DNA from: Deltaproteobacteria bacterium
GTDB lineage: Bacteria > Desulfobacterota > Binatia > UBA1149 > JAJCZL01
Assembly: GCA_029262415.1 (NCBI GenBank)
Contig: JAJCZL010000083.1
Coordinates: 1 to 64,000, forward strand
Direction of reading: 5' to 3'
Length of the DNA: 64,000 nucleotides
The notes under the pieces were generated by a model. That model had not been told where the DNA came from. It was given only the letters and a program-made list of their open reading frames with translations, and did not search any database. The stretch's first letter is position 1; each line of letters starts with the position of its first letter. Shown here piece after piece: positions 1-64,000 of this stretch. The position numbers and the translations under genes were made by a program.

Positions 1-140
1 CCTGGGAAAACGACCCCTTCCTCGTCGGGGTAGTCGTTTTCAGCGCCGCAGTTTTTGATGCTCCAGTCCCGCAAGCTGGGCACGATCTCGGCTGCGTTGA
101 TGAAGTCGTACACGCACATCGTTTTTGTTGAATTGGTCAT
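1..140 (-). CDS. hypothetical protein, N-terminal part only
   Basis: The ATG follows a purine-rich ribosome site (GGAGAAGAGAG) and the frame is open for 46 codons to the window edge, so the 3' part is missing. The visible part holds two cysteines and an acidic stretch (DYPDEEG). No family recognised. It is the most distal visible gene of the left leftward operon. Confidence 0.6.
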   Translation of the reverse strand, partial: MTNSTKTMCVYDFINAAEIVPSLRDWSIKNCGAENDYPDEEGVVFP

Positions 141-171
141 CTCTCTTCTCCTTCTCTCTCTCGTGGGTAAA

Positions 172-501
172 TTAGCGACCCTGCGGTTCGGTAAATGCGT
201 CAGCGGTGAAGAAGTCGACCGGGAACAGATAGCCGTCGCAACTACCGCAGCCCTGTCCATGGTCCTCGTGGGTGAATCGTCCGCAGAGATCGCACCGTGA
301 TTGCTGTGACACCAAGTCGAAGATACCCACCTCATCGGTGTTGTCACAGGCAAGGCATTCGATGGTTGCCGATTCGTCGAAATCGCTTTCGCATATCGAC
401 GATCCCCGGTCAGAGTCGAGCACTGTGGTCCCGTTCGATACGACTCGAAAACGCTCGGTCTCACCACAATCGGGGCATCTCAGGTCTGCTTGATTGATCA
501 T
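172..501 (-). CDS. small zinc-ribbon protein
   Basis: 109 residues with four paired-cysteine motifs: CPDC near residue 9, CLAC near 49, CDLC near 71 and CGSC near 86, probably two zinc ribbons. The rest is acidic. The ATG is preceded by GAGAAG at good spacing. Proteins of this type in phage arms are usually uncharacterised; they may bind DNA or host proteins, but no function can be assigned. Separated by about 130 bp from the next gene upstream. Confidence 0.75.
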   Translation of the reverse strand: MINQADLRCPDCGETERFRVVSNGTTVLDSDRGSSICESDFDESATIECLACDNTDEVGIFDLVSQQSRCDLCGRFTHEDHGQGCGSCDGYLFPVDFFTADAFTEPQGR

Positions 502-628
502 CTTCTCCCTCTCTGGGCTCCATAGAGCCCTTCTAAGCGGCTTGCCTCATCCGGTGAGGGGGTAGCCAACCCTCTCACGACAGAGCCCGCTACAGGCCCT
601 GTTTCGGCGTTGTGGTGGGTAAATCAGA

Positions 629-883
629 CTACGTGCGAGCCTGAACCCTCTCGTACGTGTCGCCGCAACCCTCGCAGCGCAGCGTGAGGTTGTCGGCCTC
701 GAAAATGCTCACGTCGGTCTGGGTAGCTTCATCGACCGCGTGACCACTCAGGTCCAAGCCGCTGAAATGCGAGGACATGCCAGCGCATCGCAGCCTGCCG
801 CAGAAACAACGACCGTTGTCACCAAAGTACAGTCGATCTTCTCTCAGGACCGGGACCGGAAGCTTGATGTCGGTGTTTGTCAT
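629..883 (-). CDS. small Cys-rich hypothetical protein
   Basis: 84 residues. CFCGRLRC in the middle and CEGC near the C-terminus could bind one zinc. The start ATG has an AGGAGAAG ribosome site. Same style and orientation as the neighbouring zinc-ribbon gene, suggesting one early operon of small zinc proteins. Confidence 0.7.
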   Translation of the reverse strand: MTNTDIKLPVPVLREDRLYFGDNGRCFCGRLRCAGMSSHFSGLDLSGHAVDEATQTDVSIFEADNLTLRCEGCGDTYERVQART

Positions 884-997
884 GGTCTTCTCTCCTCTTC
901 TCTCGTGGATAAATTAGTGTGCCTGCGTGGATAAATCAGCGTGTGTTCGTACGAGATTTTTGCCCTTGAATTTTTTGGGCACCGATCCCGCCAGATC

Positions 998-1219
998 CTA
1001 ATTCGTACCGTCAGTTTTTTGACGTTTCGCGTTTCCGCGGCGAGCTCTCGCGTTTTTGCGAGACTCGAGGTTCGGGGGCATCGATTCGACCACGTCCCGA
1101 CGTGCCGGCACTAGCCCGCCTTTGGTGAGTCGCGACTCCGGTTCGATGCCTTGCCTTGCCATCGATTTCCGACGTCGTGGCGGGACCGTGTCGCGTTTTT
1201 GCAAGGCACTGAGACTCAT
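998..1219 (-). CDS. small basic hypothetical protein
   Basis: 73 residues, strongly basic with repeated Arg/Lys clusters (RRRK, RKNARARRGNAKRQK), which suggests nucleic-acid binding. The start is chosen because its ATG overlaps the TGA of the preceding 36-residue ORF as ATGA, the coupling used throughout this genome. No family recognised. Confidence 0.5.
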   Translation of the reverse strand: MSLSALQKRDTVPPRRRKSMARQGIEPESRLTKGGLVPARRDVVESMPPNLESRKNARARRGNAKRQKTDGTN

Positions 1220-1326
1220 AGCATCGCCCGCAAGATCGACACCGCATACACGGCGAGAAGCGGTCCTAGATAGGTGCCCGACTCTGCCCAGATTGCTCGG
1301 ATGATTGCCGTTGTTTTGTGCTTCAT
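1216..1326 (-). CDS. 36-aa putative membrane peptide
   Basis: Very short ORF with a good ribosome site (GAGAGGAAAG) before its ATG. The N-terminus is basic (MKHKTT) and the C-terminal half is hydrophobic (YLGPLLAVYAVSILRAML), consistent with one short membrane helix. It is coupled by ATGA to the downstream basic protein. Size and lack of homology keep this tentative. Confidence 0.45.
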   Translation of the reverse strand: MKHKTTAIIRAIWAESGTYLGPLLAVYAVSILRAML

Positions 1327-1376
1327 TTTTCTTTCCTCTCACGTCCTAGGGACGTCCCTGTGGTGTTTTTTGACTG

Positions 1377-2201
1377 CTAGGCGGCCATGGCGTAGGCGGG
1401 GTGCTTCTTTGCACCTGCACCGTGGGGGGGGATGAAGATTGAACGGCGGGAATCGTTTTCTCGCGTCCCATCGCACAACCCGCAATCCTCGCAAGTGGTT
1501 TTCCTTCCGCCTTCAGCGCTGGCGGGGCATAGGCTTTCCCATGGCAAACGAGACTCAATCGGTCCTACTCGGAAGGATCGCCGGCCTACATCTCTTGCCT
1601 GTATAGCGTCCTCGACCGTATCGGCCGACATCATGGAAATTGCCTTGTAAGCGCCTTTAGGATCGTTGTGCGAATAGCCTGTAGACAGCCGAGCGCTCGC
1701 CTTGATTGTGAGCAAAAGCGCAGCATCGACGCTCGCTGGGTCACCATAGGAACCGAAGCGAAAGCCTAGGGAAAAGCGATCGACCAACCATGCCAACTCT
1801 GCGACCGTGATCACAGGCAAGGTGCCCCGCTTGTAAGCTTCCCACAACCCCTGTGGTGCCCTTCCTACTTGCACGTAACAAGAAGCACCACGCAATGGAC
1901 ATTTCCCGCAGATTGAAACGTCTGCACCGCTTGCAAGGGCATCGAGGGGAGAGACATCCGCGCGAAGGAAATATGATTGTACCATTGCCCCAGTTTTCCC
2001 GTTCGCTGATTCCACGTTTGATGCAATCGCGGTTTTGATTGCAGCCGCAATCATTACTATCGGCTTGCCATCGAGTCTCGACGGACCTTCCCAGACAACG
2101 AACGAATTCGCTTTTAATCCGCCCTTCGAACCAAAGACGATGTTCGCACGATCTACCCCGAATGATTCGAGAAAACCCCTTCGCGCTTGTTTGTTGCTCA
2201 T
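1377..2201 (-). CDS. conserved-looking phage protein with Cys cluster
   Basis: 274 residues, the largest gene of the left leftward cluster. A cysteine cluster near residues 95-110 (CGKCPLRGASCY) and a second near 240 (CEDCGLC) could hold metal. The sequence FRFGSYGDPASVDAALL is well ordered and looks like a globular core. Strong ribosome site (AAGGAG). It resembles conserved phage proteins of unknown function, but I cannot name a family with certainty. Confidence 0.75.
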   Translation of the reverse strand: MSNKQARRGFLESFGVDRANIVFGSKGGLKANSFVVWEGPSRLDGKPIVMIAAAIKTAIASNVESANGKTGAMVQSYFLRADVSPLDALASGADVSICGKCPLRGASCYVQVGRAPQGLWEAYKRGTLPVITVAELAWLVDRFSLGFRFGSYGDPASVDAALLLTIKASARLSTGYSHNDPKGAYKAISMMSADTVEDAIQARDVGRRSFRVGPIESRLPWESLCPASAEGGRKTTCEDCGLCDGTRENDSRRSIFIPPHGAGAKKHPAYAMAA

Positions 2202-2219
2202 CTCCTTCTCTCTCTCTTG

Positions 2220-2459
2220 TTACTGGTTCAGGCAGTCGCCAAGATTCGTTCGCGTATTCCATCGGATCTCTTTTGCCCATTCGCGAGCATCATAAATGCT
2301 TTCAAAATGTCCCAATACATCACCGTCGACGAGTATGTCCCCCCTTGGGTTCGCAACGAGTACAAACGATCCACTGAACCTCGATCCATCCGAATTCCAG
2401 ATAGGACGAATGGTTGCTGTCCGATCGAAGGGTAGTTTCGGGAATAGGGTATTTGCCAT
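2220..2459 (-). CDS. hypothetical protein
   Basis: 79 residues, no cysteine motif except one C-terminal Cys; mixed alpha/beta character with VLVANPRGDILVDGD. The ATG is preceded by a GAGAGAGAG tract serving as ribosome site. It ends 18 bp before the downstream gene in the same leftward operon. No function assigned. Confidence 0.65.
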   Translation of the reverse strand: MANTLFPKLPFDRTATIRPIWNSDGSRFSGSFVLVANPRGDILVDGDVLGHFESIYDAREWAKEIRWNTRTNLGDCLNQ

Positions 2460-2492
2460 TCTCTCTCTCTCTCTCTCTTGGTGATTCGCAGA

Positions 2493-2699
2493 TTAGCGAA
2501 TCAGTCCCCAACCATCGGTCTCGCCGTTACAGGCCACTTCCCACCCAGTCCCTACCGCGCACGCAAAGGCATGGCTCGCGAATTGCTCCTCGGTCGAGAA
2601 AAATCCACAAATACTCATGATGTCCCGACAAAGGTTCCGCTCTTCATTCTGCAATTTCGCCAAAATCTGGAACCACATTTCTTTCTCAGTCGTCGTCAT
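2493..2699 (-). CDS. hypothetical protein, first gene of left operon
   Basis: 68 residues. An in-frame ATG 33 bases upstream is rejected because this one has the ribosome site (GAGAGAAG). N-terminal helix (TTTEKEMWFQILAKLQNEE) followed by a segment with several cysteines. It is the promoter-proximal gene of the leftward cluster and lies just downstream of a TTGACT promoter-like site. Confidence 0.6.
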   Translation of the reverse strand: MTTTEKEMWFQILAKLQNEERNLCRDIMSICGFFSTEEQFASHAFACAVGTGWEVACNGETDGWGLIR

Positions 2700-2749
2700 C
2701 TTCTCTCTCTCCTCTGTCTCTCCGTCCCGCAACCACTGCGAGACACCTT

Positions 2750-2779
2750 CTTTCTGCCTGCACCAACATCCGAAGTCAA
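2750..2779 (-). promoter_or_regulatory. putative leftward promoter (site E)
   Basis: On the minus strand GACTTGACT (-35 TTGACT), an exact 18-nt spacer, then a weak AGAAAG -10. The -35 and spacing match six other sites in the window. It lies about 50 bp upstream of the first gene of the left operon. Confidence 0.4.
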
Positions 2780-3871
2780 GTCATTTGTGAACAGAAAGAC
2801 CAACCCGAAGACTCGAATCAGAGTTTAGACACCGTCTAAGCTAGGTCATCGATGGAGTTGTGGTGCCATCCCCACCGGCATGAGACCAACTGGTCAATTT
2901 AGGCCACTTGTGTTTTGCAAGTGGCAATAATGCGAGAGCTCGTAAGCATTCCCGCCTACCGTCTTGCAGAATTGCAAGGGTGCTAAGTTTTGTTTGCGCC
3001 GGCCATATCCCACGCCATTGCAGGGATATCGGGAGACTTCGCAGTCTCGGAGCGTCTCGCAACTGACGGAGCGAGACAGACACCCCGAAACAGGTGCGAA
3101 CCAAACGTCGCACCAAGGCATTGTTGCAAGGAGCGTCATTCTAGTGACACCGACCCTAGGAGCTCGAACCTGGCCTTCTAGGCGATCGAGCTGCTCAACC
3201 CTGGCAACCCCTTATCTATTTGCCGGCGGTGGATCTCGAGCGCCCACGGGTGCCTTCTCGTTGACGTTTGAGGCACCTCGACCCTGGCCGCGGACCCCTC
3301 GGGACCCCCCCCCGGTACCCTCTCGAGCCGGCGCGATTCCGACGTCCCCATCCCATCGGGCGGGGAGATATTTTCCGGGGATATTCTGAAGTAGCTTATA
3401 CCTAGCCTAGAGAAAATCTGGCGGGGGGGCGGATTTTCAGAGCGGACGGTTGCGGGGGCGGTAGCAGCCGCGGGGCCTGGACCGGGGGTGGGAGTGTGCG
3501 TGGCAGTGTTGGGCCCGCGGGGGTTCTCTATTTAACCAAAGGGCGGCAGTTGTGAGCCCTGGCGCGGTAGAGGAGCCGCATAGAAGAGCTACTGAGAGAA
3601 GTAGAGAGAAGCTCAGATACTCTAACTAGGGGAGGGACTCAGGAGCGGGAGGACTGTTCGTTCGCTCGCTAACCCGCTCACTCACTGGGGATTGATAAGG
3701 GGCTAGGAAAATGGCGTGTCAAGCGGAGAAATTTCAAATCTTTGAATAAGCCTTTGTGGGTATAGAGATATTTATTTTCTAAACCAGTGTTTCTGCTCGT
3801 CGGAAAACGGCTGATTTTAGTAAACGATCGGTCAGACTCGCGGTACGAATTGGGGGTCTTGGGGCTATGAC
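2780..3871. other. non-coding divergent control region
   Basis: About 1.1 kb with no believable gene between the leftward (2699) and rightward (3931) operons. Open frames here lack ribosome sites and protein-like composition. Composition is uneven: a G/C-rich block with C- or G-runs around 3290-3490 and an AT-rich patch around 3735-3800. Promoter-like sites lie at its left end and near its right end. It may hold operators, an untranslated leader or a replication origin; none can be proved from sequence. Confidence 0.6.
3693..3722 (-). promoter_or_regulatory. putative leftward promoter (site G)
   Basis: Minus-strand GCTTGACA (-35), 18-nt spacer, TTATCA (-10). It points into the non-coding region, so it would make a long leader or a small RNA before the left operon. 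Confidence 0.35.
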
Positions 3872-3901
3872 TTGACGGTCGAGTAGGGGGTGGGGTATGG
3901 A
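3872..3901 (+). promoter_or_regulatory. putative rightward promoter (site F)
   Basis: GACTTGACG (-35), 18-nt spacer, TATGGA (-10). The predicted start of transcription near 3907 leaves a short leader carrying the GAGAGGAGAG ribosome site of the downstream regulator gene. Confidence 0.5.
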
Positions 3902-3930
3902 GGCGCACACTGTTGAGAGGAGAGAATGAG

Positions 3931-4710
3931 ATGGGGAGAAGGGCAATCGAGTTGAGTGATAAGCAGCGTGCCCGGGTAGCGGAGCTGCTGGTCGAGGGTA
4001 GGCCTAATCGGGAGATTGCCGCAGTGATTGGTTGCTGTGGTGGCAATGGTCAACCGCAGAAGGTCTGCGATCGTGAGGGGCTTGGAGAACTCTACCGCGC
4101 ACGTACTTCGGCACAGGTGAGTCGGTCGGTGGCGCGTCTGCGAGGGGCGGACATCATGCGGATGTCTCTCGAGGGCAAGACCCTGGCGGAGATCGGTGAC
4201 GAGGTCGGGGTGACCCGAGAGAGAGTTAGACAGATTCTAGATCGGGGTGGATGTGCTCCTGTGAGGAAGAAGAAGCGTTCTGTGAGGCTTGCGGAGAAGA
4301 AGGCGCAGCGGGGGGCGGCTCAGATGGCTGCGTGGCGCACGAGCCCCCGTGGGGCTCTCTACGGGGAGTTTGCGAGAGAGTTGAGGCTCAGGGGGTACGA
4401 TGTGCGCTTCGAGCAGGTCAGGTGCTCGAACGGTATGCCATCGTCGGTGCGCGTCTACGTGAACGGCGTGCGTGCGAGGCTACGGGTGTGCATGGAAAAG
4501 GGACTCGCGCGTAGTGGGGGCAAGCAGAAATACCTGCATGTGCCCGTCAACCTGAAGGACGTGGTCTACCTGGTGGTGCTCAAGACGGGGTACAGGTACG
4601 CCTACTGGTCGGATGATCTGTTGGTGACCTCTCTGTACTTTCGCGAGGGCGGCGAAGCGATACATGAGGCTCGCGAGTCGTGGGTTGGGCCCCCTTTGGG
4701 GGCGAATTGA
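3931..4710 (+). CDS. DNA-binding regulator with sigma-70 region-4-like HTH
   Basis: 259 residues. Residues about 8-35 (LSDKQRARVAELLVEG.. REIAAVIGC) form a first helix-turn-helix. Residues about 83-103 (GKTLAEIGDEVGVTRERVRQIL) match the region-4 HTH of sigma-70 factors, which contacts -35 boxes. A basic linker (VRKKKRSVR) follows, then a C-terminal domain without a recognised family. No sigma region 2 is present, so it is more likely a phage transcription regulator than a full sigma factor. The ATG is chosen over an upstream TTG because of the AGGAG ribosome site. It is the first gene after promoter-like site F. Confidence 0.75.
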   Translation: MGRRAIELSDKQRARVAELLVEGRPNREIAAVIGCCGGNGQPQKVCDREGLGELYRARTSAQVSRSVARLRGADIMRMSLEGKTLAEIGDEVGVTRERVRQILDRGGCAPVRKKKRSVRLAEKKAQRGAAQMAAWRTSPRGALYGEFARELRLRGYDVRFEQVRCSNGMPSSVRVYVNGVRARLRVCMEKGLARSGGKQKYLHVPVNLKDVVYLVVLKTGYRYAYWSDDLLVTSLYFREGGEAIHEARESWVGPPLGAN

Positions 4711-4728
4711 GCAGTTGAGGGGGCAGAT

Positions 4729-4974
4729 ATGGACGAACTAGAGTTGATCGAAGAGCACGACGAGTGGGCCTCGGCTGTGGTGGCGGCGCTCGACGAGGTG
4801 CGGGGCACTGGGGGTAAGGTCGTGGTGCACGCGGAGTCGTGTCAGACCTGGGACGAGTACGGCGGAGGTCTCGAGTGCGTGTGCACCCCCCTGGAGCTCG
4901 ACCCCGAGGAGATCGTCAGCAGGGATCAGGTCGAGGCAATGCTGGGGCGCGGTCAGGCGCGGTTGCTGCAGTAG
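4729..4974 (+). CDS. small acidic hypothetical protein
   Basis: 81 residues, strongly acidic (DELELIEEHDEW), with Cys residues at CQTW and ECVC. GAGGGGG upstream is the ribosome site. It follows the regulator by 18 bp in the same short rightward operon and ends five bases before a convergent leftward gene. Confidence 0.65.
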   Translation: MDELELIEEHDEWASAVVAALDEVRGTGGKVVVHAESCQTWDEYGGGLECVCTPLELDPEEIVSRDQVEAMLGRGQARLLQ

Positions 4975-4978
4975 GACC

Positions 4979-5188
4979 CTACCCGACCTTGCGCCACCCC
5001 TCGTAGGACCAGAAGTCGACCTCCCGACCGTCGACTATGCACTTCCAGACAGGCACTTCGTCCTCACCGGTGAAGAACTCATCCACGTCCCTAAGTTCGC
5101 CAACGTGCACCTGACCATCGCTGCACAGCAACTCGATCGGCCCACCTTCGCGCCACCCTGGGGTATCGTCTCGCCATTCAGTCGTCAT
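4979..5188 (-). CDS. hypothetical protein
   Basis: 69 residues starting MTTEWRDD. It contains beta-rich sequence typical of a small SH3-like or ribbon fold (IELLCSDGQVHVGELRDVDEF, WKCIVDGREVDFWSYEGW), but no family is certain. The ATG, preceded by GGGTGAGAAAG, overlaps the end of the 24-residue ORF upstream by 11 bases. Last gene of the leftward operon. Confidence 0.6.
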   Translation of the reverse strand: MTTEWRDDTPGWREGGPIELLCSDGQVHVGELRDVDEFFTGEDEVPVWKCIVDGREVDFWSYEGWRKVG

Positions 5189-5252
5189 CTTTCTCACCCT
5201 CGCGATACTCGACGATGCTGCAGGTCAGGATGATGTCGACGTAGTTTCCCAT
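5178..5252 (-). CDS. 24-aa peptide ORF with strong ribosome site
   Basis: MGNYVDIILTCSIVEYREGE followed by KDDD. The ribosome site (GAGAGGAG) is among the best in the operon, and the ORF overlaps the genes on both sides. It has a hydrophobic centre and an acidic tail. It may be a real micropeptide or a leader that couples translation of the downstream gene. Confidence 0.4.
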   Translation of the reverse strand: MGNYVDIILTCSIVEYREGEKDDD

Positions 5253-5461
5253 GGGTTCTCCTCTCTCTCTGGGGGCGACGGCATCGTCCCCTTGTTGGCT
5301 CCACCGGTGCGCAGCCATGCCCTCTGGTACTCCCGCAGGCGCATCTTCCACTGGTTCTTCATCTGGCAGGAGTTGCACCGCGGCGGATCCTTCTTTGACA
5401 TGCACGACCTGCCGCAGTCGTTGCATGGTCGAAGTTGCCGCTGAATGGAGGTGGGGAGCAT
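5225..5461 (-). CDS. small zinc-finger-like protein
   Basis: 78 residues. CNDCGRSC followed by CNSC within residues 13-33 gives a four-cysteine zinc site; a basic helix (KNQWKMRLREYQRAW) follows. The start overlaps the preceding stop as TGATG. Likely nucleic-acid or protein binding; function unknown. Confidence 0.6.
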   Translation of the reverse strand: MLPTSIQRQLRPCNDCGRSCMSKKDPPRCNSCQMKNQWKMRLREYQRAWLRTGGANKGTMPSPPEREENPWETTSTSS

Positions 5462-5817
5462 CAGTGCACTAGCTGGCTCTGAACCGGACCTTCGTCGGGC
5501 CCGAGATCTTGACACTGAGCTATCCAGTCCTCGAAGATCAGGATGTCGACGTCTTCGGCGAAGTCTTCGGGCCCCCGGGCAAGCAACTCGATAGTGCATG
5601 CTGCGATCATGCAGAGCAGTCCGGGCGCGTGGTTGCGGGTGACGTTGAAAGGGTAGGCTAGGGCGTCTTGGACGGAAGCCCTGGTGAGGCAGTCGCGGAA
5701 TCCCTCAGGGGGGCAGGTTGGGGGCCCGACCAATACCCAGACCTCAGTCCCCGCGGGGGCGGATAGGGTATAGTCTGGATGCTCAACCATTCGAGCCTTC
5801 TGCCACTTGGGGCTCAT
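5461..5817 (-). CDS. hypothetical protein
   Basis: 118 residues. The start is set at the ATG that overlaps the upstream TGA (ATGA); longer starts would run far into the neighbour. Sequence looks globular with a hydrophobic helix (APGLLCMIAACTIELLA) and an acidic C-terminal third (EDFAEDVDILIFEDW). No family recognised. Confidence 0.6.
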   Translation of the reverse strand: MSPKWQKARMVEHPDYTLSAPAGTEVWVLVGPPTCPPEGFRDCLTRASVQDALAYPFNVTRNHAPGLLCMIAACTIELLARGPEDFAEDVDILIFEDWIAQCQDLGPDEGPVQSQLVH

Positions 5818-6065
5818 CGCCGAACCCATCGGTAGAGGCTCACCCACCAAAAGCGCGGAGGGGCCCGCGTTGGAGGCGGAGGAGGGCCGTCGTTCAGCCA
5901 TGCCCGACAGCCGTCGGGGCAACACCCTAGGTGACACCCTAACTCCCAGTGCGGGTACTCGTGTCCGCAGTATTCACACTGCGCTGGGGGGCATGAGGTG
6001 ACTAAGGTTCCCGAGAACTCCCCGTGGTAGTAGGGGGCGACCCTCGCTGGCTCTGAATCGCTCAT
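5814..6065 (-). CDS. small Cys/His-rich protein with proline linker
   Basis: 83 residues. CEYCGHEYPHWELGCHLGCC suggests a zinc finger. A proline run (PPPPPTRAPPR) precedes an aromatic C-terminus. Coupled on both sides by ATGA overlaps. Confidence 0.6.
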   Translation of the reverse strand: MSDSEPARVAPYYHGEFSGTLVTSCPPAQCEYCGHEYPHWELGCHLGCCPDGCRAWLNDGPPPPPTRAPPRFWWVSLYRWVRR

Positions 6066-6271
6066 TCGGGCTTTTCCTTTTCCTTCGCATGGTCGCTGCG
6101 GGCTTTAGCCGCGAGTTGCTCGAGTTGGTCAGCGAGAGCTTCAACGCCATGTCCGCTGGCAGTCCCGCCCCACTTCGTTCCACCTGGGAAGGTGGTGGTA
6201 GAGCCGTCGAGGTTAATCCGCCCTGTGTCTCCGATCTCGACCCACAACTCGATGCTCCAGTCGCCGATCAT
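6062..6271 (-). CDS. hypothetical protein with C-terminal helix
   Basis: 69 residues: a beta-rich N-terminal half (DWSIELWVEIGDTGRINLDG) and a charged C-terminal helix (EALADQLEQLAAKARSDHAK). Linked to both neighbours by ATGA overlaps. No family recognised. Confidence 0.6.
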   Translation of the reverse strand: MIGDWSIELWVEIGDTGRINLDGSTTTFPGGTKWGGTASGHGVEALADQLEQLAAKARSDHAKEKEKPE

Positions 6272-6795
6272 GGTTCCATGTCTCTCGGTGGGTCGTGAGG
6301 GTTGGGGCGAGCCCCCTGGGGGTCAGCATGCAGTTTCAACATCGAGTCCATGGCCCGCCGCTCGACCTCCAGGCTCGCCTCCAGCTCCTCAACCCGGGCC
6401 GTGGCCTTGCGCCACGCCTTACCCAACAACCGGCCCAACTCCGTCTCTGCAAGTTGCTCGACAGCCTTGTCGAGGTCGGGTCGCGGGATGGTGGTGTGAG
6501 TCGCTTTGGCCGCGAGCCGGCCTTCCAACTCGGCGCAGTGTTTCTCTAGCTTGCTCACCCGCTCAGTGAGGAGCGAAAGCATGCGTTCGTCGATCTGCGC
6601 ATCCACCATGCGCATCACATCCTCTCGTGACGCAGTGAGAATCTCAGGCTTCGCTGGTGGGTATGCGCATTCCTTGCCGGAACCACTCGGCCACACGCGA
6701 CCAGCGCAGCACCCGAACAAGGTGCATACCCTGAGCGGTGTGCCCAGAAAGAACATTTCGTTGTGCCCGCATTTCACGCAGGTACGCTTGCTCAT
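6268..6795 (-). CDS. zinc-ribbon plus coiled-coil protein
   Basis: 175 residues. The N-terminus has CVKC and a CTLFGCC pair, a likely zinc ribbon. Residues about 60-160 are a long charged helix with heptads (ERMLSLLTERVSKLEKHCAE, RVEELEASLEVERRAMDS), so a coiled coil. Similar zinc plus coiled-coil architecture recurs in the right arm (57.9-59.6 kb). The ribosome site GAGAGGAGAG precedes the ATG. Confidence 0.65.
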   Translation of the reverse strand: MSKRTCVKCGHNEMFFLGTPLRVCTLFGCCAGRVWPSGSGKECAYPPAKPEILTASREDVMRMVDAQIDERMLSLLTERVSKLEKHCAELEGRLAAKATHTTIPRPDLDKAVEQLAETELGRLLGKAWRKATARVEELEASLEVERRAMDSMLKLHADPQGARPNPHDPPRDMEP

Positions 6796-6827
6796 CCCCT
6801 ATCTCTCCTCTTCTCGATTGGTCCGCG

Positions 6828-7265
6828 TCATGCCGCGGCGCTTCGGTTCTCTCGGCGTCGCATGTCCCGACGTCCGGTGATGTAGTGGGTCGGCGGCGAC
6901 ACGGTGGGTGACGCAGCAGCCCCTGAGGGCATCACTCTTACTTGCGCGAGGGCTGCGGGGTCTGCTCGGATTGCCGCTTCGAACTGGTCGACGTCTTCAA
7001 TCTCGAAATGCTCACATGCCCGAGTGAACGACAGCGGGTGCGCGTGGTCGCCCCTCTCTGCGAAGAACTGACTCGCGGCTTCCTTGTGCCTCAGGTTGAC
7101 CCGCTCCTCGGATGGGTCGACTCGACTCCCCGGCACGTAGGCGAGCTCGCTCGCGGCTAGGACCAGGTTCTGAGCGATGAGTCGATCGATCCCGGTGTTA
7201 CTCGATTCGGGGCGATTCAGAAATGAGAAGCCGAGTCGGTTGCTGTTCCTGGCATAGGTGATCAC
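6828..7265 (-). CDS. hypothetical protein
   Basis: 145 residues starting at a GTG that overlaps the upstream TGA as GTGA. An ATG further up would run into the upstream gene. The middle (ACEHFEIEDVDQFEAAIRAD) is helical and the last 30 residues are basic (RRDMRRRENR). No family recognised. Confidence 0.6.
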   Translation of the reverse strand: MITYARNSNRLGFSFLNRPESSNTGIDRLIAQNLVLAASELAYVPGSRVDPSEERVNLRHKEAASQFFAERGDHAHPLSFTRACEHFEIEDVDQFEAAIRADPAALAQVRVMPSGAAASPTVSPPTHYITGRRDMRRRENRSAAA

Positions 7266-7414
7266 TGGTCGTCTCCGTCTTTGTCGCCAGCGGCCCATAC
7301 TGCGAGTGCTGCAACGAGGAACAGCATGCCCGCCAGTGCCGTGGTGTGCACCTTGTCGAAGGGCATCTGGCAGCCGGGGACGATGATCAGGGCGATGGGG
7401 AGTAGGTGGGTCAT
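7262..7414 (-). CDS. 50-aa membrane peptide
   Basis: MTHLLPIALIIVPGC at the N-terminus resembles a short signal/lipobox, and a second hydrophobic helix (LAGMLFLVAALAVWAAG) is followed by an acidic tail. AGAGAGAGGAAG is the ribosome site. It may be an inner-membrane protein; role unknown. Confidence 0.55.
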   Translation of the reverse strand: MTHLLPIALIIVPGCQMPFDKVHTTALAGMLFLVAALAVWAAGDKDGDDQ

Positions 7415-7473
7415 TCTCTTCCTCTCTCTTTGGTCCAGGTGCGTAGCACGGGTTGCGTTAACGAAACAAGTAC

Positions 7474-7503
7474 TTGACATCCCCCGAGTTGCGAAAGTAG
7501 AGA
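7474..7503 (+). promoter_or_regulatory. putative rightward promoter (site A), palindromic -35
   Basis: TTGACA, 18-nt spacer, TAGAGA. The -35 lies in the 10-bp palindrome CAAGTACTTG (7467-7476), so the minus strand also gets a -35-like TTG facing the 50-aa gene. Rightward transcription would run only into the non-coding element with the GGCAGT cluster. Confidence 0.45.
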
Positions 7504-7806
7504 ATGCCCCCATGAAGAGACGACTGTTCTTGTCAGTGTCGCCCCTACTGGCTGCTTCTGACATGAACTGACTGCTGTCAACTGCCACCCCTAAAGGGGT
7601 GTGGCAGTGGCAGTCATGACATTGGCACTGCCGTGTCACTGCCATGGCAGTAAGTACCTCAGGCACCATCGGGTCGACAGCAGCGGCACTTGGGTTGAAA
7701 AGTGCGGCTGAAGGGCCAGCGGGGTGCCCTGCTGCGAGTTCGCCGGCAGTCGGTAGTACCGGGTGGGCTGGGTGCGCCTTTGGTTCAGAGCCGCCTTGGC
7801 CCAGGT
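7504..7806. other. non-coding stretch, possible small RNA
   Basis: About 300 bp without a convincing gene, only a 19-codon ORF (starting MKRRLFLSV) near its left end. It starts after a promoter-like site, contains the GGCAGT cluster and ends at a perfect 13-bp hairpin. Confidence 0.4.
7581..7651. repeat. six-copy GGCAGT/ACTGCC cluster
   Basis: Six copies of GGCAGT in 71 bp: ACTGCC at 7581, 7627 and 7638, and GGCAGT at 7603, 7609 and 7646. Extended form RTGGCAGT in five of six. Two pairs form inverted repeats (a stem around CCTAAAGG, and the perfect palindrome CTGCCATGGCAG). Suggests an operator array, iterons or a structured RNA. Confidence 0.55.
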
Positions 7807-7842
7807 CAGTGAGGGGGAGACTTTATTACCTCCCCCTCACTG
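7807..7842 (-). terminator. perfect 13-bp hairpin downstream of secreted-protein gene
   Basis: CAGTGAGGGGGAG and CTCCCCCTCACTG pair perfectly around a 10-nt loop. It lies 10 bp past the stop of the leftward gene. No T-run follows on either strand, so it could be a weak terminator or an RNA-stability hairpin. Confidence 0.5.
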
Positions 7843-7852
7843 TAGATTGAAG

Positions 7853-8350
7853 CTACTCTAGTCCAGGGACCCTGACTTCCGCAGTGCACTCTCCGGAGGT
7901 GCACGCGGTCACGCGAGCAGCCCAGGCGTGGCAGTAGAGATTGCTCGTTGTCACTGCGTCGGCGGTCTGTGCAGATGACCATACGTTCATGATTGGGCAG
8001 GCAACGCACGGCTGGCATTGAGCGTTGCCCTGTGCGCCAGTTCCGTCGAGGTCGAGCAGGATGGTTTTCCCACCGTTGCCGGCTCGGGTGTTGGGGCGAG
8101 GAGTCGAAGCGCATGGAGTAGTACACCTCACCCATGCAACCCCGGGTGGAGTCGGCGTCTTCGTTGGAGTCGGCGTAAACGTGTCCGTCGGCGTCGATGT
8201 TGGGGTGACAGTCGGAGTCGATGTCGGAGTCTCGGTCGGCGTATCAGTTGGAGTTGAGGTTGGAGTGCTCGTTGGCGTATCTTGAGCGTATCCCGGCACT
8301 GCGCCGAAAAGGCACAGCGCGGCGATGGTTGAAATGACTATCCGTATCAT
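7853..8350 (-). CDS. secreted protein with Thr-Pro repeat linker
   Basis: 165 residues. A clear signal peptide (MIRIVISTIAALCLFGAVPG then YAQ) ends near residue 23. A repeat of TPTS/TPTD/TPTE units spans residues about 25-68. The C-terminal domain is Cys-rich (CTTPC, CQPCVACP, CTSGEC) and probably disulfide-bonded. AGGAGGA upstream decides the start. The same linker type occurs in the secreted protein at 54.5 kb. Such linkers are common in secreted proteins of some Gram-negative lineages and rare in phages. Role unknown; a surface or secreted effector is possible. Confidence 0.7.
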   Translation of the reverse strand: MIRIVISTIAALCLFGAVPGYAQDTPTSTPTSTPTDTPTETPTSTPTVTPTSTPTDTFTPTPTKTPTPPGVAWVRCTTPCASTPRPNTRAGNGGKTILLDLDGTGAQGNAQCQPCVACPIMNVWSSAQTADAVTTSNLYCHAWAARVTACTSGECTAEVRVPGLE

Positions 8351-8428
8351 TGGGGTGGATCCTCCTCTTCGTGATGGTGAACTATCGCGCATTCCTTTTA
8401 TGCGGAATCCCACCTGAGTGGACCAAGG

Positions 8429-8632
8429 TCAAACATTATCCGGGTCCGTGAGCTCGATCGTCACCGAACCTTGCCGTAGTGGGCACCACTCCGGGTGAGG
8501 CTCGTCGGTTGCCTTGGGGTACTCCTCGATCTTCCGAGACCCCTCTTCGCGCATCTGACACCAAGCGACGCCCCACTCTTCGATTGCGAAGCATGCGGGG
8601 CAGTCGGCGCACTCAGTAACGGTGATTTTCAT
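8429..8632 (-). CDS. small Cys-rich hypothetical protein
   Basis: 67 residues with CADCPACF near the start, then single cysteines at WCQM and EWCPL, which could make a zinc site. GAGGAGG is the ribosome site. It is the first gene of the leftward operon and divergent from the structural operon across a short gap. Confidence 0.65.
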   Translation of the reverse strand: MKITVTECADCPACFAIEEWGVAWCQMREEGSRKIEEYPKATDEPHPEWCPLRQGSVTIELTDPDNV

Positions 8633-8664
8633 GGTCGATCCTCCTCTTCTACGGATGCTCGTAC

Positions 8665-8694
8665 TTGACGTTTGGGGAAATGTCGAGCTATAGC
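8665..8694 (+). promoter_or_regulatory. putative rightward promoter of the structural operon (site B)
   Basis: TACTTGACG (-35), exact 18-nt spacer, TATAGC (-10). It is the only promoter-like site seen ahead of the 36-kb packaging, structural and lysis operon. Confidence 0.5.
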
Positions 8695-8727
8695 TTCGCG
8701 AAACTCAACGAAGGGGACATCGCCGCA

Positions 8728-8880
8728 ATGGTAAGTCGACAAGCAGAGTGGCAGCGTCGCAAGCTCGCTGAAGGGATGTGTTCACGTTGTGGAGAGGAGC
8801 CGCTCTATACGGGCACCATGTGCAAGGAGTGTTCGAAGAAGCATCGCGACGGTCGCAAGCGAAGGGTGAAGCGACCGTGA
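8728..8880 (+). CDS. small zinc-finger protein
   Basis: 50 residues with CSRCGEEPLYTGTMCKEC, a CxxC-x11-CxxC zinc site, followed by a basic tail (KKHRDGRKRRVKR). An in-frame ATG at 8680 would lie upstream of the -10 of site B, so the internal ATG with AAGGGGA upstream is preferred. Phage proteins with this finger usually lack a known function; DNA binding is likely. Confidence 0.55.
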   Translation: MVSRQAEWQRRKLAEGMCSRCGEEPLYTGTMCKECSKKHRDGRKRRVKRP

Positions 8881-9293
8881 GCGAACGAATGAGCGTCGAA
8901 GACTACAAGAAGATCCCACGGGGGCGAGGGAAGCGCCCTGCGAGGTCTCATCGTATGGGGGAGATGAATGGCACCGAGGCGAAGTATGCCGAGCACCTGG
9001 GGCTTCTCCAGTTCGCTGGCGAGGTACTGCTGTTCAAGTTCGAAGCTTTGACCTTCCGGCTCGCCGACAAGACGGCATTTACTCCAGATTTCTACTACCT
9101 CGACCAGAACGCCGAGATGGTCTTGGTCGACGTGAAGGGCACGAAGAAGGGTAAGGGCAAGCGGTCCTTGAAGCGCCCCTACACCGAGGGGGACGCCGCG
9201 GTGAAAATCAAATGCGCGGCGGAACAGTATCCTGAGTTCACCTGGCTGGTCGCTTGGCTTGGGGACGATGGCTGGTGTACTGAGCAGAAGTGA
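8877..9293 (+). CDS. PD-(D/E)XK nuclease, DUF1064-like
   Basis: 138 residues from a GTG overlapping the upstream stop (GTGA). The fold is suggested by an N-terminal Glu helix (NGTEAKYAEHLGLLQFAG), then TPDFYYL and the catalytic-type VDVKG strand, i.e. E...D...DxK. DUF1064 phage proteins share this pattern and are viewed as endonucleases or Holliday-junction-resolvase-like. Its place just before the terminase genes fits trimming of DNA branches before packaging. Family level is confident, substrate is not. Confidence 0.75.
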   Translation: MSERMSVEDYKKIPRGRGKRPARSHRMGEMNGTEAKYAEHLGLLQFAGEVLLFKFEALTFRLADKTAFTPDFYYLDQNAEMVLVDVKGTKKGKGKRSLKRPYTEGDAAVKIKCAAEQYPEFTWLVAWLGDDGWCTEQK

Positions 9294-9529
9294 TGGACCT
9301 TACCGACCTTCACGACTTCCGCGGTATCCCATTTCGAGCGGCGATCGCTGTGCTCGAGAAGTCCGACGAAGAGTATGTGCACATACACTCACCCCCCTGC
9401 GTAGAGGCGAGGTCTCAGGGTGGCACATGCTGCTGCACTCCGTTCCGGTTGGACCAGATTGGATACCGGGACATTGAGGCAACTGCGAACCGGTACAACA
9501 CTTGGTGGAGAGAAATGGTGCTGCACTGA
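9293..9529 (+). CDS. hypothetical protein
   Basis: 78 residues, TGATG overlap with the nuclease and again with the downstream gene. It has a CCC run (GGTCCCTPF) and a helical C-terminus (YRDIEATANRYNTWW). No family recognised. Confidence 0.6.
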   Translation: MDLTDLHDFRGIPFRAAIAVLEKSDEEYVHIHSPPCVEARSQGGTCCCTPFRLDQIGYRDIEATANRYNTWWREMVLH

Positions 9530-10140
9530 TGGGTCGACCTTCGAAGCAAGACACATCTCGTCGTCGAACAGAGGTGATGCAACTGCGCCTGCGTGGTCGC
9601 AACATGGAAGATATTGCGGAGATGCTCGAGGTCTCTCTTTCGACGGTCTCGAACGACGTGAAGCGGGTCCATGAGGAGTGGCGCAAGAAGCGCATCGACC
9701 AGTTTAACGAGCATATCCATCGAGAGCTTACTCGGATCAACATGATCGAAACCGAGCTCTGGGCAGCTTGGGAGTCGTCGAAGGAGCAGAGGTTTTTCGA
9801 GGAAACCTCGGGTGAAAAAGGCGAGACCACCAAGACGCGCAAGGGCCCTGGGGACCCGAAGTACCTCTCTGAGATTCACAAGTGCATCGACAAGCGATGC
9901 AAGCTGCTCGGGCTCTACACCAACGACATCCGCACGCGAGAGCCGGGTACGGGGCTCCCACCGGGATTCAAACTTCCACCAGGGGTGACGTTCGAGTCGC
10001 TGCCGCGGATGCTCGAGATCATTGCCGTGGCTGAGAAGCGACGGAACGGTGACACTCCGGTGGACGCCGAATTCAAGGAAATGCCATCTTCTGCGACTCC
10101 CGCCGGCGACTCAGACCTGCCTGATCCCGCATCACTGTAA
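9529..10140 (+). CDS. terminase small subunit (putative)
   Basis: 203 residues. A helix-turn-helix at residues about 13-42 (VMQLRLRGRNMEDIAEMLEV, STVSNDVKR) is followed by a long helical region and the segment KYLSEIHKCIDKRCKLLGLY, typical of small terminase subunits that bind pac/cos DNA and form rings. It directly precedes the large subunit gene, the usual order. Start is the ATG coupled by TGATG. Confidence 0.75.
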   Translation: MGRPSKQDTSRRRTEVMQLRLRGRNMEDIAEMLEVSLSTVSNDVKRVHEEWRKKRIDQFNEHIHRELTRINMIETELWAAWESSKEQRFFEETSGEKGETTKTRKGPGDPKYLSEIHKCIDKRCKLLGLYTNDIRTREPGTGLPPGFKLPPGVTFESLPRMLEIIAVAEKRRNGDTPVDAEFKEMPSSATPAGDSDLPDPASL

Positions 10141-10178
10141 CTTGCGTTCTGGCCGACTCTGCTTCTACAGTCCGCCGC

Positions 10179-12554
10179 GTGGACGTATCTGAACAGGCGA
10201 TTTCTGAGCTTGCCCCCTACCTGAATGCCGAGGAGAGGGAGGAACTCACCCATCTCCTGAACGGCGGCGATCGTCCGAAGGATCTTGATACGGATGCCCA
10301 CAAGGAGATCTGGGTTCCGAAGACCGACAAGGAACTTCAGACCTGGATGTGGGAGTTCCTTGGGGTCTACGTCGGGGACAAGCAGGTCTGTGACAACCAC
10401 TGCTCGCCGCTGGAAGCAGTAGCCGAAGCGTACTTCGCGAAGGTCCCTAGAGCCGTATGGTATGGATCTCGCGGGCTTTCGGGGAAGACCATTCTCCTTG
10501 CCGCGCTTTCCGTCACTGAGGCCATTACGCTGGGATGCGGAGTGGTGCTTCTTGGTGGATCCAGGGACCAGTCGCAGCGCGTGCACGCCTACATGTCGGG
10601 TGACGACCCTGCGATGCCTGGTTGCTTCTTCGGGCACCCTAATGCTCCAAAGCACCTGCTGGCCTCTGATCCTTCGCGGTCGGAGACTCGATTGACCAAC
10701 CGAGGGTTCATCAAGGCGGTGCCGGCGAGCATGAAGGTCATTCGCGGCCTGCATCCCCAGCGGATGCGCGGTGATGAGATCGACGAGATGGATGCGGAGG
10801 TCTGGGAGGCAAGTCAGGGCTGTCCGATGGAGAGCGCCGGGGTCAAAGAGCAGACGGTGGGTTGCTCGACCTGGCAGCATCCCAATGGCGTGATGACGCA
10901 CGAGATGAAGGACGCCGAGGAGCGCGGGCGACCCGTGCGGACTTGGTGCACCGTAGGGAGCACGATGGTCCTTACTGATTGTGGGGAAAAGCGCATCGAC
11001 TCGATTAATCCGGGCGACATGGTGATGACACGGGATGGGTGGCGACCGGTCCAGCATCGAACCGCGATGGGGATTCGAAAAGTAGTTGAAGTTGAGTTTT
11101 CAAATGGACGATCCGTTAGGGGAACCTTTGATCATAGAGTTGCAACCCCTGATGGTTGGACCGCGTTAGGCGACCTTAGCCTTGGCGCGGAGGTGGAAGG
11201 CTTCCATGTGGATCTTTTGGCAGGTGCGGCAGTGCCTCCGATTATCCGAGGGGCCGATGTAAAGATTGTCGCCGGAATACGGATGCCCTCGTGGACAGTG
11301 AGTCTTGGCCAACTGGCGCTTCGATATTCTGGATCGTCGGGAGTTCTCGGCCAGCGTGACTGGCTCCAGATGGTCAGGGTTTATGCAGGGCGGGTTATAG
11401 CAAAGGTGGTCGATGGTGAGCCCCTCCGGAACTGGGCCTTTCCAGAGCATGTAGGCTATGCGATGAGCGCCGGTTGTCCCGAATTGCTTCCGCCCTCCGC
11501 CGATAATGCCGTATCCTTGGTGGGTCGCCATGGTCCAGCGCCAACATCCATTTTCTTGGATGGCCATGCGGGATCGCATGAAGGCCTTGTCGATAGTAAC
11601 CCTGAAGCGTTCAGCATTTTGGCGTCCGACGCAGGTTCGGCACCAGGTACTCCCTCTCCAGATGACGCTCGAGCAGCTCGCGCACGTTTTCATGTGACCC
11701 GTACTACTACGTGTGCTTCGCCTGAGCAAGTTTACGATATTGGCGTACACGGTCGGCATGAGTTTGTTGCTGAAGGGGTCGTTGTTGAAAATTGTTTTCG
11801 CGAAAGTCTGGCCGCAGGCTGGCTCTCTAGGGAGATGGTTCTTCGCAAGCAGGCCTCGATGTCGAAGCGTGCCTGGGCGGTCGAGGTATGCCTGGCCAAG
11901 CCGTACACGATGGGCAAGCGGGTCTACACCAACTACGACCGGCGCTACAACTGCGGACCTGTCGATTACGACCCGGGCAACGAGATCTACATCGGGGTCG
12001 ACTTCAACGTGAACCCCATGTGCGCGGTCGCTGGCTTCAAGATCGATGACGAGTTGCACATCTTCGATGAGATCAACATTTGGGGCGCGACGACGCAGCA
12101 TCTCGCGCTCGAGATCCTTCACCGCTACACCACCCGGTTCGGCAACCCGACGTGCGATCTACTCAAGTTCGTTCGTCATCCGCACAACATCCATGTCTAT
12201 CCTGATGCTTCGGGGCAGTACGGACGCAGGACCGGTAGCACCGATATAGAAATCTTGGAGAACGAGGGGTTTCAGTGCTGGTACCCTCGAAAGAATCCCA
12301 ATGTAAGCGACCGGATCAACGAGGTGAATGTTCTTCTGTGGAGCGCTGATGGTCGACGTCGATTGAAGATGGACGACCGTCGAGCTCCGAATCTCTGCGA
12401 CCACATGGAGCAAGTGGCGTACAAGAAGGACACATCGATCGTGAACAAGGCGCTGAACATCGAGCATGACACCGACGCTCTCGGGTATCTGATCCACGGG
12501 CTCTTCCCGCTGGTCGATCGGGGGTCGTTTGGGTTCATGCCGTTGAGGATCTGA
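10179..12554 (+). CDS. terminase large subunit interrupted by an intein
   Basis: 791-residue precursor from a GTG start, predicted 509 residues after splicing. The extein has a Walker A motif GSRGLSGKT at 96-104, Walker B GDEIDEMD at 198-205, and nuclease acidic residues D608 (GVDFN), D676 (YPDAS) and D764/D766 (EHDTDA). It packages DNA into the prohead as ATPase motor and end-cutting nuclease. The intein occupies residues 257-538, between TW256 and C539, so splicing would join TW to CFRESLAAGW, a junction typical of this protein family. Only the spliced product should be active. The ribosome site is weak. The portal gene follows with a TGATG overlap. Confidence 0.92.
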   Translation: MDVSEQAISELAPYLNAEEREELTHLLNGGDRPKDLDTDAHKEIWVPKTDKELQTWMWEFLGVYVGDKQVCDNHCSPLEAVAEAYFAKVPRAVWYGSRGLSGKTILLAALSVTEAITLGCGVVLLGGSRDQSQRVHAYMSGDDPAMPGCFFGHPNAPKHLLASDPSRSETRLTNRGFIKAVPASMKVIRGLHPQRMRGDEIDEMDAEVWEASQGCPMESAGVKEQTVGCSTWQHPNGVMTHEMKDAEERGRPVRTWCTVGSTMVLTDCGEKRIDSINPGDMVMTRDGWRPVQHRTAMGIRKVVEVEFSNGRSVRGTFDHRVATPDGWTALGDLSLGAEVEGFHVDLLAGAAVPPIIRGADVKIVAGIRMPSWTVSLGQLALRYSGSSGVLGQRDWLQMVRVYAGRVIAKVVDGEPLRNWAFPEHVGYAMSAGCPELLPPSADNAVSLVGRHGPAPTSIFLDGHAGSHEGLVDSNPEAFSILASDAGSAPGTPSPDDARAARARFHVTRTTTCASPEQVYDIGVHGRHEFVAEGVVVENCFRESLAAGWLSREMVLRKQASMSKRAWAVEVCLAKPYTMGKRVYTNYDRRYNCGPVDYDPGNEIYIGVDFNVNPMCAVAGFKIDDELHIFDEINIWGATTQHLALEILHRYTTRFGNPTCDLLKFVRHPHNIHVYPDASGQYGRRTGSTDIEILENEGFQCWYPRKNPNVSDRINEVNVLLWSADGRRRLKMDDRRAPNLCDHMEQVAYKKDTSIVNKALNIEHDTDALGYLIHGLFPLVDRGSFGFMPLRI
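10947..11792 (+). mobile_element. intein in the terminase large subunit, without sense-strand endonuclease
   Basis: 282 residues. Block A is CTVGSTMVLTDCGEKRID with nucleophile C1; block B holds RGTFDHRVATPDGW with the TxxH pair (T316, H319 of the precursor); block F is VYDIGVHGRHEFVAEG; block G is VVVEN followed by extein Cys. The penultimate residue is Glu, not the usual His. Between blocks B and F lie about 165 residues without LAGLIDADG or HNH motifs in this frame; the opposite strand there encodes an HNH endonuclease. The DNA is less GC-rich than the flanking terminase sequence, supporting later arrival. Confidence 0.88.
11166..11693 (-). CDS. HNH endonuclease encoded antisense inside the intein
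   Basis: 175 residues. Order: Cys4 zinc knuckle (C4, C7, C18, C21); HNH_3-type core with NGCWRW, then HRIAYMLWKGPVPEGL, then IDHLCYNPPCINPDHLEPVT (D95, H96, N105, H108) and N117; then a second zinc site (THCPRGH...HCRTC). Free-standing homing-type HNH enzymes of phages have exactly this layout. The start ATG is antisense to sense codon His504 and the stop TAA is antisense to Leu330, so the whole gene lies within the intein, codon opposite codon. The frame is open further upstream, but conserved features begin only here. No clear ribosome site or promoter is visible. It probably cuts intein-less terminase alleles; this is inferred. Confidence 0.85.
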   Translation of the reverse strand: MKTCASCSSVIWRGSTWCRTCVGRQNAERFRVTIDKAFMRSRMAIQENGCWRWTMATHQGYGIIGGGRKQFGTTGAHRIAYMLWKGPVPEGLTIDHLCYNPPCINPDHLEPVTLAENSRRSRISKRQLAKTHCPRGHPYSGDNLYIGPSDNRRHCRTCQKIHMEAFHLRAKAKVA

Positions 12555-14077
12555 TGGCAGCGAATGTTGATTACAAGCACCCGCAATACCAAGCATGGGA
12601 GAAGCGGTGGAACCGCGTACGGCTCTTTACTCAGGGCGGTCGCGATGAGGTGAAGGACGCGGGCGAGGAGTTCCTGCCGAAGCCGACGGGGATGAGTGCG
12701 AACGACTACAGGGACGTCTACCTCAAGCACACGCCATTCTCTGGGTACTCAGACCAGACGGTCTCCGCGCTGGCGGGAGCTTGTGCGCGAAAGCCGGCGG
12801 AGTTGAGGGGGCAGCGGTTCCTGCAGAAGTTCCAAGAGAACGTCGATGGTCGCAACATGACCTTCGAATCCTTCAAGAGCATTCTCTTGACTGAGATGGT
12901 TCGGATGGGGCGCGTCGGCGTGATGGTCGATCAGGAGACCCGGGGCGGGAGGCGAAGCCGCCCCTACTGGTCGATGTACACGGCAGAGTCGATCTGGAAC
13001 TGGGGGCATGCGGACAACGGCGACCTTGAACTGGTGGTGCTCTACGAGCCGACCTATCGCCGCAAGCGAATCGAGGGGGGGGCAATCCCCTTCGAGCTCG
13101 AACCTGACCTGGTGAACAGGTGGCGGGTGCTCTACATGGACGGGCGGGTCTACCGTGCGCAGATCTTCGAACAGCAGACGTCTGTGGGCGAGGGGGGTGC
13201 GGGGGGTGACCAGACCTCGATTCAGCCGGTCGGTGGTCCGATCACGCCGAAGCGGATGAACAAGCCGCTGAATCACATCCCGTTCTACATTGCCGGCGCT
13301 CGGGACCGGAGTTGGGACGTGGATCGCCCACCGGTGCTGAACGTGGTCGATGCACATTGGGACATGTACCAGCGGGGGGCGGATTACACGCACGCTCTTC
13401 ACATGACCTCGAATCCGATGCCATGGGCCGCGGCGCAGGGGCTCAGGCCGGATGCGACAGACAGCCAAGGCAATCGCATTGAGGTGAAGTGGGGCTCGGG
13501 GAGGTTCCTGACGTTGCCCGATGGCGGCAAGGCGGGGCTCCTCGAGGTCACAGGTAACGGCGCTGAGACGAACCGGGAGGCGATCCGGGACCTCAAGACA
13601 GAGATGGCCTTCCTGGGGGCCGAGCTGGTCCCTGCGCAAGGTGGGCCTACCGAGGCGACCCAGACTCACCAACTCCGCCAGACGGGGCGTACAGCTAACC
13701 TGGTGACCATCGTACACACGGCAACGGACCTGACGACTGAAGCCGCTCGGGAGCTTGTCTGGTGGGATGGGGTAGAGCGAAGCCGAACCCAGACGACCAA
13801 GACGACCCTGTCGGACGACCTGGTCGATTCGAAGCTCAGTGCTCCGGATATCGTGGCCCTGTTGACCGCGGTGCAGGCCGGGAAGATGCCGCTCGCCCAG
13901 TGGTTCTACAATCTTGAACGGGGAGAGAGGCTGCGACCGGGGACTACGTTGGATCAGTTCAAGAAGGAATTGCCTGACGAGGATGATCTGATCGACGACC
14001 TCGACGACCGGGAGTTGAGCAACGACCCTCTCGTGCAGGGGGGCAGGCAGCCAGGGGCAGGGGCAACGGAAGTCTAG
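12554..14077 (+). CDS. portal protein (DUF4055-like)
   Basis: 507 residues. Sequence features such as HTPFSGYSDQTVSALAGA, a tyrosine-rich ESIWNWG..DLELVVLYE region and the acidic C-terminus (DEDDLIDDLDDRELSND) fit DUF4055 phage portal proteins. The protein forms the dodecameric head vertex through which DNA passes. Gene order terminase-portal-MuF supports the call. Start overlaps the terminase stop as TGATG. Confidence 0.82.
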   Translation: MAANVDYKHPQYQAWEKRWNRVRLFTQGGRDEVKDAGEEFLPKPTGMSANDYRDVYLKHTPFSGYSDQTVSALAGACARKPAELRGQRFLQKFQENVDGRNMTFESFKSILLTEMVRMGRVGVMVDQETRGGRRSRPYWSMYTAESIWNWGHADNGDLELVVLYEPTYRRKRIEGGAIPFELEPDLVNRWRVLYMDGRVYRAQIFEQQTSVGEGGAGGDQTSIQPVGGPITPKRMNKPLNHIPFYIAGARDRSWDVDRPPVLNVVDAHWDMYQRGADYTHALHMTSNPMPWAAAQGLRPDATDSQGNRIEVKWGSGRFLTLPDGGKAGLLEVTGNGAETNREAIRDLKTEMAFLGAELVPAQGGPTEATQTHQLRQTGRTANLVTIVHTATDLTTEAARELVWWDGVERSRTQTTKTTLSDDLVDSKLSAPDIVALLTAVQAGKMPLAQWFYNLERGERLRPGTTLDQFKKELPDEDDLIDDLDDRELSNDPLVQGGRQPGAGATEV

Positions 14078-14080
14078 GCG

Positions 14081-15223
14081 ATGGGGGTCAATGACCGAAT
14101 CGCGTCGCTCGAGATAGAGCGGCGGCTACGTCTCGGTCGAGTCGATGCTGACCTGCGCCGGCGAGCGCTGGAGAAGCTGACAAGGCTCGAGCGCGACTTG
14201 GTTCAAGATCTGGAGCGTCGCCGACTGTGGTCCTCGAAGGCTGCGGTTCGGCGACGCCAGCTTGAATCCATGCTGGCCGAAGCCCGAGTGAAGATCAGGG
14301 AGATCTACTCTGAGATCTGGGCCGAACAGAAGGCGGAGCTTCGGGAGATTGGGCAGAGTGAGGCCCGGTGGGTTCCGGAGTCCATCAACCGCGTGGTGGG
14401 CGTTGATCTTGCCAGGGGGGTGGTCCCCAACTCAGTGTTGAACGTCGACCTGACCGAGATCCTGGTTACCCGAGCTCCGGGTCGAGGGGCTTCTCGTATT
14501 CGAGAATGGTGGCTCAATCAGGCGAGAGGTACCGCTACGCGCTTCGTTCAGGAGATGGAGGTTGGGTACATCCGGGGGGACACCTTGCCTGAGATGGCCG
14601 ATCGGATCCGCGGCAGACGGCTCCCTGGGGCCCCGAGGGGGGCACCTCGCTTTGGTGGAGTACTTCCGACCTCGAGGCACAACGCCGAGTCGCTCGCCAT
14701 CTCTGCCGTTGGTGCGATCTCGAACAATGCCCGAACCCGGGCCTTCGAAGCGAACGACGACATCTTGCGCGGCTGGGGCTGGCTCTCGACTCTCGACACG
14801 AAGACGACCCTGATTTGTATTTCCCGAGATGGTGCCGCTTGGAACTTCCAGGGGGAGCCTTTGCCGGAAAGCCCTATTCAGATCCCAGAGCCGATTGGAG
14901 AGCCGCCGGCGCACCTCCGGTGCCGGTCGGTGCGGTATGCGATTATGAAATCCGCAGCCGAGATGTTCGAAGGGTTGAGTGAGGGGCAGCGGGTCGCGTT
15001 CGATAATCTTTCGAAGGGGATGCGGTCCTCTCTCGATGGACAGGTGCCGAACCGGATGAAGTATCCGGAGGTGTTCAAGACCTGGTCCGAGACCCGGCAG
15101 ATCCAGGCGATTGGTCGGGGCAGGTGGCAGCGCTGGAAGGACGGGTCCTTGGACCTGAGGAAGACTGTTGATCAACGGGGACGCGAGTTGACGATTCGCG
15201 AACTCGACGCGTTGGCTGCTTGA
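14081..15223 (+). CDS. minor head / head morphogenesis protein (MuF-like)
   Basis: 380 residues. The first 100 are a charged helix (RRALEKLTRLERDLVQDLER). The C-terminal MuF-type core has LSTLDTKTTLICISRDGAAW and PPAHLRCRSVRYAI, the characteristic Cys/His pattern of SPP1 gp7/Mu F-like head proteins. It likely sits inside the prohead near the portal. It lies four bases after the portal stop. Confidence 0.8.
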   Translation: MGVNDRIASLEIERRLRLGRVDADLRRRALEKLTRLERDLVQDLERRRLWSSKAAVRRRQLESMLAEARVKIREIYSEIWAEQKAELREIGQSEARWVPESINRVVGVDLARGVVPNSVLNVDLTEILVTRAPGRGASRIREWWLNQARGTATRFVQEMEVGYIRGDTLPEMADRIRGRRLPGAPRGAPRFGGVLPTSRHNAESLAISAVGAISNNARTRAFEANDDILRGWGWLSTLDTKTTLICISRDGAAWNFQGEPLPESPIQIPEPIGEPPAHLRCRSVRYAIMKSAAEMFEGLSEGQRVAFDNLSKGMRSSLDGQVPNRMKYPEVFKTWSETRQIQAIGRGRWQRWKDGSLDLRKTVDQRGRELTIRELDALAA

Positions 15224-15260
15224 CATCGCGGTGAGGCTCGCCTACAGGCGACCTTGATGA

Positions 15261-15296
15261 TGCTAAGTAAAGTTAGCATGCCAACAAAAGTTGGCA
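15261..15296. promoter_or_regulatory. abutting pair of 18-bp palindromes (operator-like)
   Basis: TGCTAAGTAAAGTTAGCA (15261-15278) is followed without a gap by TGCCAACAAAAGTTGGCA (15279-15296). Each is a near-perfect dyad with 6-7-bp arms; a third copy lies at 44263. They sit in the 167-bp gap before the scaffold gene. As DNA they look like repressor operators; as RNA they could form tandem hairpins. Confidence 0.6.
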
Positions 15297-15390
15297 CCAC
15301 CGCTTACCTAGGAGCTACGGCTGCGCAGATCGAGGGATTCGGTCATGCCGGGGTGAGGGATTCATTCCACCGGGGCAGAGGAGACGATCC

Positions 15391-16191
15391 ATGTTGACCA
15401 AGGAACAGCTCGAAGAGGCAGTTGGGATTATCGGGGAGGTGTACCGTAAGAATCTCGAGGGCCTTTCGGATGACGCGAAGACGCTGTTCGTGAAGATGGG
15501 TAATGGTTTTCGGCTCAAAACGGCTGAAGACATCGATGCCCTGAAGAACACGAACGCCGCTATTCGCCAAGAGCGGGATCAGGGAATGACCCGTATCCGC
15601 GAGTTGGAGACTCAGTTCAACGGGATCGATCCGAAGGAAGTGGCGGAAATGAGGGAGAAGCTCCAGGCGATTGGGGATAAGAAGCTCCTCGACGCGCAGG
15701 GGCAGGAAGTTCTCCGAGAATCCATCGGTAAGGAGATCGCCTCTCAGTGGCAGGGCAAGGTGGCTTCTCTCGATGAGAAGTGTAAGTACGCCGACGCCAT
15801 CGTCGATGAGTGTATCCGCCGGTGGAAGGAAGATCGGATCAAGTCTCAGGTCGCCAGGGCGGTGCTCAAGGCCGATGGGGAGGTCGACCCGGATCTGTAT
15901 CAGGATCTGGAAAATCGGGCTCTTCGGGACTGGGACGTGACCGACGACGGCAAGGATGTCGCCTACAAAGAAGACAGCCTTGGTACCAAGATCATCTGGC
16001 CTGGAAGCGACGGAGCCAACTCGATCGACTACGACGGGTGGGTTGCGCACTACCAGGAGACGGTGCCTGGTTTCTGGCTTGACTCAGAAGGAACCGGAGC
16101 AAGGGGAGTTCGCCATCAGGCGAGAAACGATAAGGCTGCCTGGGAGAAGCAAAGCCCCGAAGAGCGCCTGGTGGGCGCGTTCGGCGAGTAG
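15391..16191 (+). CDS. scaffolding-like protein
   Basis: 266 residues, strongly charged and helical. Residues about 50-115 form a coiled coil (NAAIRQERDQGMTRIRELET, VAEMREKLQAIG). Position between MuF and the capsid gene and this composition are typical of scaffolds that guide capsid assembly and then leave. No protease domain seen. The ribosome site is AGAGGAGA. The C-terminal 60 residues are aromatic (GWVAHYQETVPGFWLD), a possible capsid-binding part. Confidence 0.65.
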   Translation: MLTKEQLEEAVGIIGEVYRKNLEGLSDDAKTLFVKMGNGFRLKTAEDIDALKNTNAAIRQERDQGMTRIRELETQFNGIDPKEVAEMREKLQAIGDKKLLDAQGQEVLRESIGKEIASQWQGKVASLDEKCKYADAIVDECIRRWKEDRIKSQVARAVLKADGEVDPDLYQDLENRALRDWDVTDDGKDVAYKEDSLGTKIIWPGSDGANSIDYDGWVAHYQETVPGFWLDSEGTGARGVRHQARNDKAAWEKQSPEERLVGAFGE

Positions 16192-16231
16192 AAACCCTCC
16201 CGGGGAAATACTCCAAGGAAGGTAAAGATCA

Positions 16232-17131
16232 ATGGCTGCAATTTCGCTTGTCGAAATGCTGAAACTCAACCAGAACCGGTTGGAGTCTGCGGTCATCGAG
16301 ACCTTCGCTCGCACGAGCGACGTTCTCATGACAATTCCGTTCGATACGATCAACTCTGCGTCGGTCAACTTCGTACGTGAGCAGACGCTGCCCGGGATTG
16401 GATTCCGCGGCATCAACGAGGGCTACACCGCCAGCGGCGGGGTGATGAAGCCCATCACCGAAGTCCTGACGATCATGGGCGGCGACCTCGACGTCGACCG
16501 ATTCCTGATCCAAACCGGTGGGGCCGGCGCACGCGCACGGCACACCATGATGAAGATCAAAGCGCTTGCGCTGCGATGGACCGAGGCGTTCATCAAGGGC
16601 GACAGTTCGTCCGACCCGCGTGAGCTCGACGGTCTTCAGACGCGCATCACCCTGAGTGGTGCGCAGGATTTCCCGATGAGCTCGGCTGGTGCTCTGTCGT
16701 GCTTGAAGGTCGACGAGGCAATCGACGAGGTCGATAGTCCAACTCACATCATCTGCAACAAGGCGACTCGTCGGAACCTGACTTCGTATCTGCGAACGAC
16801 CGGTTCGATCGAGTACACGACCGATGGTTTCGGTCGCAAGATCCCGACCTACGCGGGGCTGCCGTTGCTCATCGTCGATGAGGACAACGACGGCAACCAG
16901 ATCCTCGACTTCTCCGAAACGAGCTCGACTTCGTCTCTGTACGTGGTTTCGTTCGGCACGGGCATGTTGACGGGCATTCAGGATGCCCCGATCAGCGTCC
17001 GCGACCTCGGTGAGATCGACGGTTCGCCGGTTCACCGCACGCGGGCTGAGTGGTACGCGGGCATTTCGGCTTGGTCTGGTCGCTGTGCAGCTCGCGTCCG
17101 TCTCTTCACGAACGCTACGGCGGTCGCCTAA
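16232..17131 (+). CDS. major capsid protein (HK97-type fold expected)
   Basis: 299 residues. The pattern of a helical N-terminus, NFVREQTLPGIGFRGINEGY, the GGDLDVDRFL strand, a long helix (RHTMMKIKALALRWTEAFIK) and the late PISVRDLGEIDG..TRAEWYAGI segment fits small HK97-fold major capsid proteins. No N-terminal delta domain, so a separate scaffold (the preceding gene) makes sense. AAGGAAGG is the ribosome site. Confidence 0.82.
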   Translation: MAAISLVEMLKLNQNRLESAVIETFARTSDVLMTIPFDTINSASVNFVREQTLPGIGFRGINEGYTASGGVMKPITEVLTIMGGDLDVDRFLIQTGGAGARARHTMMKIKALALRWTEAFIKGDSSSDPRELDGLQTRITLSGAQDFPMSSAGALSCLKVDEAIDEVDSPTHIICNKATRRNLTSYLRTTGSIEYTTDGFGRKIPTYAGLPLLIVDEDNDGNQILDFSETSSTSSLYVVSFGTGMLTGIQDAPISVRDLGEIDGSPVHRTRAEWYAGISAWSGRCAARVRLFTNATAVA

Positions 17132-17157
17132 GGGCGCTGGCCGGGAAGGAGAATCTG

Positions 17158-17583
17158 ATGGGCCAACTGTATGACAATGCCCTCGAGCTGCGTGACGTCG
17201 CAGATGGGGCGGAAACGGCGACTGCTGCTGAAACTGGCATCGCTTTCGATATCAGGAGCATCGGTCAGTACGAGGCGGTAGTTTTCATTACCGCAATCGA
17301 CGACACGACCGATGACGAGAGTTACGTGTTCACCATCGAGGCCGACACTGCGGCTGCGGTGACTGCGGCGGTCGTTCTTGCGACCCGAACGGTCGATAAT
17401 GGGGTGACGGTGCCGTACGAGTTCCGCATCCCGCTCAGTGGTCCGCTCGCCGAAACCTTGACCACGACCGAAGGATACGTTCGGGTCAAGGCGACTCTCG
17501 GTGGAACCACCCCTTCGGTGACTTACGGCGCGTATCTGACTGCTGCCGGCGGTCGTGAAGGAACTATCGCCGATCGCGACTGA
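17158..17583 (+). CDS. head decoration or virion protein (putative)
   Basis: 141 residues, rich in Thr/Val/Ala with alternating beta pattern (TAAVVLATRTVDNGVTVPYE), consistent with an Ig-like or beta-sandwich virion protein. It directly follows the capsid gene, where decoration or cement proteins usually lie. AAGGAG precedes the ATG. Alternative: a minor capsid protein. Confidence 0.55.
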   Translation: MGQLYDNALELRDVADGAETATAAETGIAFDIRSIGQYEAVVFITAIDDTTDDESYVFTIEADTAAAVTAAVVLATRTVDNGVTVPYEFRIPLSGPLAETLTTTEGYVRVKATLGGTTPSVTYGAYLTAAGGREGTIADRD

Positions 17584-17620
17584 TCGGTTTTTTCAACTGT
17601 GAACCCAAGGGGAGTCCAAG

Positions 17621-18100
17621 ATGGCTGGTAGGATTGAAGGAAGCGCTGCTGCACCAGGATCAGAATCCAAGAAGAAGTGGATTATTCTGGAGGCAGCGAG
17701 AGACGATAAGGCTCGAGGGGTAACGCGGGGCGACACTGCCCGGGTGCGGCCCGTCGATGCGCGAGAATACCTTGGCCTCGAGGACTCCCCTTGGGTGATG
17801 CGGGCTGATTCACCCCCGATCGAACACATGGAAGAGACTACGGCGAAGACGGGCAAGCAGGGGCTGAAGCCGGGGGTAACCTCGGCGGCAGAGCTTGCGG
17901 CCAAGATGGCCGATTCAAGTCAACTCCAGCGACTGCCGGCAGGGGAGGATGCTCCGCCGGCAGAAGCGAAAACGGAGGAGTCGGTAGACGACCCCTTCGC
18001 TGAAGTCCCAGAGGAGGCCCCTGACGCATCCGAGGCCGGGGCGTCGTCTTTGCCCGACTTCGGCAAGAAGTCCGCCCAGGGGGCTCGCAAGAAGCCCTGA
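17621..18100 (+). CDS. hypothetical virion-region protein with acidic tail
   Basis: 159 residues. N-terminal basic half (SKKKWIILEAARDDKARG), then a disordered Pro/Glu/Ala-rich region (EESVDDPFAEVPEEAPDASE) and a basic tip (KKSAQGARKKP). It ends the first head block; a strong terminator follows. No family recognised. Confidence 0.6.
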   Translation: MAGRIEGSAAAPGSESKKKWIILEAARDDKARGVTRGDTARVRPVDAREYLGLEDSPWVMRADSPPIEHMEETTAKTGKQGLKPGVTSAAELAAKMADSSQLQRLPAGEDAPPAEAKTEESVDDPFAEVPEEAPDASEAGASSLPDFGKKSAQGARKKP

Positions 18101-18141
18101 CGAGCAAATCTTTCGCCCTACTTGGCAGGGCGTTCTGTGGC

Positions 18142-18176
18142 GAGGTCGACTCCTTCGGGGGCCGGCCTCTTTTTTT
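18142..18176 (+). terminator. rho-independent terminator with UUCG loop
   Basis: A 12-bp stem (GAGGTCGACTCC with GGGGCCGGCCTC, one mismatch, two G-U pairs) capped by TTCG and followed by seven Ts. It lies after the capsid block, so connector and tail genes need read-through or another promoter. Confidence 0.8.
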
Positions 18177-18184
18177 GCCGTGGG

Positions 18185-18373
18185 CTATCCCACCCAGGGG
18201 TGGCGAAGGGGGCGCTCTTCCTCTGGTACGAAGAGGCGTTGCCTGATGTAGGCAGACATCGGGATGCGAGCTTTCCTGGCTCGCTCTCGAACTTCAGCCT
18301 CTTCCTCCTCGGTCAGGTAGACGATCACCTGATGGGCGCGGGGATATCCGTTGAGTGAAGCTTTTCTCGCCAT
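18185..18373 (-). CDS. ribbon-helix-helix DNA-binding protein on the opposite strand
   Basis: 62 residues. HQVIVYLTEEEEAEVRERAR followed by KARIPMSAYIRQRLF matches the strand plus two helices of CopG/MobC-like RHH proteins, which bind DNA as dimers. It is the only leftward free-standing gene inside the 36-kb rightward operon and lies just past the terminator. GCTGT and ACAGC flank its start as a short dyad, a possible self-operator. It is similar in layout to the RHH gene at 50.2 kb. It likely regulates late transcription, an inference. Confidence 0.7.
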   Translation of the reverse strand: MARKASLNGYPRAHQVIVYLTEEEEAEVRERARKARIPMSAYIRQRLFVPEEERPLRHPWVG

Positions 18374-18468
18374 CTGCTGTCCGTTTACCAACAGCGGGCT
18401 AGTTTGGCGAGGGTAACGTGCGCCCAGGGCTGTTTTTGAGTCGAGGGTTTCGATGCTACGGGCGAGCC

Positions 18469-19014
18469 ATGGCAGTCGAAGGCGACCTGGTTGCAACGGT
18501 GAATGCGGCGAATGCGAATTCCTTTGGAACGATCGCAGAAGCCGACACGTACGCGGGGAATCATCTCTACGCGACCGACTGGGCGGGAACCAACGACGTC
18601 AAGGCTACCGCTCTCATCTACGGCGCGATGCTCATGGAGAAGATTCTCATTGGGCTGTGGAAGGGAACCCGCACTACCTCGACCCAGGCCCTCAGTTGGG
18701 CTCGCACCGGTGTCTACTATCCCGACACCCTGGTTGCAGTTCCGACGACGACGGTCCCCACCGGTGTGAAGAATTGCCAGTTCGAGTTTTCGAGGCATCT
18801 CCTGGTGACCAACCGGGAGGCGGAGAGCAGCTCGTTTGGGATCTCCGAGATCCGAGTTGAGCCGATCGAGATCAAGTTTGCAGACTACCTGGCTGGTGCG
18901 ACCCCTGGGCAACTCGGGGTGATCCCTCCTTCGGCGATGCAGTTCATTCGTCCATATCTGGAAGAGGTGCCGTCTGTCGGTGGCTTCCAGACTGCGCTGG
19001 CATCGAGAGCCTGA
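18469..19014 (+). CDS. head-tail connector / DnaT-like protein
   Basis: 181 residues. The pattern NSFGTIAEADTYAGNHLYA, ATALIYGAMLMEKILIGLWK and LSWARTGVY matches proteins annotated as DnaT-like, found at the first connector position of many siphoviruses. Probably a neck adaptor rather than a replication protein. A GTG 51 bases upstream is possible; the ATG is preferred because conserved sequence starts here. Confidence 0.65.
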   Translation: MAVEGDLVATVNAANANSFGTIAEADTYAGNHLYATDWAGTNDVKATALIYGAMLMEKILIGLWKGTRTTSTQALSWARTGVYYPDTLVAVPTTTVPTGVKNCQFEFSRHLLVTNREAESSSFGISEIRVEPIEIKFADYLAGATPGQLGVIPPSAMQFIRPYLEEVPSVGGFQTALASRA

Positions 19015-19400
19015 TGGGCCTTCGAGAGCTAGTCCGGGGACAGGCTGCGCAGGCGATTGGCAGTTACATCGGCGACATCGCGCAGTCGATCACCTACAAC
19101 GTGGTGAGCGCCGGCGGGACGTACATCCCTGGTTCTGCTCCGACTCAGTCTGTGTCCTCGACGACAATCGCCGCGGCACTGCTTGAGTACGAGGTCGAAG
19201 AGGTCGACAACCTGCACGTCAACTCTGGTGACCGAAAGGTGCTCATTGCTGGGCTCACCTTCGAAGGGGCCTTCCCCTTGGTTCCAGAGCCAACTGAAGA
19301 GCATACGCTGACCATCGAAGGCGAGGTCTGGCAGATCAAGTCGGTGATGACTGACCCGGCCAAGGCGACGTACACGCTGCAGTGTCGGAGGCCTTCGTGA
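19014..19400 (+). CDS. head closure protein (putative)
   Basis: 128 residues, beta-rich, with VLIAGLTFEGAFPLVPEPTE and HTLTIEGEVWQIKSV typical of head-closure/stopper proteins. TGATG overlap with the adaptor gene. Position between adaptor and tail-completion genes supports the role of closing the connector after packaging. Confidence 0.6.
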   Translation: MGLRELVRGQAAQAIGSYIGDIAQSITYNVVSAGGTYIPGSAPTQSVSSTTIAAALLEYEVEEVDNLHVNSGDRKVLIAGLTFEGAFPLVPEPTEEHTLTIEGEVWQIKSVMTDPAKATYTLQCRRPS

Positions 19401-19403
19401 GCC

Positions 19404-19844
19404 ATGGCTACCTACGAAGGGGCAGGGGCAATCGAGCGCTGGTCGGCAAATGTATTCGACGGGCGCATCCCCAAGGTGATCAGGGCGGCTGCGTTTCTAA
19501 TCTGGAACGGCGTGACCGATCAGAATCCGGTGCTGACCGGGCGGTCTCGCTTCGGGTGGAACATGGATGTCGACAAGATGGACCTCACGGTTCCTCCGCC
19601 TGCGCCGAACAAGGAACCGAACTTCTATCCGCCTCCACCGCTGCCTACGATCGGTCCGGTGGTCGCCAGCAGCACAATCAACGTGACGAACAACGTCCCG
19701 TACATTTTACCGCTCGAGACCGGCACCTCCGACAAGGCTCCTCCGAACTTCATCCGCGACACGGTCAAACGAGTGGTGAAGGGCGTGCCTGACGTGACCG
19801 GCACAGTTCGAAAAGAAGGTGAGATCACGGCGGTGTTCAAATGA
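19404..19844 (+). CDS. tail completion / neck protein (HK97 gp10-like)
   Basis: 146 residues. VLTGRSRFGWNMDVD is the hallmark 'TGRLRaSW' element of HK97 gp10-like proteins, and the C-terminal helix (PNFIRDTVKRVVKG) fits. It probably joins tail and head. A proline-rich loop (PPPPLPT) is unusual. Confidence 0.68.
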   Translation: MATYEGAGAIERWSANVFDGRIPKVIRAAAFLIWNGVTDQNPVLTGRSRFGWNMDVDKMDLTVPPPAPNKEPNFYPPPPLPTIGPVVASSTINVTNNVPYILPLETGTSDKAPPNFIRDTVKRVVKGVPDVTGTVRKEGEITAVFK

Positions 19845-20296
19845 GCCACGACGCGATCCTCGAAGCGGTTGAGAATCGATTCCGGACTCAGTGGAGCTCG
19901 GATGCGACGAACTGCCGTACGCCGATTGCGTTCGAGAACGTCTCGGGGCTGACCACGACGGTCGCCGGGGGCATCGGGTACATGGAGCCGAAGGGCTTGA
20001 CTCAGTGGGTACGCCTGTCGGTCCACGAGAGCCTCGCTACGAGCCTCGAGATCAACCCGGCGAGTCGAGTCCGGATCGAAGGCGACCTGCAGTTACAGAT
20101 CTTCGTTGAGCTCGGAGTGGGGCAAAACGGGTTGAGAGAGCTTGCCGACCTGGCGATACCTATTTTCGAGGGTCGACAGTTCAGTGGAGTGAGTGTCTGG
20201 GAGGGCATGTACTTCCCAGTTGGGAAAACCGAGGGGTGGTTCCAGGCGAACGTATCGTGGCCCTTCTACTACGACCGAATCATGGACGTGGCGTAA
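19841..20296 (+). CDS. tail terminator protein (putative, DUF4128-like)
   Basis: 151 residues. It follows the gp10-like gene with an ATGA overlap and precedes the tail tube, the standard place of the terminator that caps the tail. Contains WVRLSVHESLATSLEINP and RIEGDLQLQIFVELGVGQNG, typical of DUF4128-type terminators. Confidence 0.68.
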   Translation: MSHDAILEAVENRFRTQWSSDATNCRTPIAFENVSGLTTTVAGGIGYMEPKGLTQWVRLSVHESLATSLEINPASRVRIEGDLQLQIFVELGVGQNGLRELADLAIPIFEGRQFSGVSVWEGMYFPVGKTEGWFQANVSWPFYYDRIMDVA

Positions 20297-20318
20297 GGAC
20301 GCCGCGGAAGGAGAACAG

Positions 20319-21614
20319 ATGCCATTCGCTGATGCTAATAGGACCGGCGTTTCATTCGCCGAGGAAACCCGAGATTCCCCTGAAGATGGATTCCCGCTCG
20401 ATTGGGGAGTCGATCCAGTTCTGATCTCTGATGCTGGCGGAGTGTCGTATCCGGGGGCGCAACCTAGCCTGATCGATACCCGCTTCACCGGTGCTCCGCT
20501 CGAGTATGAGAAGCAGACCGTCGAGTCCGATGAGATCAACCCAGACCGCAACGTGGTCGACCTGATCGAGGTCGGTGCTAACGCTCAGGGCTCGACCGGC
20601 TTCGAGTTGAGTTACGCCGGCATGGACAGCTTCATCAAGGCTGGCCTGCATGCAACGGACAACGACTGGGGCACCCCCGGGGCGTTCACCGGGGCTGGTG
20701 GAGCAGGGGACATCCAGTTCACTGCCACGGGGAACCTTCTCGATGCGGCCACGGCAAGCTTCATCGTGACCCTTGGCCTCAAGCCCGGGATGATCATCTA
20801 CATCAAGGACGGTGCGGGAACGACCCTGAATGCCGCGAACGCGGGCTACTTCAAGATCGTTGCAGTCAACAGCGCAACGCAACTGGAGATCGCCGGTATC
20901 GCGAAGAGTTGGACCACCCTGGTCGATCAGGATTCGATGGACAGTGTCCTGTCAGCATCCAACGCGCGGAACGGCACATCCGAGTGGTCGTACGTCATCG
21001 AGGAGCGCTTCGAGGACATCGGGGTGTTCATTGTGCACACCGGCATGGAGGTCGGACAACTTGACCTGTCGTTTGCTTCGCGTTCGATCGTCACCGGTGG
21101 ACTGACCTGGAGGGGCCGTGACTCCGCGGCACTGACGGCGACGGTCGATGCTGGGGGCGGATACACCGCCGCGGCAACCAACGCGGTGATGAATGCAACT
21201 TCGAACGTCGGGGTTGTTCGCGCCGGCTCGACGGAGCTCGACTGCAAGATTAAGCAGTTGAATCTCTCGGTTGCTAACCAGCTTCGCGGTCGTGACGCTG
21301 TTGGGTGTCGCACCGACGTGAGCATCGGAAGAGGCGAATGCCAGGTCACCGGTGAGATCCAGGCGTACTTCGAAGACAAGACGCTGTGGGATCAAGCCAG
21401 GACGCACGCGAGTACGTCGTTGCTCTGGCAGGTCACTGATGCCGCCGGCAACTCGTACGTGTTCGATATCCCGACTCTGAAGTGGGGCTCGCCTCGAAAC
21501 CCAATCCCGGGGAAGAACAACGACGTGATGCTCACCCTGCCGTTTCAGGGAATCAAAACAACTGCCGCTGACGGCGAGTTGTACACGATGCAAGTCAGCA
21601 AGTTCGCGGCCTAA
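20319..21614 (+). CDS. major tail tube protein (putative)
   Basis: 431 residues, longer than a minimal tube protein. It contains a typical start (FAEETRDSPEDG), ELSYAGMDSFIKAGLHA, and a C-terminal beta domain (NDVMLTLPFQGIKTT). The middle (GAGDIQFTATGNLLDAATAS and on) looks like an added Ig-like or outward domain. AAGGAG precedes the ATG. Located between the terminator and chaperone genes. Confidence 0.72.
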   Translation: MPFADANRTGVSFAEETRDSPEDGFPLDWGVDPVLISDAGGVSYPGAQPSLIDTRFTGAPLEYEKQTVESDEINPDRNVVDLIEVGANAQGSTGFELSYAGMDSFIKAGLHATDNDWGTPGAFTGAGGAGDIQFTATGNLLDAATASFIVTLGLKPGMIIYIKDGAGTTLNAANAGYFKIVAVNSATQLEIAGIAKSWTTLVDQDSMDSVLSASNARNGTSEWSYVIEERFEDIGVFIVHTGMEVGQLDLSFASRSIVTGGLTWRGRDSAALTATVDAGGGYTAAATNAVMNATSNVGVVRAGSTELDCKIKQLNLSVANQLRGRDAVGCRTDVSIGRGECQVTGEIQAYFEDKTLWDQARTHASTSLLWQVTDAAGNSYVFDIPTLKWGSPRNPIPGKNNDVMLTLPFQGIKTTAADGELYTMQVSKFAA

Positions 21615-21645
21615 GGGCGGCGAGGGAAAGGATAGGTAGAATTCG

Positions 21646-22176
21646 ATGGGGGTCGACTTCTCAGAACTACGAACGGATGCGGGACTGGAGGAGGACGGAG
21701 TCTGGACTGATCTAGGCTTCGGCCTCCCCTGCCGCTTCCAGGTCGCTGGTCAGGGATCTTCTCACGTTCGCGATGCGCGTATCGAGTGCATGCGACGTCT
21801 CCGAGACCGGAAGGTCGACATGGAGGAGTGGGACGAAGAGGTGAACGTCTGGACGACTGCGGCAAAGCTGCGCAATTGGGAGAAGGTGGACTGGGCAGAT
21901 CGGGACAAGGACCCGAGCGCCAAGCCGAAGCCGCTCAAATACAGCGCGGAAAACGCTCGGAAGCTGATCAAGGGCGTCCCGAGGATCCGCGATGCTGTGA
22001 ACATGCAGAGCATCAAATTCGAGCCGTACCGACTCGAGCATGATCCGGAGGCCCAGGGAAACTCACCAGCGTCCTCAGGTGGAAGTTCACCTGGGGGCAG
22101 CCGCCAGGGCCGAAAGAAGGCGGCATCTCGAACGAAGAGTTCTTCCGCAACCTCGCCGAAGACGGAGAAGTCGTAG
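21646..22176 (+). CDS. tail assembly chaperone, short form (gpG-like)
   Basis: 176 residues. The N-terminal 130 are globular (GLPCRFQVAGQGSSHVRDAR, EWDEEVNVWTTAAKLRNWE); the last 40 are a Ser/Gly/Lys-rich tail. A GGGAAAC slippery heptamer in correct phase lies near codon 138, before the low-complexity tail. Lambda G-type chaperones bind the tape measure and tail tube during assembly. Placement just before the tape measure is diagnostic. Confidence 0.8.
   Translation: MGVDFSELRTDAGLEEDGVWTDLGFGLPCRFQVAGQGSSHVRDARIECMRRLRDRKVDMEEWDEEVNVWTTAAKLRNWEKVDWADRDKDPSAKPKPLKYSAENARKLIKGVPRIRDAVNMQSIKFEPYRLEHDPEAQGNSPASSGGSSPGGSRQGRKKAASRTKSSSATSPKTEKS
22056..22096 (+). promoter_or_regulatory. programmed -1 frameshift site
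   Basis: GGGAAAC at 22056-22062, read G GGA AAC in the upstream frame, is a classical -1 slip heptamer. Ten bases later CCTCAGGTG and CACCTGGGG form a 9-bp stem (one G-U) with a 6-nt loop, a stimulator hairpin. The -1 frame has just opened (TGA at 22041) and stays open to 22439. Confidence 0.85.
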
Positions 22177-22439
22177 TCGCATGGGAAGAGCGGCCTGTAC
22201 TGTTCGCCGACTGTCAGCATCTCTACCTCGCGTTCATGGAGTTGCACCACACGCGAGAGCGGGACGGCATGGGCGGCATTCAGGCAATCTCCATGCGCGA
22301 GATCCTGGCATGGTGTTCCCTCGAAGGGTTCCGATCGAGGAGTGAAATTCGGAACATCAAGTTTGCGATGAGGATCATGGACTCTACTTACTTCGACCAC
22401 CTGAACGACAAGAGAAAGTTCGAAGAGGAAAATGGCTGA
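22062..22439 (+). CDS. tail assembly chaperone, frameshift extension (T part)
   Basis: 125 residues added in the -1 frame, giving a fusion of about 264 residues. It has clear protein character (VLRWKFTWGQPPGPKEGGIS, VLFADCQHLYLAFMELHHTR, SMREILAWCSLEGFRSRSE) but no own start with a ribosome site near its beginning. Overlaps the tape measure start. In lambda, both G and G-T forms are needed in a set ratio. Confidence 0.82.
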   Translation, partial: LTSVLRWKFTWGQPPGPKEGGISNEEFFRNLAEDGEVVVAWEERPVLFADCQHLYLAFMELHHTRERDGMGGIQAISMREILAWCSLEGFRSRSEIRNIKFAMRIMDSTYFDHLNDKRKFEEENG

Positions 22440-25400
22440 TGTCGCACAACTAAACGTCTCGGTAGCCTCAACGGGAGTTGAGGCTGCCAGGCGTGCTGTT
22501 CAAGGCCTGGGCGCTTCTTTCACGAAGACCCAGGCCTCGATCATTGCGGTAAATCAGGCCATGGAGTTGGGCACCCGCCTGGTCCGGGGGTCGCAGCGTG
22601 CGTTCGAGGGGCTGCTGGGGCCGGCACTTGATTTCCAGCTTGGGATAATCGGGGTCAGTAAGACGGTCAATGCGACGCCGGCGGCATTCAGCAAGCTGAC
22701 GGATGAGTTGAAGAATCTCGACAAGATCCTCCCTATCGCCACAACGGAGTTACTGGGGATTGGTGAGGCTGCTGGTCAACTCGACATCAAAACTCAAAAC
22801 ATCGAGAAGTTCACCGAGACCATGGTTCGGTTGGGCGTGTCGACGAACCTCGGAACCATCGAAGCTGGTAAGGCTCTGGCGCGGTTCATCAACATTACCG
22901 GATTGCCGCAGGAGGAGATCGATCGCTTGGGCTCGACCATCGTCCAGCTCGGGAACAACTTGGCGACGACCGAGCAGGAGATCGTCACCATGGGGCTCCG
23001 CATCGCCGCTGCGGGTAAGCAGGCAAGACTAGCGGACGCAGATATCCTCGGGCTTTCAGGTACGCTGTCGAGCCTCGGAGTGCGTGCAGAGCTTGGTGGT
23101 ACTGCGGCGAGTCGGGTGCTCCTCGAGATTGCCCAGGCGGCGAACGACAAGAGTGCGAATCTAGAGCGGTTCGCGCAGATCGTTTTCCCGCAGGCAACTG
23201 ACGCCGCATCCAAGTTCTTGGAGCAACTCGAGGGTGGGCAGTCTGGGGAGTTGCTGGTCGGGTTCGCCCGGGGTCTGGATAATCTTGCTCAGTCCGGCGA
23301 GACAGTTCGGGACGTCTTGGGGTCGATTGGTGTCAGCAACTTCAGAAGCATCGATGTGTTCGGACGCCTATCTCAGAATCCGGAGTTGCTCGCGAAGAGC
23401 ATCGAGTTGGCAAATGTTGAGTTCAGGCTGAACCAGGAGTTACTGAAGGAGTCGAACAAGTTCTTTGGTGCGACACGGCTGAAAATCACGGCATTGGGGA
23501 AAGAGATCAACGCTGTCGTTCGCGAAGCGGGCTTGAAGTTCCTGCCTACGCTGGACGCATTCCTCGACAAAACCATTGAGTGGGTCGACGTCAACCAAGA
23601 GTTGTTTGCACAGGATCTCGCGGTTTTCATTCGCGATACTGGACAGGCGGCACTGGCAGCCGCGAGATCGATCGGTCTTCTTGTCGGCGCAATGAACGCC
23701 TTGCCTTCGGCTGAGTTGAAGCTTGGGGTAACCCTAGCGGGCCTGGGGGGGGCGATTGGCGGAGTGCCGGGGGCGGTTGCCGGGGGCAGTTACGCAGCGG
23801 CGATATCCATTCTCAATCGAGGATTGGCTGAGTCCAAGAATATCAGCCAGCGAGCGGATGCTGGGGGGGCGCAGTCGGAGGTTTCTACATTCCAGAAGCT
23901 CCAAGGAGTGATTTCGGAGACTGGGGCTACGGTAACTAAGTTTACTGTTGGTCCATTGGTTGCGCTTGTAAACGAAATGGCGGTCACGCTACCCGCAGCG
24001 TTCCTCGAGGGTGACCTTGCTGCCGTAGAGTTTAAGGACAGCATCTCGTTGACGAAGGAGGAACTCAGAGCGCTTGCGGTTGAGACGAAGACTGCCGCGG
24101 AGGAGTTTGACTCCCTTGCGAGCGCAGAGGCGGCTATTGACTGGGCGGGGAGGCTAGGGCGGGCTCTTGCTGCGGTAGGCATGTCGCTATTCACTCAGGA
24201 CCTTAGAGAAGCAAAGGCGCTATTCGATGCGCTTGGCACGATAGACCCACTCCCTCGTGGATTTGCGCAAACTCCCGAGAGTGGGGTTCGATTCCCACCG
24301 ACTCGAGAGTCTTCAGATATTGCAAATGAGTTTTCCTTAGGTGCGGCGTTGCGGCGGAATGACCCGGTTGGTCCCCCGCTGCCTGAGGGGGTTGGTAGCG
24401 TCCTTCGCATCGAGACCCTGAAGGAGCAGCGAGACCGCCTGCTCGGCGAACTCGCCACATACAACGTGGAACTCGGGAAGTTCCGAGAGTCGATCCTCGA
24501 GGCCATGGTGACCCCTCGGGAGCGTTTTGAGGATGACCTCTCAACGGCGGAGCGGGCATTCGCTAAGCGCCCAGGAGAATTTAAGGAAGTCAAAGCTTTC
24601 TTGTTGAAGCGCTTTGAGGACGAGGAGGGGATTACCGCTGCGCGAGAGCAGGCGAATGCAGAACTCGAGGCTGAGTATCAGGCGCAAGTGGATGACATCG
24701 GGCAGATAATCACAGCCAACCGAACGAGACTTGAGCAGTACGACTTCGAGGTCAACCGCATCGAGGAGTTGGGCAAGGTCCGCGACAAGGTCACCGGTGA
24801 GGCGCTTCTTTCCGAGAAAGAAGTATCGAAAGCGGTTATGCGTTCACGCGACGCCTATGAGGAGCAGGCTAAGGCCTTAGCGCTGAGCATCGATCCGGCG
24901 GCGCGGCTGAATGATCGCATCGAAAACCTGCTTGAGAACGTGCGCGAGTTTCCCAACGTGTTCAGGGATGCGCCCGTAGCCGAAGCCATTCACGATTGGA
25001 CCGAGGCCTACGAAAAGGGCACCGACAAGATGATGTCCGACACCGAGCTCCTGAAGGAGTCGGTCAATGGTTTCGCAAAGGACATCGCCGGATCGTTCAC
25101 CGACCTGATTACGGATGCGGAGTTCAAGTTCGAGGAATTCGTCCAGAACGTCGGGAAGTCGCTGATCCAGCGAGAGTTGACCAACCGAGTCATACAGCCA
25201 TCGCTCACTCGGTTCGACAAATTCATTGATGGGCTTGTGAAGCCAGAGGGAATTACGATTGCGGGATTCGGGGAAACGAAAGTGTCCCAGGAGCAGATCG
25301 ATACGGTCAACAACAGCATTGCGAATCTCGGGGATGGATACGAGAAGGTTGTTCAGGACATGGAGAAGGGAACCACGGGCTTCTTGGGTACGATCCAGAA

Positions 25401-25839
25401 CGGGGCAGAGGGGTTTGTGGGGTGGATACAGCAACTCTTCTCGGGCGGGGGGGGGCAAAGCTTCGGGGAAGCTCTCTTGAGCAATTTAATCCCTGCGTTG
25501 ATTGGAGCCGGGGCGAGTCAGATTGGTAACTCGAATGGGCTTGGGGGGTTGAACGACGCCACCAGTGGATTGACCGATCAGGGGAATGGAACATACCTCG
25601 ACGACTTCGATACGAAGTTCACTACCTCCAGGGCAACTTCAGTTGGTAATTCGACGTCGCCTGGGGGTGGGCCTCCGCCCGTCGTGATTCAAAGTAGCCT
25701 GCAATTCGTCACCCCGAATCCTAAGTCCGCCGGCGATTTTGCAAGGGCAGGGTATCCCGACTTTGAGCGCCAATTGATCGGGTCTGTTCAGTCAGGCGGT
25801 AAGTTGGCGAAAGCAATCAAGGCTGCGGTGCAACCATGA
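22432..25839 (+). CDS. tape measure protein
   Basis: 1135 residues. N-terminal half carries the TP901/PhageMin_Tail-type core (LGIIGVSKTVNATPAAFSKL, LPIATTELLGIGEAAGQLD, QEIVTMGLRIAAAGKQA). Helical stretches follow, and the C-terminus is Gly-rich and hydrophobic (LLSNLIPALIGAGASQIG). It sets tail length; about 1135 residues suggests a tail near 170 nm by the usual 1.5 angstrom per residue rule. Starts in the overlap with the chaperone extension. Confidence 0.9.
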   Translation: MADVAQLNVSVASTGVEAARRAVQGLGASFTKTQASIIAVNQAMELGTRLVRGSQRAFEGLLGPALDFQLGIIGVSKTVNATPAAFSKLTDELKNLDKILPIATTELLGIGEAAGQLDIKTQNIEKFTETMVRLGVSTNLGTIEAGKALARFINITGLPQEEIDRLGSTIVQLGNNLATTEQEIVTMGLRIAAAGKQARLADADILGLSGTLSSLGVRAELGGTAASRVLLEIAQAANDKSANLERFAQIVFPQATDAASKFLEQLEGGQSGELLVGFARGLDNLAQSGETVRDVLGSIGVSNFRSIDVFGRLSQNPELLAKSIELANVEFRLNQELLKESNKFFGATRLKITALGKEINAVVREAGLKFLPTLDAFLDKTIEWVDVNQELFAQDLAVFIRDTGQAALAAARSIGLLVGAMNALPSAELKLGVTLAGLGGAIGGVPGAVAGGSYAAAISILNRGLAESKNISQRADAGGAQSEVSTFQKLQGVISETGATVTKFTVGPLVALVNEMAVTLPAAFLEGDLAAVEFKDSISLTKEELRALAVETKTAAEEFDSLASAEAAIDWAGRLGRALAAVGMSLFTQDLREAKALFDALGTIDPLPRGFAQTPESGVRFPPTRESSDIANEFSLGAALRRNDPVGPPLPEGVGSVLRIETLKEQRDRLLGELATYNVELGKFRESILEAMVTPRERFEDDLSTAERAFAKRPGEFKEVKAFLLKRFEDEEGITAAREQANAELEAEYQAQVDDIGQIITANRTRLEQYDFEVNRIEELGKVRDKVTGEALLSEKEVSKAVMRSRDAYEEQAKALALSIDPAARLNDRIENLLENVREFPNVFRDAPVAEAIHDWTEAYEKGTDKMMSDTELLKESVNGFAKDIAGSFTDLITDAEFKFEEFVQNVGKSLIQRELTNRVIQPSLTRFDKFIDGLVKPEGITIAGFGETKVSQEQIDTVNNSIANLGDGYEKVVQDMEKGTTGFLGTIQNGAEGFVGWIQQLFSGGGGQSFGEALLSNLIPALIGAGASQIGNSNGLGGLNDATSGLTDQGNGTYLDDFDTKFTTSRATSVGNSTSPGGGPPPVVIQSSLQFVTPNPKSAGDFARAGYPDFERQLIGSVQSGGKLAKAIKAAVQP

Positions 25840-26744
25840 GTGACGCCCTCAACCTACTCGATTGGTATCCGGTCCCGTTCCCGTCGAAGATCAACGTCCG
25901 CTACGCACACCGGGGTTATCGAACCAATGGTGCGCTCTCTCCTGGGTCTGATCGAGCACGGTCGGGTAATGAGAAGCGGTTCATCGAGATGGTTTGGAAC
26001 GAGATCTCTCGGGAGCAGGCTGCGCCAATGGTTGCCGACCTTGAGTACTGGGGGACGCAGTCTTCGTTCTTGACGACGATCGGTGGGGAGAATTTGCAGA
26101 TCGGTGGCGGGGCAGCCGACGCTGACTTGGACAAGCTACTGACGTTGTCGGCTACTGGGTCCTACGGCCCCGGGGATCTTCAGTTTCACGCGCATACTAC
26201 GATCCCGCAGCAAATCGTTCGGAATGATGCTGGGTCGTTCATTACCGAGGGGTTTCGGGCTGGGATGACCCTGGTTATTACGAACGCAGCCGCCGCAGCG
26301 AACAACAATTCTTTCTACATCCTGTCCGTTGCGGCGGCGACGATAGACCTCGAACTTTTCTCGCCAGGCCTAACGGCGGGGGCCTCGGATACTACCGCAA
26401 CGCTCAGTGGCTCGTTTGATAATCAGGGGCGGATCCTCGGTGTCTACACGAACCCATCGGTGGCGAGCACCTTGATGATCAAGAAGGGTAGCTTCATCGG
26501 CTTTGCGGTGAACGGCAAGAATGAGCTTCTCCGAGTCCAGAGGGACTTCACAACGGACGCAAATGGGGAGGGGGCTATTTACGCCTCCCAGTATATCCGC
26601 GATCCGCCTGACGCCGACACGGTGGTCTACACGAGGAACGTGCCAATCCGGGTGACCCTGGTTGAGGACCCCGGATACCAACTGACCCGCCCGATTCTTT
26701 ACCAGTTCAGCATTCGCCTCGAAGAGGAGCCGCTCGGGGTATGA
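25836..26744 (+). CDS. distal tail-region protein (putative)
   Basis: 302 residues, beta-rich, directly after the tape measure with ATGA overlap. N-terminus LLDWYPVPFPSKINVRYAHR and KRFIEMVWNEISREQAAPMV fit a ring-forming distal tail protein. The middle (ADADLDKLLTLSATGSYGPG ... NSFYILSVAAATIDLELFSP) resembles the insert in the tail tube protein. Family not fixed. Confidence 0.6.
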   Translation: MSDALNLLDWYPVPFPSKINVRYAHRGYRTNGALSPGSDRARSGNEKRFIEMVWNEISREQAAPMVADLEYWGTQSSFLTTIGGENLQIGGGAADADLDKLLTLSATGSYGPGDLQFHAHTTIPQQIVRNDAGSFITEGFRAGMTLVITNAAAAANNNSFYILSVAAATIDLELFSPGLTAGASDTTATLSGSFDNQGRILGVYTNPSVASTLMIKKGSFIGFAVNGKNELLRVQRDFTTDANGEGAIYASQYIRDPPDADTVVYTRNVPIRVTLVEDPGYQLTRPILYQFSIRLEEEPLGV

Positions 26745-28702
26745 GCTATAGTCGCGCATTTTCACCGGACCTGATTGCCGCACTTCTCGATGCTGATGGA
26801 GAAGACAAGTGGACGATCTGCGTGGAGGCGGAGTTTGGGTCACGCATTGCCGACGACGGCAGTGGTGGGGCGGACACGTCCATTGTGCTCAACGGTACCG
26901 ACATTTTGCTGTTGGCATCGATCGACGGCGGGCAGACCTGGCGCACCGTGCCGCCGGCGTACACCGGGTTCTCCTCTGCGAAGATCCCTGGGCTTGAGGT
27001 CGGACAATCGGTTACGAATACCCAAGTCATACTCCGGGCCCTTTTTCATCGTCCGACGTCAAGGCTGATCTCGGTATCAACGACGGCAAACCTTGAGAAT
27101 GGGGATTCGTTTCTTGGTGCGGCCACATGGGCGACTCTTGACGGGAGCGGGAGTGGCCCAACGACGATCACTGCCCATGGCGTAAAGGTCGCCGGGACTA
27201 GCGTGAGGCCGGCAGGGGAAGCTGGGGCAGGATTTGCTGGAGGTGACGATCAACTCATCTTCAGGAGGTCTCCTGCAGCTAGCCTTGGTCCAAAGGTCGA
27301 GACTAATGTTTCGCGGGGCACAACCGCGGGTCTCAGAGCGCCTTCGGGGGATAGTGCTGACTCCTATTACTTCGAGGCTCAAGACCCCTTCGAGACTGAC
27401 CCTAGCAATCCCCGCTTCGCAGCGGCGGCTTGCGCCTGGGAGGCGTGGATATACGCCGAGGATGAGCCCTCGCAGGAAGAGCACCTGTGCTCCTGGTGGA
27501 CGATCCGAGGTAGATTCGAAGGAGTCGATGGGGTGCAGCATGGCCCATCTGCTGGATTGTTTTTGACGAGCCAGGGCACCTTGCGCTTCGGACCACCAGT
27601 CCCTTCGGAGGTGAACGTACCGGTAGGCCCGGCGGAATCACCTCCGATGACCTGGGCGGGCCGATGGCGGCATGTTTGCTTTTCCTACGACGGTCTAGGG
27701 ATGAAGCTCTATGTAGACGGCACAGTCGTCGCGGTCGCTAGCCTTAGGATCGAGCCCGTCACGCATCACAGTCCGCAGACAATTTATGGCTATGTCCTGG
27801 AGACGGATGGGGATTTCCGTATCGGCAATGACGGGAGGGGGCGAGCGGCGACTTCATTTGTAATTACGGAGTCGAGGCTTTGGGGAAGGTCGATCAATCC
27901 GCAGCGGCTCATGCGGCGACGTCTGAGCGTAGCCGAGGCGGCAATGCTCCATGCCAACGACAATCTGCATGCCTGTTGGCCCTTAATCGACAACGGAAAT
28001 GACATCGCCCCCGATGGTCTACACTTGGCTCCAGAGAACTCGGGGTTTGCATCGAAGGCGCAGTCTTTCTCTGGGTTGATCCCACCTCGTACTCGCGTGA
28101 CGCCTGGAGATCCGCCTCGGAGGGTCGGGTACTGGGACATCAACATGATGGACATCTCGGTCGACTCGAACCTGATCCGGCTTTGTAGTGGCGCTTCGAA
28201 GGTGACCTTTCCTGATGGTAGGGAGTTCACCGCGGCGGGGAATCTTTTGAACATCGGAGGGTCTGTTCGTGAGCGCAGCCAGGTCGATCCGGATCAGGGG
28301 TTGAGTTTTGAGCTCACCGGGCTTGATCCTCAACTTCGCTCGATTGCCATGAATGCTGCGTACCTCAACCGCCCCATCCGGCTTTACCTGGCTACGCAGA
28401 ATGAGGGTGGCGGTTTCGTCGGCGATCCGGTGCTCCTGTGGGAAGGGCGCATGGATCAGATGGTCCCAACGATCCGGACTGAGGGGGAAGGCGACAAGCA
28501 GACTCCGGTGCTGACGATTGGGCTCAAGGCTGAGACTCTATTCGGGGACTTCGCTCGTCCGTCAGCCTATCGCTGGAACAAGGATGGGCACCGCGCGGTG
28601 TTCCCTGACGATGCCGGTATGGATGAAGTTGCGGTCGTAGCCGAACGTCAAGAGTTATGGCCGCGGCAGGCCAATCTCGATGACTCCGAGGCCCCGGAAT
28701 GA
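26741..28702 (+). CDS. DUF2163-like tail hub protein with inserted LamG-type domain
   Basis: 653 residues. The hub part is split: N-terminal LIAALLDADGEDKWTICVEA and WRTVPPAYTGF, then C-terminal VTFPDGREFTAAGNLLNIGG through FARPSAYRWNKDGHRAVFPD, similar to DUF2163-type proteins. Between them (about 225-390) lies a concanavalin/LamG-like domain with the signature GRWRHVCFSYDGLGMKLYVD. The domain may bind surface glycans. Gene order hub, NlpC/P60-like, tip is common in lambda-like tails and gene transfer agents. Confidence 0.65.
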   Translation: MSYSRAFSPDLIAALLDADGEDKWTICVEAEFGSRIADDGSGGADTSIVLNGTDILLLASIDGGQTWRTVPPAYTGFSSAKIPGLEVGQSVTNTQVILRALFHRPTSRLISVSTTANLENGDSFLGAATWATLDGSGSGPTTITAHGVKVAGTSVRPAGEAGAGFAGGDDQLIFRRSPAASLGPKVETNVSRGTTAGLRAPSGDSADSYYFEAQDPFETDPSNPRFAAAACAWEAWIYAEDEPSQEEHLCSWWTIRGRFEGVDGVQHGPSAGLFLTSQGTLRFGPPVPSEVNVPVGPAESPPMTWAGRWRHVCFSYDGLGMKLYVDGTVVAVASLRIEPVTHHSPQTIYGYVLETDGDFRIGNDGRGRAATSFVITESRLWGRSINPQRLMRRRLSVAEAAMLHANDNLHACWPLIDNGNDIAPDGLHLAPENSGFASKAQSFSGLIPPRTRVTPGDPPRRVGYWDINMMDISVDSNLIRLCSGASKVTFPDGREFTAAGNLLNIGGSVRERSQVDPDQGLSFELTGLDPQLRSIAMNAAYLNRPIRLYLATQNEGGGFVGDPVLLWEGRMDQMVPTIRTEGEGDKQTPVLTIGLKAETLFGDFARPSAYRWNKDGHRAVFPDDAGMDEVAVVAERQELWPRQANLDDSEAPE

Positions 28703-29142
28703 CCCGCCCCGAAGGATGGCGTGAGCGACTCGCTGAGTACGTCGCGAGGTCCGAAGACCTTCCGTTTGTTCGTGGTCAAAACTGCTGCGCCCTTTGGGTT
28801 ATCGGTGCAGTGGACGAGATGCTCGGTGAGAGCTTCTCCGAAGGCATCTGCGGGGCGTTCTCGACAGTCGAGGGGGCAAGTGCCCTTATGGCAGGGCGTG
28901 GCTGGGGGACGCTCTGTGAAGCTCTCGTGGATGTTACCGGGGCAACGCGGCTCCCGAAGGCTTCTGACGCCAAAGCGGGGGATGTGCTGTTCGCACAACC
29001 GCTCGCCGACGGTTTCGAGTTTGGGTCGCTGTTCATCTCTTGCGGACAGAACGTCGTAGGTCGAGATGAGGGGCAGCCTGGGGTGGTGAAGGTTCCCTTG
29101 AGGCAGATGCTGACTCTCCCGGTAGAGGCTTACCGTGTTTGA
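28699..29142 (+). CDS. NlpC/P60-like tail peptidase (DUF6950-type)
   Basis: 147 residues. RGQNCCALWVIGAVDEMLG gives the catalytic-type Cys helix of the NlpC/P60 fold; a His further on should complete the site but is not evident, so activity is uncertain. Such proteins sit at the tail tip and are thought to open peptidoglycan during entry. ATGA overlap with the hub gene. Confidence 0.65.
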   Translation: MTRPEGWRERLAEYVARSEDLPFVRGQNCCALWVIGAVDEMLGESFSEGICGAFSTVEGASALMAGRGWGTLCEALVDVTGATRLPKASDAKAGDVLFAQPLADGFEFGSLFISCGQNVVGRDEGQPGVVKVPLRQMLTLPVEAYRV

Positions 29143-32100
29143 CCAGGGGTTCGATCCGAGGACAGGCGAGGCTCGAGCATACAGTGCCGGCGAGGCTCAT
29201 TTTGATCCACGCGAACGACTGTGCGTAAAGGCGGCGCATCCCGGCGCAGCGGAAAGGGTGAAAGCGGCATGGGCTTGGGCTGCTTGCTTGACGCTCACTG
29301 TTAGTTATCTGGTTGCAGCAACTCCGGTAGCTTCGCAGGGGGGTGAGATCATCGTGGCCCTTCTTGTGGGGGCTGGCTACCTTGCCGCCGGGGGCGTGCC
29401 TGCGGCAATTCTTTCTACACTGATCAATGTCGCACTGCTTACTGCAGTTTCCTTCGGACTTCAGGCGCTCAATAAGCCGAAAGGTCGGGGCCAGATCGGA
29501 GGAGGCGACGCCCTCCGGGGCATCTATCGCGATACGGCAGCTCCCGCCGTGATTGCATTTGGAGAAAACGTGCTGTCGGGGCTTTTGATCGAAGCTCGGT
29601 CGGTAAACGAAGACGGCGAAGCAGTGAAGGGTGGTACAGTCATGCACATCGGCCTGGCTATCTGCCAGGGGCCGATCGAAGCAGTCGATGCGATCACCCT
29701 TAACGACCAGCCGCACACCGCTGCGCAATATCGAAACAATGCCCTGTTCATTGAGCAGCTAGGGTTCGCGGACCAGCCTCCACTTCAGGGGCCATTCCGG
29801 CTTGGACCACGCACGATAAATCTCCCCGAAAAATGGAAAGAGAAGGATCGCCGCCTCTCTGGGGTTGCGTACCTTTGGGGGATTTTGCGGCACTCCGTAG
29901 TTGTGTTCCCGACGAATGTTCCAAACATCAGGTGCAGGATCCGGGGTCGGTTGGTTTGGGATCCTCGGGACACGACCCAGAATGCAACCGATGAGACTAC
30001 CTGGCGGTACAGCAACAACGCTGTCTTGGTTATCCTGCACTACTTGATGAACAAGCTGTACGGCCGCGGCGTCCCTTTGGCCCTGATCGATATCGAGAAC
30101 TTCAAGGCCGAAGCCGACAAGTGCGACGACACGTTGACCGTTACTGTCCGGAGAGAGGTCACGGCTGACCAGCCTGAAGAATCCGAAGAGACCATCGAGG
30201 TTCCGAAGTATCGATTCGATGGGTGGTTCCTTTCCGACAGTCGCCCCGATGACATCCTTGGCTCGATGGCCGACACCATCGCTGGAACGGTCACCCCGTA
30301 TCAAGGGAAGTGGACTGTTCGCGTTGGTGCTCCACTGACGGTTGAGACGTGGCCGAACGACACTGTGATCCCGGCTGCCCTTCGCGGGCAGAATGTGAAG
30401 CTCGACGAGAGCCATATCCGCGCCGATGGTGACTTCGAAATCGTGCCGGCTCCGCGAGGCAGGGACCGGGTCAACACCATCGTCGCGTTGTTTCAGAATC
30501 CAGAGAAGGACTATCAGCAGGACACCTCCCCACCGGTGACGCGAGCTGAGTACGTGAGCGAAGATGGCGGCGATGTACTAAAGCGTGAGATCAGCCTCCC
30601 CTTCGTCGCGAACGTGCATCGGGCCCGGTACATCATCCAGCAGATTCTTCTGAAGAATCGACTGGGGCAGCGGATCTCCTGGCCTGGTCGCCCTTCAACC
30701 CTAGTCCTTCCCTTGGCGGGTAGGATCGAAGTCGACAACGAGTTGTTCGGGTTGAGTGCCCAAGACTTCGTAATCGACGAGGTCGACATCGACCCGATCC
30801 GTCGAACGATGGACATGCTCCTGTCGCAATACAGCGACTCGATTTATGCAAATCTCGATGAAGTTGTGGTGCTGCCACCAAGGACGACGCTCCCCGAGTA
30901 CGACAGGGTCGACCCTCCCCAGAGGGTGACTGTCTCTGAGTCGTTGCGAGTCAATCCGGATGGGACGAGGTCTGCGAGGCTTGTGGTCAACATTACGCCC
31001 CCTGAAGACAGCCTCTACGATGGATTCCGGGTGGAGTGGCGCAAGACAACCGAAGTGTTCAATACGCAGAGGATAGGGCTGGTCCCCCAGAGTCGTCGGC
31101 AGTATGAGATCCTAGATCTAGAAGAAGGGGCGTACGACATTCGAGTCTACACCGTGCTTGGGACGCTGTCGTCGACAGCCTTCCTCGCCGGCGGGCGGGT
31201 GACATGGAAGACCTCTGCGCCTCCTGCCCCGACGTCCCTTACGGTGGTGTTCGACCCAAAGACCGCGGCATGGGAGTACACGGTCAGGACCCCGAACCTG
31301 GCTCCGGACATCAAGGACTTTGAATTGCGAATCCTTGATGACACTGGATCATTGGGGGTTGATCTCGAAGGGGAATGGGCACAGGCGTCATTGCTCGGTC
31401 ACGCTCAAGTTCTCGACCGGGGGGGGTTGCAGGTATCTGGGGTTCTAAGGTCCGCACGTCCTTCATTCCTCAAGCTGAAGGATGCTGATGATGCGGACAG
31501 CCGGGTGGTCTACGCAAAGACCCGAGACGCCACTGACTTCTATTCGGCAGGAACTTCGTTTGCCCGACTTACCGTACCTGAAGCTGCTTCCGATGCGCTA
31601 TTCCACAAGCAGTACGCCGAGGATGGATGGTCTGCCGGTCAGATTGTGGACGGCATAGTGGGCGACGATGGATGCCTGACCACGGCGGCTACTGCTCTCT
31701 TTTCAACGGCAGAGGGCAAGGGTGGCTCAAGCCTCTGGGCAACGGGATATCACCAGTTGGTTTTCGTTGGCGAGATCATCGATCTGATCGAAGACAAGGT
31801 GATGCGTTTCGACTTCGATGTTCAGGTATCGGAAGGGACGCTGTATCGCATTGAAATTCGAACTCGGGGAAATCAAGAAGAGGAGTGGGGGCCATATCGT
31901 GCCCCGCGCGGGCGACTGGGCCGCTACGTCGAGTTTCGACTCATTGCGTGGAATCTGACGGGTCGCGCAAAGGTCTCTTCGGTCTCCCTGGTGATTCGAG
32001 ATTCGGTGGACACCGAATACGTCGACAGCTTCGACATGGCTGCAATTACAGGAAGCCGCAGTGAATCGATCGTAGACGACAGTCGCGCTGACTGGATTCT

Positions 32101-33328
32101 TGGCAACCAGATGGGCACCGATGTTGGCGGAGGCGGACTGCAACTGGATGAGGATTCGGTAATCAAGGCTAATGGCTCGACCACCATCACTGCTCCACAT
32201 TCGCCAGACCTCTACTTGAACAACAATTCTTGGACCATCGAGTTCGAGCTCTCGTTCGCTAGTGACCCCGGATCCCAAGTGGACGTTGTGGTCCTCGGGA
32301 AGGGGACTGATTGGGAGTTGGTCTGGAATCCAACTGCGATGGGATTGAGGTACTTCGTCTTCCGCTCGACTGGTTTTACCGGAGACGATCCGAAGAACTA
32401 TTTCTTCGGGGTTCTCGTTGGGTCCGACAACGACCCTAGTCGGGTGATGCACATCGCCTTGACATATGATGCTGGGACTCTTCGCGGGTATGTGGATGGT
32501 AAGGCTTCGCCTACGGGGACCGGTAGCCTGAGCTTTACGCTCCCCACTAGCGCCTCGGCAATTACGCTGCTGCAGGGTCTCGACGGAGAGGCTAAGAATA
32601 TTCGGGTCTGGAACTACCCTCGCTCGCAAGTCCAGATCTCGGGGTTCCGCGGCGCGAAGGTCGACCCGAAGACGCCGGGGTTGCTGCGACAGTGGCGTTG
32701 CTCAGACGGGGCAGGCACCACACTGACGGACTTCTCGCCGGCGGCGGGGCACGCCACGATCACCAATGGCGCGTGGGGGCGCAAGGGGTACCGAGAGATG
32801 GTGCCGGTCCCCCTCTGGTTGGTCCGTAACCTTACCGGGGTTCATGTTTCCTACGATTCGATAGAGCCGGCAAGCACGAGCGTTGTGGTGCAATGCAGGA
32901 TTACTGGCAATGACGGTAGCTATCCAGTGGCGATTGGAAACTGGGCAACAGTCGACCCGAGCAATGGGTACAGATACGAGTTCAATACCACGGGGCATCG
33001 GCTGCTCTACCTTGAGGTTCGCCAGCACCTGATCTCTGACGATGTTGCGGCCACTCCCGTTTTGACGGCGCTTGCTGTCGTGCTTGACCACAACGTGGTG
33101 AGCGGAACAGCTACGGTCATGGCACCTAAGGACATCCGATTCAGCCGCATCGATCGAGCAGAGGTAGTGGCGATAGAGGGAGCGGAGGCCGGGACAGCCT
33201 CAGGGCCCCCGATACAACTCATTCGTTCAATTTACGGCACCCGCTTTGCCTTTACGGACACTGCTGGGTTGCCGATCAATCCGACCATCGACGTGCTCTT
33301 TCAAGGGTCGAGGATTCGGGGGGTATAG
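29135..33328 (+). CDS. tail tip attachment protein J-like with LamG-type domain
   Basis: 1397 residues from a GTG overlapping the previous stop. A hydrophobic region (25-110, e.g. LTLTVSYLVAATPVAS) precedes the J-like core (VIAFGENVLSGLLIEARSVN, IHIGLA-type strands, LHYLMNKLYGRGVPLALIDI). A fibronectin-III-like part lies near 690-780 and a LamG-like domain near 1010-1170 (VMHIALTYDAGTLRGYVDGK). It closes the tube and contacts the receptor. The hydrophobic N-terminus may insert into the membrane. Confidence 0.78.
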   Translation: MFDQGFDPRTGEARAYSAGEAHFDPRERLCVKAAHPGAAERVKAAWAWAACLTLTVSYLVAATPVASQGGEIIVALLVGAGYLAAGGVPAAILSTLINVALLTAVSFGLQALNKPKGRGQIGGGDALRGIYRDTAAPAVIAFGENVLSGLLIEARSVNEDGEAVKGGTVMHIGLAICQGPIEAVDAITLNDQPHTAAQYRNNALFIEQLGFADQPPLQGPFRLGPRTINLPEKWKEKDRRLSGVAYLWGILRHSVVVFPTNVPNIRCRIRGRLVWDPRDTTQNATDETTWRYSNNAVLVILHYLMNKLYGRGVPLALIDIENFKAEADKCDDTLTVTVRREVTADQPEESEETIEVPKYRFDGWFLSDSRPDDILGSMADTIAGTVTPYQGKWTVRVGAPLTVETWPNDTVIPAALRGQNVKLDESHIRADGDFEIVPAPRGRDRVNTIVALFQNPEKDYQQDTSPPVTRAEYVSEDGGDVLKREISLPFVANVHRARYIIQQILLKNRLGQRISWPGRPSTLVLPLAGRIEVDNELFGLSAQDFVIDEVDIDPIRRTMDMLLSQYSDSIYANLDEVVVLPPRTTLPEYDRVDPPQRVTVSESLRVNPDGTRSARLVVNITPPEDSLYDGFRVEWRKTTEVFNTQRIGLVPQSRRQYEILDLEEGAYDIRVYTVLGTLSSTAFLAGGRVTWKTSAPPAPTSLTVVFDPKTAAWEYTVRTPNLAPDIKDFELRILDDTGSLGVDLEGEWAQASLLGHAQVLDRGGLQVSGVLRSARPSFLKLKDADDADSRVVYAKTRDATDFYSAGTSFARLTVPEAASDALFHKQYAEDGWSAGQIVDGIVGDDGCLTTAATALFSTAEGKGGSSLWATGYHQLVFVGEIIDLIEDKVMRFDFDVQVSEGTLYRIEIRTRGNQEEEWGPYRAPRGRLGRYVEFRLIAWNLTGRAKVSSVSLVIRDSVDTEYVDSFDMAAITGSRSESIVDDSRADWILGNQMGTDVGGGGLQLDEDSVIKANGSTTITAPHSPDLYLNNNSWTIEFELSFASDPGSQVDVVVLGKGTDWELVWNPTAMGLRYFVFRSTGFTGDDPKNYFFGVLVGSDNDPSRVMHIALTYDAGTLRGYVDGKASPTGTGSLSFTLPTSASAITLLQGLDGEAKNIRVWNYPRSQVQISGFRGAKVDPKTPGLLRQWRCSDGAGTTLTDFSPAAGHATITNGAWGRKGYREMVPVPLWLVRNLTGVHVSYDSIEPASTSVVVQCRITGNDGSYPVAIGNWATVDPSNGYRYEFNTTGHRLLYLEVRQHLISDDVAATPVLTALAVVLDHNVVSGTATVMAPKDIRFSRIDRAEVVAIEGAEAGTASGPPIQLIRSIYGTRFAFTDTAGLPINPTIDVLFQGSRIRGV

Positions 33329-36300
33329 ATGGCAACGCTTCCAGTGGTCGGAACCATCGACCGAACAAAGATCGATCCCGACCTGAGCATCCAAGACACC
33401 ACTGACGAGTTGCGGGACTTCGTCGACGAGTGGGAGGCGTTCAAGGCCTGCTTCGATGTTGCGGGAGGGCTTCCAGTTCTCGACGCGGAGGTGAAGATTC
33501 CGCTGATCGACTTGAACGGGACCTACATTGTTGCGGCGATGCTCGATGCCGATGGTGCAGGGAGTGGGGTCGACGCAGACAAGCTCGATGGCCGGCATGG
33601 GTCCGACTATCTCCTGGCTGATGGTTCGCAAGTACTGAGTCTCGACTCCTCTGCGGTTCAGACTCTAGACAAGGCGACTTCGGCTTCGGACGTAGTGCAC
33701 GATGTTTTAGCTCTTCGTGCTTCGGCCTCTGGTCGCGGGGCGGGGTACGGCGCAGGGCTTCTATTCAGGGCTTCTAACGCATCGGGGACGTTGACTGACG
33801 CCGGACGTGTCTCTGCCGAGTGGGATGATGCTACGGCAGCGACCGAGGACGGTAGGGTCACCCTCGAGACGATGGTTGCGGGTTCGATGGTGAAGGGCTT
33901 CTCGGTAACTGGCGGCATCGTCGAGATGGATGCGATCACGTCGCCGGGGGGCACCGCGCCGGCAGGATTCAACTGGCTTTACTTCGACGACGACGCGGGG
34001 ACGTTGAAGGCTCGCCCTGGTAACGGAGATCCGGACATCACCTTCGGTGTCGCCGGTGGAGTTCCGGCCCACAATCACGATGCTGATTACCTGAGGCTCG
34101 ACGGGACTACGGCGATGACCGCTGATCTCGACCTAGCTGCGAACTCGATGGTGATCACCAGCCAGGCAGCTCCGACGAATCCTGCAACTGGGGATGTGAA
34201 GCTCTACGCTGAATCGAGTGTGCTCAAATATAGAGACAGCGCCGGCACCGTGGTGACGATCTCGAGCACGCCGGCTCTGCACGCGGATTTCGCGGATCTG
34301 AATGTTCCTGCGCACCACCCCTGGGCGATGGAGTTGAGCCCCACTGCCAACGCCACATGGAACGCTCCGGGAGCAGACGTCGACCTCGACTTCCTCGACT
34401 CTGCGGGGGTATCGCTTCTCTCCCTAGATGCAGGCGATAGCGCGATAGGCTTCGGCGCAGCCGCGATCGATGCGACCTCGCGCCTGTTCATCGAATCGTC
34501 CGGTTCGCGCAGCGGCATCGACATCACCGTCGTTGACGGACTCGGGCTCGACATCACCGTCGGCGATGGTGTTGGAATCGGGGCCGCGTCCATCGGGGAT
34601 GGTCTTCTTGGCCAGTTCCAGCGAACGAGCATCGGGCCGACCACTTCAGCGGTGATCGAGATCCTCGAAGCGAGTGGCGCGAACGCAACGGGCGGGCTGA
34701 AGGTCACCAATACCGGCACGGGTTATGCGGCACGATGCGTCATCGGGGCGAACAACGCCATGTCGGCAGACCTCGCGGAATTTGTCATCAACGGGGCAGA
34801 GGCTGACTACGACTTCCGGGTGGCAGGCGATACGGTCACTGATCTCCTGCGAACCATCGCGGGCTCGGACGTAGTGACGATCAACCACGCAACTCTCGAA
34901 ACGGGTCGCTTGAACGTCGATGGGGGCGCTCTCGATGGTATTTACACGAGGACCGGCACTACGGGGAAGGCTGCAGTCAACGCCGTAGGGACGGCTTCTG
35001 CGGACGCTGTGGTGGCAGTCGCCTCTGCAGGGGATGCGATTGATGGGTCATCGGCTACCGGGCTCTCTGGTTACTTCCACCGGGACTCCGCCGGCGAGAC
35101 CGACCCGATGGTCCGGTTGCAATCTGTTTCAGCAACGGACGCCGGCGCACTGCTGCAGGTCAAGCAAGCTGGAACTGGCCGAATGGCCGAGTTCGAGGAC
35201 ATCGGGGTCTACACGTTTGGGATCCTGGGGTCTGCTGGATGTTCTGAGCGCGGCGGGTTGCTCGAGTTCGAGGAGTTTACCGCGGGCGCGACAATTCCGA
35301 ACCCTGCCTCAGGGTATTTTCGTCTCTACGTCAGGGACGGTGTGCTTACCCTGGTGGACAGTGCAGGTACGGAAACCACGGGGAGTGGGGGCGGCAGCGG
35401 CGAGACCAATACCGCCAGCAACGTAGGCGGCACCGGTGTCGGTATCTGGAAGCAGAAGACCGGAGTTGACCTAGAGTTCCACAAGATCGTGGCTGGTACG
35501 GGTATTGCGATTGCGGACGTCGCCGACTCCTGGGAAATCTCGATGGACGAGGCGTACTACCAACTCGATGGTGGCGCGGCCCTTACTGCAAATCTGAACC
35601 TAGGGGCGTTCTCGGCGGAGTTCACGAATCTAGGTGGCGCACCGGCAACCCCGGCTAGTACCAAGGTACTGCTCTACGCATTGGCTGACGAGCTGTACTA
35701 CCGAGACTCGGGCGGGACCATTGTTGGACCGTTGGGGGCGGGTGGCGGTGGAGGCAGTACCGCTTTCGATGACTTCACCCTAGCTGACGCAACCAATACC
35801 GTTACCAACGGAGTCTACAACCAGACCTGGCAATGGTCGGGTGCGCCATCGAGTGCCGCCGCGATGCTCGGGCTCGATTGGAGCTCGGCAACGGATGTCG
35901 AGACGCCGATGGTTCGCATCTCGCGCACCGGCTCAACGCAGAGTCCGCTGTATCCCGCTCTCGAGGTCATGGGTGGCCAGCGATGGAGGGAACCCACGTC
36001 CGGGGCTCAGTGCGTCCGGTACGCGCTACAGGAGTTGGTTGCGACCACAACCGGAAGCTCCCAGGCGACCACGATCGCGATCCCCGATGGCGAGCGATGT
36101 CTCGGGGTGAGTACGACTGCGCTGGTGAGCGTCACCGGTGGATTCAAGGTCGGGCTTGATGCGGCCAACGTGCCGCCCGATGAGTGGGGCTCTGTCAGTA
36201 GCGGACTGAACGCGAGCAATGACGGAGACGCGAACCACCAATTTGAAAACCGCAGCGGGTCCCCCGTCGGCATCAAGCTCACGTCGACGGGAGGCACGTT

Positions 36301-36361
36301 CACCGCAGGATCAGTGAGGGTAGTCATATGGCTCGAAAAGTTCATCTCGCCGTCGGCGTAA
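33329..36361 (+). CDS. tail fibre protein
   Basis: 1010 residues, very rich in Gly, Ala, Asp and Thr. It has fibre repeats such as ADKLDGRHGSDYLLAD, NHDADYLRLDGTTAMTADLD and LDGGAALTANLNL, common in trimeric phage fibres. The C-terminal 200 residues lack repeats and would carry the receptor-binding tip; no chaperone domain recognised. Starts four bases after the tip gene. Confidence 0.78.
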   Translation: MATLPVVGTIDRTKIDPDLSIQDTTDELRDFVDEWEAFKACFDVAGGLPVLDAEVKIPLIDLNGTYIVAAMLDADGAGSGVDADKLDGRHGSDYLLADGSQVLSLDSSAVQTLDKATSASDVVHDVLALRASASGRGAGYGAGLLFRASNASGTLTDAGRVSAEWDDATAATEDGRVTLETMVAGSMVKGFSVTGGIVEMDAITSPGGTAPAGFNWLYFDDDAGTLKARPGNGDPDITFGVAGGVPAHNHDADYLRLDGTTAMTADLDLAANSMVITSQAAPTNPATGDVKLYAESSVLKYRDSAGTVVTISSTPALHADFADLNVPAHHPWAMELSPTANATWNAPGADVDLDFLDSAGVSLLSLDAGDSAIGFGAAAIDATSRLFIESSGSRSGIDITVVDGLGLDITVGDGVGIGAASIGDGLLGQFQRTSIGPTTSAVIEILEASGANATGGLKVTNTGTGYAARCVIGANNAMSADLAEFVINGAEADYDFRVAGDTVTDLLRTIAGSDVVTINHATLETGRLNVDGGALDGIYTRTGTTGKAAVNAVGTASADAVVAVASAGDAIDGSSATGLSGYFHRDSAGETDPMVRLQSVSATDAGALLQVKQAGTGRMAEFEDIGVYTFGILGSAGCSERGGLLEFEEFTAGATIPNPASGYFRLYVRDGVLTLVDSAGTETTGSGGGSGETNTASNVGGTGVGIWKQKTGVDLEFHKIVAGTGIAIADVADSWEISMDEAYYQLDGGAALTANLNLGAFSAEFTNLGGAPATPASTKVLLYALADELYYRDSGGTIVGPLGAGGGGGSTAFDDFTLADATNTVTNGVYNQTWQWSGAPSSAAAMLGLDWSSATDVETPMVRISRTGSTQSPLYPALEVMGGQRWREPTSGAQCVRYALQELVATTTGSSQATTIAIPDGERCLGVSTTALVSVTGGFKVGLDAANVPPDEWGSVSSGLNASNDGDANHQFENRSGSPVGIKLTSTGGTFTAGSVRVVIWLEKFISPSA

Positions 36362-37638
36362 TCGCCGCCATTCTCGGCTTCGCTGGCGTGACTGCATTTG
36401 CGGCGGTAGATGATCCGGTGATCCTCTGCGACGCGCTGGGGCAGTGCCGATTCGCACCGGGTGCCGTTGCTCTGGCCGATGGCCAGGTGGTGCGTGCGAA
36501 GACTATCAATGGTGCGCTCTCGCTTGTAGTCGAGCCGACGATCAGGGCCGGCGCGGATGCGTCGAAGCCCGGGACATGCGACGCCGATGCAGGCCTGAAT
36601 GCGTATCTGGCAACGGACACCCAGACACTCTACGTGTGCCCGGTGGACAACACCTGGACAGCGGTGGGGACCAGCGTGCCGGGGTCTGCGACCTTGCCGA
36701 CCGACTGCGTGGTGGGAGAGTTCTACCACGACACCGACAACATTGTAGGTGCTTCACTTTACTACTGCGTGACAGGCGATGGTCCCGGTGGATCCACCGA
36801 CATCTGGCGAAGCGTGGACACGCCGTTTCCCACCAACGAGGTTCCGGCGAGCAAGCTGGAGCTCGCGTTCAATATTCCTTCGGGAGGGTTGTGGAACTTT
36901 GGCAGTGCGCAACTCCGAGTTCCACAGGTGAGCGCAGTCCCGACAGTCGACGGTCAGATCATTGTCGACGGCACGGGGTTAGAGTGGGGCGATGGGTCAG
37001 GGTCTCATACGGCGATGGATCTGGAGTCTGCGCAGACAGCCACAGGGACGAAAACCATAAATGACCTTCGTGTACCAAATACCGATCCTACAACTGATGT
37101 CGGGCGGATCAGCTTCAACGACACGGGGGACTATCTGGAGGTTGGCGCAACCGGCGACTCGGTAAAGATCTACCCGAATCACCGGCAGTTCTTCGTCGCC
37201 AACACTACGATAGCGGGGACTATCACCACCGCGCGTAAGTACGCCGCGCTTGGGCACTCGCAGTTTGGCTTTTGGACCACTGAATTTTCCACCTTTGTAG
37301 CCCCCGCCGCGATGGACTGTGTTGCGATGACGGTTAGCCTCTCGGCGGCACTCACAGCGCAGACGGTTGTCGCGACCCTGCGAACCGGATCCGCTGGTAC
37401 ACTGTCGGACTCGGCGCTTGCCTGCACTATCGACTCAGCGAGCCTGAACGGGGCCAACTGCAACTTCGGTACGGGGTCGGGTGACCCGCTGGATGGAACG
37501 CAGTGTTGTCGGGATACCGGGACGATTAGTGTCGCGCAGTATGATCAGGTGACGATCGCTATTGCATGTACTACCGGGACTTGCCCCACGGCATCCATGC
37601 TCTACGGCGTCGCGGTGGAATGCGAGATTTATCCATGA
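36328..37638 (+). CDS. secreted virion-associated or surface protein
   Basis: 436 residues with a signal peptide (KVHLAVGVIAAILGFAGVTA then FAA). Repeated Cys pairs (VILCDALGQCRF, CTIDSASLNGANCNF, CCRDTG) suggest disulfides and export. It overlaps the fibre gene by 34 bases. A signal peptide is unusual for a fibre-neighbour; the protein may be exported to the host surface. No family recognised. Confidence 0.6.
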   Translation: MARKVHLAVGVIAAILGFAGVTAFAAVDDPVILCDALGQCRFAPGAVALADGQVVRAKTINGALSLVVEPTIRAGADASKPGTCDADAGLNAYLATDTQTLYVCPVDNTWTAVGTSVPGSATLPTDCVVGEFYHDTDNIVGASLYYCVTGDGPGGSTDIWRSVDTPFPTNEVPASKLELAFNIPSGGLWNFGSAQLRVPQVSAVPTVDGQIIVDGTGLEWGDGSGSHTAMDLESAQTATGTKTINDLRVPNTDPTTDVGRISFNDTGDYLEVGATGDSVKIYPNHRQFFVANTTIAGTITTARKYAALGHSQFGFWTTEFSTFVAPAAMDCVAMTVSLSAALTAQTVVATLRTGSAGTLSDSALACTIDSASLNGANCNFGTGSGDPLDGTQCCRDTGTISVAQYDQVTIAIACTTGTCPTASMLYGVAVECEIYP

Positions 37639-40600
37639 GGTCCGTTGTTTGTGTTCTTGCCTTAGCCGTCCTCCCATCTGTCGTGTCGGCGGCTCCCGTT
37701 TATGTCCGCGGATGGGAGACGTACGATGCTGGTCCGGCGACAACGACGGGGACGCTCGACTACGCGACGACCTACAAGCGCAGCGGCAACGCAGGCATGC
37801 AGATCGCCCCTACCAGTGCCAGTGACTATCGGGACGAGTGCTACGACCTCGGGGCAAGCAGCGGGTATCTCTCGCGCTTCTACGCGAAGTTGGCATCTGC
37901 CGACACCGGCTCGACGACCGTAGCCCGATTCGAAGACAGCACGAACGTCGTAGGGTGCTACCTGGCTATCAATTACAGCGCGTCAGGGACCAGCGCCACG
38001 GTCTGGTACGATGGTGGGCTCGATGAGCCGATCGACTTTGGCACAACAGACCTTCCCGACGGCGAGTGGGAAGACCTCACCCTGGTAAACAAGCGCCTCG
38101 ACGCCGACTCGGTATTCTGCGGCCTCTACTCCGGTCAGGGCGTCTTTCGTTTTGGGGCATCCCAGGATGTTCCAATCGGCTTCACTGTGGAGCAACCGCA
38201 ATATCTCTGCTTCGGCACGAAGGCTGGACTGCCTGCCCAGGCTTCAGCAATATGGGTGGACGATCTGGTAGTGGATTCACTTATTGCACCTGGTCCGGGG
38301 CGGATCGAGGTAATGCACCCTGACGGGGATAGGACTCAATCGCCTGACTTCACTAGCGTCGGGTCTACGTGCGGATCTGATCCAAACCCGGAGGGGTGCG
38401 TGTACGACTGGTCCCAGGGGTTACCATTCGACTGGGATGCAATCGGAGGCACTGGCTGCGTCAATCCGTCCAACGACGGCGACTCTGTGCGTCGGCGTAC
38501 TTCCGACGTGGACGCCCGGGACACGTTCACCTTTTCGAACCCCACACTATCGCTGACCGGCGCAGAGTTTCTGAGCGGGGTAGTTCCGGTGGCTGTGGGG
38601 TGCGTCGACTCAGATGGGCAAGGTCCATCCCCCATGGCACTTGTGTATGAGTCTACCCACGTCTGCACCTCCGACTCTCAATGCAATACCGGGTATGCAG
38701 GATACGATTGCGACACTCAGGGGTCTGCCGAAGGCGGCGGCACCTACTATTGCAACTACAAGACTCCATTCACCGACTGGCCCAATGGCGATACCGCAAT
38801 CTGGGATCAGGCGTACTGGGATACCAATCCCGACACAGGGGTCGCTTGGACTACGACAGAGGTGGATGGTTTTCGTGGCGGATACTGGAAGGATAACGTC
38901 GGGGGGAAGGATGGGGATGTGAATGTCGCTGCGATCATGGCGCTCGTCGACATTCGCGAACCTGCGCTACTCCCCGATCATAATCTGATTGACTTTCAAC
39001 CCGTTGGCGCACCCGATGGCGTGATCGTTTCTTGCACGGGAGGCGATTCTATCTCTGCCGGCACCGGCGCGAGCCTTTGCAGCGAGCAGAGCTGTAAGCT
39101 TCCCAGGTTCTGCTCTGGTGGCTCCGCCGATGGCGACGGCTGCTTTGACGACGGGGACTGCCCCGGCGGCAGTTGCGGAGCGGTCGAGTTTTGTTCGGTC
39201 GATGCCGACTGTGCACACCTACAAACCCCAGCGGCGGATATATCAGCGCCAGCATGCTTCGACGGCTTCTGCCAGGTGCAATGTGGGGCTTCCAGCGACT
39301 GTGACCTTTGCGGAGGCGCGTGCCCCGCCTCGAAGCTCTACGTCTCCCGCATTGCATCAAGTGTCGAGACGATCGATACGGTGTGGAATTGCGCATGGAG
39401 CGGCAGCACGACGGAAGACATGATCGAGGATCATGCAAGGTTCGTTGTAGATCCGCTACACGCGAGCAGTACTACCGGCGGCTCTCCGACGCTCTGTTCC
39501 CTTATCAAGGGGGACGCCGGGAGGTGCTCCGTCACCACGGCTACGGCCTGCTCCTCCGATGCCGCCTGCCCCGTAGCTGAAGTGTGCAACGCATACCCCT
39601 GCGACTACGTCACCGCAGTCGGTGGGATCAATAATTCAAGCGGGATGACTCCGACCGACGGGGTCCATGTGTTTTACGATGCGCCGTACCGAGTCAACGC
39701 ACTCGCGTACGGCGAGAAAACGATGCCTCTAGCGGCACCTACCCCGGGAACCTACCAGTGTCCGCGAGTATCGTGTACGACGGATGCGGACTGCACGGGA
39801 GATCCAAGCCTGGGGGTGGGGTCCGTCTGTATGTACGCCTGCGCTGGGCGCACCGACCCGGTTTGGCCCTGCACGGTCGATGCCCACTGCGGTGAGTGTG
39901 CAAATGACGCGGGAAGGCAGTGCGGTGCGGGAGTACTCGGCGTGACGGGCATCGTCTGTGGTCCGGACCCAACTACTGGGCTTCGTGTTCCTTGCGCGGC
40001 TGGGACATGTTCAACCACCGGGACTCAGTACTGCACCTGTCCGCCGCAGTCCGTGGCATGCTCGACGGACTCTGATTGCAAGAGTGAGGATGCATCATAC
40101 CTTGGCGGGTCGTGCGTTGATTCAGTCTGTGCGTACACCGGAGTAAATCGCACCGGAATCATCGAGAAGTACGTCTGCCACGGCGGCACGAGCGACGGCG
40201 ACGCCTGCGACCTCGAAGCCGATTGCCCGGGGGGTGGTACGTGCCGCCTCGACTCAGCACTACTCGGAGCATACGAACGCAGGCGTGCCAAACTCGGGCA
40301 CGGTAGCCGTGATGTGCTCGCGGGGTTGGTTCAGATGCAGACCGAGGCCGAAGCTGCTGGGTCTCGATTCATTCACTTCACTAACATGTCGATTACTCCA
40401 TACAACTCTGCGGTGACGGGTGGGTTCTTCCAGGGTACTCCGGGGACTCGCATCAACGTGCGGGAGATCACCAATAAGCAGCGGCGGCTGCGGTACGTGG
40501 TCGACCTGCTCTACCCCAGCCGCAACCGCGACGACCCTAATTCGATCGCAGCCGCGGATGGGTGGTGGCATGGTGCACTACGCAGGGACCCTTGGCACCC

Positions 40601-41174
40601 CAACGAGTTGGGCAGTGGAGTTCTCGCGAATGCCGCCAAGGGGATGTTCGACAACCTGGTTCCAGTCTGTGACGACGATGAGACGGTACTGTGCGGCTAC
40701 TGCGACGTAGCCTGCGAAGTCTCTACGGAATCGACCGACTGCGCCAGCGGATTCTGCTCGGGCGGCAAGTGCCGGTGCACGGCGGACGCCCAGTGCGGAG
40801 ATGGTACGTGCGAGGACATCGGTGGGGGAGTATTCAAGTGCGTTGTCCCGAATATCGACCAGTGCCCCCCGGGCAATAATACTGAGTCCCGGTGGCTGAG
40901 AAATGAGGCAGGGCTCTGTCCGTCCGGGAACTGCTTGAGCCAGCACTCAGGGGCTCGCTGCGTCATTGATGGGAGGACCAACTGCATCGATGACGCGGAC
41001 TGCCCCGGTGCCGGTAACCGATGCGCTCTTGATGGAGTTCATATCGAGTGCGATCACGACGGGATGTGCCGGACGCCTGGTCCGTTCAACGCTGACGTCT
41101 GTGCGAATGATGATGCGACGCCGATCGCTGGGCAGGGGGTCGGAGCTTGCAGGCAGCCGACCAGGACCCCATAG
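37635..41174 (+). CDS. large secreted SGNH-type hydrolase with Cys-rich repeats
   Basis: 1179 residues. Signal peptide (RSVVCVLALAVLPSVVSA). Residues about 25-230 look like a LamG/jelly-roll domain. SGNH blocks: CTGGDSIS with S472 (block I), GGINN with N666 (block III-like) and DPWHPNELG with D985/H988 (block V). Between and after these are many Cys-rich repeats of form CxxDxDC...C (CTTDADC, CSTDSDC, CSVDADC, CTADAQC). SGNH enzymes deacylate glycans or lipids. ATGA overlap with the upstream gene. Blocks are much farther apart than usual, so activity needs testing. Confidence 0.6.
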   Translation: MRSVVCVLALAVLPSVVSAAPVYVRGWETYDAGPATTTGTLDYATTYKRSGNAGMQIAPTSASDYRDECYDLGASSGYLSRFYAKLASADTGSTTVARFEDSTNVVGCYLAINYSASGTSATVWYDGGLDEPIDFGTTDLPDGEWEDLTLVNKRLDADSVFCGLYSGQGVFRFGASQDVPIGFTVEQPQYLCFGTKAGLPAQASAIWVDDLVVDSLIAPGPGRIEVMHPDGDRTQSPDFTSVGSTCGSDPNPEGCVYDWSQGLPFDWDAIGGTGCVNPSNDGDSVRRRTSDVDARDTFTFSNPTLSLTGAEFLSGVVPVAVGCVDSDGQGPSPMALVYESTHVCTSDSQCNTGYAGYDCDTQGSAEGGGTYYCNYKTPFTDWPNGDTAIWDQAYWDTNPDTGVAWTTTEVDGFRGGYWKDNVGGKDGDVNVAAIMALVDIREPALLPDHNLIDFQPVGAPDGVIVSCTGGDSISAGTGASLCSEQSCKLPRFCSGGSADGDGCFDDGDCPGGSCGAVEFCSVDADCAHLQTPAADISAPACFDGFCQVQCGASSDCDLCGGACPASKLYVSRIASSVETIDTVWNCAWSGSTTEDMIEDHARFVVDPLHASSTTGGSPTLCSLIKGDAGRCSVTTATACSSDAACPVAEVCNAYPCDYVTAVGGINNSSGMTPTDGVHVFYDAPYRVNALAYGEKTMPLAAPTPGTYQCPRVSCTTDADCTGDPSLGVGSVCMYACAGRTDPVWPCTVDAHCGECANDAGRQCGAGVLGVTGIVCGPDPTTGLRVPCAAGTCSTTGTQYCTCPPQSVACSTDSDCKSEDASYLGGSCVDSVCAYTGVNRTGIIEKYVCHGGTSDGDACDLEADCPGGGTCRLDSALLGAYERRRAKLGHGSRDVLAGLVQMQTEAEAAGSRFIHFTNMSITPYNSAVTGGFFQGTPGTRINVREITNKQRRLRYVVDLLYPSRNRDDPNSIAAADGWWHGALRRDPWHPNELGSGVLANAAKGMFDNLVPVCDDDETVLCGYCDVACEVSTESTDCASGFCSGGKCRCTADAQCGDGTCEDIGGGVFKCVVPNIDQCPPGNNTESRWLRNEAGLCPSGNCLSQHSGARCVIDGRTNCIDDADCPGAGNRCALDGVHIECDHDGMCRTPGPFNADVCANDDATPIAGQGVGACRQPTRTP

Positions 41175-41186
41175 GTAGATGTTGAA

Positions 41187-41597
41187 ATGCCCGACCCAAC
41201 CCCAGCAAACGACCCTCTTTCTGACGGCAGCAAGATTGTCATCCATCGATCGTCGCTCACGATATCAATTGCGAGCCTGGTGGGGTTGTTCGGGTTCGTT
41301 CTTTATAGCGGCGGGCAGCTCCAGCAGTTCACTACGGCGGCGGCATCGATAGGCCTGATGGGAAAAAGAATCAGCCTGCTGGAGGAGTCTGCCGTAAGCT
41401 CTGCTCGGGTAGGTGACCGGGTGGCCGCCCTGGAGGCCCTTACCGCGAGGCTACTAGAGCAAGCGAAGGACCACCTCCGGGGGGGCGACTGGCAGCGGGA
41501 AGATCGACGATTGTCTGAACACCTGGAGAACCTATGGGTAGAGGTTCGAGAACTGCGGAGGAGGACGGAAGAATGCACTTTGAATGGTACGAAATAG
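41187..41597 (+). CDS. membrane protein with coiled coil (lysis region)
   Basis: 136 residues. One membrane helix at about 25-43 (LTISIASLVGLFGFVLYSGG) then a charged coiled coil (VGDRVAALEALTARLLEQAK, RRLSEHLENLWVEVRELRRR). Could be a signal-anchor holin, an inner spanin-like protein or a structural anchor. First gene of the lysis cluster. Confidence 0.55.
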   Translation: MPDPTPANDPLSDGSKIVIHRSSLTISIASLVGLFGFVLYSGGQLQQFTTAAASIGLMGKRISLLEESAVSSARVGDRVAALEALTARLLEQAKDHLRGGDWQREDRRLSEHLENLWVEVRELRRRTEECTLNGTK

Positions 41598-41686
41598 GCA
41601 TGGCTATCCTTACTATCCTGGTTGCCGTTTTCGCGTTGGCTACGGGGGTGCCCCTTGCGCTTCCCTGGACAGTCCCATTGCCCTGA
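41573..41686 (+). CDS. 37-aa single-helix membrane peptide
   Basis: Very strong ribosome site (GGAGGAGGACGGAAG) before the ATG. N-terminus MHFEWYEIG, then a hydrophobic helix (AILTILVAVFALATGVPLAL). Overlaps the end of the upstream gene in another frame. Size and place fit a small holin or holin regulator; function not shown. Confidence 0.55.
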   Translation: MHFEWYEIGMAILTILVAVFALATGVPLALPWTVPLP

Positions 41687-41692
41687 GCCACG

Positions 41693-42268
41693 ATGCAACT
41701 CTTGTATGGGCAACCATGGACATCCCTGGCGGGGTGGGCTGGCGCGGCCAGCGCCTTAGCCGATCGCGCGTTATCTTCGTTGCGGCAGGTGATTCTCGTT
41801 GTCGACGATGAAGTCGGATGCCGCCAGTCAATCCGCGAGATCCTGAAGGCATATCCTGAGTTCGAGGTGGTCGATGCCTGCTCTGCCGCCGAGGCGCGGC
41901 AGCAGCTAAAGAAGCATGAACATCGGATCTGCTGTGCATTTGTCGACCTCCGTCTATCCGGCGGCTCAGAGTCCGGGGGCATGGCCCTGACTCGGGAGAT
42001 ACGAAGGAAATACGCTTGGGTCGGAGTTGTGATCTTCTCTGGATATGCGGCTTCCCACGAGAGGGAGTTGCGGGACCTCGGCGTGGTTTCCATCCTGACC
42101 AAGGGGTCGGCGAGCCCGACCGATATTTTGGTAGCAGCGAAGGCCTCGAGGAGCTTCCTGTGGTCCTGGCATCACTTCGAGGCGCACGACAAGCGCCGCA
42201 TCCGGAAGTTGCTGTTGATTGCGCTCTTGAGTATGGCGGTAACGATGCTCTCTAGGTGGATGCGATGA
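41693..42268 (+). CDS. membrane-anchored response regulator receiver protein
   Basis: 191 residues. A REC domain spans about 32-150: acidic pair D38-D39 (LVVDDE), phosphoacceptor D85 (AFVDLRLSG), S116 (IFSGYA) and K137 (LTKG). No DNA-binding or enzyme output domain; instead a basic stretch and a C-terminal membrane helix (172-187, KLLLIALLSMAVTML). It lies between putative membrane lysis genes and is coupled by ATGA to the next. A phosphorylatable switch tied to the membrane is unusual for a phage. The first 30 residues may be an overlong start; an internal GTG is possible. Confidence 0.75.
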   Translation: MQLLYGQPWTSLAGWAGAASALADRALSSLRQVILVVDDEVGCRQSIREILKAYPEFEVVDACSAAEARQQLKKHEHRICCAFVDLRLSGGSESGGMALTREIRRKYAWVGVVIFSGYAASHERELRDLGVVSILTKGSASPTDILVAAKASRSFLWSWHHFEAHDKRRIRKLLLIALLSMAVTMLSRWMR

Positions 42269-42615
42269 GGCAAGGGGATGAAGTAGCGGTAGCAACCGAC
42301 GATCCCGCCGCGCCCGACATTCGGACCATTGCTGGGGTGTCCATGGTCCTCTGGTTGATCGCCCGAGAGTTCGCGCCGCTGATTGGTCTTGGGGGGATTC
42401 AGTTCCTCTTGGGTGCGTGCCTTCTGGTAGCGATCATTGATGCGATTCAGCACAAGCGCGACCTCCTCACCGCGCTTGCCTTCGCCTGGGTACTTCTTCA
42501 GGGGGCAGCGGGGACTGAGGCAAACGTACGATACGTCGGGTTCACTCCACTGGCAGCGCCGGCCAGCGCACAGGAAGAGCCTACACCGAAACCACGCGAT
42601 CCGTTTTGGCCGTAG
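42265..42615 (+). CDS. polytopic membrane protein (holin candidate)
   Basis: 116 residues. Three hydrophobic segments: IAGVSMVLWLIAREF, LGGIQFLLGACLLVAIIDAI and LLTALAFAWVLLQGA, then a periplasm- or cytoplasm-facing Pro-rich tail. Size and helices fit a class I/II holin, next to a GH108 endolysin 1.3 kb on. Starts at the ATGA overlap with the receiver gene. Confidence 0.6.
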   Translation: MRQGDEVAVATDDPAAPDIRTIAGVSMVLWLIAREFAPLIGLGGIQFLLGACLLVAIIDAIQHKRDLLTALAFAWVLLQGAAGTEANVRYVGFTPLAAPASAQEEPTPKPRDPFWP

Positions 42616-42640
42616 CGGGTCACAATCGACGGGGGTCGAT

Positions 42641-42955
42641 ATGAACAATGAAGAAATGGCGGTACCTGCGAAGCCTGAACTACCGTGTGAGCCTAGCTCG
42701 ATTCAGGTGGCGCAGGCGGTACTCAACCAGCGGCAGGAGTTCCTGAAGAACCTCGCGGGCATCCGGGTAGCGGTGAAGCTTGCGAAGGCGCTCGACGACA
42801 AGGAGCGACTGGCAAAGCTCGAGGCGGATGCCGCCACGGTGATGGACGGGCTCGAGGCAATCCAGTCGATCATCGAAGAGGAAGATTCCGAGGTACAGCG
42901 TCTGGTGATAGACGCAATTGAGAGAGCCAAGGAGACGGCTCAAGGAGGCAAGTGA
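42641..42955 (+). CDS. coiled-coil hypothetical protein
   Basis: 104 residues, almost entirely helical and charged (VAQAVLNQRQEFLKNLAGIR, LEAIQSIIEEEDSEVQRLVI). No signal or membrane helix. May be a cytoplasmic partner of the lysis proteins. Ribosome site is weak (GGGGGTCGAT). Confidence 0.6.
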   Translation: MNNEEMAVPAKPELPCEPSSIQVAQAVLNQRQEFLKNLAGIRVAVKLAKALDDKERLAKLEADAATVMDGLEAIQSIIEEEDSEVQRLVIDAIERAKETAQGGK

Positions 42956-43593
42956 TGGACCTGCTCAAAACGAAGTCTGCATTGGTGGGGCTTACCGGGA
43001 CGCTGATCGGTCTCGGCTTCTACCTATCTGGGAACCCCGAAGCGCCACCGCTCGAAGAGTTGGTACGTGAGATTGGATCGGTTCTGACTACGCTGCTCGG
43101 AGTCGGACTGGTGACTCTGCGCCATGCCCTACTCAAGGGGGGTGCTGTCGGCGTTATTTCGACACCGAAGCTTGAGCCAGGAGTTTCCATAGTACCCACT
43201 GTGACCAAGGCAGGCATGGTCGCTGGCATGAGCGTGATGCTGCTCTCCGGGTGCGCCCTACTGCAGTCACCGGATGCGGCAGGGGTAAGTAGGCTCGACC
43301 ATGAGAAGGTCGCTTACACGGCTCAGGTGGCTGCGACAGCGGGGTTGCAGGCTCTGACCTCGGCTGGGCGGCTGGGTGAGATCACGCCGGCGGAGGCAAA
43401 GCCTGTAGCTTATCAACTGTATTACGCCGGCACGAAGGCTGGGGAGGCGGTCGAGATTGCAGCGAGGATTGCCGATGAGCCCGAGGCCGAGGAGCAGTTC
43501 TGGGCGGCTCTGCAGGAGAGCCAGAGAGTGTTGGGGTTGGTAGCGCAGAATCCGGCTGTATCGAGCCTCGGCATCTTCCCCACTTCGCAGTAG
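42955..43593 (+). CDS. membrane protein with internal lipobox (spanin-like candidate)
   Basis: 212 residues, starting at ATG in a TGATG overlap. A first membrane helix at 9-25 (LVGLTGTLIGLGFYLSG), a second hydrophobic part at 82-103 that contains MSVMLLSGC, a good lipobox. The segment starting MVAGMSVMLLSGC could be translated separately from an internal ATG after AAGGCAGGC, giving a lipoprotein of about 125 residues. This resembles two-component spanin logic. The C-terminal half is helical and Ala/Glu-rich. Inference only. Confidence 0.5.
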   Translation: MDLLKTKSALVGLTGTLIGLGFYLSGNPEAPPLEELVREIGSVLTTLLGVGLVTLRHALLKGGAVGVISTPKLEPGVSIVPTVTKAGMVAGMSVMLLSGCALLQSPDAAGVSRLDHEKVAYTAQVAATAGLQALTSAGRLGEITPAEAKPVAYQLYYAGTKAGEAVEIAARIADEPEAEEQFWAALQESQRVLGLVAQNPAVSSLGIFPTSQ

Positions 43594-43623
43594 CCCGTAA
43601 ACGAGTACGAGAAAGGACAAGAC

Positions 43624-43902
43624 ATGGACCCGAAGATTTCAGCAATGGTTTTCTTGGGGCTGCAGATCATGCAGCGAGTGGTGGCTTCACTACTGACCCT
43701 TCGCAGTGCAGAGGGGCGAAGCCTCACCTCTGTCGAGAAGGAGTCGGCCAAGCGCAATCTGGAGTCAGCGAAGAAGGACTTCGACAAGTGGTTCGCGGAG
43801 ATCACTGCTCCCGATGAGCCTAAGGTAGAGACCCCTCTGCCGGGAAAGCCTTCGGCGTTGAGGCCTTCGACTTCGAGCCCACTGGCCAGCAAGGGGGAAT
43901 GA
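43624..43902 (+). CDS. hypothetical protein, endolysin-adjacent
   Basis: 92 residues: hydrophobic helix near the N-terminus (ISAMVFLGLQIMQRVVASLL), a charged helix (ESAKRNLESAKKDFDKWFAE) and a Pro/Ser tail. Ribosome site AGAAAGGAC. It overlaps the endolysin start by four bases (ATGA). Could be a small membrane partner. Confidence 0.55.
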   Translation: MDPKISAMVFLGLQIMQRVVASLLTLRSAEGRSLTSVEKESAKRNLESAKKDFDKWFAEITAPDEPKVETPLPGKPSALRPSTSSPLASKGE

Positions 43903-44414
43903 CCCCCCGATTCCTTCAATCGATCGCCTTCGTGTTGCGGCACGAGGGCGGTCTTTCGGGTGTCGCCGAGGACCGCGGCGGCTTGACGAAGTGGGGCATC
44001 TCAACTCGGTCCCACCCGGTGGCGAGCTCCGATGCGTTCACCTTCGAACATGCGCTTGAGATCTACCGGGCAGGCTACTGGGTGAAGATGGGCCTTGAGC
44101 CTGTGGTGCCCTGGACGGTCGCTGCGAAGACCTTGGACTTCGGGGTGGTGTCTGGTCCCTCGCGGGGCGGCAAATGCCTTCAGAAGGCTTTAAACAGCTT
44201 CGAGGTGGGCATCTCGGTCGACGGCAAGGTCGGAAGTAAGACCCGAGCAGCAATCGAACAGGTGCTAAGAAAAGTTAGCACCGCGGAGTTGATCGATCGG
44301 ATGGTGATGGATCAGGAGAGGTTTTTTCGGGGCATCGTGAACCGAGATCAAACCCAGAGGGTATTCCTTCGAGGGTGGCTCAGGAGAGCCCAAGACATGC
44401 CGCAGGACTTCTAG
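43899..44414 (+). CDS. endolysin, GH108 N-acetylmuramidase
   Basis: 171 residues. RHEGGLSGVAEDRGGLTKWGIS is split over catalytic E16 and the GGLTKWGIS signature of GH108 lysozymes. The second half (FGVVSGPSRGGKCLQKALNS ... VGSKTRAAIEQVLR) is the associated peptidoglycan-binding part. No signal peptide, so it depends on a holin for release. It cuts the glycan backbone at lysis. Last gene of the long rightward operon. Confidence 0.9.
   Translation: MTPRFLQSIAFVLRHEGGLSGVAEDRGGLTKWGISTRSHPVASSDAFTFEHALEIYRAGYWVKMGLEPVVPWTVAAKTLDFGVVSGPSRGGKCLQKALNSFEVGISVDGKVGSKTRAAIEQVLRKVSTAELIDRMVMDQERFFRGIVNRDQTQRVFLRGWLRRAQDMPQDF
44263..44280. promoter_or_regulatory. third copy of the 18-bp palindrome
   Basis: TGCTAAGAAAAGTTAGCA, differing from the first copy at 15261 by one base, lies inside the endolysin coding sequence. 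A position in a gene is unlike a normal promoter operator and more like a roadblock (stoperator) site. Confidence 0.55.
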
Positions 44415-44438
44415 ATGCACTGGGGCAGGGTAGGGGGT

Positions 44439-44482
44439 AAAAGCCCCCCAGGGGGTCTGTATGGGCCTCCTGGGGGGCTTTT
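44439..44482. terminator. bidirectional terminator between convergent operons
   Basis: AAAAGCCCCCCAGG and CCTGGGGGGCTTTT pair perfectly, and the stem extends to 17 bp with one G-U; 10-nt loop. A T-run follows on each strand. It separates the lysis genes from the leftward recombination operon. Confidence 0.88.
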
Positions 44483-44489
44483 CATATTC

Positions 44490-44762
44490 TCAACTGGAAA
44501 GGACGTGGGTTTCGCGTTCTCCCACCCCGACGAGGTCGCCGATCCCGATTTCGTGGTCAGCGTGGGGGTGCATCTCGACGTTGGACATGGGCGGAGACTT
44601 ATTCTCACCGATGGGAATCTGAACCACGGCGGTCGGGTCACCGATGAGCTTGGCTGCGATCTGCACCATCATGTTCCAGTACCCCGAGACGGGACCGTCG
44701 AAAACTTCGTTGCAGCGGCGGCACTTGTACTTGAGGCACGAGGTGGGGGTGAGTTCGGACAT
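44490..44762 (-). CDS. zinc-ribbon hypothetical protein
   Basis: 90 residues. CRRC near residue 14 and an earlier Cys pair may hold zinc; the rest has many His/Glu residues near the end (EMHPHADHEIGIGD). AGGAGAAG precedes the ATG. Last gene of the leftward recombination operon. Confidence 0.6.
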   Translation of the reverse strand: MSELTPTSCLKYKCRRCNEVFDGPVSGYWNMMVQIAAKLIGDPTAVVQIPIGENKSPPMSNVEMHPHADHEIGIGDLVGVGERETHVLSS

Positions 44763-44780
44763 GCGCTTCTCCTATCTGAG

Positions 44781-44816
44781 AAAATCGTGGGCCAGGCCTT
44801 GTTCACCTGACCCACG
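44781..44816 (-). terminator. hairpin with T-run, leftward
   Basis: CGTGGGTCAGG and CCTGGCCCACG on the minus strand pair with one mismatch, followed by ATTTTC. It lies between the gene ending at 44840 and the last gene, so it may limit expression of that gene. Confidence 0.55.
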
Positions 44817-44839
44817 TAGGGAGGGGTCGGTCCCCCCGT

Positions 44840-45256
44840 TCACCTACCGGCCTCTCCCGATTTCTTCTTCAGGCAACTGTGATCTTGTGCCAGTTCAGCC
44901 ACTCGGCAGTACAGGCTTGCGGATCGAGTAGGAACCTCCCATACGTCGAGAGCTTGCCAGGCGAATGTAAAGTCTCGGGCAATATGGAGAAGAGCCGCCC
45001 GGGGGAGATGGTCTGCGCAACGCTTGTAGGTAGGGACCGGCACGACTGAGCAGCCGTCCTCTTTGCAGATGGGCCCGCTGTCGGGTTCAGCATTCTCTTG
45101 GCACTGAGCCACCAATGCCTGAACCGTGAGCGGGCTCAGTGCTCCGAGTAATTGCAACCAGCACTGCCAACTTCCCGTGGTTATACTTTCAAGGACTGCG
45201 TCTTCTGCGAGCCGCTCGAGTTGATCGAGTACCTCTCTGGAGACTCGATCGCTCAT
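44840..45256 (-). CDS. hypothetical protein
   Basis: 138 residues, mostly helical. It carries a few spaced cysteines (CWLQLL, CQENA, CKEDGC, RCADHL), the last three with His close to a zinc-site pattern. ATGA overlap with the gene before it. No family recognised. Confidence 0.6.
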   Translation of the reverse strand: MSDRVSREVLDQLERLAEDAVLESITTGSWQCWLQLLGALSPLTVQALVAQCQENAEPDSGPICKEDGCSVVPVPTYKRCADHLPRAALLHIARDFTFAWQALDVWEVPTRSASLYCRVAELAQDHSCLKKKSGEAGR

Positions 45257-45699
45257 CCTCCCTTCTCCAGATCTCGAATTGCCTGCTCAAGTACTGGGGT
45301 GAACCCGAGAGGATCCCCGATCACCAGGCTGATCGCACCACGCACCTGAGCGTGCAGTACCACCAGGCCGATCAGGGGCTTCCCTGGTGCCTCTTGGGTA
45401 AGGCGCTGAGCAAAGGTCTGGATGCTCATGCGCGTCGACTTCAGGTAGCCTAACGCCTGGTTGTCGGGGTCGAGGTTAGCGTACACATCCTCCCCCAACT
45501 GTATCCGCCTCAGGGTGAACCAGATGGTCCACAGCCGCTTGAACCGCTCCTCCATCATGAGCACCTTCGCCGACGAGCTCTCGATGTAGTCCGTCCAGCT
45601 TTCGGTAGCGTTCTTGTCCTCTGCCCACCCGTTGATCTGAGCGGCGAGGCTTCCCAACTCGGCCCCGATCGCATCCATCACGTCTTGAATCTTACTCAT
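45253..45699 (-). CDS. hypothetical helical protein
   Basis: 148 residues; helical, with aromatic positions (MEERFKRLWTIWFTLRRIQL) and a hydrophobic C-terminal half (KPLIGLVVLHAQVRGAISLV). Strong AGGAGGGG ribosome site. In the recombination operon, but no domain recognised. Confidence 0.6.
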   Translation of the reverse strand: MSKIQDVMDAIGAELGSLAAQINGWAEDKNATESWTDYIESSSAKVLMMEERFKRLWTIWFTLRRIQLGEDVYANLDPDNQALGYLKSTRMSIQTFAQRLTQEAPGKPLIGLVVLHAQVRGAISLVIGDPLGFTPVLEQAIRDLEKGG

Positions 45700-45789
45700 C
45701 TCTCATCCCCTCCTGGTAAAGAATCACCCGTGTGCAACTGAGTACCCGATCCCTACGACCGCACGGGGCACGGCCTTCTCTCGGGTATT

Positions 45790-45826
45790 GCTGGGTCCTC
45801 TACTCAGCGACGCGTCGCTGCCCAGC
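45790..45826. repeat. nested palindromes between genes
   Basis: A perfect 14-bp palindrome AGCGACGCGTCGCT (45806-45819) lies within outer arms GCTGGG and CCCAGC. Intergenic in the leftward operon; possible operator or RNA hairpin. Confidence 0.4.
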
Positions 45827-45834
45827 AAGTTCGT

Positions 45835-46125
45835 CTAGAGCTCGAAGTCGAACGTGCTCTTCTTCTTTCCTGAGAACTTCGACTTCATCGTGTCGATCTC
45901 CCCCCAGAGCGCCTCAGTGACCTTCTCGACCTGCTCTTCGGTGTACTCGTATCCGGCACCAGAGCAGTTGCCGATCAGGGCAATCGCCTTGAGTGCGTTG
46001 GCTACCCTCTTTGGTGCGATGCGCTTGAACCGCTCGGCGTTCGTTTCGCCTACCGGCTCGGTGCCTTCACCCTCTTCTGTTTTCTCAGCAGCGGCTGCTG
46101 CTTTTACTGCGCCCTTGGTCGGCAT
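45835..46125 (-). CDS. hypothetical protein
   Basis: 96 residues. An Ala/Glu-rich disordered N-terminus, a helical core (RFKRIAPKRVANALKAIALI, EEQVEKVTEALWGEIDTMKS) and a basic end (GKKKSTFDFEL). The ATG with AAGGAAGAAGGAAG is used rather than the one 21 bases upstream. No family recognised. Confidence 0.6.
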   Translation of the reverse strand: MPTKGAVKAAAAAEKTEEGEGTEPVGETNAERFKRIAPKRVANALKAIALIGNCSGAGYEYTEEQVEKVTEALWGEIDTMKSKFSGKKKSTFDFEL

Positions 46126-46164
46126 CTTCCTTCTTCCTTTCGTCAAAAAGCCGGCAGCCTCTCG

Positions 46165-46662
46165 CTACAACTTGATGCCGGCAACCCTGCTGATCGTCTC
46201 CTGAATGAGGCTTGCCGCCTCGGCTTTGATTGCTTCGTTGATCTGCTTCTTTCCTTCTTCCGCAGCCTGCTCCAACTCTCGCTTCATCTTCCGGCTAATG
46301 GCAGATTCAACCACTTGGTCTAGAACAGTTGAGCCGCGGTTGTATCCGTCACGAGTCATCGTGACAGCCTTCTCCATCTTCAGGGCGATGAACTCCCGAA
46401 TTGTGATAGGTCCCGCCGCGGTGCGCTCACCGAACTGGTTGGTTCGGATCATTGGAGTGGTCAGGCATTCGGCCATGGCTTCCTTGAGGAAATCATCCCC
46501 TATGTCCCGGATCCGACTTTCGATTCTTTCGCCAATCAGGTCGAGAATAGACTGCCGCTCGTCCCATCCAGCATTCTTGAGGAACTTGTCGGCGACACGG
46601 TCGATCACCTCTTCTTTGGTAGGGGTGCTCGGGGCTGCCTTGTTCTTCGTACTTGCTCCCAT
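46165..46662 (-). CDS. hypothetical helical protein
   Basis: 165 residues, almost all alpha-helical and charged (EEVIDRVADKFLKNAGWDER, KMKRELEQAAEEGKKQINEA). GAGGAGAAAG precedes the ATG. Located between the SSB-like gene and small genes; perhaps a recombination accessory protein. No family recognised. Confidence 0.6.
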   Translation of the reverse strand: MGASTKNKAAPSTPTKEEVIDRVADKFLKNAGWDERQSILDLIGERIESRIRDIGDDFLKEAMAECLTTPMIRTNQFGERTAAGPITIREFIALKMEKAVTMTRDGYNRGSTVLDQVVESAISRKMKRELEQAAEEGKKQINEAIKAEAASLIQETISRVAGIKL

Positions 46663-46690
46663 GAACTTTCTCCTCTCTCGTAGTGGTGGT

Positions 46691-46734
46691 GCTGGCGGGG
46701 TGCGCCCCCTTCCCCAAGGACACATCCCGCCAGC
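46691..46734. repeat. 9-bp perfect inverted repeat between genes
   Basis: GCTGGCGGG and CCCGCCAGC are separated by 26 bases between the SSB-like gene stop and the next ATG. No T-run, so not a standard terminator. Confidence 0.35.
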
Positions 46735-46739
46735 GTAGA

Positions 46740-47255
46740 TCAGAAGCCTATTTCTTCTTCGGCGTCCCCAGTCTCCTCCGGGTATTCAGCCGCTTCCTGA
46801 ACGATCTCGGCACGCTCCTCCTGCGGAGCCTTCTTCAGTAGCCGGTCACGCAACTTCGCAGAGAATGCCGAGGCCTTCCCCTCGTCGAGCTTCTTGAAGC
46901 CGCCAGGACGATTGATCCATGAGACCTTCTTAAAGGTCTTCCCCTCAAACTCCTCCTCGACGACCTCGAAGCTCACCTCCGCGCCCTTGATCGGCGACGG
47001 GTCGCCATTGAGCAGATCGAACTCGTAGTCGTGCTTGGCGGGATCCCAGCCGCACGCTTCGAGCTTCTTGATCGTCCACTCCAGCGAAGCATCGCTGCAC
47101 GACAGGTACGCCGAGATCGAGTTGCCGTCGTCCTTCGACTTCAGCATGACCGCGATCTGGCCCTTCTTCTGCTTGTTGATCACGATCGCAGAGTCGGTGA
47201 CCTCGCCCTGGTGCCATCCCAGTGCAATCTTCAGTTCCTTCTTCTCATCACTCAT
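46740..47255 (-). CDS. single-stranded DNA-binding-like protein
   Basis: 171 residues. A beta-rich core (QIAVMLKSKDDGNSISAYLS, VSFEVVEEEFEGKTFKKVSW) suggests an OB fold, and the acidic C-terminus (EETGDAEEEIGF) ends in Phe as in SSB tails that recruit partner proteins. It sits next to the Sak4-type gene, a common recombination pairing. Similar to phage DUF669-type proteins; the family is inferred. Confidence 0.62.
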   Translation of the reverse strand: MSDEKKELKIALGWHQGEVTDSAIVINKQKKGQIAVMLKSKDDGNSISAYLSCSDASLEWTIKKLEACGWDPAKHDYEFDLLNGDPSPIKGAEVSFEVVEEEFEGKTFKKVSWINRPGGFKKLDEGKASAFSAKLRDRLLKKAPQEERAEIVQEAAEYPEETGDAEEEIGF

Positions 47256-47285
47256 CGGGTTTTTCCTTCCCTTTTGGATCGAGTA

Positions 47286-48197
47286 CTACTCGACCGAGTT
47301 GTCGATCAATTCCTGAAGTCGAACCACCGACTTCTGCAATTTGAGTCCGTTGCCCTTCGCAGCGGCGAGGGACTTCTCAATCTTCTTCGCCATGCCTTCG
47401 TCAGGTTCGAGCTCCTCGAGCAACCCCTTGCACTTCTTCATGAGGTCGTCGGGAGTTGCCGCCTGGAACGCGTCGCGGGCCTTCGCATAGGCCGCGTAGT
47501 CGAGGGGCAGGGTCTGGGGGAGCCCGTACCGGTTCTTCGCGTCATACGCCGCGTGACGACGTGTGTGCACGATTCGCTGCTGGCCCCCGACACCCTTGTT
47601 CTTGCCGCGGTCGCTCTCGTCGACATGGTCGTCGAACTGGGCGAACAGGATGGTCTTCACCCAACCGCAGACCAGGTTGCCGTAGTTCGGACGCAGCTCG
47701 ACGATGTACCTGGACCAGTCTTCGCCCTGGGGGTTCGAGAAAGTCTTGATCGTGGTGTGCGCCACCAACCAAACTTCCATGCCCCGCTCGCGCTGGAGCG
47801 TCTCGAGGTCGTCGAGCAGCGGACGCCACATGGTGTCGGCAGTGATCGAGTACCCCTTACCGTACCCCGGGGCCTCGATGTTCGCCCAGGACTTCTTCTC
47901 GCAGATCTCGCGGTGGATGATCGCTTCCATCGCGTCGATCGTGTCGATACCCACAGCTTTGTACTGATGGTCTTCGCTGCGAAGAACCTCGATCATTTCG
48001 CGGATCTCAGTAAACGACTTGGGTTGCGGGAAGACCGGGACCTCGAGTTCCGCGAGACCGTCCTCCGCTGGAATCACGATGATCCCTGGAATCTCGGCTA
48101 GCCAGGAACTCTTACCAACCCCCGGAAGACCATGCAGGAGCCCGCGATCCGGTTGGATCTTTCTCGAGCTTTCGATTGATTTCAATGTGATGCTCAT
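47286..48197 (-). CDS. Sak4-type RecA-like recombination ATPase
   Basis: 303 residues. Walker A GLPGVGKS at 23-30, a Walker B-like strand (YKAVGIDTIDAMEAI) and the later LRPNYGNLVCGWVKTILFAQ. These features match Sak4/AAA_24 phage ATPases that anneal single strands together with an SSB. The Lys/Glu-rich C-terminus may bind partners. Encoded between SSB-like and nuclease genes. Confidence 0.82.
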   Translation of the reverse strand: MSITLKSIESSRKIQPDRGLLHGLPGVGKSSWLAEIPGIIVIPAEDGLAELEVPVFPQPKSFTEIREMIEVLRSEDHQYKAVGIDTIDAMEAIIHREICEKKSWANIEAPGYGKGYSITADTMWRPLLDDLETLQRERGMEVWLVAHTTIKTFSNPQGEDWSRYIVELRPNYGNLVCGWVKTILFAQFDDHVDESDRGKNKGVGGQQRIVHTRRHAAYDAKNRYGLPQTLPLDYAAYAKARDAFQAATPDDLMKKCKGLLEELEPDEGMAKKIEKSLAAAKGNGLKLQKSVVRLQELIDNSVE

Positions 48198-48220
48198 CCT
48201 CTTCTCCTCTGTCTTGCTGG

Positions 48221-48517
48221 TTAGATTTCGTCTTCTCTAGCGTGGATGTCGACCCACGGCGGATCATGCTTTGCGCATTCATCGGGAATCAGTGACGACT
48301 TCCCCCCGCTGGCAAGGTCGATGATGCTGGCCGGCAGCGCAAAGCCGTCGTAGCTCTGCTCCTTCATGTAGAACTCGATGGGGCACCGGTCACGCGGCTT
48401 GAGCATTCCCCAGTGTGCGTCGCCATTGTACGTCTTGAGGATCAACGAGGAGTTACATGTGTCGCAGTTGTGCTGCATCCATGCCTTAAACTTCTCTCCG
48501 CAGTTACTGGTCGGCAT
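48221..48517 (-). CDS. hypothetical protein with Cys motif
   Basis: 98 residues from an ATG that overlaps the preceding gene by 14 bases; an in-frame ATG at 48541 is an alternative. CDTC and two single cysteines could bind zinc; PSTASIID-like hydrophobic core (ALPASIIDLASGG). No family recognised. Confidence 0.5.
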   Translation of the reverse strand: MPTSNCGEKFKAWMQHNCDTCNSSLILKTYNGDAHWGMLKPRDRCPIEFYMKEQSYDGFALPASIIDLASGGKSSLIPDECAKHDPPWVDIHAREDEI

Positions 48518-48707
48518 TGACGTGCTTTCGGTGAGAACCATCGGAGAAGATGTAGTACTTCACCTTACCGATGGTTCGGTATTGCCCGGTGAACTTCGGG
48601 GGATTCGATCGCATCAGCGCGTCGGGCTTCACCCACGAGTGGAGCATGGCAAACCGACTGCGCGGCTTCTGGTACGACAGTGGCTTCTCGGATCCGTAGT
48701 AGGGCAT
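48504..48707 (-). CDS. hypothetical protein
   Basis: 67 residues, basic and Tyr-rich (PYYGSEKPLSYQKPRSRFAM, YRTIGKVKYYIFSDGSHRKH). TGATG start overlap with the upstream gene. No family recognised. Confidence 0.5.
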   Translation of the reverse strand: MPYYGSEKPLSYQKPRSRFAMLHSWVKPDALMRSNPPKFTGQYRTIGKVKYYIFSDGSHRKHVNADQ

Positions 48708-48949
48708 CAGGGCACCATCGCTGTTCTGACCATTGAGCAGACAAGCCCAAACCTCTCGGTGGCGTAGATGAGTTCGACGTGGGTGCAGCAAGGATCAAGG
48801 TCGATGATCGTGCCTACCGCGCCCCCCGCCTCTCCCGTAACGGGGGGCTCCATCTGCTCTATCGTAATCCGGGGCCATGCCTTCGGATAAAAGGACTTCT
48901 CCACGATGGCCCCAGAGCCCAGCACTTCGTTCACCGTAACCATGCTCAT
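48707..48949 (-). CDS. hypothetical protein
   Basis: 80 residues, beta-rich, with a CCTHVELIYATERFGLVC segment. ATGA overlap with the nuclease gene. No family recognised. Confidence 0.55.
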   Translation of the reverse strand: MSMVTVNEVLGSGAIVEKSFYPKAWPRITIEQMEPPVTGEAGGAVGTIIDLDPCCTHVELIYATERFGLVCSMVRTAMVP

Positions 48950-50031
48950 GCCCCCTCCTCCCTCAACTCAACGAACGGATCATCGAGTTTCTGATACTTG
49001 TCCGGATAGTCGCGCGGGTGAGTCGCCGTAGAGCAGCACGACCAGAAGTGGCACTGCCCATACATGAAGCACGCATCGGGGTTCGGTCGACGCTCGCCTC
49101 GATCAGCCAACTGATCCTCACGCTTGGCCTTCGCGTCTTCCCAGGTGTTCTCCAGGAACGCGAAGAGTTGCCCCTCGTTGCGACTCACGAACCGACGCTG
49201 AAAGTACTTCTCCGGGTCTTCCCTGATCGCTTCGACGATGCGCTCGTAGAACTCCAGCGGTGTCTCGTCCGCGTAGCGAATGTTCGCATACGGCGTGCCG
49301 TCCTTCTTGACCTTGCGCTTCTCCTCCGGTGTCGCCTTCAGTGGGCGTTGCCCTGGACGTTTCGTGACGTCGTACACGCACCCGTGAGTTTCGTACCCGA
49401 GCGACTCGACTCCGATCGTGTAGATCGACAACTGATAGTCGAGGGACAATTTCGTGAAGTAGTCGGAGCCATCGGTGATGTCCAAGCTGGTCGACTTCCT
49501 CTCGAGGACGACGTGACGTTCTCGACTATCCTGCAGCACGCCGTCGGCAGCTCCGCGCAGTTGCCAGATGGTCGACTTGCGCATGGTATGCGGGTTCACC
49601 AGCGGGGCTGTGAACACTTGCTCCGCTGCAATGAGCTTGTACAACTCGACGTTCGGGAACGGGACCATTACGACTGGGTCGTCACCGGGTTGTGCCCGAG
49701 TCGAGTCCTTTCCCTTCGCGCCAAAGGTCTTCTCCGACCAGTACTCGTTGTAGCAAACCCACAGCGCCGAAACCTTCGCTCGCATGTACTGCCGCCGGCG
49801 GATCGCTTCATCGTCCGAGATCGGGTCGATGTCGTGCTCGAACAGCGAGGAGAGTTTCTTTCCCTTCGCGTGGACGTCGTGCGCCTGATGCCACAGGGTG
49901 CCGAAGTCTCGAGCTTCGTGTTCATCTTCGATCGGACGGTAGCCCTGATCGAAGGTCCATGTCTCATCTCTTGCGCAAGCCCTTCGCTTGCGAAGACGCG
50001 AGTGCGTGAGTGTCTGCAGTTCGTTCTCCAT
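48946..50031 (-). CDS. RecB/Cas4-like PD-(D/E)XK nuclease
   Basis: 361 residues. Catalytic pattern D163 (GAADGVL), E177 and K179 (VLERKST), then Q200/Y204 (DYQLSIY) as in RecB-family nucleases. C19 near the N-terminus and a C-terminal cluster (CFMYGQCHFWSCC) are arranged like the Fe-S cysteines of AddB/Cas4. It probably resects DNA ends for Sak4-mediated annealing. First gene of the leftward operon, below promoter-like site C. Confidence 0.82.
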   Translation of the reverse strand: MENELQTLTHSRLRKRRACARDETWTFDQGYRPIEDEHEARDFGTLWHQAHDVHAKGKKLSSLFEHDIDPISDDEAIRRRQYMRAKVSALWVCYNEYWSEKTFGAKGKDSTRAQPGDDPVVMVPFPNVELYKLIAAEQVFTAPLVNPHTMRKSTIWQLRGAADGVLQDSRERHVVLERKSTSLDITDGSDYFTKLSLDYQLSIYTIGVESLGYETHGCVYDVTKRPGQRPLKATPEEKRKVKKDGTPYANIRYADETPLEFYERIVEAIREDPEKYFQRRFVSRNEGQLFAFLENTWEDAKAKREDQLADRGERRPNPDACFMYGQCHFWSCCSTATHPRDYPDKYQKLDDPFVELREEGA

Positions 50032-50075
50032 CTCTTCTCTCTCCTGCTGCTACTGCCTAACCAAACCAGGCACCG

Positions 50076-50105
50076 CTTATATTGCGAGGGCTCCTCAAAA
50101 GTCAA
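50076..50105 (-). promoter_or_regulatory. putative leftward promoter of the recombination operon (site C)
   Basis: TACTTGACT (-35), 18-nt spacer, TATAAG (-10), the best match of the set. The predicted RNA start is about 40 bp before the nuclease gene. Confidence 0.6.
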
Positions 50106-50119
50106 GTACGTTCTTGACT
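50100..50119. promoter_or_regulatory. dyad of overlapping divergent -35 boxes
   Basis: AGTCAAG and CTTGACT are a perfect 7-bp inverted repeat around TACGTT. One arm is the -35 of site C; the other gives a rightward TTGACT toward the RHH gene, with a poor -10. A protein bound here could control both directions. Confidence 0.5.
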
Positions 50120-50156
50120 CGAAGGCGGCTTTTCTGCGAGAACGGCATCCGTTGCT

Positions 50157-50348
50157 ATGGCGAGAGAGAAGAGAGAGCAGATCATCATGCTGAAGCTCAC
50201 GAGGGCTGAGAAGAGGTCTATTCGTGAGGCGGCAGACATCGAGGGCTTACCAATGTCATCGTGGCTACGCCTTCACTGCGTCACCCTGGCGCGTAACGCT
50301 CTGCGCCGTGAGCGGAGGTGGCAAAAGAGAGAGGGCGGCACCCCATGA
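50157..50348 (+). CDS. ribbon-helix-helix DNA-binding protein
   Basis: 63 residues. EQIIMLKLTRAEKRSIREAA followed by IEGLPMSSWLRLHCV matches the beta strand and two helices of RHH (MobC/CopG-like) proteins. Layout resembles the RHH at 18.2 kb. First gene of the rightward replication operon; probably binds the dyads on either side. Little ribosome site is seen at this ATG. Confidence 0.65.
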   Translation: MAREKREQIIMLKLTRAEKRSIREAADIEGLPMSSWLRLHCVTLARNALRRERRWQKREGGTP

Positions 50349-50413
50349 GGAGTGCCGCCCAGAGAGAAGAGAAAATCCGACCCCGTGAGGTTCGGGTTCC
50401 CGCATCGGTGTTT

Positions 50414-50443
50414 TGTTTAGCGGCAACAGCGCTTGGAAGTCAA
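50414..50443 (-). promoter_or_regulatory. putative leftward promoter (site D)
   Basis: GCTTGACT (-35), 18-nt spacer, TAAACA (-10) on the minus strand. It would make RNA antisense to the RHH gene and then read into the recombination operon. Confidence 0.4.
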
Positions 50444-50455
50444 GCGTACGTTGCC
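50422..50455. repeat. nested inverted repeat upstream of the replication genes
   Basis: GGCAAC/GTTGCC encloses CGCTTG/CAAGCG around GAAGT, so two 6-bp stems. It overlaps promoter-like site D and lies 18 bp before the next ATG. Possible operator or origin element. Confidence 0.5.
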
Positions 50456-50472
50456 AAGAGAGGAGGAGAGTA

Positions 50473-50838
50473 ATGGGCGAAGCTGCGTTCAAGATTGAGC
50501 CCGACGAAGAGTTCGAAGTTCAATCCCACTGGATGGACGCTCATGGCCGATGGGATTTCACGCCGGTTCCGAACTCCCTACTGCGTGACCGCGCAGTATC
50601 GTCGGAGGCCAGGTTACTGGGCGTACTCCTATACGCCTTCGAGTTCGGGTCGGGCATTATCCCAAACCAAGGCGCTCTAGCCCAGATCATGGGGAAATCC
50701 GTTCGGTCGGTTCGAGGATACTTTGGTCAACTGGTTGTTGCGGGGCACCTCAAGATTGAGACCATGGGGGGGGTGATGTCCTACACGCTAGTCAAGCAGG
50801 AGAGTTGGGAAGGGGAAGGTGAGGGAAATGTCGAGTAA
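50473..50838 (+). CDS. winged-helix replication-type protein
   Basis: 121 residues. Residues about 30-100 form a helix_36-like winged helix: FTPVPNSLLRDRAVSSEARL, then ALAQIMGKSVRSVRGYFGQL and AGHLKIETMGGVMSYTLV. Such domains are found at the N-terminus of phage replication initiators. AGAGGAGGAG precedes the ATG. It is a paralogue of the next protein, without its C-terminal part. Confidence 0.7.
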   Translation: MGEAAFKIEPDEEFEVQSHWMDAHGRWDFTPVPNSLLRDRAVSSEARLLGVLLYAFEFGSGIIPNQGALAQIMGKSVRSVRGYFGQLVVAGHLKIETMGGVMSYTLVKQESWEGEGEGNVE

Positions 50839-51547
50839 GGAATACGTCCGTGGACCAGGGACGTCGGTGAATAGCGATGAGGATGGAAATACGTTCGTCA
50901 TCACCTCTCGTGCCCTGGTTCGCGACACTGAGGTTAGCCGAGACGCTAGGCTCTTAGGGGTACTCCTCGAGTCCTTCGCCTTCGGTAGAAAAACCGAGAG
51001 TCGTCCCAGTCAGCGGACTCTCGCAGGCTACATGGGTGTCACTGTTCGGCACACCCAGACGCTACTGAAGGAGCTGGTCAATTCAGGCCATATCGAGGTT
51101 TCCAAGAAGGGGAAGAGGAACGTCTATCGGCTGCTCGATCGAGTACGACAGGCGAACTGTGCTTCGCCTAATAGGCGAACTGTGGTTCGTGCGGCTTCAT
51201 TAGGTGAAGAAGAAAAAGAGAAGAAACACCAACCTCCGGTTGGTGGGGAAGGGGAAGAGTCAACTTCGACCAAGGGAAAGCACACATGGATGACGCCGTA
51301 CTACGACATCTGGGAAGAGGCGTATGGCGGAGAGATGCCGTGCACGAAGTTCTCAAAGCCACTCAAGAAGGTCGAGGATAAGGTCGGCATCGAAGAGGCA
51401 GTGAACCGCTGGCGCAACTACTGCTCGAAGACTGAGGGAAGATTCGCCGATGCTCACCGGTTCTCCTCCACCCATGGTGAATATTCACAGCAAGCCGCGG
51501 CGGCCAACGATCCGTACGCGCACTTCGAAAGGCGAGGTGGTGCCTGA
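50828..51547 (+). CDS. replication initiator / helicase loader-like protein
   Basis: 239 residues. N-terminal winged helix (DTEVSRDARLLGVLLESFAF, RTLAGYMGVTVRHTQTLLKE) similar to the previous protein; a charged linker; then a C-terminal domain (YYDIWEEAYGGEMPCTKFSK, EEAVNRWRNYCSKTEGRFAD) as in DnaD/DnaT-type primosome proteins. Its place before the PrimPol-DnaB gene supports a role in opening the origin or loading the helicase. Confidence 0.68.
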   Translation: MSSKEYVRGPGTSVNSDEDGNTFVITSRALVRDTEVSRDARLLGVLLESFAFGRKTESRPSQRTLAGYMGVTVRHTQTLLKELVNSGHIEVSKKGKRNVYRLLDRVRQANCASPNRRTVVRAASLGEEEKEKKHQPPVGGEGEESTSTKGKHTWMTPYYDIWEEAYGGEMPCTKFSKPLKKVEDKVGIEEAVNRWRNYCSKTEGRFADAHRFSSTHGEYSQQAAAANDPYAHFERRGGA

Positions 51548-53190
51548 TGGGGGAGTCCGTTGGGCTTCGCACAGCGAGGTATTACCTACGCTTAGGATTC
51601 CGCCCCATCCCTTGCCAACCCAGAGGAAAAACACCGCTGCTCGACTGGAAGGAGTTTCAAGAGAGGTCTCCGACAGAGGGTGAGATCAAGAAGTGGTGGA
51701 CAGAGACACCCGATGCCAATCTCGCACTGGTCCTGTGCAATGGTCAGTTCGTCATCGACCTCGATGGCGAAGAGGCCGGGGAGCTGCTTACTCGAGCGAA
51801 CATCGAGTTCGTTGGCGCAATCCCCACCGTGAAGACTGGTCGAGGCAAGCATCTCTACTTCCGGTCAGACACCAAGGTTCGAAACACCGCTCGACTTCTT
51901 GGTGATCACAACCTTGGTTCAGTGGATGTTCGAGGCACTGGTGGGTATGTAATTGCCCCGCCTTCGGTGCACGCCTCTGGTGCGAAGTACTCCTGGGTAG
52001 GCGAGCCACTGGCAAACATCCCCCCAGAGCCCCCTCAGAGGCTCTTAGAGCTCGTTTCGAGGAGTGGGGCAGGCGGAGGTGGGGCCGAGGCCATCGATAG
52101 CGGCAGAGGGGCCGGATGGGTCGCTAGGGCCCTGTCTGGTGTCACAGAAGGGATGCGAGACAACACCGCAACCCAGCTTGCCGGGTACTTCCTTGGTCGC
52201 GGCTGCCGCCCCAGTGAGGTGATCGAGCTTCTCAAGCCCTGGGCTGCTCAGTGCGATCCGCCGTTCGACATGAAGCGGATACCGATAATCGTGAAGTCGG
52301 TCTACCGGCGTGAGGCTGCGCAAATCACCCAGGTCACGCATATCTCGGACGTTCTCGATGACATCGACCCCAGTGCGGCGAGTTCCCACTTCGTTGCGAC
52401 GCCCTTCGAGGATGTGAATGGTTACCTGGTCGGAGGGATGGGCCAGGGGGAGCTGATCTTCGTCGGGGGGAGACCAGGGATGGGAAAGACCGCGCTCGCT
52501 CTCGAGTTCTCAACGCATGCCGCAAGCGAGGGGCACAATGTGCTGGTCAACTCGAACGAGATGAAGGCCGTTGCTCTTGGTCGACGCATCATTTCTCAGC
52601 GGTCGGAGGGGACGGTCAAGGCTTCGGACTTGAAGCTCGGTACGGCAGACCGTGGGGCAGTTGGCCTGGTGAAGGAGCGCCTGCGTAAGTTGCCGATATG
52701 GTTCGTCGAGAAGTGCTCGTACATCGACGAGCTTGAAAAGATGGTCGATTCGTTTGCCCAGCGAAAGAAGCTCGACCTTCTCATCGTGGACTACCTGCAG
52801 ATCATTCGCGCCAAGGGATACCACGACGCACGCCAGCAGGTTGAGTTCGTCAGCTCGGAGTTGAAGCGGTTCGCAATGAAGTATGACTGTGCCGTACTGG
52901 TACTCTCCTCGCTCAGTCGAGCAGCCGATGGTGTTCAACCCGAGATGAAACACCTACGTGAATCTGGGAACCTCGAGCACGATGCCGATGCTATCCTGTT
53001 CGTCTGGCAACCGAAGAAGGACCAGGGGAGGCGTGAGTTGATCGTTGCCAAGAGTCGCGACGGAGGAGTGGGCATTACGAACATCGAGTTTCAAGATTGC
53101 TTCGTTCGCTTTGCTCAAGCTGAGACACTGCGTGAAGAAGAACTTGCGCGTAACTGTACGGAGGGGCCTGATGCCATCGCCGCATTCTGA
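51547..53190 (+). CDS. PrimPol-DnaB fusion (primase-polymerase and replicative helicase)
   Basis: 547 residues. N-terminal Prim-Pol domain (about 5-170) with the DxD motif VIDLDG (D71, D73) and TGRGKHLYF. C-terminal DnaB/RecA-like helicase (about 285-520) with Walker A GRPGMGKT (308-315), Walker B LLIVDYLQII, and RESGNLEHDADAILFV. It makes primers and unwinds DNA at the phage fork. No separate DNA polymerase in the window. TGATG overlap with the loader gene. Confidence 0.88.
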   Translation: MGESVGLRTARYYLRLGFRPIPCQPRGKTPLLDWKEFQERSPTEGEIKKWWTETPDANLALVLCNGQFVIDLDGEEAGELLTRANIEFVGAIPTVKTGRGKHLYFRSDTKVRNTARLLGDHNLGSVDVRGTGGYVIAPPSVHASGAKYSWVGEPLANIPPEPPQRLLELVSRSGAGGGGAEAIDSGRGAGWVARALSGVTEGMRDNTATQLAGYFLGRGCRPSEVIELLKPWAAQCDPPFDMKRIPIIVKSVYRREAAQITQVTHISDVLDDIDPSAASSHFVATPFEDVNGYLVGGMGQGELIFVGGRPGMGKTALALEFSTHAASEGHNVLVNSNEMKAVALGRRIISQRSEGTVKASDLKLGTADRGAVGLVKERLRKLPIWFVEKCSYIDELEKMVDSFAQRKKLDLLIVDYLQIIRAKGYHDARQQVEFVSSELKRFAMKYDCAVLVLSSLSRAADGVQPEMKHLRESGNLEHDADAILFVWQPKKDQGRRELIVAKSRDGGVGITNIEFQDCFVRFAQAETLREEELARNCTEGPDAIAAF

Positions 53191-53389
53191 TCCGATCTAC
53201 GACTGCCTTCTTCGTACGCCGTACGGAGACTGCGTAGTGTCGACACATCCGGGAGTAGTACCAACCAAGTCGGGAGTGCCGTTCTTTTCTCATGCTGAAA
53301 TCAAGAAGCTAGAAGGGAAGGGCCCCGAGATGCTCAAGGCTATATTTGAGACGAAAAGGGTCTTCCCTGGGGGGCAAGTGGTTCGATGA
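53171..53389 (+). CDS. hypothetical protein
   Basis: 72 residues. Its start lies 20 bases inside the helicase gene with a strong GGAGG ribosome site. Short beta/alpha sequence (PYGDCVVSTHPGVVPTKSGV, FFSHAEIKKLEGKGPEMLKA). No family recognised. Confidence 0.6.
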   Translation: MPSPHSDPIYDCLLRTPYGDCVVSTHPGVVPTKSGVPFFSHAEIKKLEGKGPEMLKAIFETKRVFPGGQVVR

Positions 53390-53745
53390 CTGATGATTCG
53401 CGAACAATCGAGGAAATCATTCGCTTCGGAGTGATGCCTGAGATGGCATACGACTACTACCGGGACTCGAAGTCGCGCACGTCGGCTGAACGCAAGCTAC
53501 AACTAGCCGTGTTCGAGGCGAGCATGGATGATCTATTTCGCCCCAGTGGATCCGATGCTGCGATGAAGCACTACGAGGCGGTCCAGTGGCTCAATTGGCC
53601 CGAGCCTGGCCATCCGTTTTCGTTCTGGCGCATCTGCGAGGAGTGCCTGGAGGTGTCGGCGGAGGGAGTAAGGGAGAGGCTCAATAGACTTCTGGTAATC
53701 AAGGGCAAGGAAGACGAGAATGCGCGACTTAGTTCTGTCGGATGA
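53386..53745 (+). CDS. hypothetical protein
   Basis: 119 residues, helical, with FWRICEECLEVSAEGVRERL near the end. ATGA overlap upstream and a 26-base overlap downstream. No family recognised. Confidence 0.6.
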   Translation: MTDDSRTIEEIIRFGVMPEMAYDYYRDSKSRTSAERKLQLAVFEASMDDLFRPSGSDAAMKHYEAVQWLNWPEPGHPFSFWRICEECLEVSAEGVRERLNRLLVIKGKEDENARLSSVG

Positions 53746-54544
53746 AGACGAAGAGTTCCGCTTAATCCTGCGGCAGAAGTGGAGCAAGTTTCGCGGCTCC
53801 GGCTGGGCCTTCGCGGTTACCCTCGCGGCGCTGAAGCAGGAGGTTGGATACAAGAAGCTCTCCGCGTGGTGCCGCAACGACTGTCGCATGTCGGCCAGCG
53901 CAGTTTCCCGGCTGGTATCAGTCGGCGAGTTCTTCGCGGAGCTCAAACGAGAGGACCAGTTGAAGTGGAAGCAACTGCCGGTCTGGAATGTCGTCGAAGT
54001 GGTGAAGGTCGCAAAAGACAATCCCGATGAAGCCTGGGAGATCGCGAGTATGGCGGCGACCCAGAAGCAGCTCCGCGACAAGGTCTCTGAAGCAAGGCAC
54101 GAGCCGGTAGAGAGTGAGTGGCGGACCTTCCCCGAGTTGAAGTATCCGGCCTCGCTCTCCGACCTGGTGAAGAGAGCCACGGCGAGGGCCCGGTTCGACC
54201 TCGAAATGGTTGACCCGTCGCCGGCGCGGATCTTCGAGGCATGGTTGGCTGAGTACGTCGATCGTCCGCTACTCAGCGAAAAGCAGGAGGAGTGGCGTGC
54301 GGCAATCGAGGATGGCGAGGGGGTCTGCGTTCTCTTCGGGACAAAGTGGTCGACTGATATTTGCGGCGGCTACAATGCGACCCTCCTCGACCCGCATCAC
54401 ATCCTGCCTCGCTCACTTGGTGGTGGCGATGGCCCTGTCGTGCTGATATGTCGCCCGTGTCATGAGTGGCATGGAGAAGGGAATCGCTGGAAGAACCTGG
54501 CGAGGCATTTGGGCTTTGGGGACCTTGTGGAACGTGTCGGGTAA
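53720..54544 (+). CDS. HTH-HNH fusion endonuclease or regulator
   Basis: 274 residues. N-terminal part (about 30-75) has the repetitive-helix pattern of phage KilA/ParB-like HTH proteins (LAALKQEVGYKKLSAWC, SASAVSRLVSVGEFFAEL). The C-terminal 90 residues are an HNH domain: DPHHILPRSLGG with His and LICRPCHEWH as metal part. Possibly a DNA-directed nicking enzyme, a recombination factor or a homing endonuclease. Overlaps both neighbours by 26 and 83 bases. Confidence 0.68.
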   Translation: MRDLVLSDEDEEFRLILRQKWSKFRGSGWAFAVTLAALKQEVGYKKLSAWCRNDCRMSASAVSRLVSVGEFFAELKREDQLKWKQLPVWNVVEVVKVAKDNPDEAWEIASMAATQKQLRDKVSEARHEPVESEWRTFPELKYPASLSDLVKRATARARFDLEMVDPSPARIFEAWLAEYVDRPLLSEKQEEWRAAIEDGEGVCVLFGTKWSTDICGGYNATLLDPHHILPRSLGGGDGPVVLICRPCHEWHGEGNRWKNLARHLGFGDLVERVG

Positions 54545-56150
54545 TCTCGCCGCTGCGGCAGCTTTGGTTCTCTTGGTGGGGGTGTCTCCTGCGATTGCGC
54601 AGACTCCGACCCCCACCCCGTACCCTTGCGGGTCTTCCCCGTGGGTGGTGACGGACGAAGGCGACACGACCGGGACCGCTAGTCTCCGCTGGGCGATTGA
54701 GTGTGCCAATGCAGAACTTGGGGCGGGTGCGCTTACAATCAACTTCGCGATCCCAACACCGTCGGGCATCACTATAACCTCGCGGCTCGAGATCAATCGC
54801 GAGAACTTGACCATTGACGGATCGACTCAATCGGGGGCAGTAGCCGGGGACATCCTCGCGGGGGCGTTGCCGGTTCCCGCCGTGGTCATCACCGGCACGG
54901 TGGGCTCGGGGTGCCTGAACGTAAACGACTCGGACGTGACTTTGATCGGGTTGCAGATCATCTGCACCACTGACACTTTCGATTCGGCCCTACTGATGAC
55001 TGGCGATGGTGGCGTTCTCAGGTCGTCGGTAATTGGCGATGCCGGTTCCGGGAATGGTGTCCGGGTGGGGGGCAACAACGTCACGATCGGGGGCACGTCT
55101 GTCGGTGACGGTAACGTGATTCGCCTCGTGCGGATCGACGGCATCCATGCGCTCGTGGCTGATGGGTTGACCGTGTATGGCAACCTGCTGCTCGATATTG
55201 GTGAAGACGGATTGTTTCTTGGGGAAGGTGTGCTCACCAACACTATCATTGGTGGCGCTGGGGGCGGACGAAACATCATCGTCGGGAGTGGGTTCGGGAA
55301 CAACCACTCAGCGATTGCGTTGGGGCATAGCATCAACGGCATCGACATTGTCAACAACCGTATTGGGGTTGATTCGGCGGGAGCTGCGGACGGTAACAAG
55401 TGGGGGATCAAAATCAGTAACACCGGGGGGACGCCGACGAACGATGTCCTGATCGACAGCAACTTAATCTCGGCGACGACCAACACCGCCATCGACATCG
55501 CGACAGGGATCACTGTGGTTACAATCTCTGACAACCTGATCGGCACCAACGCGGCAGGCGAGACGGCGGCAGGGTTCTGCAATGGGCTCCCCCAGATCAA
55601 CGACCAGACCTCGGCGGCAACGATCACTGGTAACACGGAGGGGGCGTGTGTCCCGACCGCGACGCCGACCAACACACCGCAGACCCTCGGGTGTTGCGTG
55701 CTCTCGTGCAACCCGGCATCGCTGCCGGCGGTCGAGGGCGGGTTCTGTTTGGATACCGACACGGGGTTCGGTGACGTGAACCTGACTTTCTGCGATGGCG
55801 CAGCGGGTGCGAATTGCCCACCAAAGGTGCGCTTTGTAGTGGGCGGGACGTGTGCGGGGGGCTGTGAAGTGCTGGCACCCACGGCAACGGCGACGCCAAC
55901 AGATACGCCAACGAACACTCCGACGAACACTCCAACGGATACGCCGACGCAGACTTTTACTCCTGCTCCCGTCATTCAGGTCATCCGGGTAGGGATTTCG
56001 ATTCAGGGGGCCTTGGCTGGAGTTGCAGTTGCGGGCGCTGAAGTGGGGATCGTGCTCGACGGATCGAGCGATAGCGGAGTAGGTATCTCAGGGGCGGGTA
56101 GTGGTGTTTCAATTTCGAGTTCGAGTTCAGGAGTGGAGGTAGTGCAATGA
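54462..56150 (+). CDS. secreted parallel beta-helix protein with TPT linker
   Basis: 562 residues. Signal peptide (GNLAAAAALVLLVGVSPAIA) after a longer N-region; a GTG at 54537 would give a cleaner one. A short TPTPTP follows, then repeats of beta-helix type (NNVTIGGTSVGDGNVIRLVR, NGIDIVNNRIGVDSAG, DVLIDSNLISATTNTA). Cys-rich part, then TPTDTPTNTPTNTPT, then a Gly/Ser-rich end. Parallel beta-helix proteins often bind or cut polysaccharides. It overlaps the HNH gene by 83 bases. Host-like character suggests transfer. Confidence 0.62.
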   Translation: MSGMEKGIAGRTWRGIWALGTLWNVSGNLAAAAALVLLVGVSPAIAQTPTPTPYPCGSSPWVVTDEGDTTGTASLRWAIECANAELGAGALTINFAIPTPSGITITSRLEINRENLTIDGSTQSGAVAGDILAGALPVPAVVITGTVGSGCLNVNDSDVTLIGLQIICTTDTFDSALLMTGDGGVLRSSVIGDAGSGNGVRVGGNNVTIGGTSVGDGNVIRLVRIDGIHALVADGLTVYGNLLLDIGEDGLFLGEGVLTNTIIGGAGGGRNIIVGSGFGNNHSAIALGHSINGIDIVNNRIGVDSAGAADGNKWGIKISNTGGTPTNDVLIDSNLISATTNTAIDIATGITVVTISDNLIGTNAAGETAAGFCNGLPQINDQTSAATITGNTEGACVPTATPTNTPQTLGCCVLSCNPASLPAVEGGFCLDTDTGFGDVNLTFCDGAAGANCPPKVRFVVGGTCAGGCEVLAPTATATPTDTPTNTPTNTPTDTPTQTFTPAPVIQVIRVGISIQGALAGVAVAGAEVGIVLDGSSDSGVGISGAGSGVSISSSSSGVEVVQ

Positions 56151-56584
56151 CGAAGCAGAAGATTCTTCTTTACTTGGGGGCCTGGGGGTGTGTCGGGGCG
56201 TTGTATGGAATTGTCGCGCAGCATCTGCCTGAGCCAGCCTTCGCTATAGTTTGCCCACCTACTACGGCCACGGTGAAGGAGCAGAACGAGACGCAGTTCA
56301 CGTTCACCCCGACTGACGAAGCCGGTACTGCGCTTGTCGCTGCGAACCTCACTACGATGGACTATCGGGTTGTGACCTGTGCGGGCGACGAGTTGGTTGC
56401 TTGGACCGCAGTGACGTTGACTGATCCTTTGGTCGCAGTTGCTCTGGGCACCGCAATGGTAACTTCTCAGCCTGTCCTCGGCGGGAGTGTGCCGACAAAC
56501 GTCGAGGTGCGATTCACCTGGAGTGCTGGCGCGAAGTCGGGGCGGAGCGACAAGTGGTTCGCCCTGGTCAATTCGGGCGTTTGA
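56147..56584 (+). CDS. secreted or anchored beta-sandwich protein
   Basis: 145 residues with an N-terminal signal or anchor (ILLYLGAWGCVGALYGIVA). Mature part TQFTFTPTDEAGTALVAANL and SVPTNVEVRFTWSAGAKSGR is Ig-like beta. ATGA overlap with the preceding secreted protein, so they are co-expressed. Confidence 0.58.
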   Translation: MTKQKILLYLGAWGCVGALYGIVAQHLPEPAFAIVCPPTTATVKEQNETQFTFTPTDEAGTALVAANLTTMDYRVVTCAGDELVAWTAVTLTDPLVAVALGTAMVTSQPVLGGSVPTNVEVRFTWSAGAKSGRSDKWFALVNSGV

Positions 56585-56626
56585 TATTGAACGGGGATTT
56601 CCCCCACGAACAAACAAGGAGAAGAG

Positions 56627-57244
56627 ATGAAGCCAAGTAGAGTAGAACTCAAGACCATGGGAGCGCCGGCTGGGGGGACCCTAATCGAAGTCAGTCGATA
56701 CAAGACCGGCGTAGGTGCGGTTCATCGATTGATCGGGGCACCGTGGGTAAGTCACGGCGCGGTGAGTGGTCCTCGTCCGCATGACATCGACATGATGACA
56801 GTGTGCACCTTCGATCCGGAGGGCCGTGGAGGAACCGCAACGCTGGGCTTCAGCGGGCAGATGGGCAGCGGAGTAGCTGACGCTGGTCGTACGGTCGACG
56901 TTGTTCTGGGTACCGAGGTGGTGGGGGCCTTCACCCTACAGAGCGGCAGGTGGCCGTACGTGATCGACTTGGACCTGGCGACGTATCAGGGCGGTCCACT
57001 TGACCTGGTCTTTCAGGTTCGCCCCGACCAGTCGGTGATGGATCGCGACGGCTACGACATCGTGCAGTTTGCTTTCTCTGGGATGGGGGACCCACGGTAC
57101 GGAGACATGGAGCTCGACTACACCCCGGCAGAGGACTCGGTCGAGTCTGACCCGCAACTGACGTTGTTGCTCGAGATGATTGCCGCGGACCCGGACTTCT
57201 TGCAGCAGTTGCTGATGTACGCTGCGGCAACCGGTCGCCTGTAG
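56627..57244 (+). CDS. hypothetical beta-rich protein
   Basis: 205 residues without signal peptide; strongly beta (TVDVVLGTEVVGAFTLQSGR, PYVIDLDLATYQGGPLDLVF) with a C-terminal helix. AAGGAGAAGAG precedes the ATG. It is last in the rightward operon, before a strong terminator. Could be a late virion protein; no family recognised. Confidence 0.6.
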   Translation: MKPSRVELKTMGAPAGGTLIEVSRYKTGVGAVHRLIGAPWVSHGAVSGPRPHDIDMMTVCTFDPEGRGGTATLGFSGQMGSGVADAGRTVDVVLGTEVVGAFTLQSGRWPYVIDLDLATYQGGPLDLVFQVRPDQSVMDRDGYDIVQFAFSGMGDPRYGDMELDYTPAEDSVESDPQLTLLLEMIAADPDFLQQLLMYAAATGRL

Positions 57245-57251
57245 TCTAACA

Positions 57252-57291
57252 GGGGCACCCGAGGTTTAATCTTCGGGTGCCCCTTCTTTTT
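57252..57291 (+). terminator. rho-independent terminator
   Basis: GGGGCACCCGA and TCGGGTGCCCC pair perfectly (11 bp, 10-nt loop) and are followed by TTCTTTTT. Confidence 0.9.
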
Positions 57292-57292
57292 C

Positions 57293-57496
57293 ATGTCGAA
57301 TCAGAATCGATGCCCCGACTGCGGTGAGCTGGGGGAGGTGACCCGGGCCCCGAAGCTACGGATGGAGCTCGGGTTCTGCCGGCGCTGCAGGAAGGGCTGG
57401 CCGCTCGAGGGAGAGGTCGCCGAAGCTCGGAGGGTGATCGAGCGAAACGGTACCCAGGAGGCCCAGGGAAGCCTCAGGGGACGTCGGCGGGGGTAG
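57293..57496 (+). CDS. zinc-ribbon protein starting on a terminator T-run
   Basis: 67 residues: CPDC, then CRRC after 21 residues, a classic zinc ribbon; basic C-terminus. The ATG follows the T-run of the terminator directly, with no ribosome site of its own. So it is either made from read-through RNA, leaderless, or not translated. Confidence 0.5.
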   Translation: MSNQNRCPDCGELGEVTRAPKLRMELGFCRRCRKGWPLEGEVAEARRVIERNGTQEAQGSLRGRRRG

Positions 57497-57516
57497 TGAA
57501 GGGCAACCCTCCGGGG

Positions 57517-57702
57517 TTACCGCTCCCACCTCCCCACACCCCCCGGGTGCTCATGATCGTACGAAGCCCCGCGATCAAATCCACCGCTCGATCCCCACAG
57601 ATACACGCCGACGATACCCAGCACGCAGAGCGTCGGGATCGGCCAGCACCAGAGCGCGGCGATGACGGGGGCGAGGATGATTAGGGGTGGTAGTAGGTCC
57701 AT
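57517..57702 (-). CDS. small membrane protein
   Basis: 61 residues with two close hydrophobic helices (LLPPLIILAPVIAALWCW, LCVLGIVGVYLWGS) and a polar tail. The start lies in a TAATG overlap. Last gene of the right leftward operon. Topology suggests a membrane hairpin. Confidence 0.55.
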   Translation of the reverse strand: MDLLPPLIILAPVIAALWCWPIPTLCVLGIVGVYLWGSSGGFDRGASYDHEHPGGVGRWER

Positions 57703-57932
57703 TAGTCGTCGCCTTTCGGGTGCCAATCGTCGGGCACCATGCCCTGAAGATCCGACAGCCACCTCGACCCGTCGGGGTGATCACAGATATCGAGCGCGTA
57801 GGCTGGAACCCCACGCTGTGTTGGCGTTCGCCCCATCGAAACCTCGATCAGTACCATGTGGAGCAACTGATCCGACCCGCCAGTGGACGTGTCGAGTCGT
57901 CCACACTGTCGGCACTTGTAAACGAGGTGCAT
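57702..57932 (-). CDS. hypothetical protein with CxxC
   Basis: 76 residues with CRQC near the start and a Cys/His pair further on (ICDHPDG). TGATG overlap with the upstream gene. No family recognised. Confidence 0.55.
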   Translation of the reverse strand: MHLVYKCRQCGRLDTSTGGSDQLLHMVLIEVSMGRTPTQRGVPAYALDICDHPDGSRWLSDLQGMVPDDWHPKGDD

Positions 57933-58615
57933 CACCCACCGCCTTCCTCGCCCTCACTCGCGGGCGATTCGGCGTCGTCGAGTGCGGCTAGTACTTCGCG
58001 CTTAAAGTCCACGGCGTCATCGTTGCGCCACGTCTGCGCCACGACGCCGACGGCTGCGTAGTAATCCCGCGCCTGTAGCACCACGCGAAGTTCCAGCACC
58101 GACTTGCGGAATCCTGTCAGCTCACGTCGCGCTTTGTCCCGCTCGGCTTCGGCCTTTTCTGCACGTTCGAGGATATGCACCACATCGCTCGCGACAATCG
58201 GCACCGATGGGCCGCACTGCACTACCTCGCCGCTGGGCTCTTGGCGGGCATTTCCGCAGGACTCACCGAATGCTCCGCAGTGCCCGCATCTGTAGACTAT
58301 CAAGTCATCCGCCCGCTTCTCGGCGTTTGCGACCTTTGCCTTGGCATCGTCTCGCTCTAGGGCAAGTTTGTCGTAGGCGAGTTGCCAATTCTCCTTGGAC
58401 TTCTCGGCGGCGGATAGTTGGGCGCGGAGGGTGCTTAACTCGCAGTCGGGGCAATGGTCTACCTCATCTGGATCGTAGACGAGCTGGCAGTCCGGGCAAA
58501 TTACATCGGGGGCCACGCTGCACGCTGCGGAGCAGTACTTGCCTCCGCCGGTGTCCTGGTACGTGACCATCTTGTCCGGGATAAAGTCCTGGCCGCACTG
58601 GTTGCAGTTCTCCAT
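57932..58615 (-). CDS. zinc-ribbon plus coiled-coil protein
   Basis: 227 residues. Three zinc-like sites: CNQCG and CSAAC; CPDC with CPDC; CGHCG with CGNA. Two coiled coils (STLRAQLSAAEKSKENWQLA, ILERAEKAEAERDKARRELT). It shares the ENWQLAYDK segment with the 60-kb protein, at protein and DNA level. Probably a multi-domain adaptor; no known function. Confidence 0.6.
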   Translation of the reverse strand: MENCNQCGQDFIPDKMVTYQDTGGGKYCSAACSVAPDVICPDCQLVYDPDEVDHCPDCELSTLRAQLSAAEKSKENWQLAYDKLALERDDAKAKVANAEKRADDLIVYRCGHCGAFGESCGNARQEPSGEVVQCGPSVPIVASDVVHILERAEKAEAERDKARRELTGFRKSVLELRVVLQARDYYAAVGVVAQTWRNDDAVDFKREVLAALDDAESPASEGEEGGG

Positions 58616-58755
58616 CACCCATTCTCCTCTGGCCAGCAGTCACAATGGCCCGTCTCGTCGCAGTGTTGATACTCGGGGTGGATGGGGTTGCGCGGGGTCC
58701 GCTCGATGTCGGGCGAGCACCCCAAGAACAACAGAGCGAATAGAACAACTACCAT
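58615..58755 (-). CDS. 46-aa lipoprotein
   Basis: A short signal and lipobox (MVVVLFALLFLGCSPD) followed by a small Cys/His-rich part (CDETGHCDC). Coupled on both sides by TGATG. Tiny phage lipoproteins can act in superinfection exclusion (as T5 Llp), which is only one option here. Confidence 0.6.
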   Translation of the reverse strand: MVVVLFALLFLGCSPDIERTPRNPIHPEYQHCDETGHCDCWPEENG

Positions 58756-59090
58756 CACCCATTCTCCTGATCGCGTCCTGGTGACGGCGCTTTGGCCATC
58801 AGTTTTCTTGCTAGACGTAGCGCATGCGCGTGTGCTTCTTTTTCGCCTCTTAGTCGCTCCTTTAGCTCATCGACAACGGCACACATATGCTGAGTCTTCT
58901 GTGCTTCTGCTTCTAACTCAGTTCTGAGGGTGGCGCATTGAGGGCAGCCGACTTGCGTCACGTAGGGGAACATTGGCGGGTAGCAGATGGCGCAAGTGTT
59001 CACGCCGCATGGCTCCGGGGACACCGCGCCGCCTTTCGATTGGTGTTGAAAGCGACGAGCATCTTCAACTGTTTCGAACCTTGTAGGCAT
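58755..59090 (-). CDS. hypothetical coiled-coil protein
   Basis: 111 residues: CGVNTCAICYPP and CPQC suggest a zinc site, followed by a coiled coil (ELEAEAQKTQHMCAVVDELK, HALRLARKLMAK). TGATG coupling at both ends. Confidence 0.58.
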   Translation of the reverse strand: MPTRFETVEDARRFQHQSKGGAVSPEPCGVNTCAICYPPMFPYVTQVGCPQCATLRTELEAEAQKTQHMCAVVDELKERLRGEKEAHAHALRLARKLMAKAPSPGRDQENG

Positions 59091-59563
59091 CACCCCTTCT
59101 CCTCTGGCTTCCAGTCGTCTGGCGGCTCGGCCCAGAATATCGGTTGTCCCGGATGCGGCGGGCCGTTTTCTGCGATGTAGCGGATTCGCTTGTCTCTCCA
59201 CGCAATCCGCACCGCGTCGCGCTCGGCCTGCGCTTTGAGTTCACACACCGGGCAAGGCTTGTGCTTCGTCCAGTACAGTGTCGAGCAACGTAGGCACTGA
59301 AAAACACTGCGCGACTTTTCAAGTTCTAGCTCTGCGACGCGGGCGCGTCTCTCATCAAGAAGTTGTTGGGCTGATGCAACCACGGCGCGTGACGCACCCC
59401 GCTCGTCCATCACCTCTTGTATCGTGGCTAGGCCGGTCTTGCGCACTTCCGCCAACTCCTCACGCAGCTTCGCATTCGCTTCGCGCTCGGCGGCGAGGCG
59501 ATCCTGCAAGAGGTCGATGGCGCGATACACACTCACTTCGTCGGGGCTCGGCTTGTCGCTCAT
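59090..59563 (-). CDS. coiled-coil plus zinc-ribbon protein
   Basis: 157 residues. Long N-terminal coiled coil (DLLQDRLAAEREANAKLREE, LLDERRARVAELELEKSRSV) then CLRC and CPVC zinc ribbon near 93-112. Same domain set as its neighbours in another order. TGATG start. Confidence 0.58.
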   Translation of the reverse strand: MSDKPSPDEVSVYRAIDLLQDRLAAEREANAKLREELAEVRKTGLATIQEVMDERGASRAVVASAQQLLDERRARVAELELEKSRSVFQCLRCSTLYWTKHKPCPVCELKAQAERDAVRIAWRDKRIRYIAENGPPHPGQPIFWAEPPDDWKPEEKG

Positions 59564-59778
59564 CACTCACCGCCTTTCTTCGCGTCGCTCTTTCCATCAT
59601 CGGAGCGCGGCAGGAACGTCAGATTGTCAAGCAGTTGGCAGTATGTACCGGGGACAAGGCCCACCCGCCGACAAGCGGGGAGAAGCTGGACGATGGCGGT
59701 GTACCATCCGTACGCACAGCCGAGGGCGAACATGATACACAGTAGGACCAGGAAGAAGATTGCTTGCCAAAGCTCCAT
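59563..59778 (-). CDS. small membrane protein
   Basis: 71 residues with one strong N-terminal helix (WQAIFFLVLLCIMFALGCAY) that ends in a possible lipobox (FALGC), then a polar domain. TGATG start overlap. Confidence 0.55.
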   Translation of the reverse strand: MELWQAIFFLVLLCIMFALGCAYGWYTAIVQLLPACRRVGLVPGTYCQLLDNLTFLPRSDDGKSDAKKGGE

Positions 59779-60518
59779 CAAGAGTCACCGCCTTTCTTCG
59801 CGTCGAGGGCGTCGCGCAATGCCTTCCACGATTCGCGCTCACACTCCGCTGGCACATACTCCCCGTCGTCGTCTTGATCGAGCACTTCGCGGAAGGCCAC
59901 CGCAGCCTCCACCACCGCTTCCGCTTCCTTCGCTTTGTCTCGGAAGTGGGCCTGCCCCTTGGCCACCTTGTCGTAGGCGAGTTGCCAGTTCTCTATGGTC
60001 AGCTCCGCCTGCTTCACCCGCCGCGCCATCGCGCAGAGGCGGAGGGAGGTGGGCGTACTCAGCGGCCCATTCTCGTACCGCTCAATCTCCGCGTCGGTCA
60101 GGTCGGCGGGGGCGTCGCTTGGGGTGTTAGGCGCGTCGATGGGGTCCGTAGAGCAGATTCCTGATTTGCGGGTCATCCTGTTTGCAGAACACACGCGCCA
60201 AGGCGTGTCGGCCATCGGCTCCCCGCACTGGACACAAACGGGGGCTTCGCTTGGGGTGTCAGGAACAGTCACGATTCGCATGTCGCCGTCCTCGCTAAAT
60301 GCGTAGCCCAGCCGCAGGGGCTTCGCTTCGCTTGGGGTGTCGTCGGGGCTCGGGGCGGGGGTGTCGGCTGCGCCTGACTCCACGGCCTCTCCGTCGACGG
60401 TATGAACGCACCAAGGCCACGCGCAGCAACATAAACCCGCAGCCTTTGCCGCAGTGTCGAGTTCATCTTCTGTCGGTGCGTCTACCTCGGATTGTTGCGG
60501 TACGGTGCGGTCACCCAT
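59778..60518 (-). CDS. hypothetical protein with DTPSEA repeats
   Basis: 246 residues. Cys-rich start (CCCAWPWC), two DTPSEA repeats plus NTPSDA, a CVQC site and the helix ENWQLAYDKVAKGQAHFRDK shared with the 58-kb protein. Disordered Pro/Asp linkers separate the parts. Linked by an 8-base overlap (ATGGGTGA). Confidence 0.55.
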   Translation of the reverse strand: MGDRTVPQQSEVDAPTEDELDTAAKAAGLCCCAWPWCVHTVDGEAVESGAADTPAPSPDDTPSEAKPLRLGYAFSEDGDMRIVTVPDTPSEAPVCVQCGEPMADTPWRVCSANRMTRKSGICSTDPIDAPNTPSDAPADLTDAEIERYENGPLSTPTSLRLCAMARRVKQAELTIENWQLAYDKVAKGQAHFRDKAKEAEAVVEAAVAFREVLDQDDDGEYVPAECERESWKALRDALDAKKGGDS

Positions 60519-60782
60519 CGAATGCCTCCAGGTCTTCCGCAGGCGAAAGCGTGCCGCCTAGCGCAACTACCTGAGCTTCAGCTCTCTCAAGCTCTCGCTG
60601 AAGAGCGTTACACCGAGGGCACCCATACACGGCCCTGCCTCGTCGCGGCACGTCCTCACTACTCAGGACGGGGGCGGGGGTGTCGGCTGCGTACTCGTGT
60701 GCAGCGCAGCGACGGCCTTTGATCTCGACAGGTGCCGTGCACGTGTCGCCGAAGCCGCAAGTGAAATCTTCGCTTGGGGTGT
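60115..60782. repeat. four copies of a 13-bp repeat in two adjacent genes
   Basis: TCGCTTGGGGTGT at 60115, 60247, 60328 and 60770; the last two share at least 23 bases. A second shared unit encodes AADTPAP in both genes (around 60350 and 60667). They encode DTPSE linkers on the minus strand, so they may have spread by recombination. Confidence 0.6.
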
Positions 60783-60894
60783 CGTCGGGGTAGGTGCAGC
60801 GGCCGAAGCACATATTAAAGTTACGATCGTCGATGTCGATATGTTTCAGTTCCTCTTGCGTATTCCCGCACTTCTCACACACTCGCTCACTCAT
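60511..60894 (-). CDS. zinc-ribbon protein with DTPSE linker
   Basis: 127 residues: CEKCG, FGRC, CGFGDTC and CPRC pairs, so one or two zinc sites; DDTPSED linker and AADTPAP shared with the downstream protein; C-terminal helix (LQRELERAEAQVVALGG). Start overlaps the upstream gene by 8 bases. Confidence 0.55.
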   Translation of the reverse strand: MSERVCEKCGNTQEELKHIDIDDRNFNMCFGRCTYPDDTPSEDFTCGFGDTCTAPVEIKGRRCAAHEYAADTPAPVLSSEDVPRRGRAVYGCPRCNALQRELERAEAQVVALGGTLSPAEDLEAFDG

Positions 60895-61162
60895 CCCCAA
60901 GACTCCTTCTCGCCATCTCCACCGCATCACGAATCGCAGCCCAAAATGGATCGGCTAGCCCATGCATTTTACGTGGTGCGGTTTGCACTATTCGATCCAG
61001 CAACAGCGACTTTTCCGCCATCCTCACCAGCGCTCGCGTGGCCGTGCCATCACTGATGCCAAGCGACAGGTACTTGTAATATGCGTCGGGGTCGTCGGCC
61101 TTGTTCATGGCCACAACTGCCCGCTTGATCTCGTCCAGTTGCTCGCGGGTGAGGTCAGTCAT
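60887..61162 (-). CDS. small helical protein
   Basis: 91 residues, helical and charged (TDLTREQLDEIKRAVVAMNK, KSLLLDRIVQTAPRKMHGLA). ATGA start overlap with the upstream gene, which excludes the longer reading. No family recognised. Confidence 0.55.
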   Translation of the reverse strand: MTDLTREQLDEIKRAVVAMNKADDPDAYYKYLSLGISDGTATRALVRMAEKSLLLDRIVQTAPRKMHGLADPFWAAIRDAVEMARRSLGDE

Positions 61163-61359
61163 TGGCCCGACTCCCCCAACGCGCTGCGGCACCCCAAGTG
61201 GAACGATCGTCCCCGCCCACTGTAAAACTCCGCACACGGGGCCTCGCCGTAGCGATAGCGGACGTGGCAGATGTCGCACCGCTCACGCTTCAACCATCGC
61301 AGGATCACGGGCATCCATGATCTCCACCACGAGGGCGTGACCCGATTATGAATCGCCAT
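61159..61359 (-). CDS. small basic protein with Cys motif
   Basis: 66 residues: tryptophan-rich, basic start (RSWMPVILRWLKRERC) then CDICHVRY ... CAEFYSGRGRSFHLGC, a possible zinc site. Overlaps the upstream gene by 14 bases. Confidence 0.5.
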   Translation of the reverse strand: MAIHNRVTPSWWRSWMPVILRWLKRERCDICHVRYRYGEAPCAEFYSGRGRSFHLGCRSALGESGQ

Positions 61360-61789
61360 CGCCCACCTCGCCTTTCATCGCGGCGTCGTAGGCGGCTAAT
61401 TCATCAAGTCCCAGCCTGTTGGGCTCGGTGTCATTTAGCCACTGGCGAAATGTCTCGATGAAGCGTTGAGCCGCTTCCCACTGCTCCAGTGAAGGCGGCT
61501 TCCAGTGCCCCCCGGCATCACATTTGGGGCCGGTCTTCGCGCCGCAGCCGTGGCACTGGACGATCTCTTCGCAGATACACACTACGCACCCGCAGGGCAG
61601 GTGCCGCTGTTCGGCATCGGGCGCATCCCTTCGTTCCACTGCATCGCAGAGGGCGAGGATGGCGTCGCCGATGTACGCCGAGCCATCACGTACGGGGGCG
61701 TTGTCTTTGGTACAAGATCGGCTGAGTAGAAGTCCTCGTGACTCTTCTACTCTTTCCCGTGCGCTGCGCTTCTCGCTTGCGGTGGTCAT
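61346..61789 (-). CDS. hypothetical protein with Cys cluster
   Basis: 147 residues. Cys-rich centre (PCGCVVCICEEIVQCHGCGA, KCDAGGHW) flanked by helices (SEKRSARERVEESRGLLLSR, EQWEAAQRFIETFRQWLN). ATGA start overlap. The dense cysteines suggest a zinc cluster. Confidence 0.58.
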   Translation of the reverse strand: MTTASEKRSARERVEESRGLLLSRSCTKDNAPVRDGSAYIGDAILALCDAVERRDAPDAEQRHLPCGCVVCICEEIVQCHGCGAKTGPKCDAGGHWKPPSLEQWEAAQRFIETFRQWLNDTEPNRLGLDELAAYDAAMKGEVGDGDS

Positions 61790-62217
61790 GTAGAAGCTCT
61801 GTCCGCGCAAAGCGGCCCGCCGTATTCGGCCATGTCCAGAATGCAGTCGTTGTCGCCAAGCGGCTGCACCGTGCGCCATGAGTTCTCGCTGACAACGACT
61901 CGGCCCCAACCGTTGCTTTCCATATTGCTGATCAGGATTTTCTCGTTTGGCATCTCGCGGCGCACCCCATCGAGCGTGAGAACCCGGCCGCCGAGATAGT
62001 ACATGGCGGACCGACCCACCTCGGAGCTGTCCAGCTCGTCGTCAGCGCGTGCTCTGGTGATGAATCGGAAACCGTACGGCACTGCGTTGTGCCGCTCCTC
62101 GATCTCACGCGCCATCGCAACCGCTGTGTGGATGTCGTTGAACTGTTCGATGGGCTTGGTGGTCGATTCCGCCACGAAGGTCCCAGGCGATAAGAACTCT
62201 ACAAAGTGTTGTTGCAT
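61786..62217 (-). CDS. hypothetical protein
   Basis: 143 residues. Well-ordered alpha/beta sequence (FNDIHTAVAMAREIEERHNA, VPYGFRFITRARADDELDSS, ISNMESNGWGRVVVSENSWR), without cysteines in the core. Good ribosome site (GGAGGAGAG). Likely a globular protein; no family recognised. Confidence 0.62.
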   Translation of the reverse strand: MQQHFVEFLSPGTFVAESTTKPIEQFNDIHTAVAMAREIEERHNAVPYGFRFITRARADDELDSSEVGRSAMYYLGGRVLTLDGVRREMPNEKILISNMESNGWGRVVVSENSWRTVQPLGDNDCILDMAEYGGPLCADRAST

Positions 62218-62314
62218 CACTCTCCTCCATCAATCCGGCGCGGCCGGCCCGAGTCCTTCTCACAGCCCCGAACCGACCGCCCCGACACACCCGCAGGCTA
62301 GGCAAGAAATAGGG

Positions 62315-62482
62315 TTATCCCGCCTTTGGGTGAAAGATCACCGGGGCCGGCGCGTGAGACCACCTCACGACTACCTCCGACCCCGGCCCCACTTGCGCGA
62401 CGCAAGGTGCCGCGCGTGATTCCGCCATGTGTTGGTCTCGTAGCAGTGCGAGCATGGCGGGGTGATGTGGAATTGTGTTCAT
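62315..62482 (-). CDS. 55-aa hypothetical ORF
   Basis: Its ATG overlaps the upstream stop as ATGA, the main support. Mixed sequence (MNTIPHHPAMLALLRDQHMA, VVVRWSHAPAPVIFHPKAG). No homology recognised. Confidence 0.4.
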   Translation of the reverse strand: MNTIPHHPAMLALLRDQHMAESRAAPCVAQVGPGSEVVVRWSHAPAPVIFHPKAG

Positions 62483-63075
62483 TGCGAATCTTCTGCCTTG
62501 AACAGATCGATGCCCGACTCGAGCCAGATTTGCTCAATCACCTGGTTGCGTACGATCTCGAGCTCCTGGCGGGTCATGGCCTCGGTGTGATGTGCCACGA
62601 CCTTGCCGGTCTTCGGATCCCAGATCGCCTTCGACTTCCGCGCTCTCATCTCAGCTTCGAATCGTTCGACTATGTCTTCGCCCATCTGCTGCAATTGCTT
62701 GCGGGTGACTCGAGCGCCTGCCGCCTGCTTGATGTGCATGAGGATGGTATCGAGGGTCCATCCTTCGTCCTGACAGATGCAGCGTCGCATGTAGCGATTC
62801 TTCGCCCCTTTGCGTAGGGCGACGTTGCCGACCAGGTGGGCATGCCCCGCGTTCTTCCGCCTCGCCCTGGCCTGAGCCGCCGTGCGCTTCTTGCCGCCCT
62901 TACTACCAGTGCACGCGGGGCACCTGACCTGGGGGGTTGCGTTGGGATGCTTGTCGCAGACGATCTCCTCTTGGTCGTTCAGGTAGAGGTTCGGGTTGTT
63001 CGGAGAGATAGGCTTGCGTCCCCGCTCTTCGAACTCCTTCTCTAGATCCGCTGCCGCTTCGGTCAATTTCGACAT
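62479..63075 (-). CDS. hypothetical protein
   Basis: 198 residues. CDKHPNATPQVRCPACTGS holds a possible zinc site; a strongly basic stretch (GSKGGKKRTAAQARARRKNA) suggests nucleic-acid binding; the C-terminal half is helical (RKQLQQMGEDIVERFEAEMR). GGAGG ribosome site. No family recognised. Confidence 0.62.
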   Translation of the reverse strand: MSKLTEAAADLEKEFEERGRKPISPNNPNLYLNDQEEIVCDKHPNATPQVRCPACTGSKGGKKRTAAQARARRKNAGHAHLVGNVALRKGAKNRYMRRCICQDEGWTLDTILMHIKQAAGARVTRKQLQQMGEDIVERFEAEMRARKSKAIWDPKTGKVVAHHTEAMTRQELEIVRNQVIEQIWLESGIDLFKAEDSQ

Positions 63076-63109
63076 GGTACCTCCAAGGTGGAACCAAGGG
63101 TGGGTGAAT

Positions 63110-63460
63110 TCATGTGACTACGAGCTTCCATGTGATGGCAGTGGACCCGGTGATGGCGCACCTTCGCGGATCATCGTTCTCGACGAAGCCCTGTTCACGC
63201 AGGTCGGGTAGTCGACGACGGCACTTGCCGTGTAACTTCGACTCGGTCCCGCCAGCGAGCTCCGCGGCGGTAGGGTGAGTGCGGGTGCGATCGATGTACT
63301 CACGAAGCAACTCGAGCACCTCGCTGGACTGCCTTGTGAGCTTCCCTGAGCGACGCAACTCCCTCTCGGCCTTATGGCTAGTGCCCGGGTCTTGATTCCT
63401 CGCCAGGGGCCTGAGAACGCCCCTGGGGCCATATGTGAACATGTCGGTCTGGGTACTCAT
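63110..63460 (-). CDS. winged-helix DNA-binding protein
   Basis: 116 residues. The order NQDPGTSHKAERELRRSGKL, QSSEVLELLREYIDRTRTHP, TAAELAGG, CRRRLPDLREQGFVEND and ITWKLV is typical of a phage winged-helix family. It likely binds DNA; targets unknown. ATGA coupled. Confidence 0.7.
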   Translation of the reverse strand: MSTQTDMFTYGPRGVLRPLARNQDPGTSHKAERELRRSGKLTRQSSEVLELLREYIDRTRTHPTAAELAGGTESKLHGKCRRRLPDLREQGFVENDDPRRCAITGSTAITWKLVVT

Positions 63461-63564
63461 CGAATCCACCCAAGGGCCATGTCGAGGATAATCCAGCCTG
63501 CGGTCGAGAGAACGACCAGGAGGATAAATCTGGCTGGCTCTGAACGGGGAATGAGCCTCTTCAT
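63457..63564 (-). CDS. 35-aa membrane peptide
   Basis: MKRLIPRSEPARFILLVVLS then TAGWIILDMALGWIR: a basic N-terminus and one long hydrophobic helix. Starts in a TGATG overlap with the upstream gene and ends in an ATGA overlap, so its translation fits the operon pattern. Confidence 0.55.
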   Translation of the reverse strand: MKRLIPRSEPARFILLVVLSTAGWIILDMALGWIR

Positions 63565-63815
63565 CACCGACCCCATCGAGAGGGCTGGTCGTCGACTGAT
63601 GTGACCCAAGGGCGAGGTCGAGGAGGGTTGCACATCTGGATGTCATCTTCGACCAGGTCGAGGGATTCACGAAGCATCGAGAGTGCCCCCTGCGGATCAT
63701 CCGACTCGATCCTCCCGATCGCATGACGAATCGCGGTGGCGAGAACCTCGGCTGGGTAAATCTGGGTGACTGCGGCTCGGATCTCCAATTCGAGCTTTCC
63801 TACTGATTCAGCCAT
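63564..63815 (-). CDS. hypothetical helical protein
   Basis: 83 residues, helical (KLELEIRAAVTQIYPAEVLA, ALSMLRESLDLVEDDIQMC). The ATG overlaps the upstream gene (ATGGCTGA); an alternative start nine bases upstream is unlikely. No family recognised. Confidence 0.58.
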   Translation of the reverse strand: MAESVGKLELEIRAAVTQIYPAEVLATAIRHAIGRIESDDPQGALSMLRESLDLVEDDIQMCNPPRPRPWVTSVDDQPSRWGR

Positions 63816-64000
63816 CGGTCTCAACCTCCGCTCTCTCGATCTCTTCGGGCTTCACCGGGAGGATGTAATGCCCCCCCGACTCCTCGACGCTGTCGAGCAG
63901 GACGCCGTAGAGCATGGCTTCACCTTCAGTGACCGAGCTCATGATCACTCCGCCGTCGCCGTGTAGTTCGCTATCCTTGGTGAACGACACCCGAGTGCCG
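63808..64000 (-). CDS. hypothetical protein, 5' end outside the window
   Basis: The frame is open to the window edge, so the true start may lie outside; an internal GTG at 63990 is an alternative. Visible part: TRVSFTKDSELHGDGGVIMS, then GEAMLYGVLLDSVEESGGHY. No family recognised. Confidence 0.5.
   Translation of the reverse strand, partial: GTRVSFTKDSELHGDGGVIMSSVTEGEAMLYGVLLDSVEESGGHYILPVKPEEIERAEVETDG

Follow-up and report, generated by a model that had tools for sequence, protein, structure and literature searches.

A stand-alone receiver-domain protein with a probable membrane anchor in a phage lysis region, and the recurrence of such receivers in the lysis regions of other phages

Receiver (REC) domain proteins have been annotated in phages before. 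The product of gene 48 of phage R8W (gp48) was interpreted as PhoB, serving adaptation to low phosphate (PMC8228385), and gp30 of phage V22 and gp11 of phage A5 were assigned to a 'host recognition module' and classed as CheY-like auxiliary metabolic genes of class II (PMC7289586, PMC10579305). Another group, the cRec domains of jumbo phages, is divergent and linked to genes for NAD/ADP-ribose processing, and an action on cyclic phosphates has been proposed for it (PMC7824862), while the 'Receiver domain' of N4 gp63 (PMC12642591) is not a REC but merely the name of a regulatory region. Phage RECs themselves are already known, and what is new here is the recurrence of stand-alone RECs in the lysis region; in a literature search limited to papers outside subscription we found no paper linking a receiver domain or CheY to lysis. 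The timing of lysis is a major fitness decision for a phage, and beyond lysis inhibition of the T4 type little is understood of how it might respond to host physiology. A recurrent lysis-cassette REC offers phosphorylation as a concrete route of input, together with cultured phages that allow it to be tested.

The stretch of DNA analysed here (the window, 64,000 nucleotides) is part of a contig of 68,725 bp (G000:C83) that was binned with a bacterial metagenome-assembled genome. Its two ends carry the same 141 bases, so the contig in all likelihood closes into a circle and represents the whole genome, ~68.6 kb, of a phage. Family searches recognised portal, head morphogenesis, major capsid, tape measure, tail, primase-helicase and endolysin genes. 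With a major capsid protein 44-47% identical to relatives that include Caulobacter phiCbK, Paenibacillus Heath and Microcystis Mwe-JY26, and a portal protein below 30% identity to its relatives, the phage represents a deeply divergent lineage; searching IMG/VR with exact peptide patterns of its REC, capsid and portal returned no close relatives. Scans of the window for tRNA genes and Rfam families gave no matches. Elsewhere in the genome, the terminase large subunit (10179-12554, 791 aa) has an apparent intein, with Hint_2 and Intein_splicing matches below the Pfam cut-offs at residues ~257-538 and the terminase match at 579-781, and a tail-region protein of 1202 aa (37566-41174) is unusually rich in cysteine, with repeated C..D..C stretches and with GDS and WHPN motifs resembling SGNH/GDSL hydrolases, and has no PHROG match.

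The REC protein, of 191 aa, is encoded at 41693..42268 on the forward strand, as are all other features of the locus given below, and its frame scores best over this span, with a weak codon score. The receiver domain proper covers residues 34-139 (41792..42109), where PF00072 matched with E=2.7e-12 and 47.3 bits against a curated cut-off of 30.2. The original prediction had named D38, D39, D85, S116 and K137 as key residues, and an alignment with 45 other RECs agreed: D39, D85 and K137 were invariant, the D38 position held D or E, and the S116 position was nearly always T or S. The same alignment revealed two oddities of the window REC, namely S92 where proline is near-universal and K-G in place of K-P. 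As had also been claimed, Pfam, NCBIfam and PHROGs detected no output domain, and specifically Pfam no PhoB/OmpR-type winged-helix DNA-binding domain, which places the protein with the single-domain (CheY-like) response regulators, apart from its extra hydrophobic tail. Assignment to cRec is not indicated, since the match is to classical PF00072 and the neighbouring genes searched have no NAD/ADP-ribose-processing domain. The AlphaFold model (mean pLDDT 88.2; mostly 93-98 by block over residues 31-150) has its strands and helices in REC order, giving a (beta-alpha)5 flavodoxin-like fold. Furthermore, the top Foldseek matches of this model in the PDB were receiver-containing entries, and all phmmer matches in the PDB were receiver-containing proteins. 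By sequence and predicted structure, then, the open reading frame encodes a genuine REC domain with an intact active site.

In the model a single unbroken helix, residues 142-190, comprises both alpha5 and the hydrophobic segment at the C-terminal end (residues 173-187, LLLIALLSMAVTMLS; 42209..42253), which is bounded by KRRIRK and RWMR. A C-terminal membrane helix had been predicted; the hydrophobic helix is there, and its insertion in the membrane is probable only, because the segment has just 15 residues, below the usual 19-residue threshold for a transmembrane (TM) segment, and the best 15-mer of the protein is equalled by ~5% of its shuffles (~1 in 20). The segment probably serves as a short anchor in the membrane, the REC lying on the cytoplasmic side.

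The genes around the REC form a block that follows the tail genes. It opens with a 136-aa protein (41187..41597) of no Pfam or PHROG family, which has one TM segment (residues ~24-42) and then a charged coiled-coil-like region (TM-CC), and continues with a 37-aa single-TM mini-protein (41573..41686) that has a strong Shine-Dalgarno sequence (GGAGGAGG) and a negative codon score, its coding status being uncertain. After the REC comes a predicted holin-like protein with 2-3 TM segments (42265..42615), without a family match in Pfam or PHROGs, whose start we place at ATG 42265 (the mechanical reading frame begins at GTG 42256). Three small proteins follow: a soluble helical one (42641..42955), a membrane protein whose N-terminal segments are hydrophobic and which has a lipobox-like LLSGC in its interior (42952..43593; no significant Pfam or PHROG match), and a 92-aa protein with a hydrophobic N-terminal segment (43624..43902), which overlaps the start of the last gene by ATGA. 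That gene encodes a GH108/PG_binding_3 endolysin (43899..44414; PF05838 5.2e-14, PF09374 2.1e-14, PHROG endolysin 8.2e-38), and its presence makes the lysis region of the original prediction a real one. The ATG of the REC (41693) has no Shine-Dalgarno sequence and lies 6 nt past the stop of the mini-ORF, so the REC is probably translated by coupling; at its other end the REC stop TGA overlaps ATG 42265 (ATGA), in keeping with the coupling to the holin-like gene that had been noted, and the holin-like gene has a Shine-Dalgarno-like AGGTGG. We propose a lysis-cassette module defined as a stand-alone REC near endolysin, holin or spanin genes and adjoining a small membrane coiled-coil gene. The window has this arrangement (TM-CC at 41187, holin-like gene at 42265, lysin 1.6 kb downstream), but as the starting observation its REC position is not independent evidence for a link to lysis.

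Evidence from outside the window came from two samples of IMG/VR records, 50 picked by relatives of the capsid and 50 by relatives of the GH108 lysin, each searched with PF00072 over the whole record. The capsid sample yielded a single record with a REC (G546), a stand-alone domain with tail genes on one side and an N-acetylmuramidase gene on the other, encoded on the strand opposite to the lysis genes. The lysin sample yielded two above the cut-off (G608 and G620), both beside the lysin, with the REC 421 bp upstream of the GH108 gene or overlapping it. Gene order is holin-like, TM-CC, REC, lipoprotein and lysin in G608, and tail, TM-CC, REC and lysin in G620, and neighbouring genes in both cassettes mostly overlap by ATGA. 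The chance that all three RECs should lie within 1.6 kb of a lysin is 0.117 x 0.106 x 0.099, ~1e-3, an estimate for records that were not picked for a REC but with a limit of 1.6 kb fixed after the distances had been seen. Most related records have no REC (49/50 in the capsid set and 48/50 in the lysin set, many records being fragments). By frequency, then, the statement that phages rarely carry receiver domains holds (1/50 and 2/50), although such domains had been annotated before. The IMG/VR matches L218-L225 were set aside as lysis RECs, their contexts being cell-like or integrase-linked. As a separate observation, the REC of G546 is divergently adjacent to a gene (L095 12641-13309) for a protein with an N-terminal TM segment, a coiled coil and a PAS_3 domain (1.9e-11), and the two could possibly form a split sensor without a kinase.

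In cultured phages, RECs were found by sequence similarity to the REC of G620, so that this set counts as one lineage and not as several independent ones. It comprises Alteromonas siphoviruses, podoviruses and myoviruses with a REC in the lysis region (R9Y1-3, R8W, H4/4, PB15, XX1924 and V22), and also PT11-V19, whose REC is degenerate. R9Y1-3 have TM-CC, REC and GH108 lysozyme in this order, with a tail fibre gene upstream of TM-CC in R9Y1; the Foturvirus phages R8W and H4/4 have holin, TM-CC protein, REC and a 1-2-TM protein. In PB15 a CC-TM gene precedes the REC, an M15 endolysin and a GTA-type holin; XX1924 has CC-TM, REC, a DUF5675 protein and a close homologue of the PB15 holin; and in V22 gp29, with a hydrophobic N terminus and a coiled coil, is followed by the REC, an Rz-like spanin and a 2-TM protein. 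Most genes of these cassettes overlap or nearly abut. Nearly all lysis-region RECs follow a small gene for a coiled coil and a membrane segment, and endolysin, holin or spanin genes flank them. In both XX1924 (L237 2438-2836) and V22 (L318 27828-28235) the lysis region has a gene for a DUF5675 protein adjacent or close to the REC, and this protein may itself be a lysis-related enzyme. Several other candidates were rejected. The sole INPHARED match of the window REC, MT835933, is a bacterial chromosome on which a REC-AraC regulator lies beside histidine kinase and transporter genes; many other 'phage' REC matches are unannotated contigs resembling bacterial sequence; and Stenotrophomonas phage Bhz63 has something of a different kind, a complete PhoP-like regulator that lies, together with a kinase-like gene, away from the lysis genes. 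A search of GTDB genomes with an Alteromonas-phage REC returned one phage contig, the remainder being ordinary cellular RECs.

A tree with 116 cellular RECs placed the Alteromonas-phage RECs in one clade (support 0.96) and G608, G546 and the window elsewhere, which suggests at least four separate acquisitions, bearing in mind that single-domain trees are weak and that the window REC, which diverges more than any other, sits on a very long branch. The data do not support a recent transfer from the co-binned genome, whose best RECs reach only 32-35% identity. Within lineages, where dS could be computed, REC dN/dS was 0.02-0.16, pointing to purifying selection on the REC in relatives. Moreover, the siphovirus R9Y1 and the Autographiviridae podovirus R8W have RECs of ~46% identity and homologous partners (E~1e-9), so the gene pair travels or persists together.

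Because RECs turn up again in the lysis cassettes of other, unrelated phages, we favour a role in lysis or in its timing over the alternatives. We hypothesise that the window protein is a phospho-responsive regulator of the lysis cassette at the inner membrane, acting through membrane partners or its own helix, a proposal that we judge about as likely to be right as wrong. Since no HATPase_c kinase domain was found across the whole phage contig, D85 would receive its phosphoryl group from a histidine kinase of the host or from a small phosphodonor such as acetyl phosphate. Phosphorylation would alter the alpha4-beta5-alpha5 face of the REC, and the change could reach the membrane directly in the window protein, where alpha5 and the membrane segment are modelled as one helix, and in the other phages through binding of the REC to the coiled-coil region of its membrane partner. 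At the membrane the signal might promote or delay the triggering of the adjacent holin-like proteins, either sign being conceivable, and host signalling or energy state would in this way tune the time of lysis. More broadly, and more tentatively, phages may on several independent occasions have added a phospho-signalling input to lysis, in which a tethered stand-alone REC reads the two-component or acetyl-phosphate state of the host and sets the lysis time, the window phage having the directly membrane-fused form. A caveat for any role in lysis is that the partner proteins of REC phages are not all homologous and have only a membrane segment and a coiled coil in common; the TM-CC protein of the window has no detectable sequence homology to the partners in other phages and resembles them in architecture only. 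Membrane segments and coiled coils are common in lysis cassettes anyway, and the interval between tail fibre and lysin is a frequent site of accessory genes.

The main rival is a phosphate sink or decoy: late in infection the membrane REC would engage the histidine kinases or phosphotransfer proteins of the host and drain or block two-component pathways, such as envelope-stress responses by which lysis would be countered. A REC that stands alone, without a kinase, with its acceptor intact and with a likely location near membrane kinases would suit this role; the co-binned genome, which may not be that of the host, has 28 HATPase matches and 31 other REC matches; and PIT4 of phage LSL4, which binds several host kinases, shows that kinases can be phage targets (PMC10714779). 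By itself, however, a decoy leaves unexplained the tight, overlapping placement in the lysis cassette beside a membrane coiled-coil gene in several lineages, and we consider it rather unlikely. More doubtful is a scaffold that works independently of phosphorylation, a captured REC fold binding lysis membrane proteins with an active site that is a relic or structural. The degenerate REC of PT11-V19 (L233 3998-4450), which has lost the acceptor Asp and the Lys and kept the same upstream TM/coiled-coil partner gene, could be read in this way, as could the strong divergence of the window REC; against this, every other lysis REC retains D, D, D, S/T and K at identities across lineages of mostly 16-30%, and dN/dS is low.

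That the gene is a PhoB- or CheY-like auxiliary gene of host metabolism, unrelated to lysis, is how its counterparts in R8W, V22 and A5 were annotated (PMC8228385; PMC7289586, PMC10579305). Yet R8W gp48, V22 gp30 and the window REC have no DNA-binding output domain such as that of PhoB, and holins, a spanin and endolysins are among the REC neighbours, so that we hold this explanation to be very improbable; our results rather suggest that marine-phage genes labelled as PhoB-like or CheY-like auxiliary metabolic genes are mis-assigned. Least probable of all, by a shade, would be an adaptor for proteolysis, which would hand a lysis inhibitor or some protein of the host over to a protease such as ClpXP. 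RssB and CpdR are adaptors that contain a REC, and REC-only adaptors are known from bacteria; RssB did appear in the Foldseek list (rank 38), as expected for any REC, and no feature that we tested specifically favours an adaptor role.

As a regulator of lysis, the window REC would resemble the T4 antiholins RI and RIII and N4 gp62 and gp63 in setting lysis timing via small membrane proteins; to our knowledge none of these has a REC fold. With the cRec domains of jumbo phages (PMC7824862) it shares a receiver-like domain in a phage, but it fits the classical REC and has lysis genes as neighbours. Closer are V22 gp30, A5 gp11, R8W gp48 and H4/4 gp44, likewise stand-alone RECs between tail and lysis or packaging genes and preceded, as in the window, by a gene for a small membrane/coiled-coil protein (A5 from PMC10579305); they differ in having no membrane helix of their own, in their ~20% identity to the window REC and in having been described as auxiliary metabolic genes. 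With the single-domain regulators CheY and Spo0F, finally, the window protein has in common one REC with a full active site, no output domain and a presumed action by phospho-dependent protein binding, whereas it is borne by a phage without a cognate kinase, is placed in a lysis cassette and has its alpha5 extended into a hydrophobic helix.
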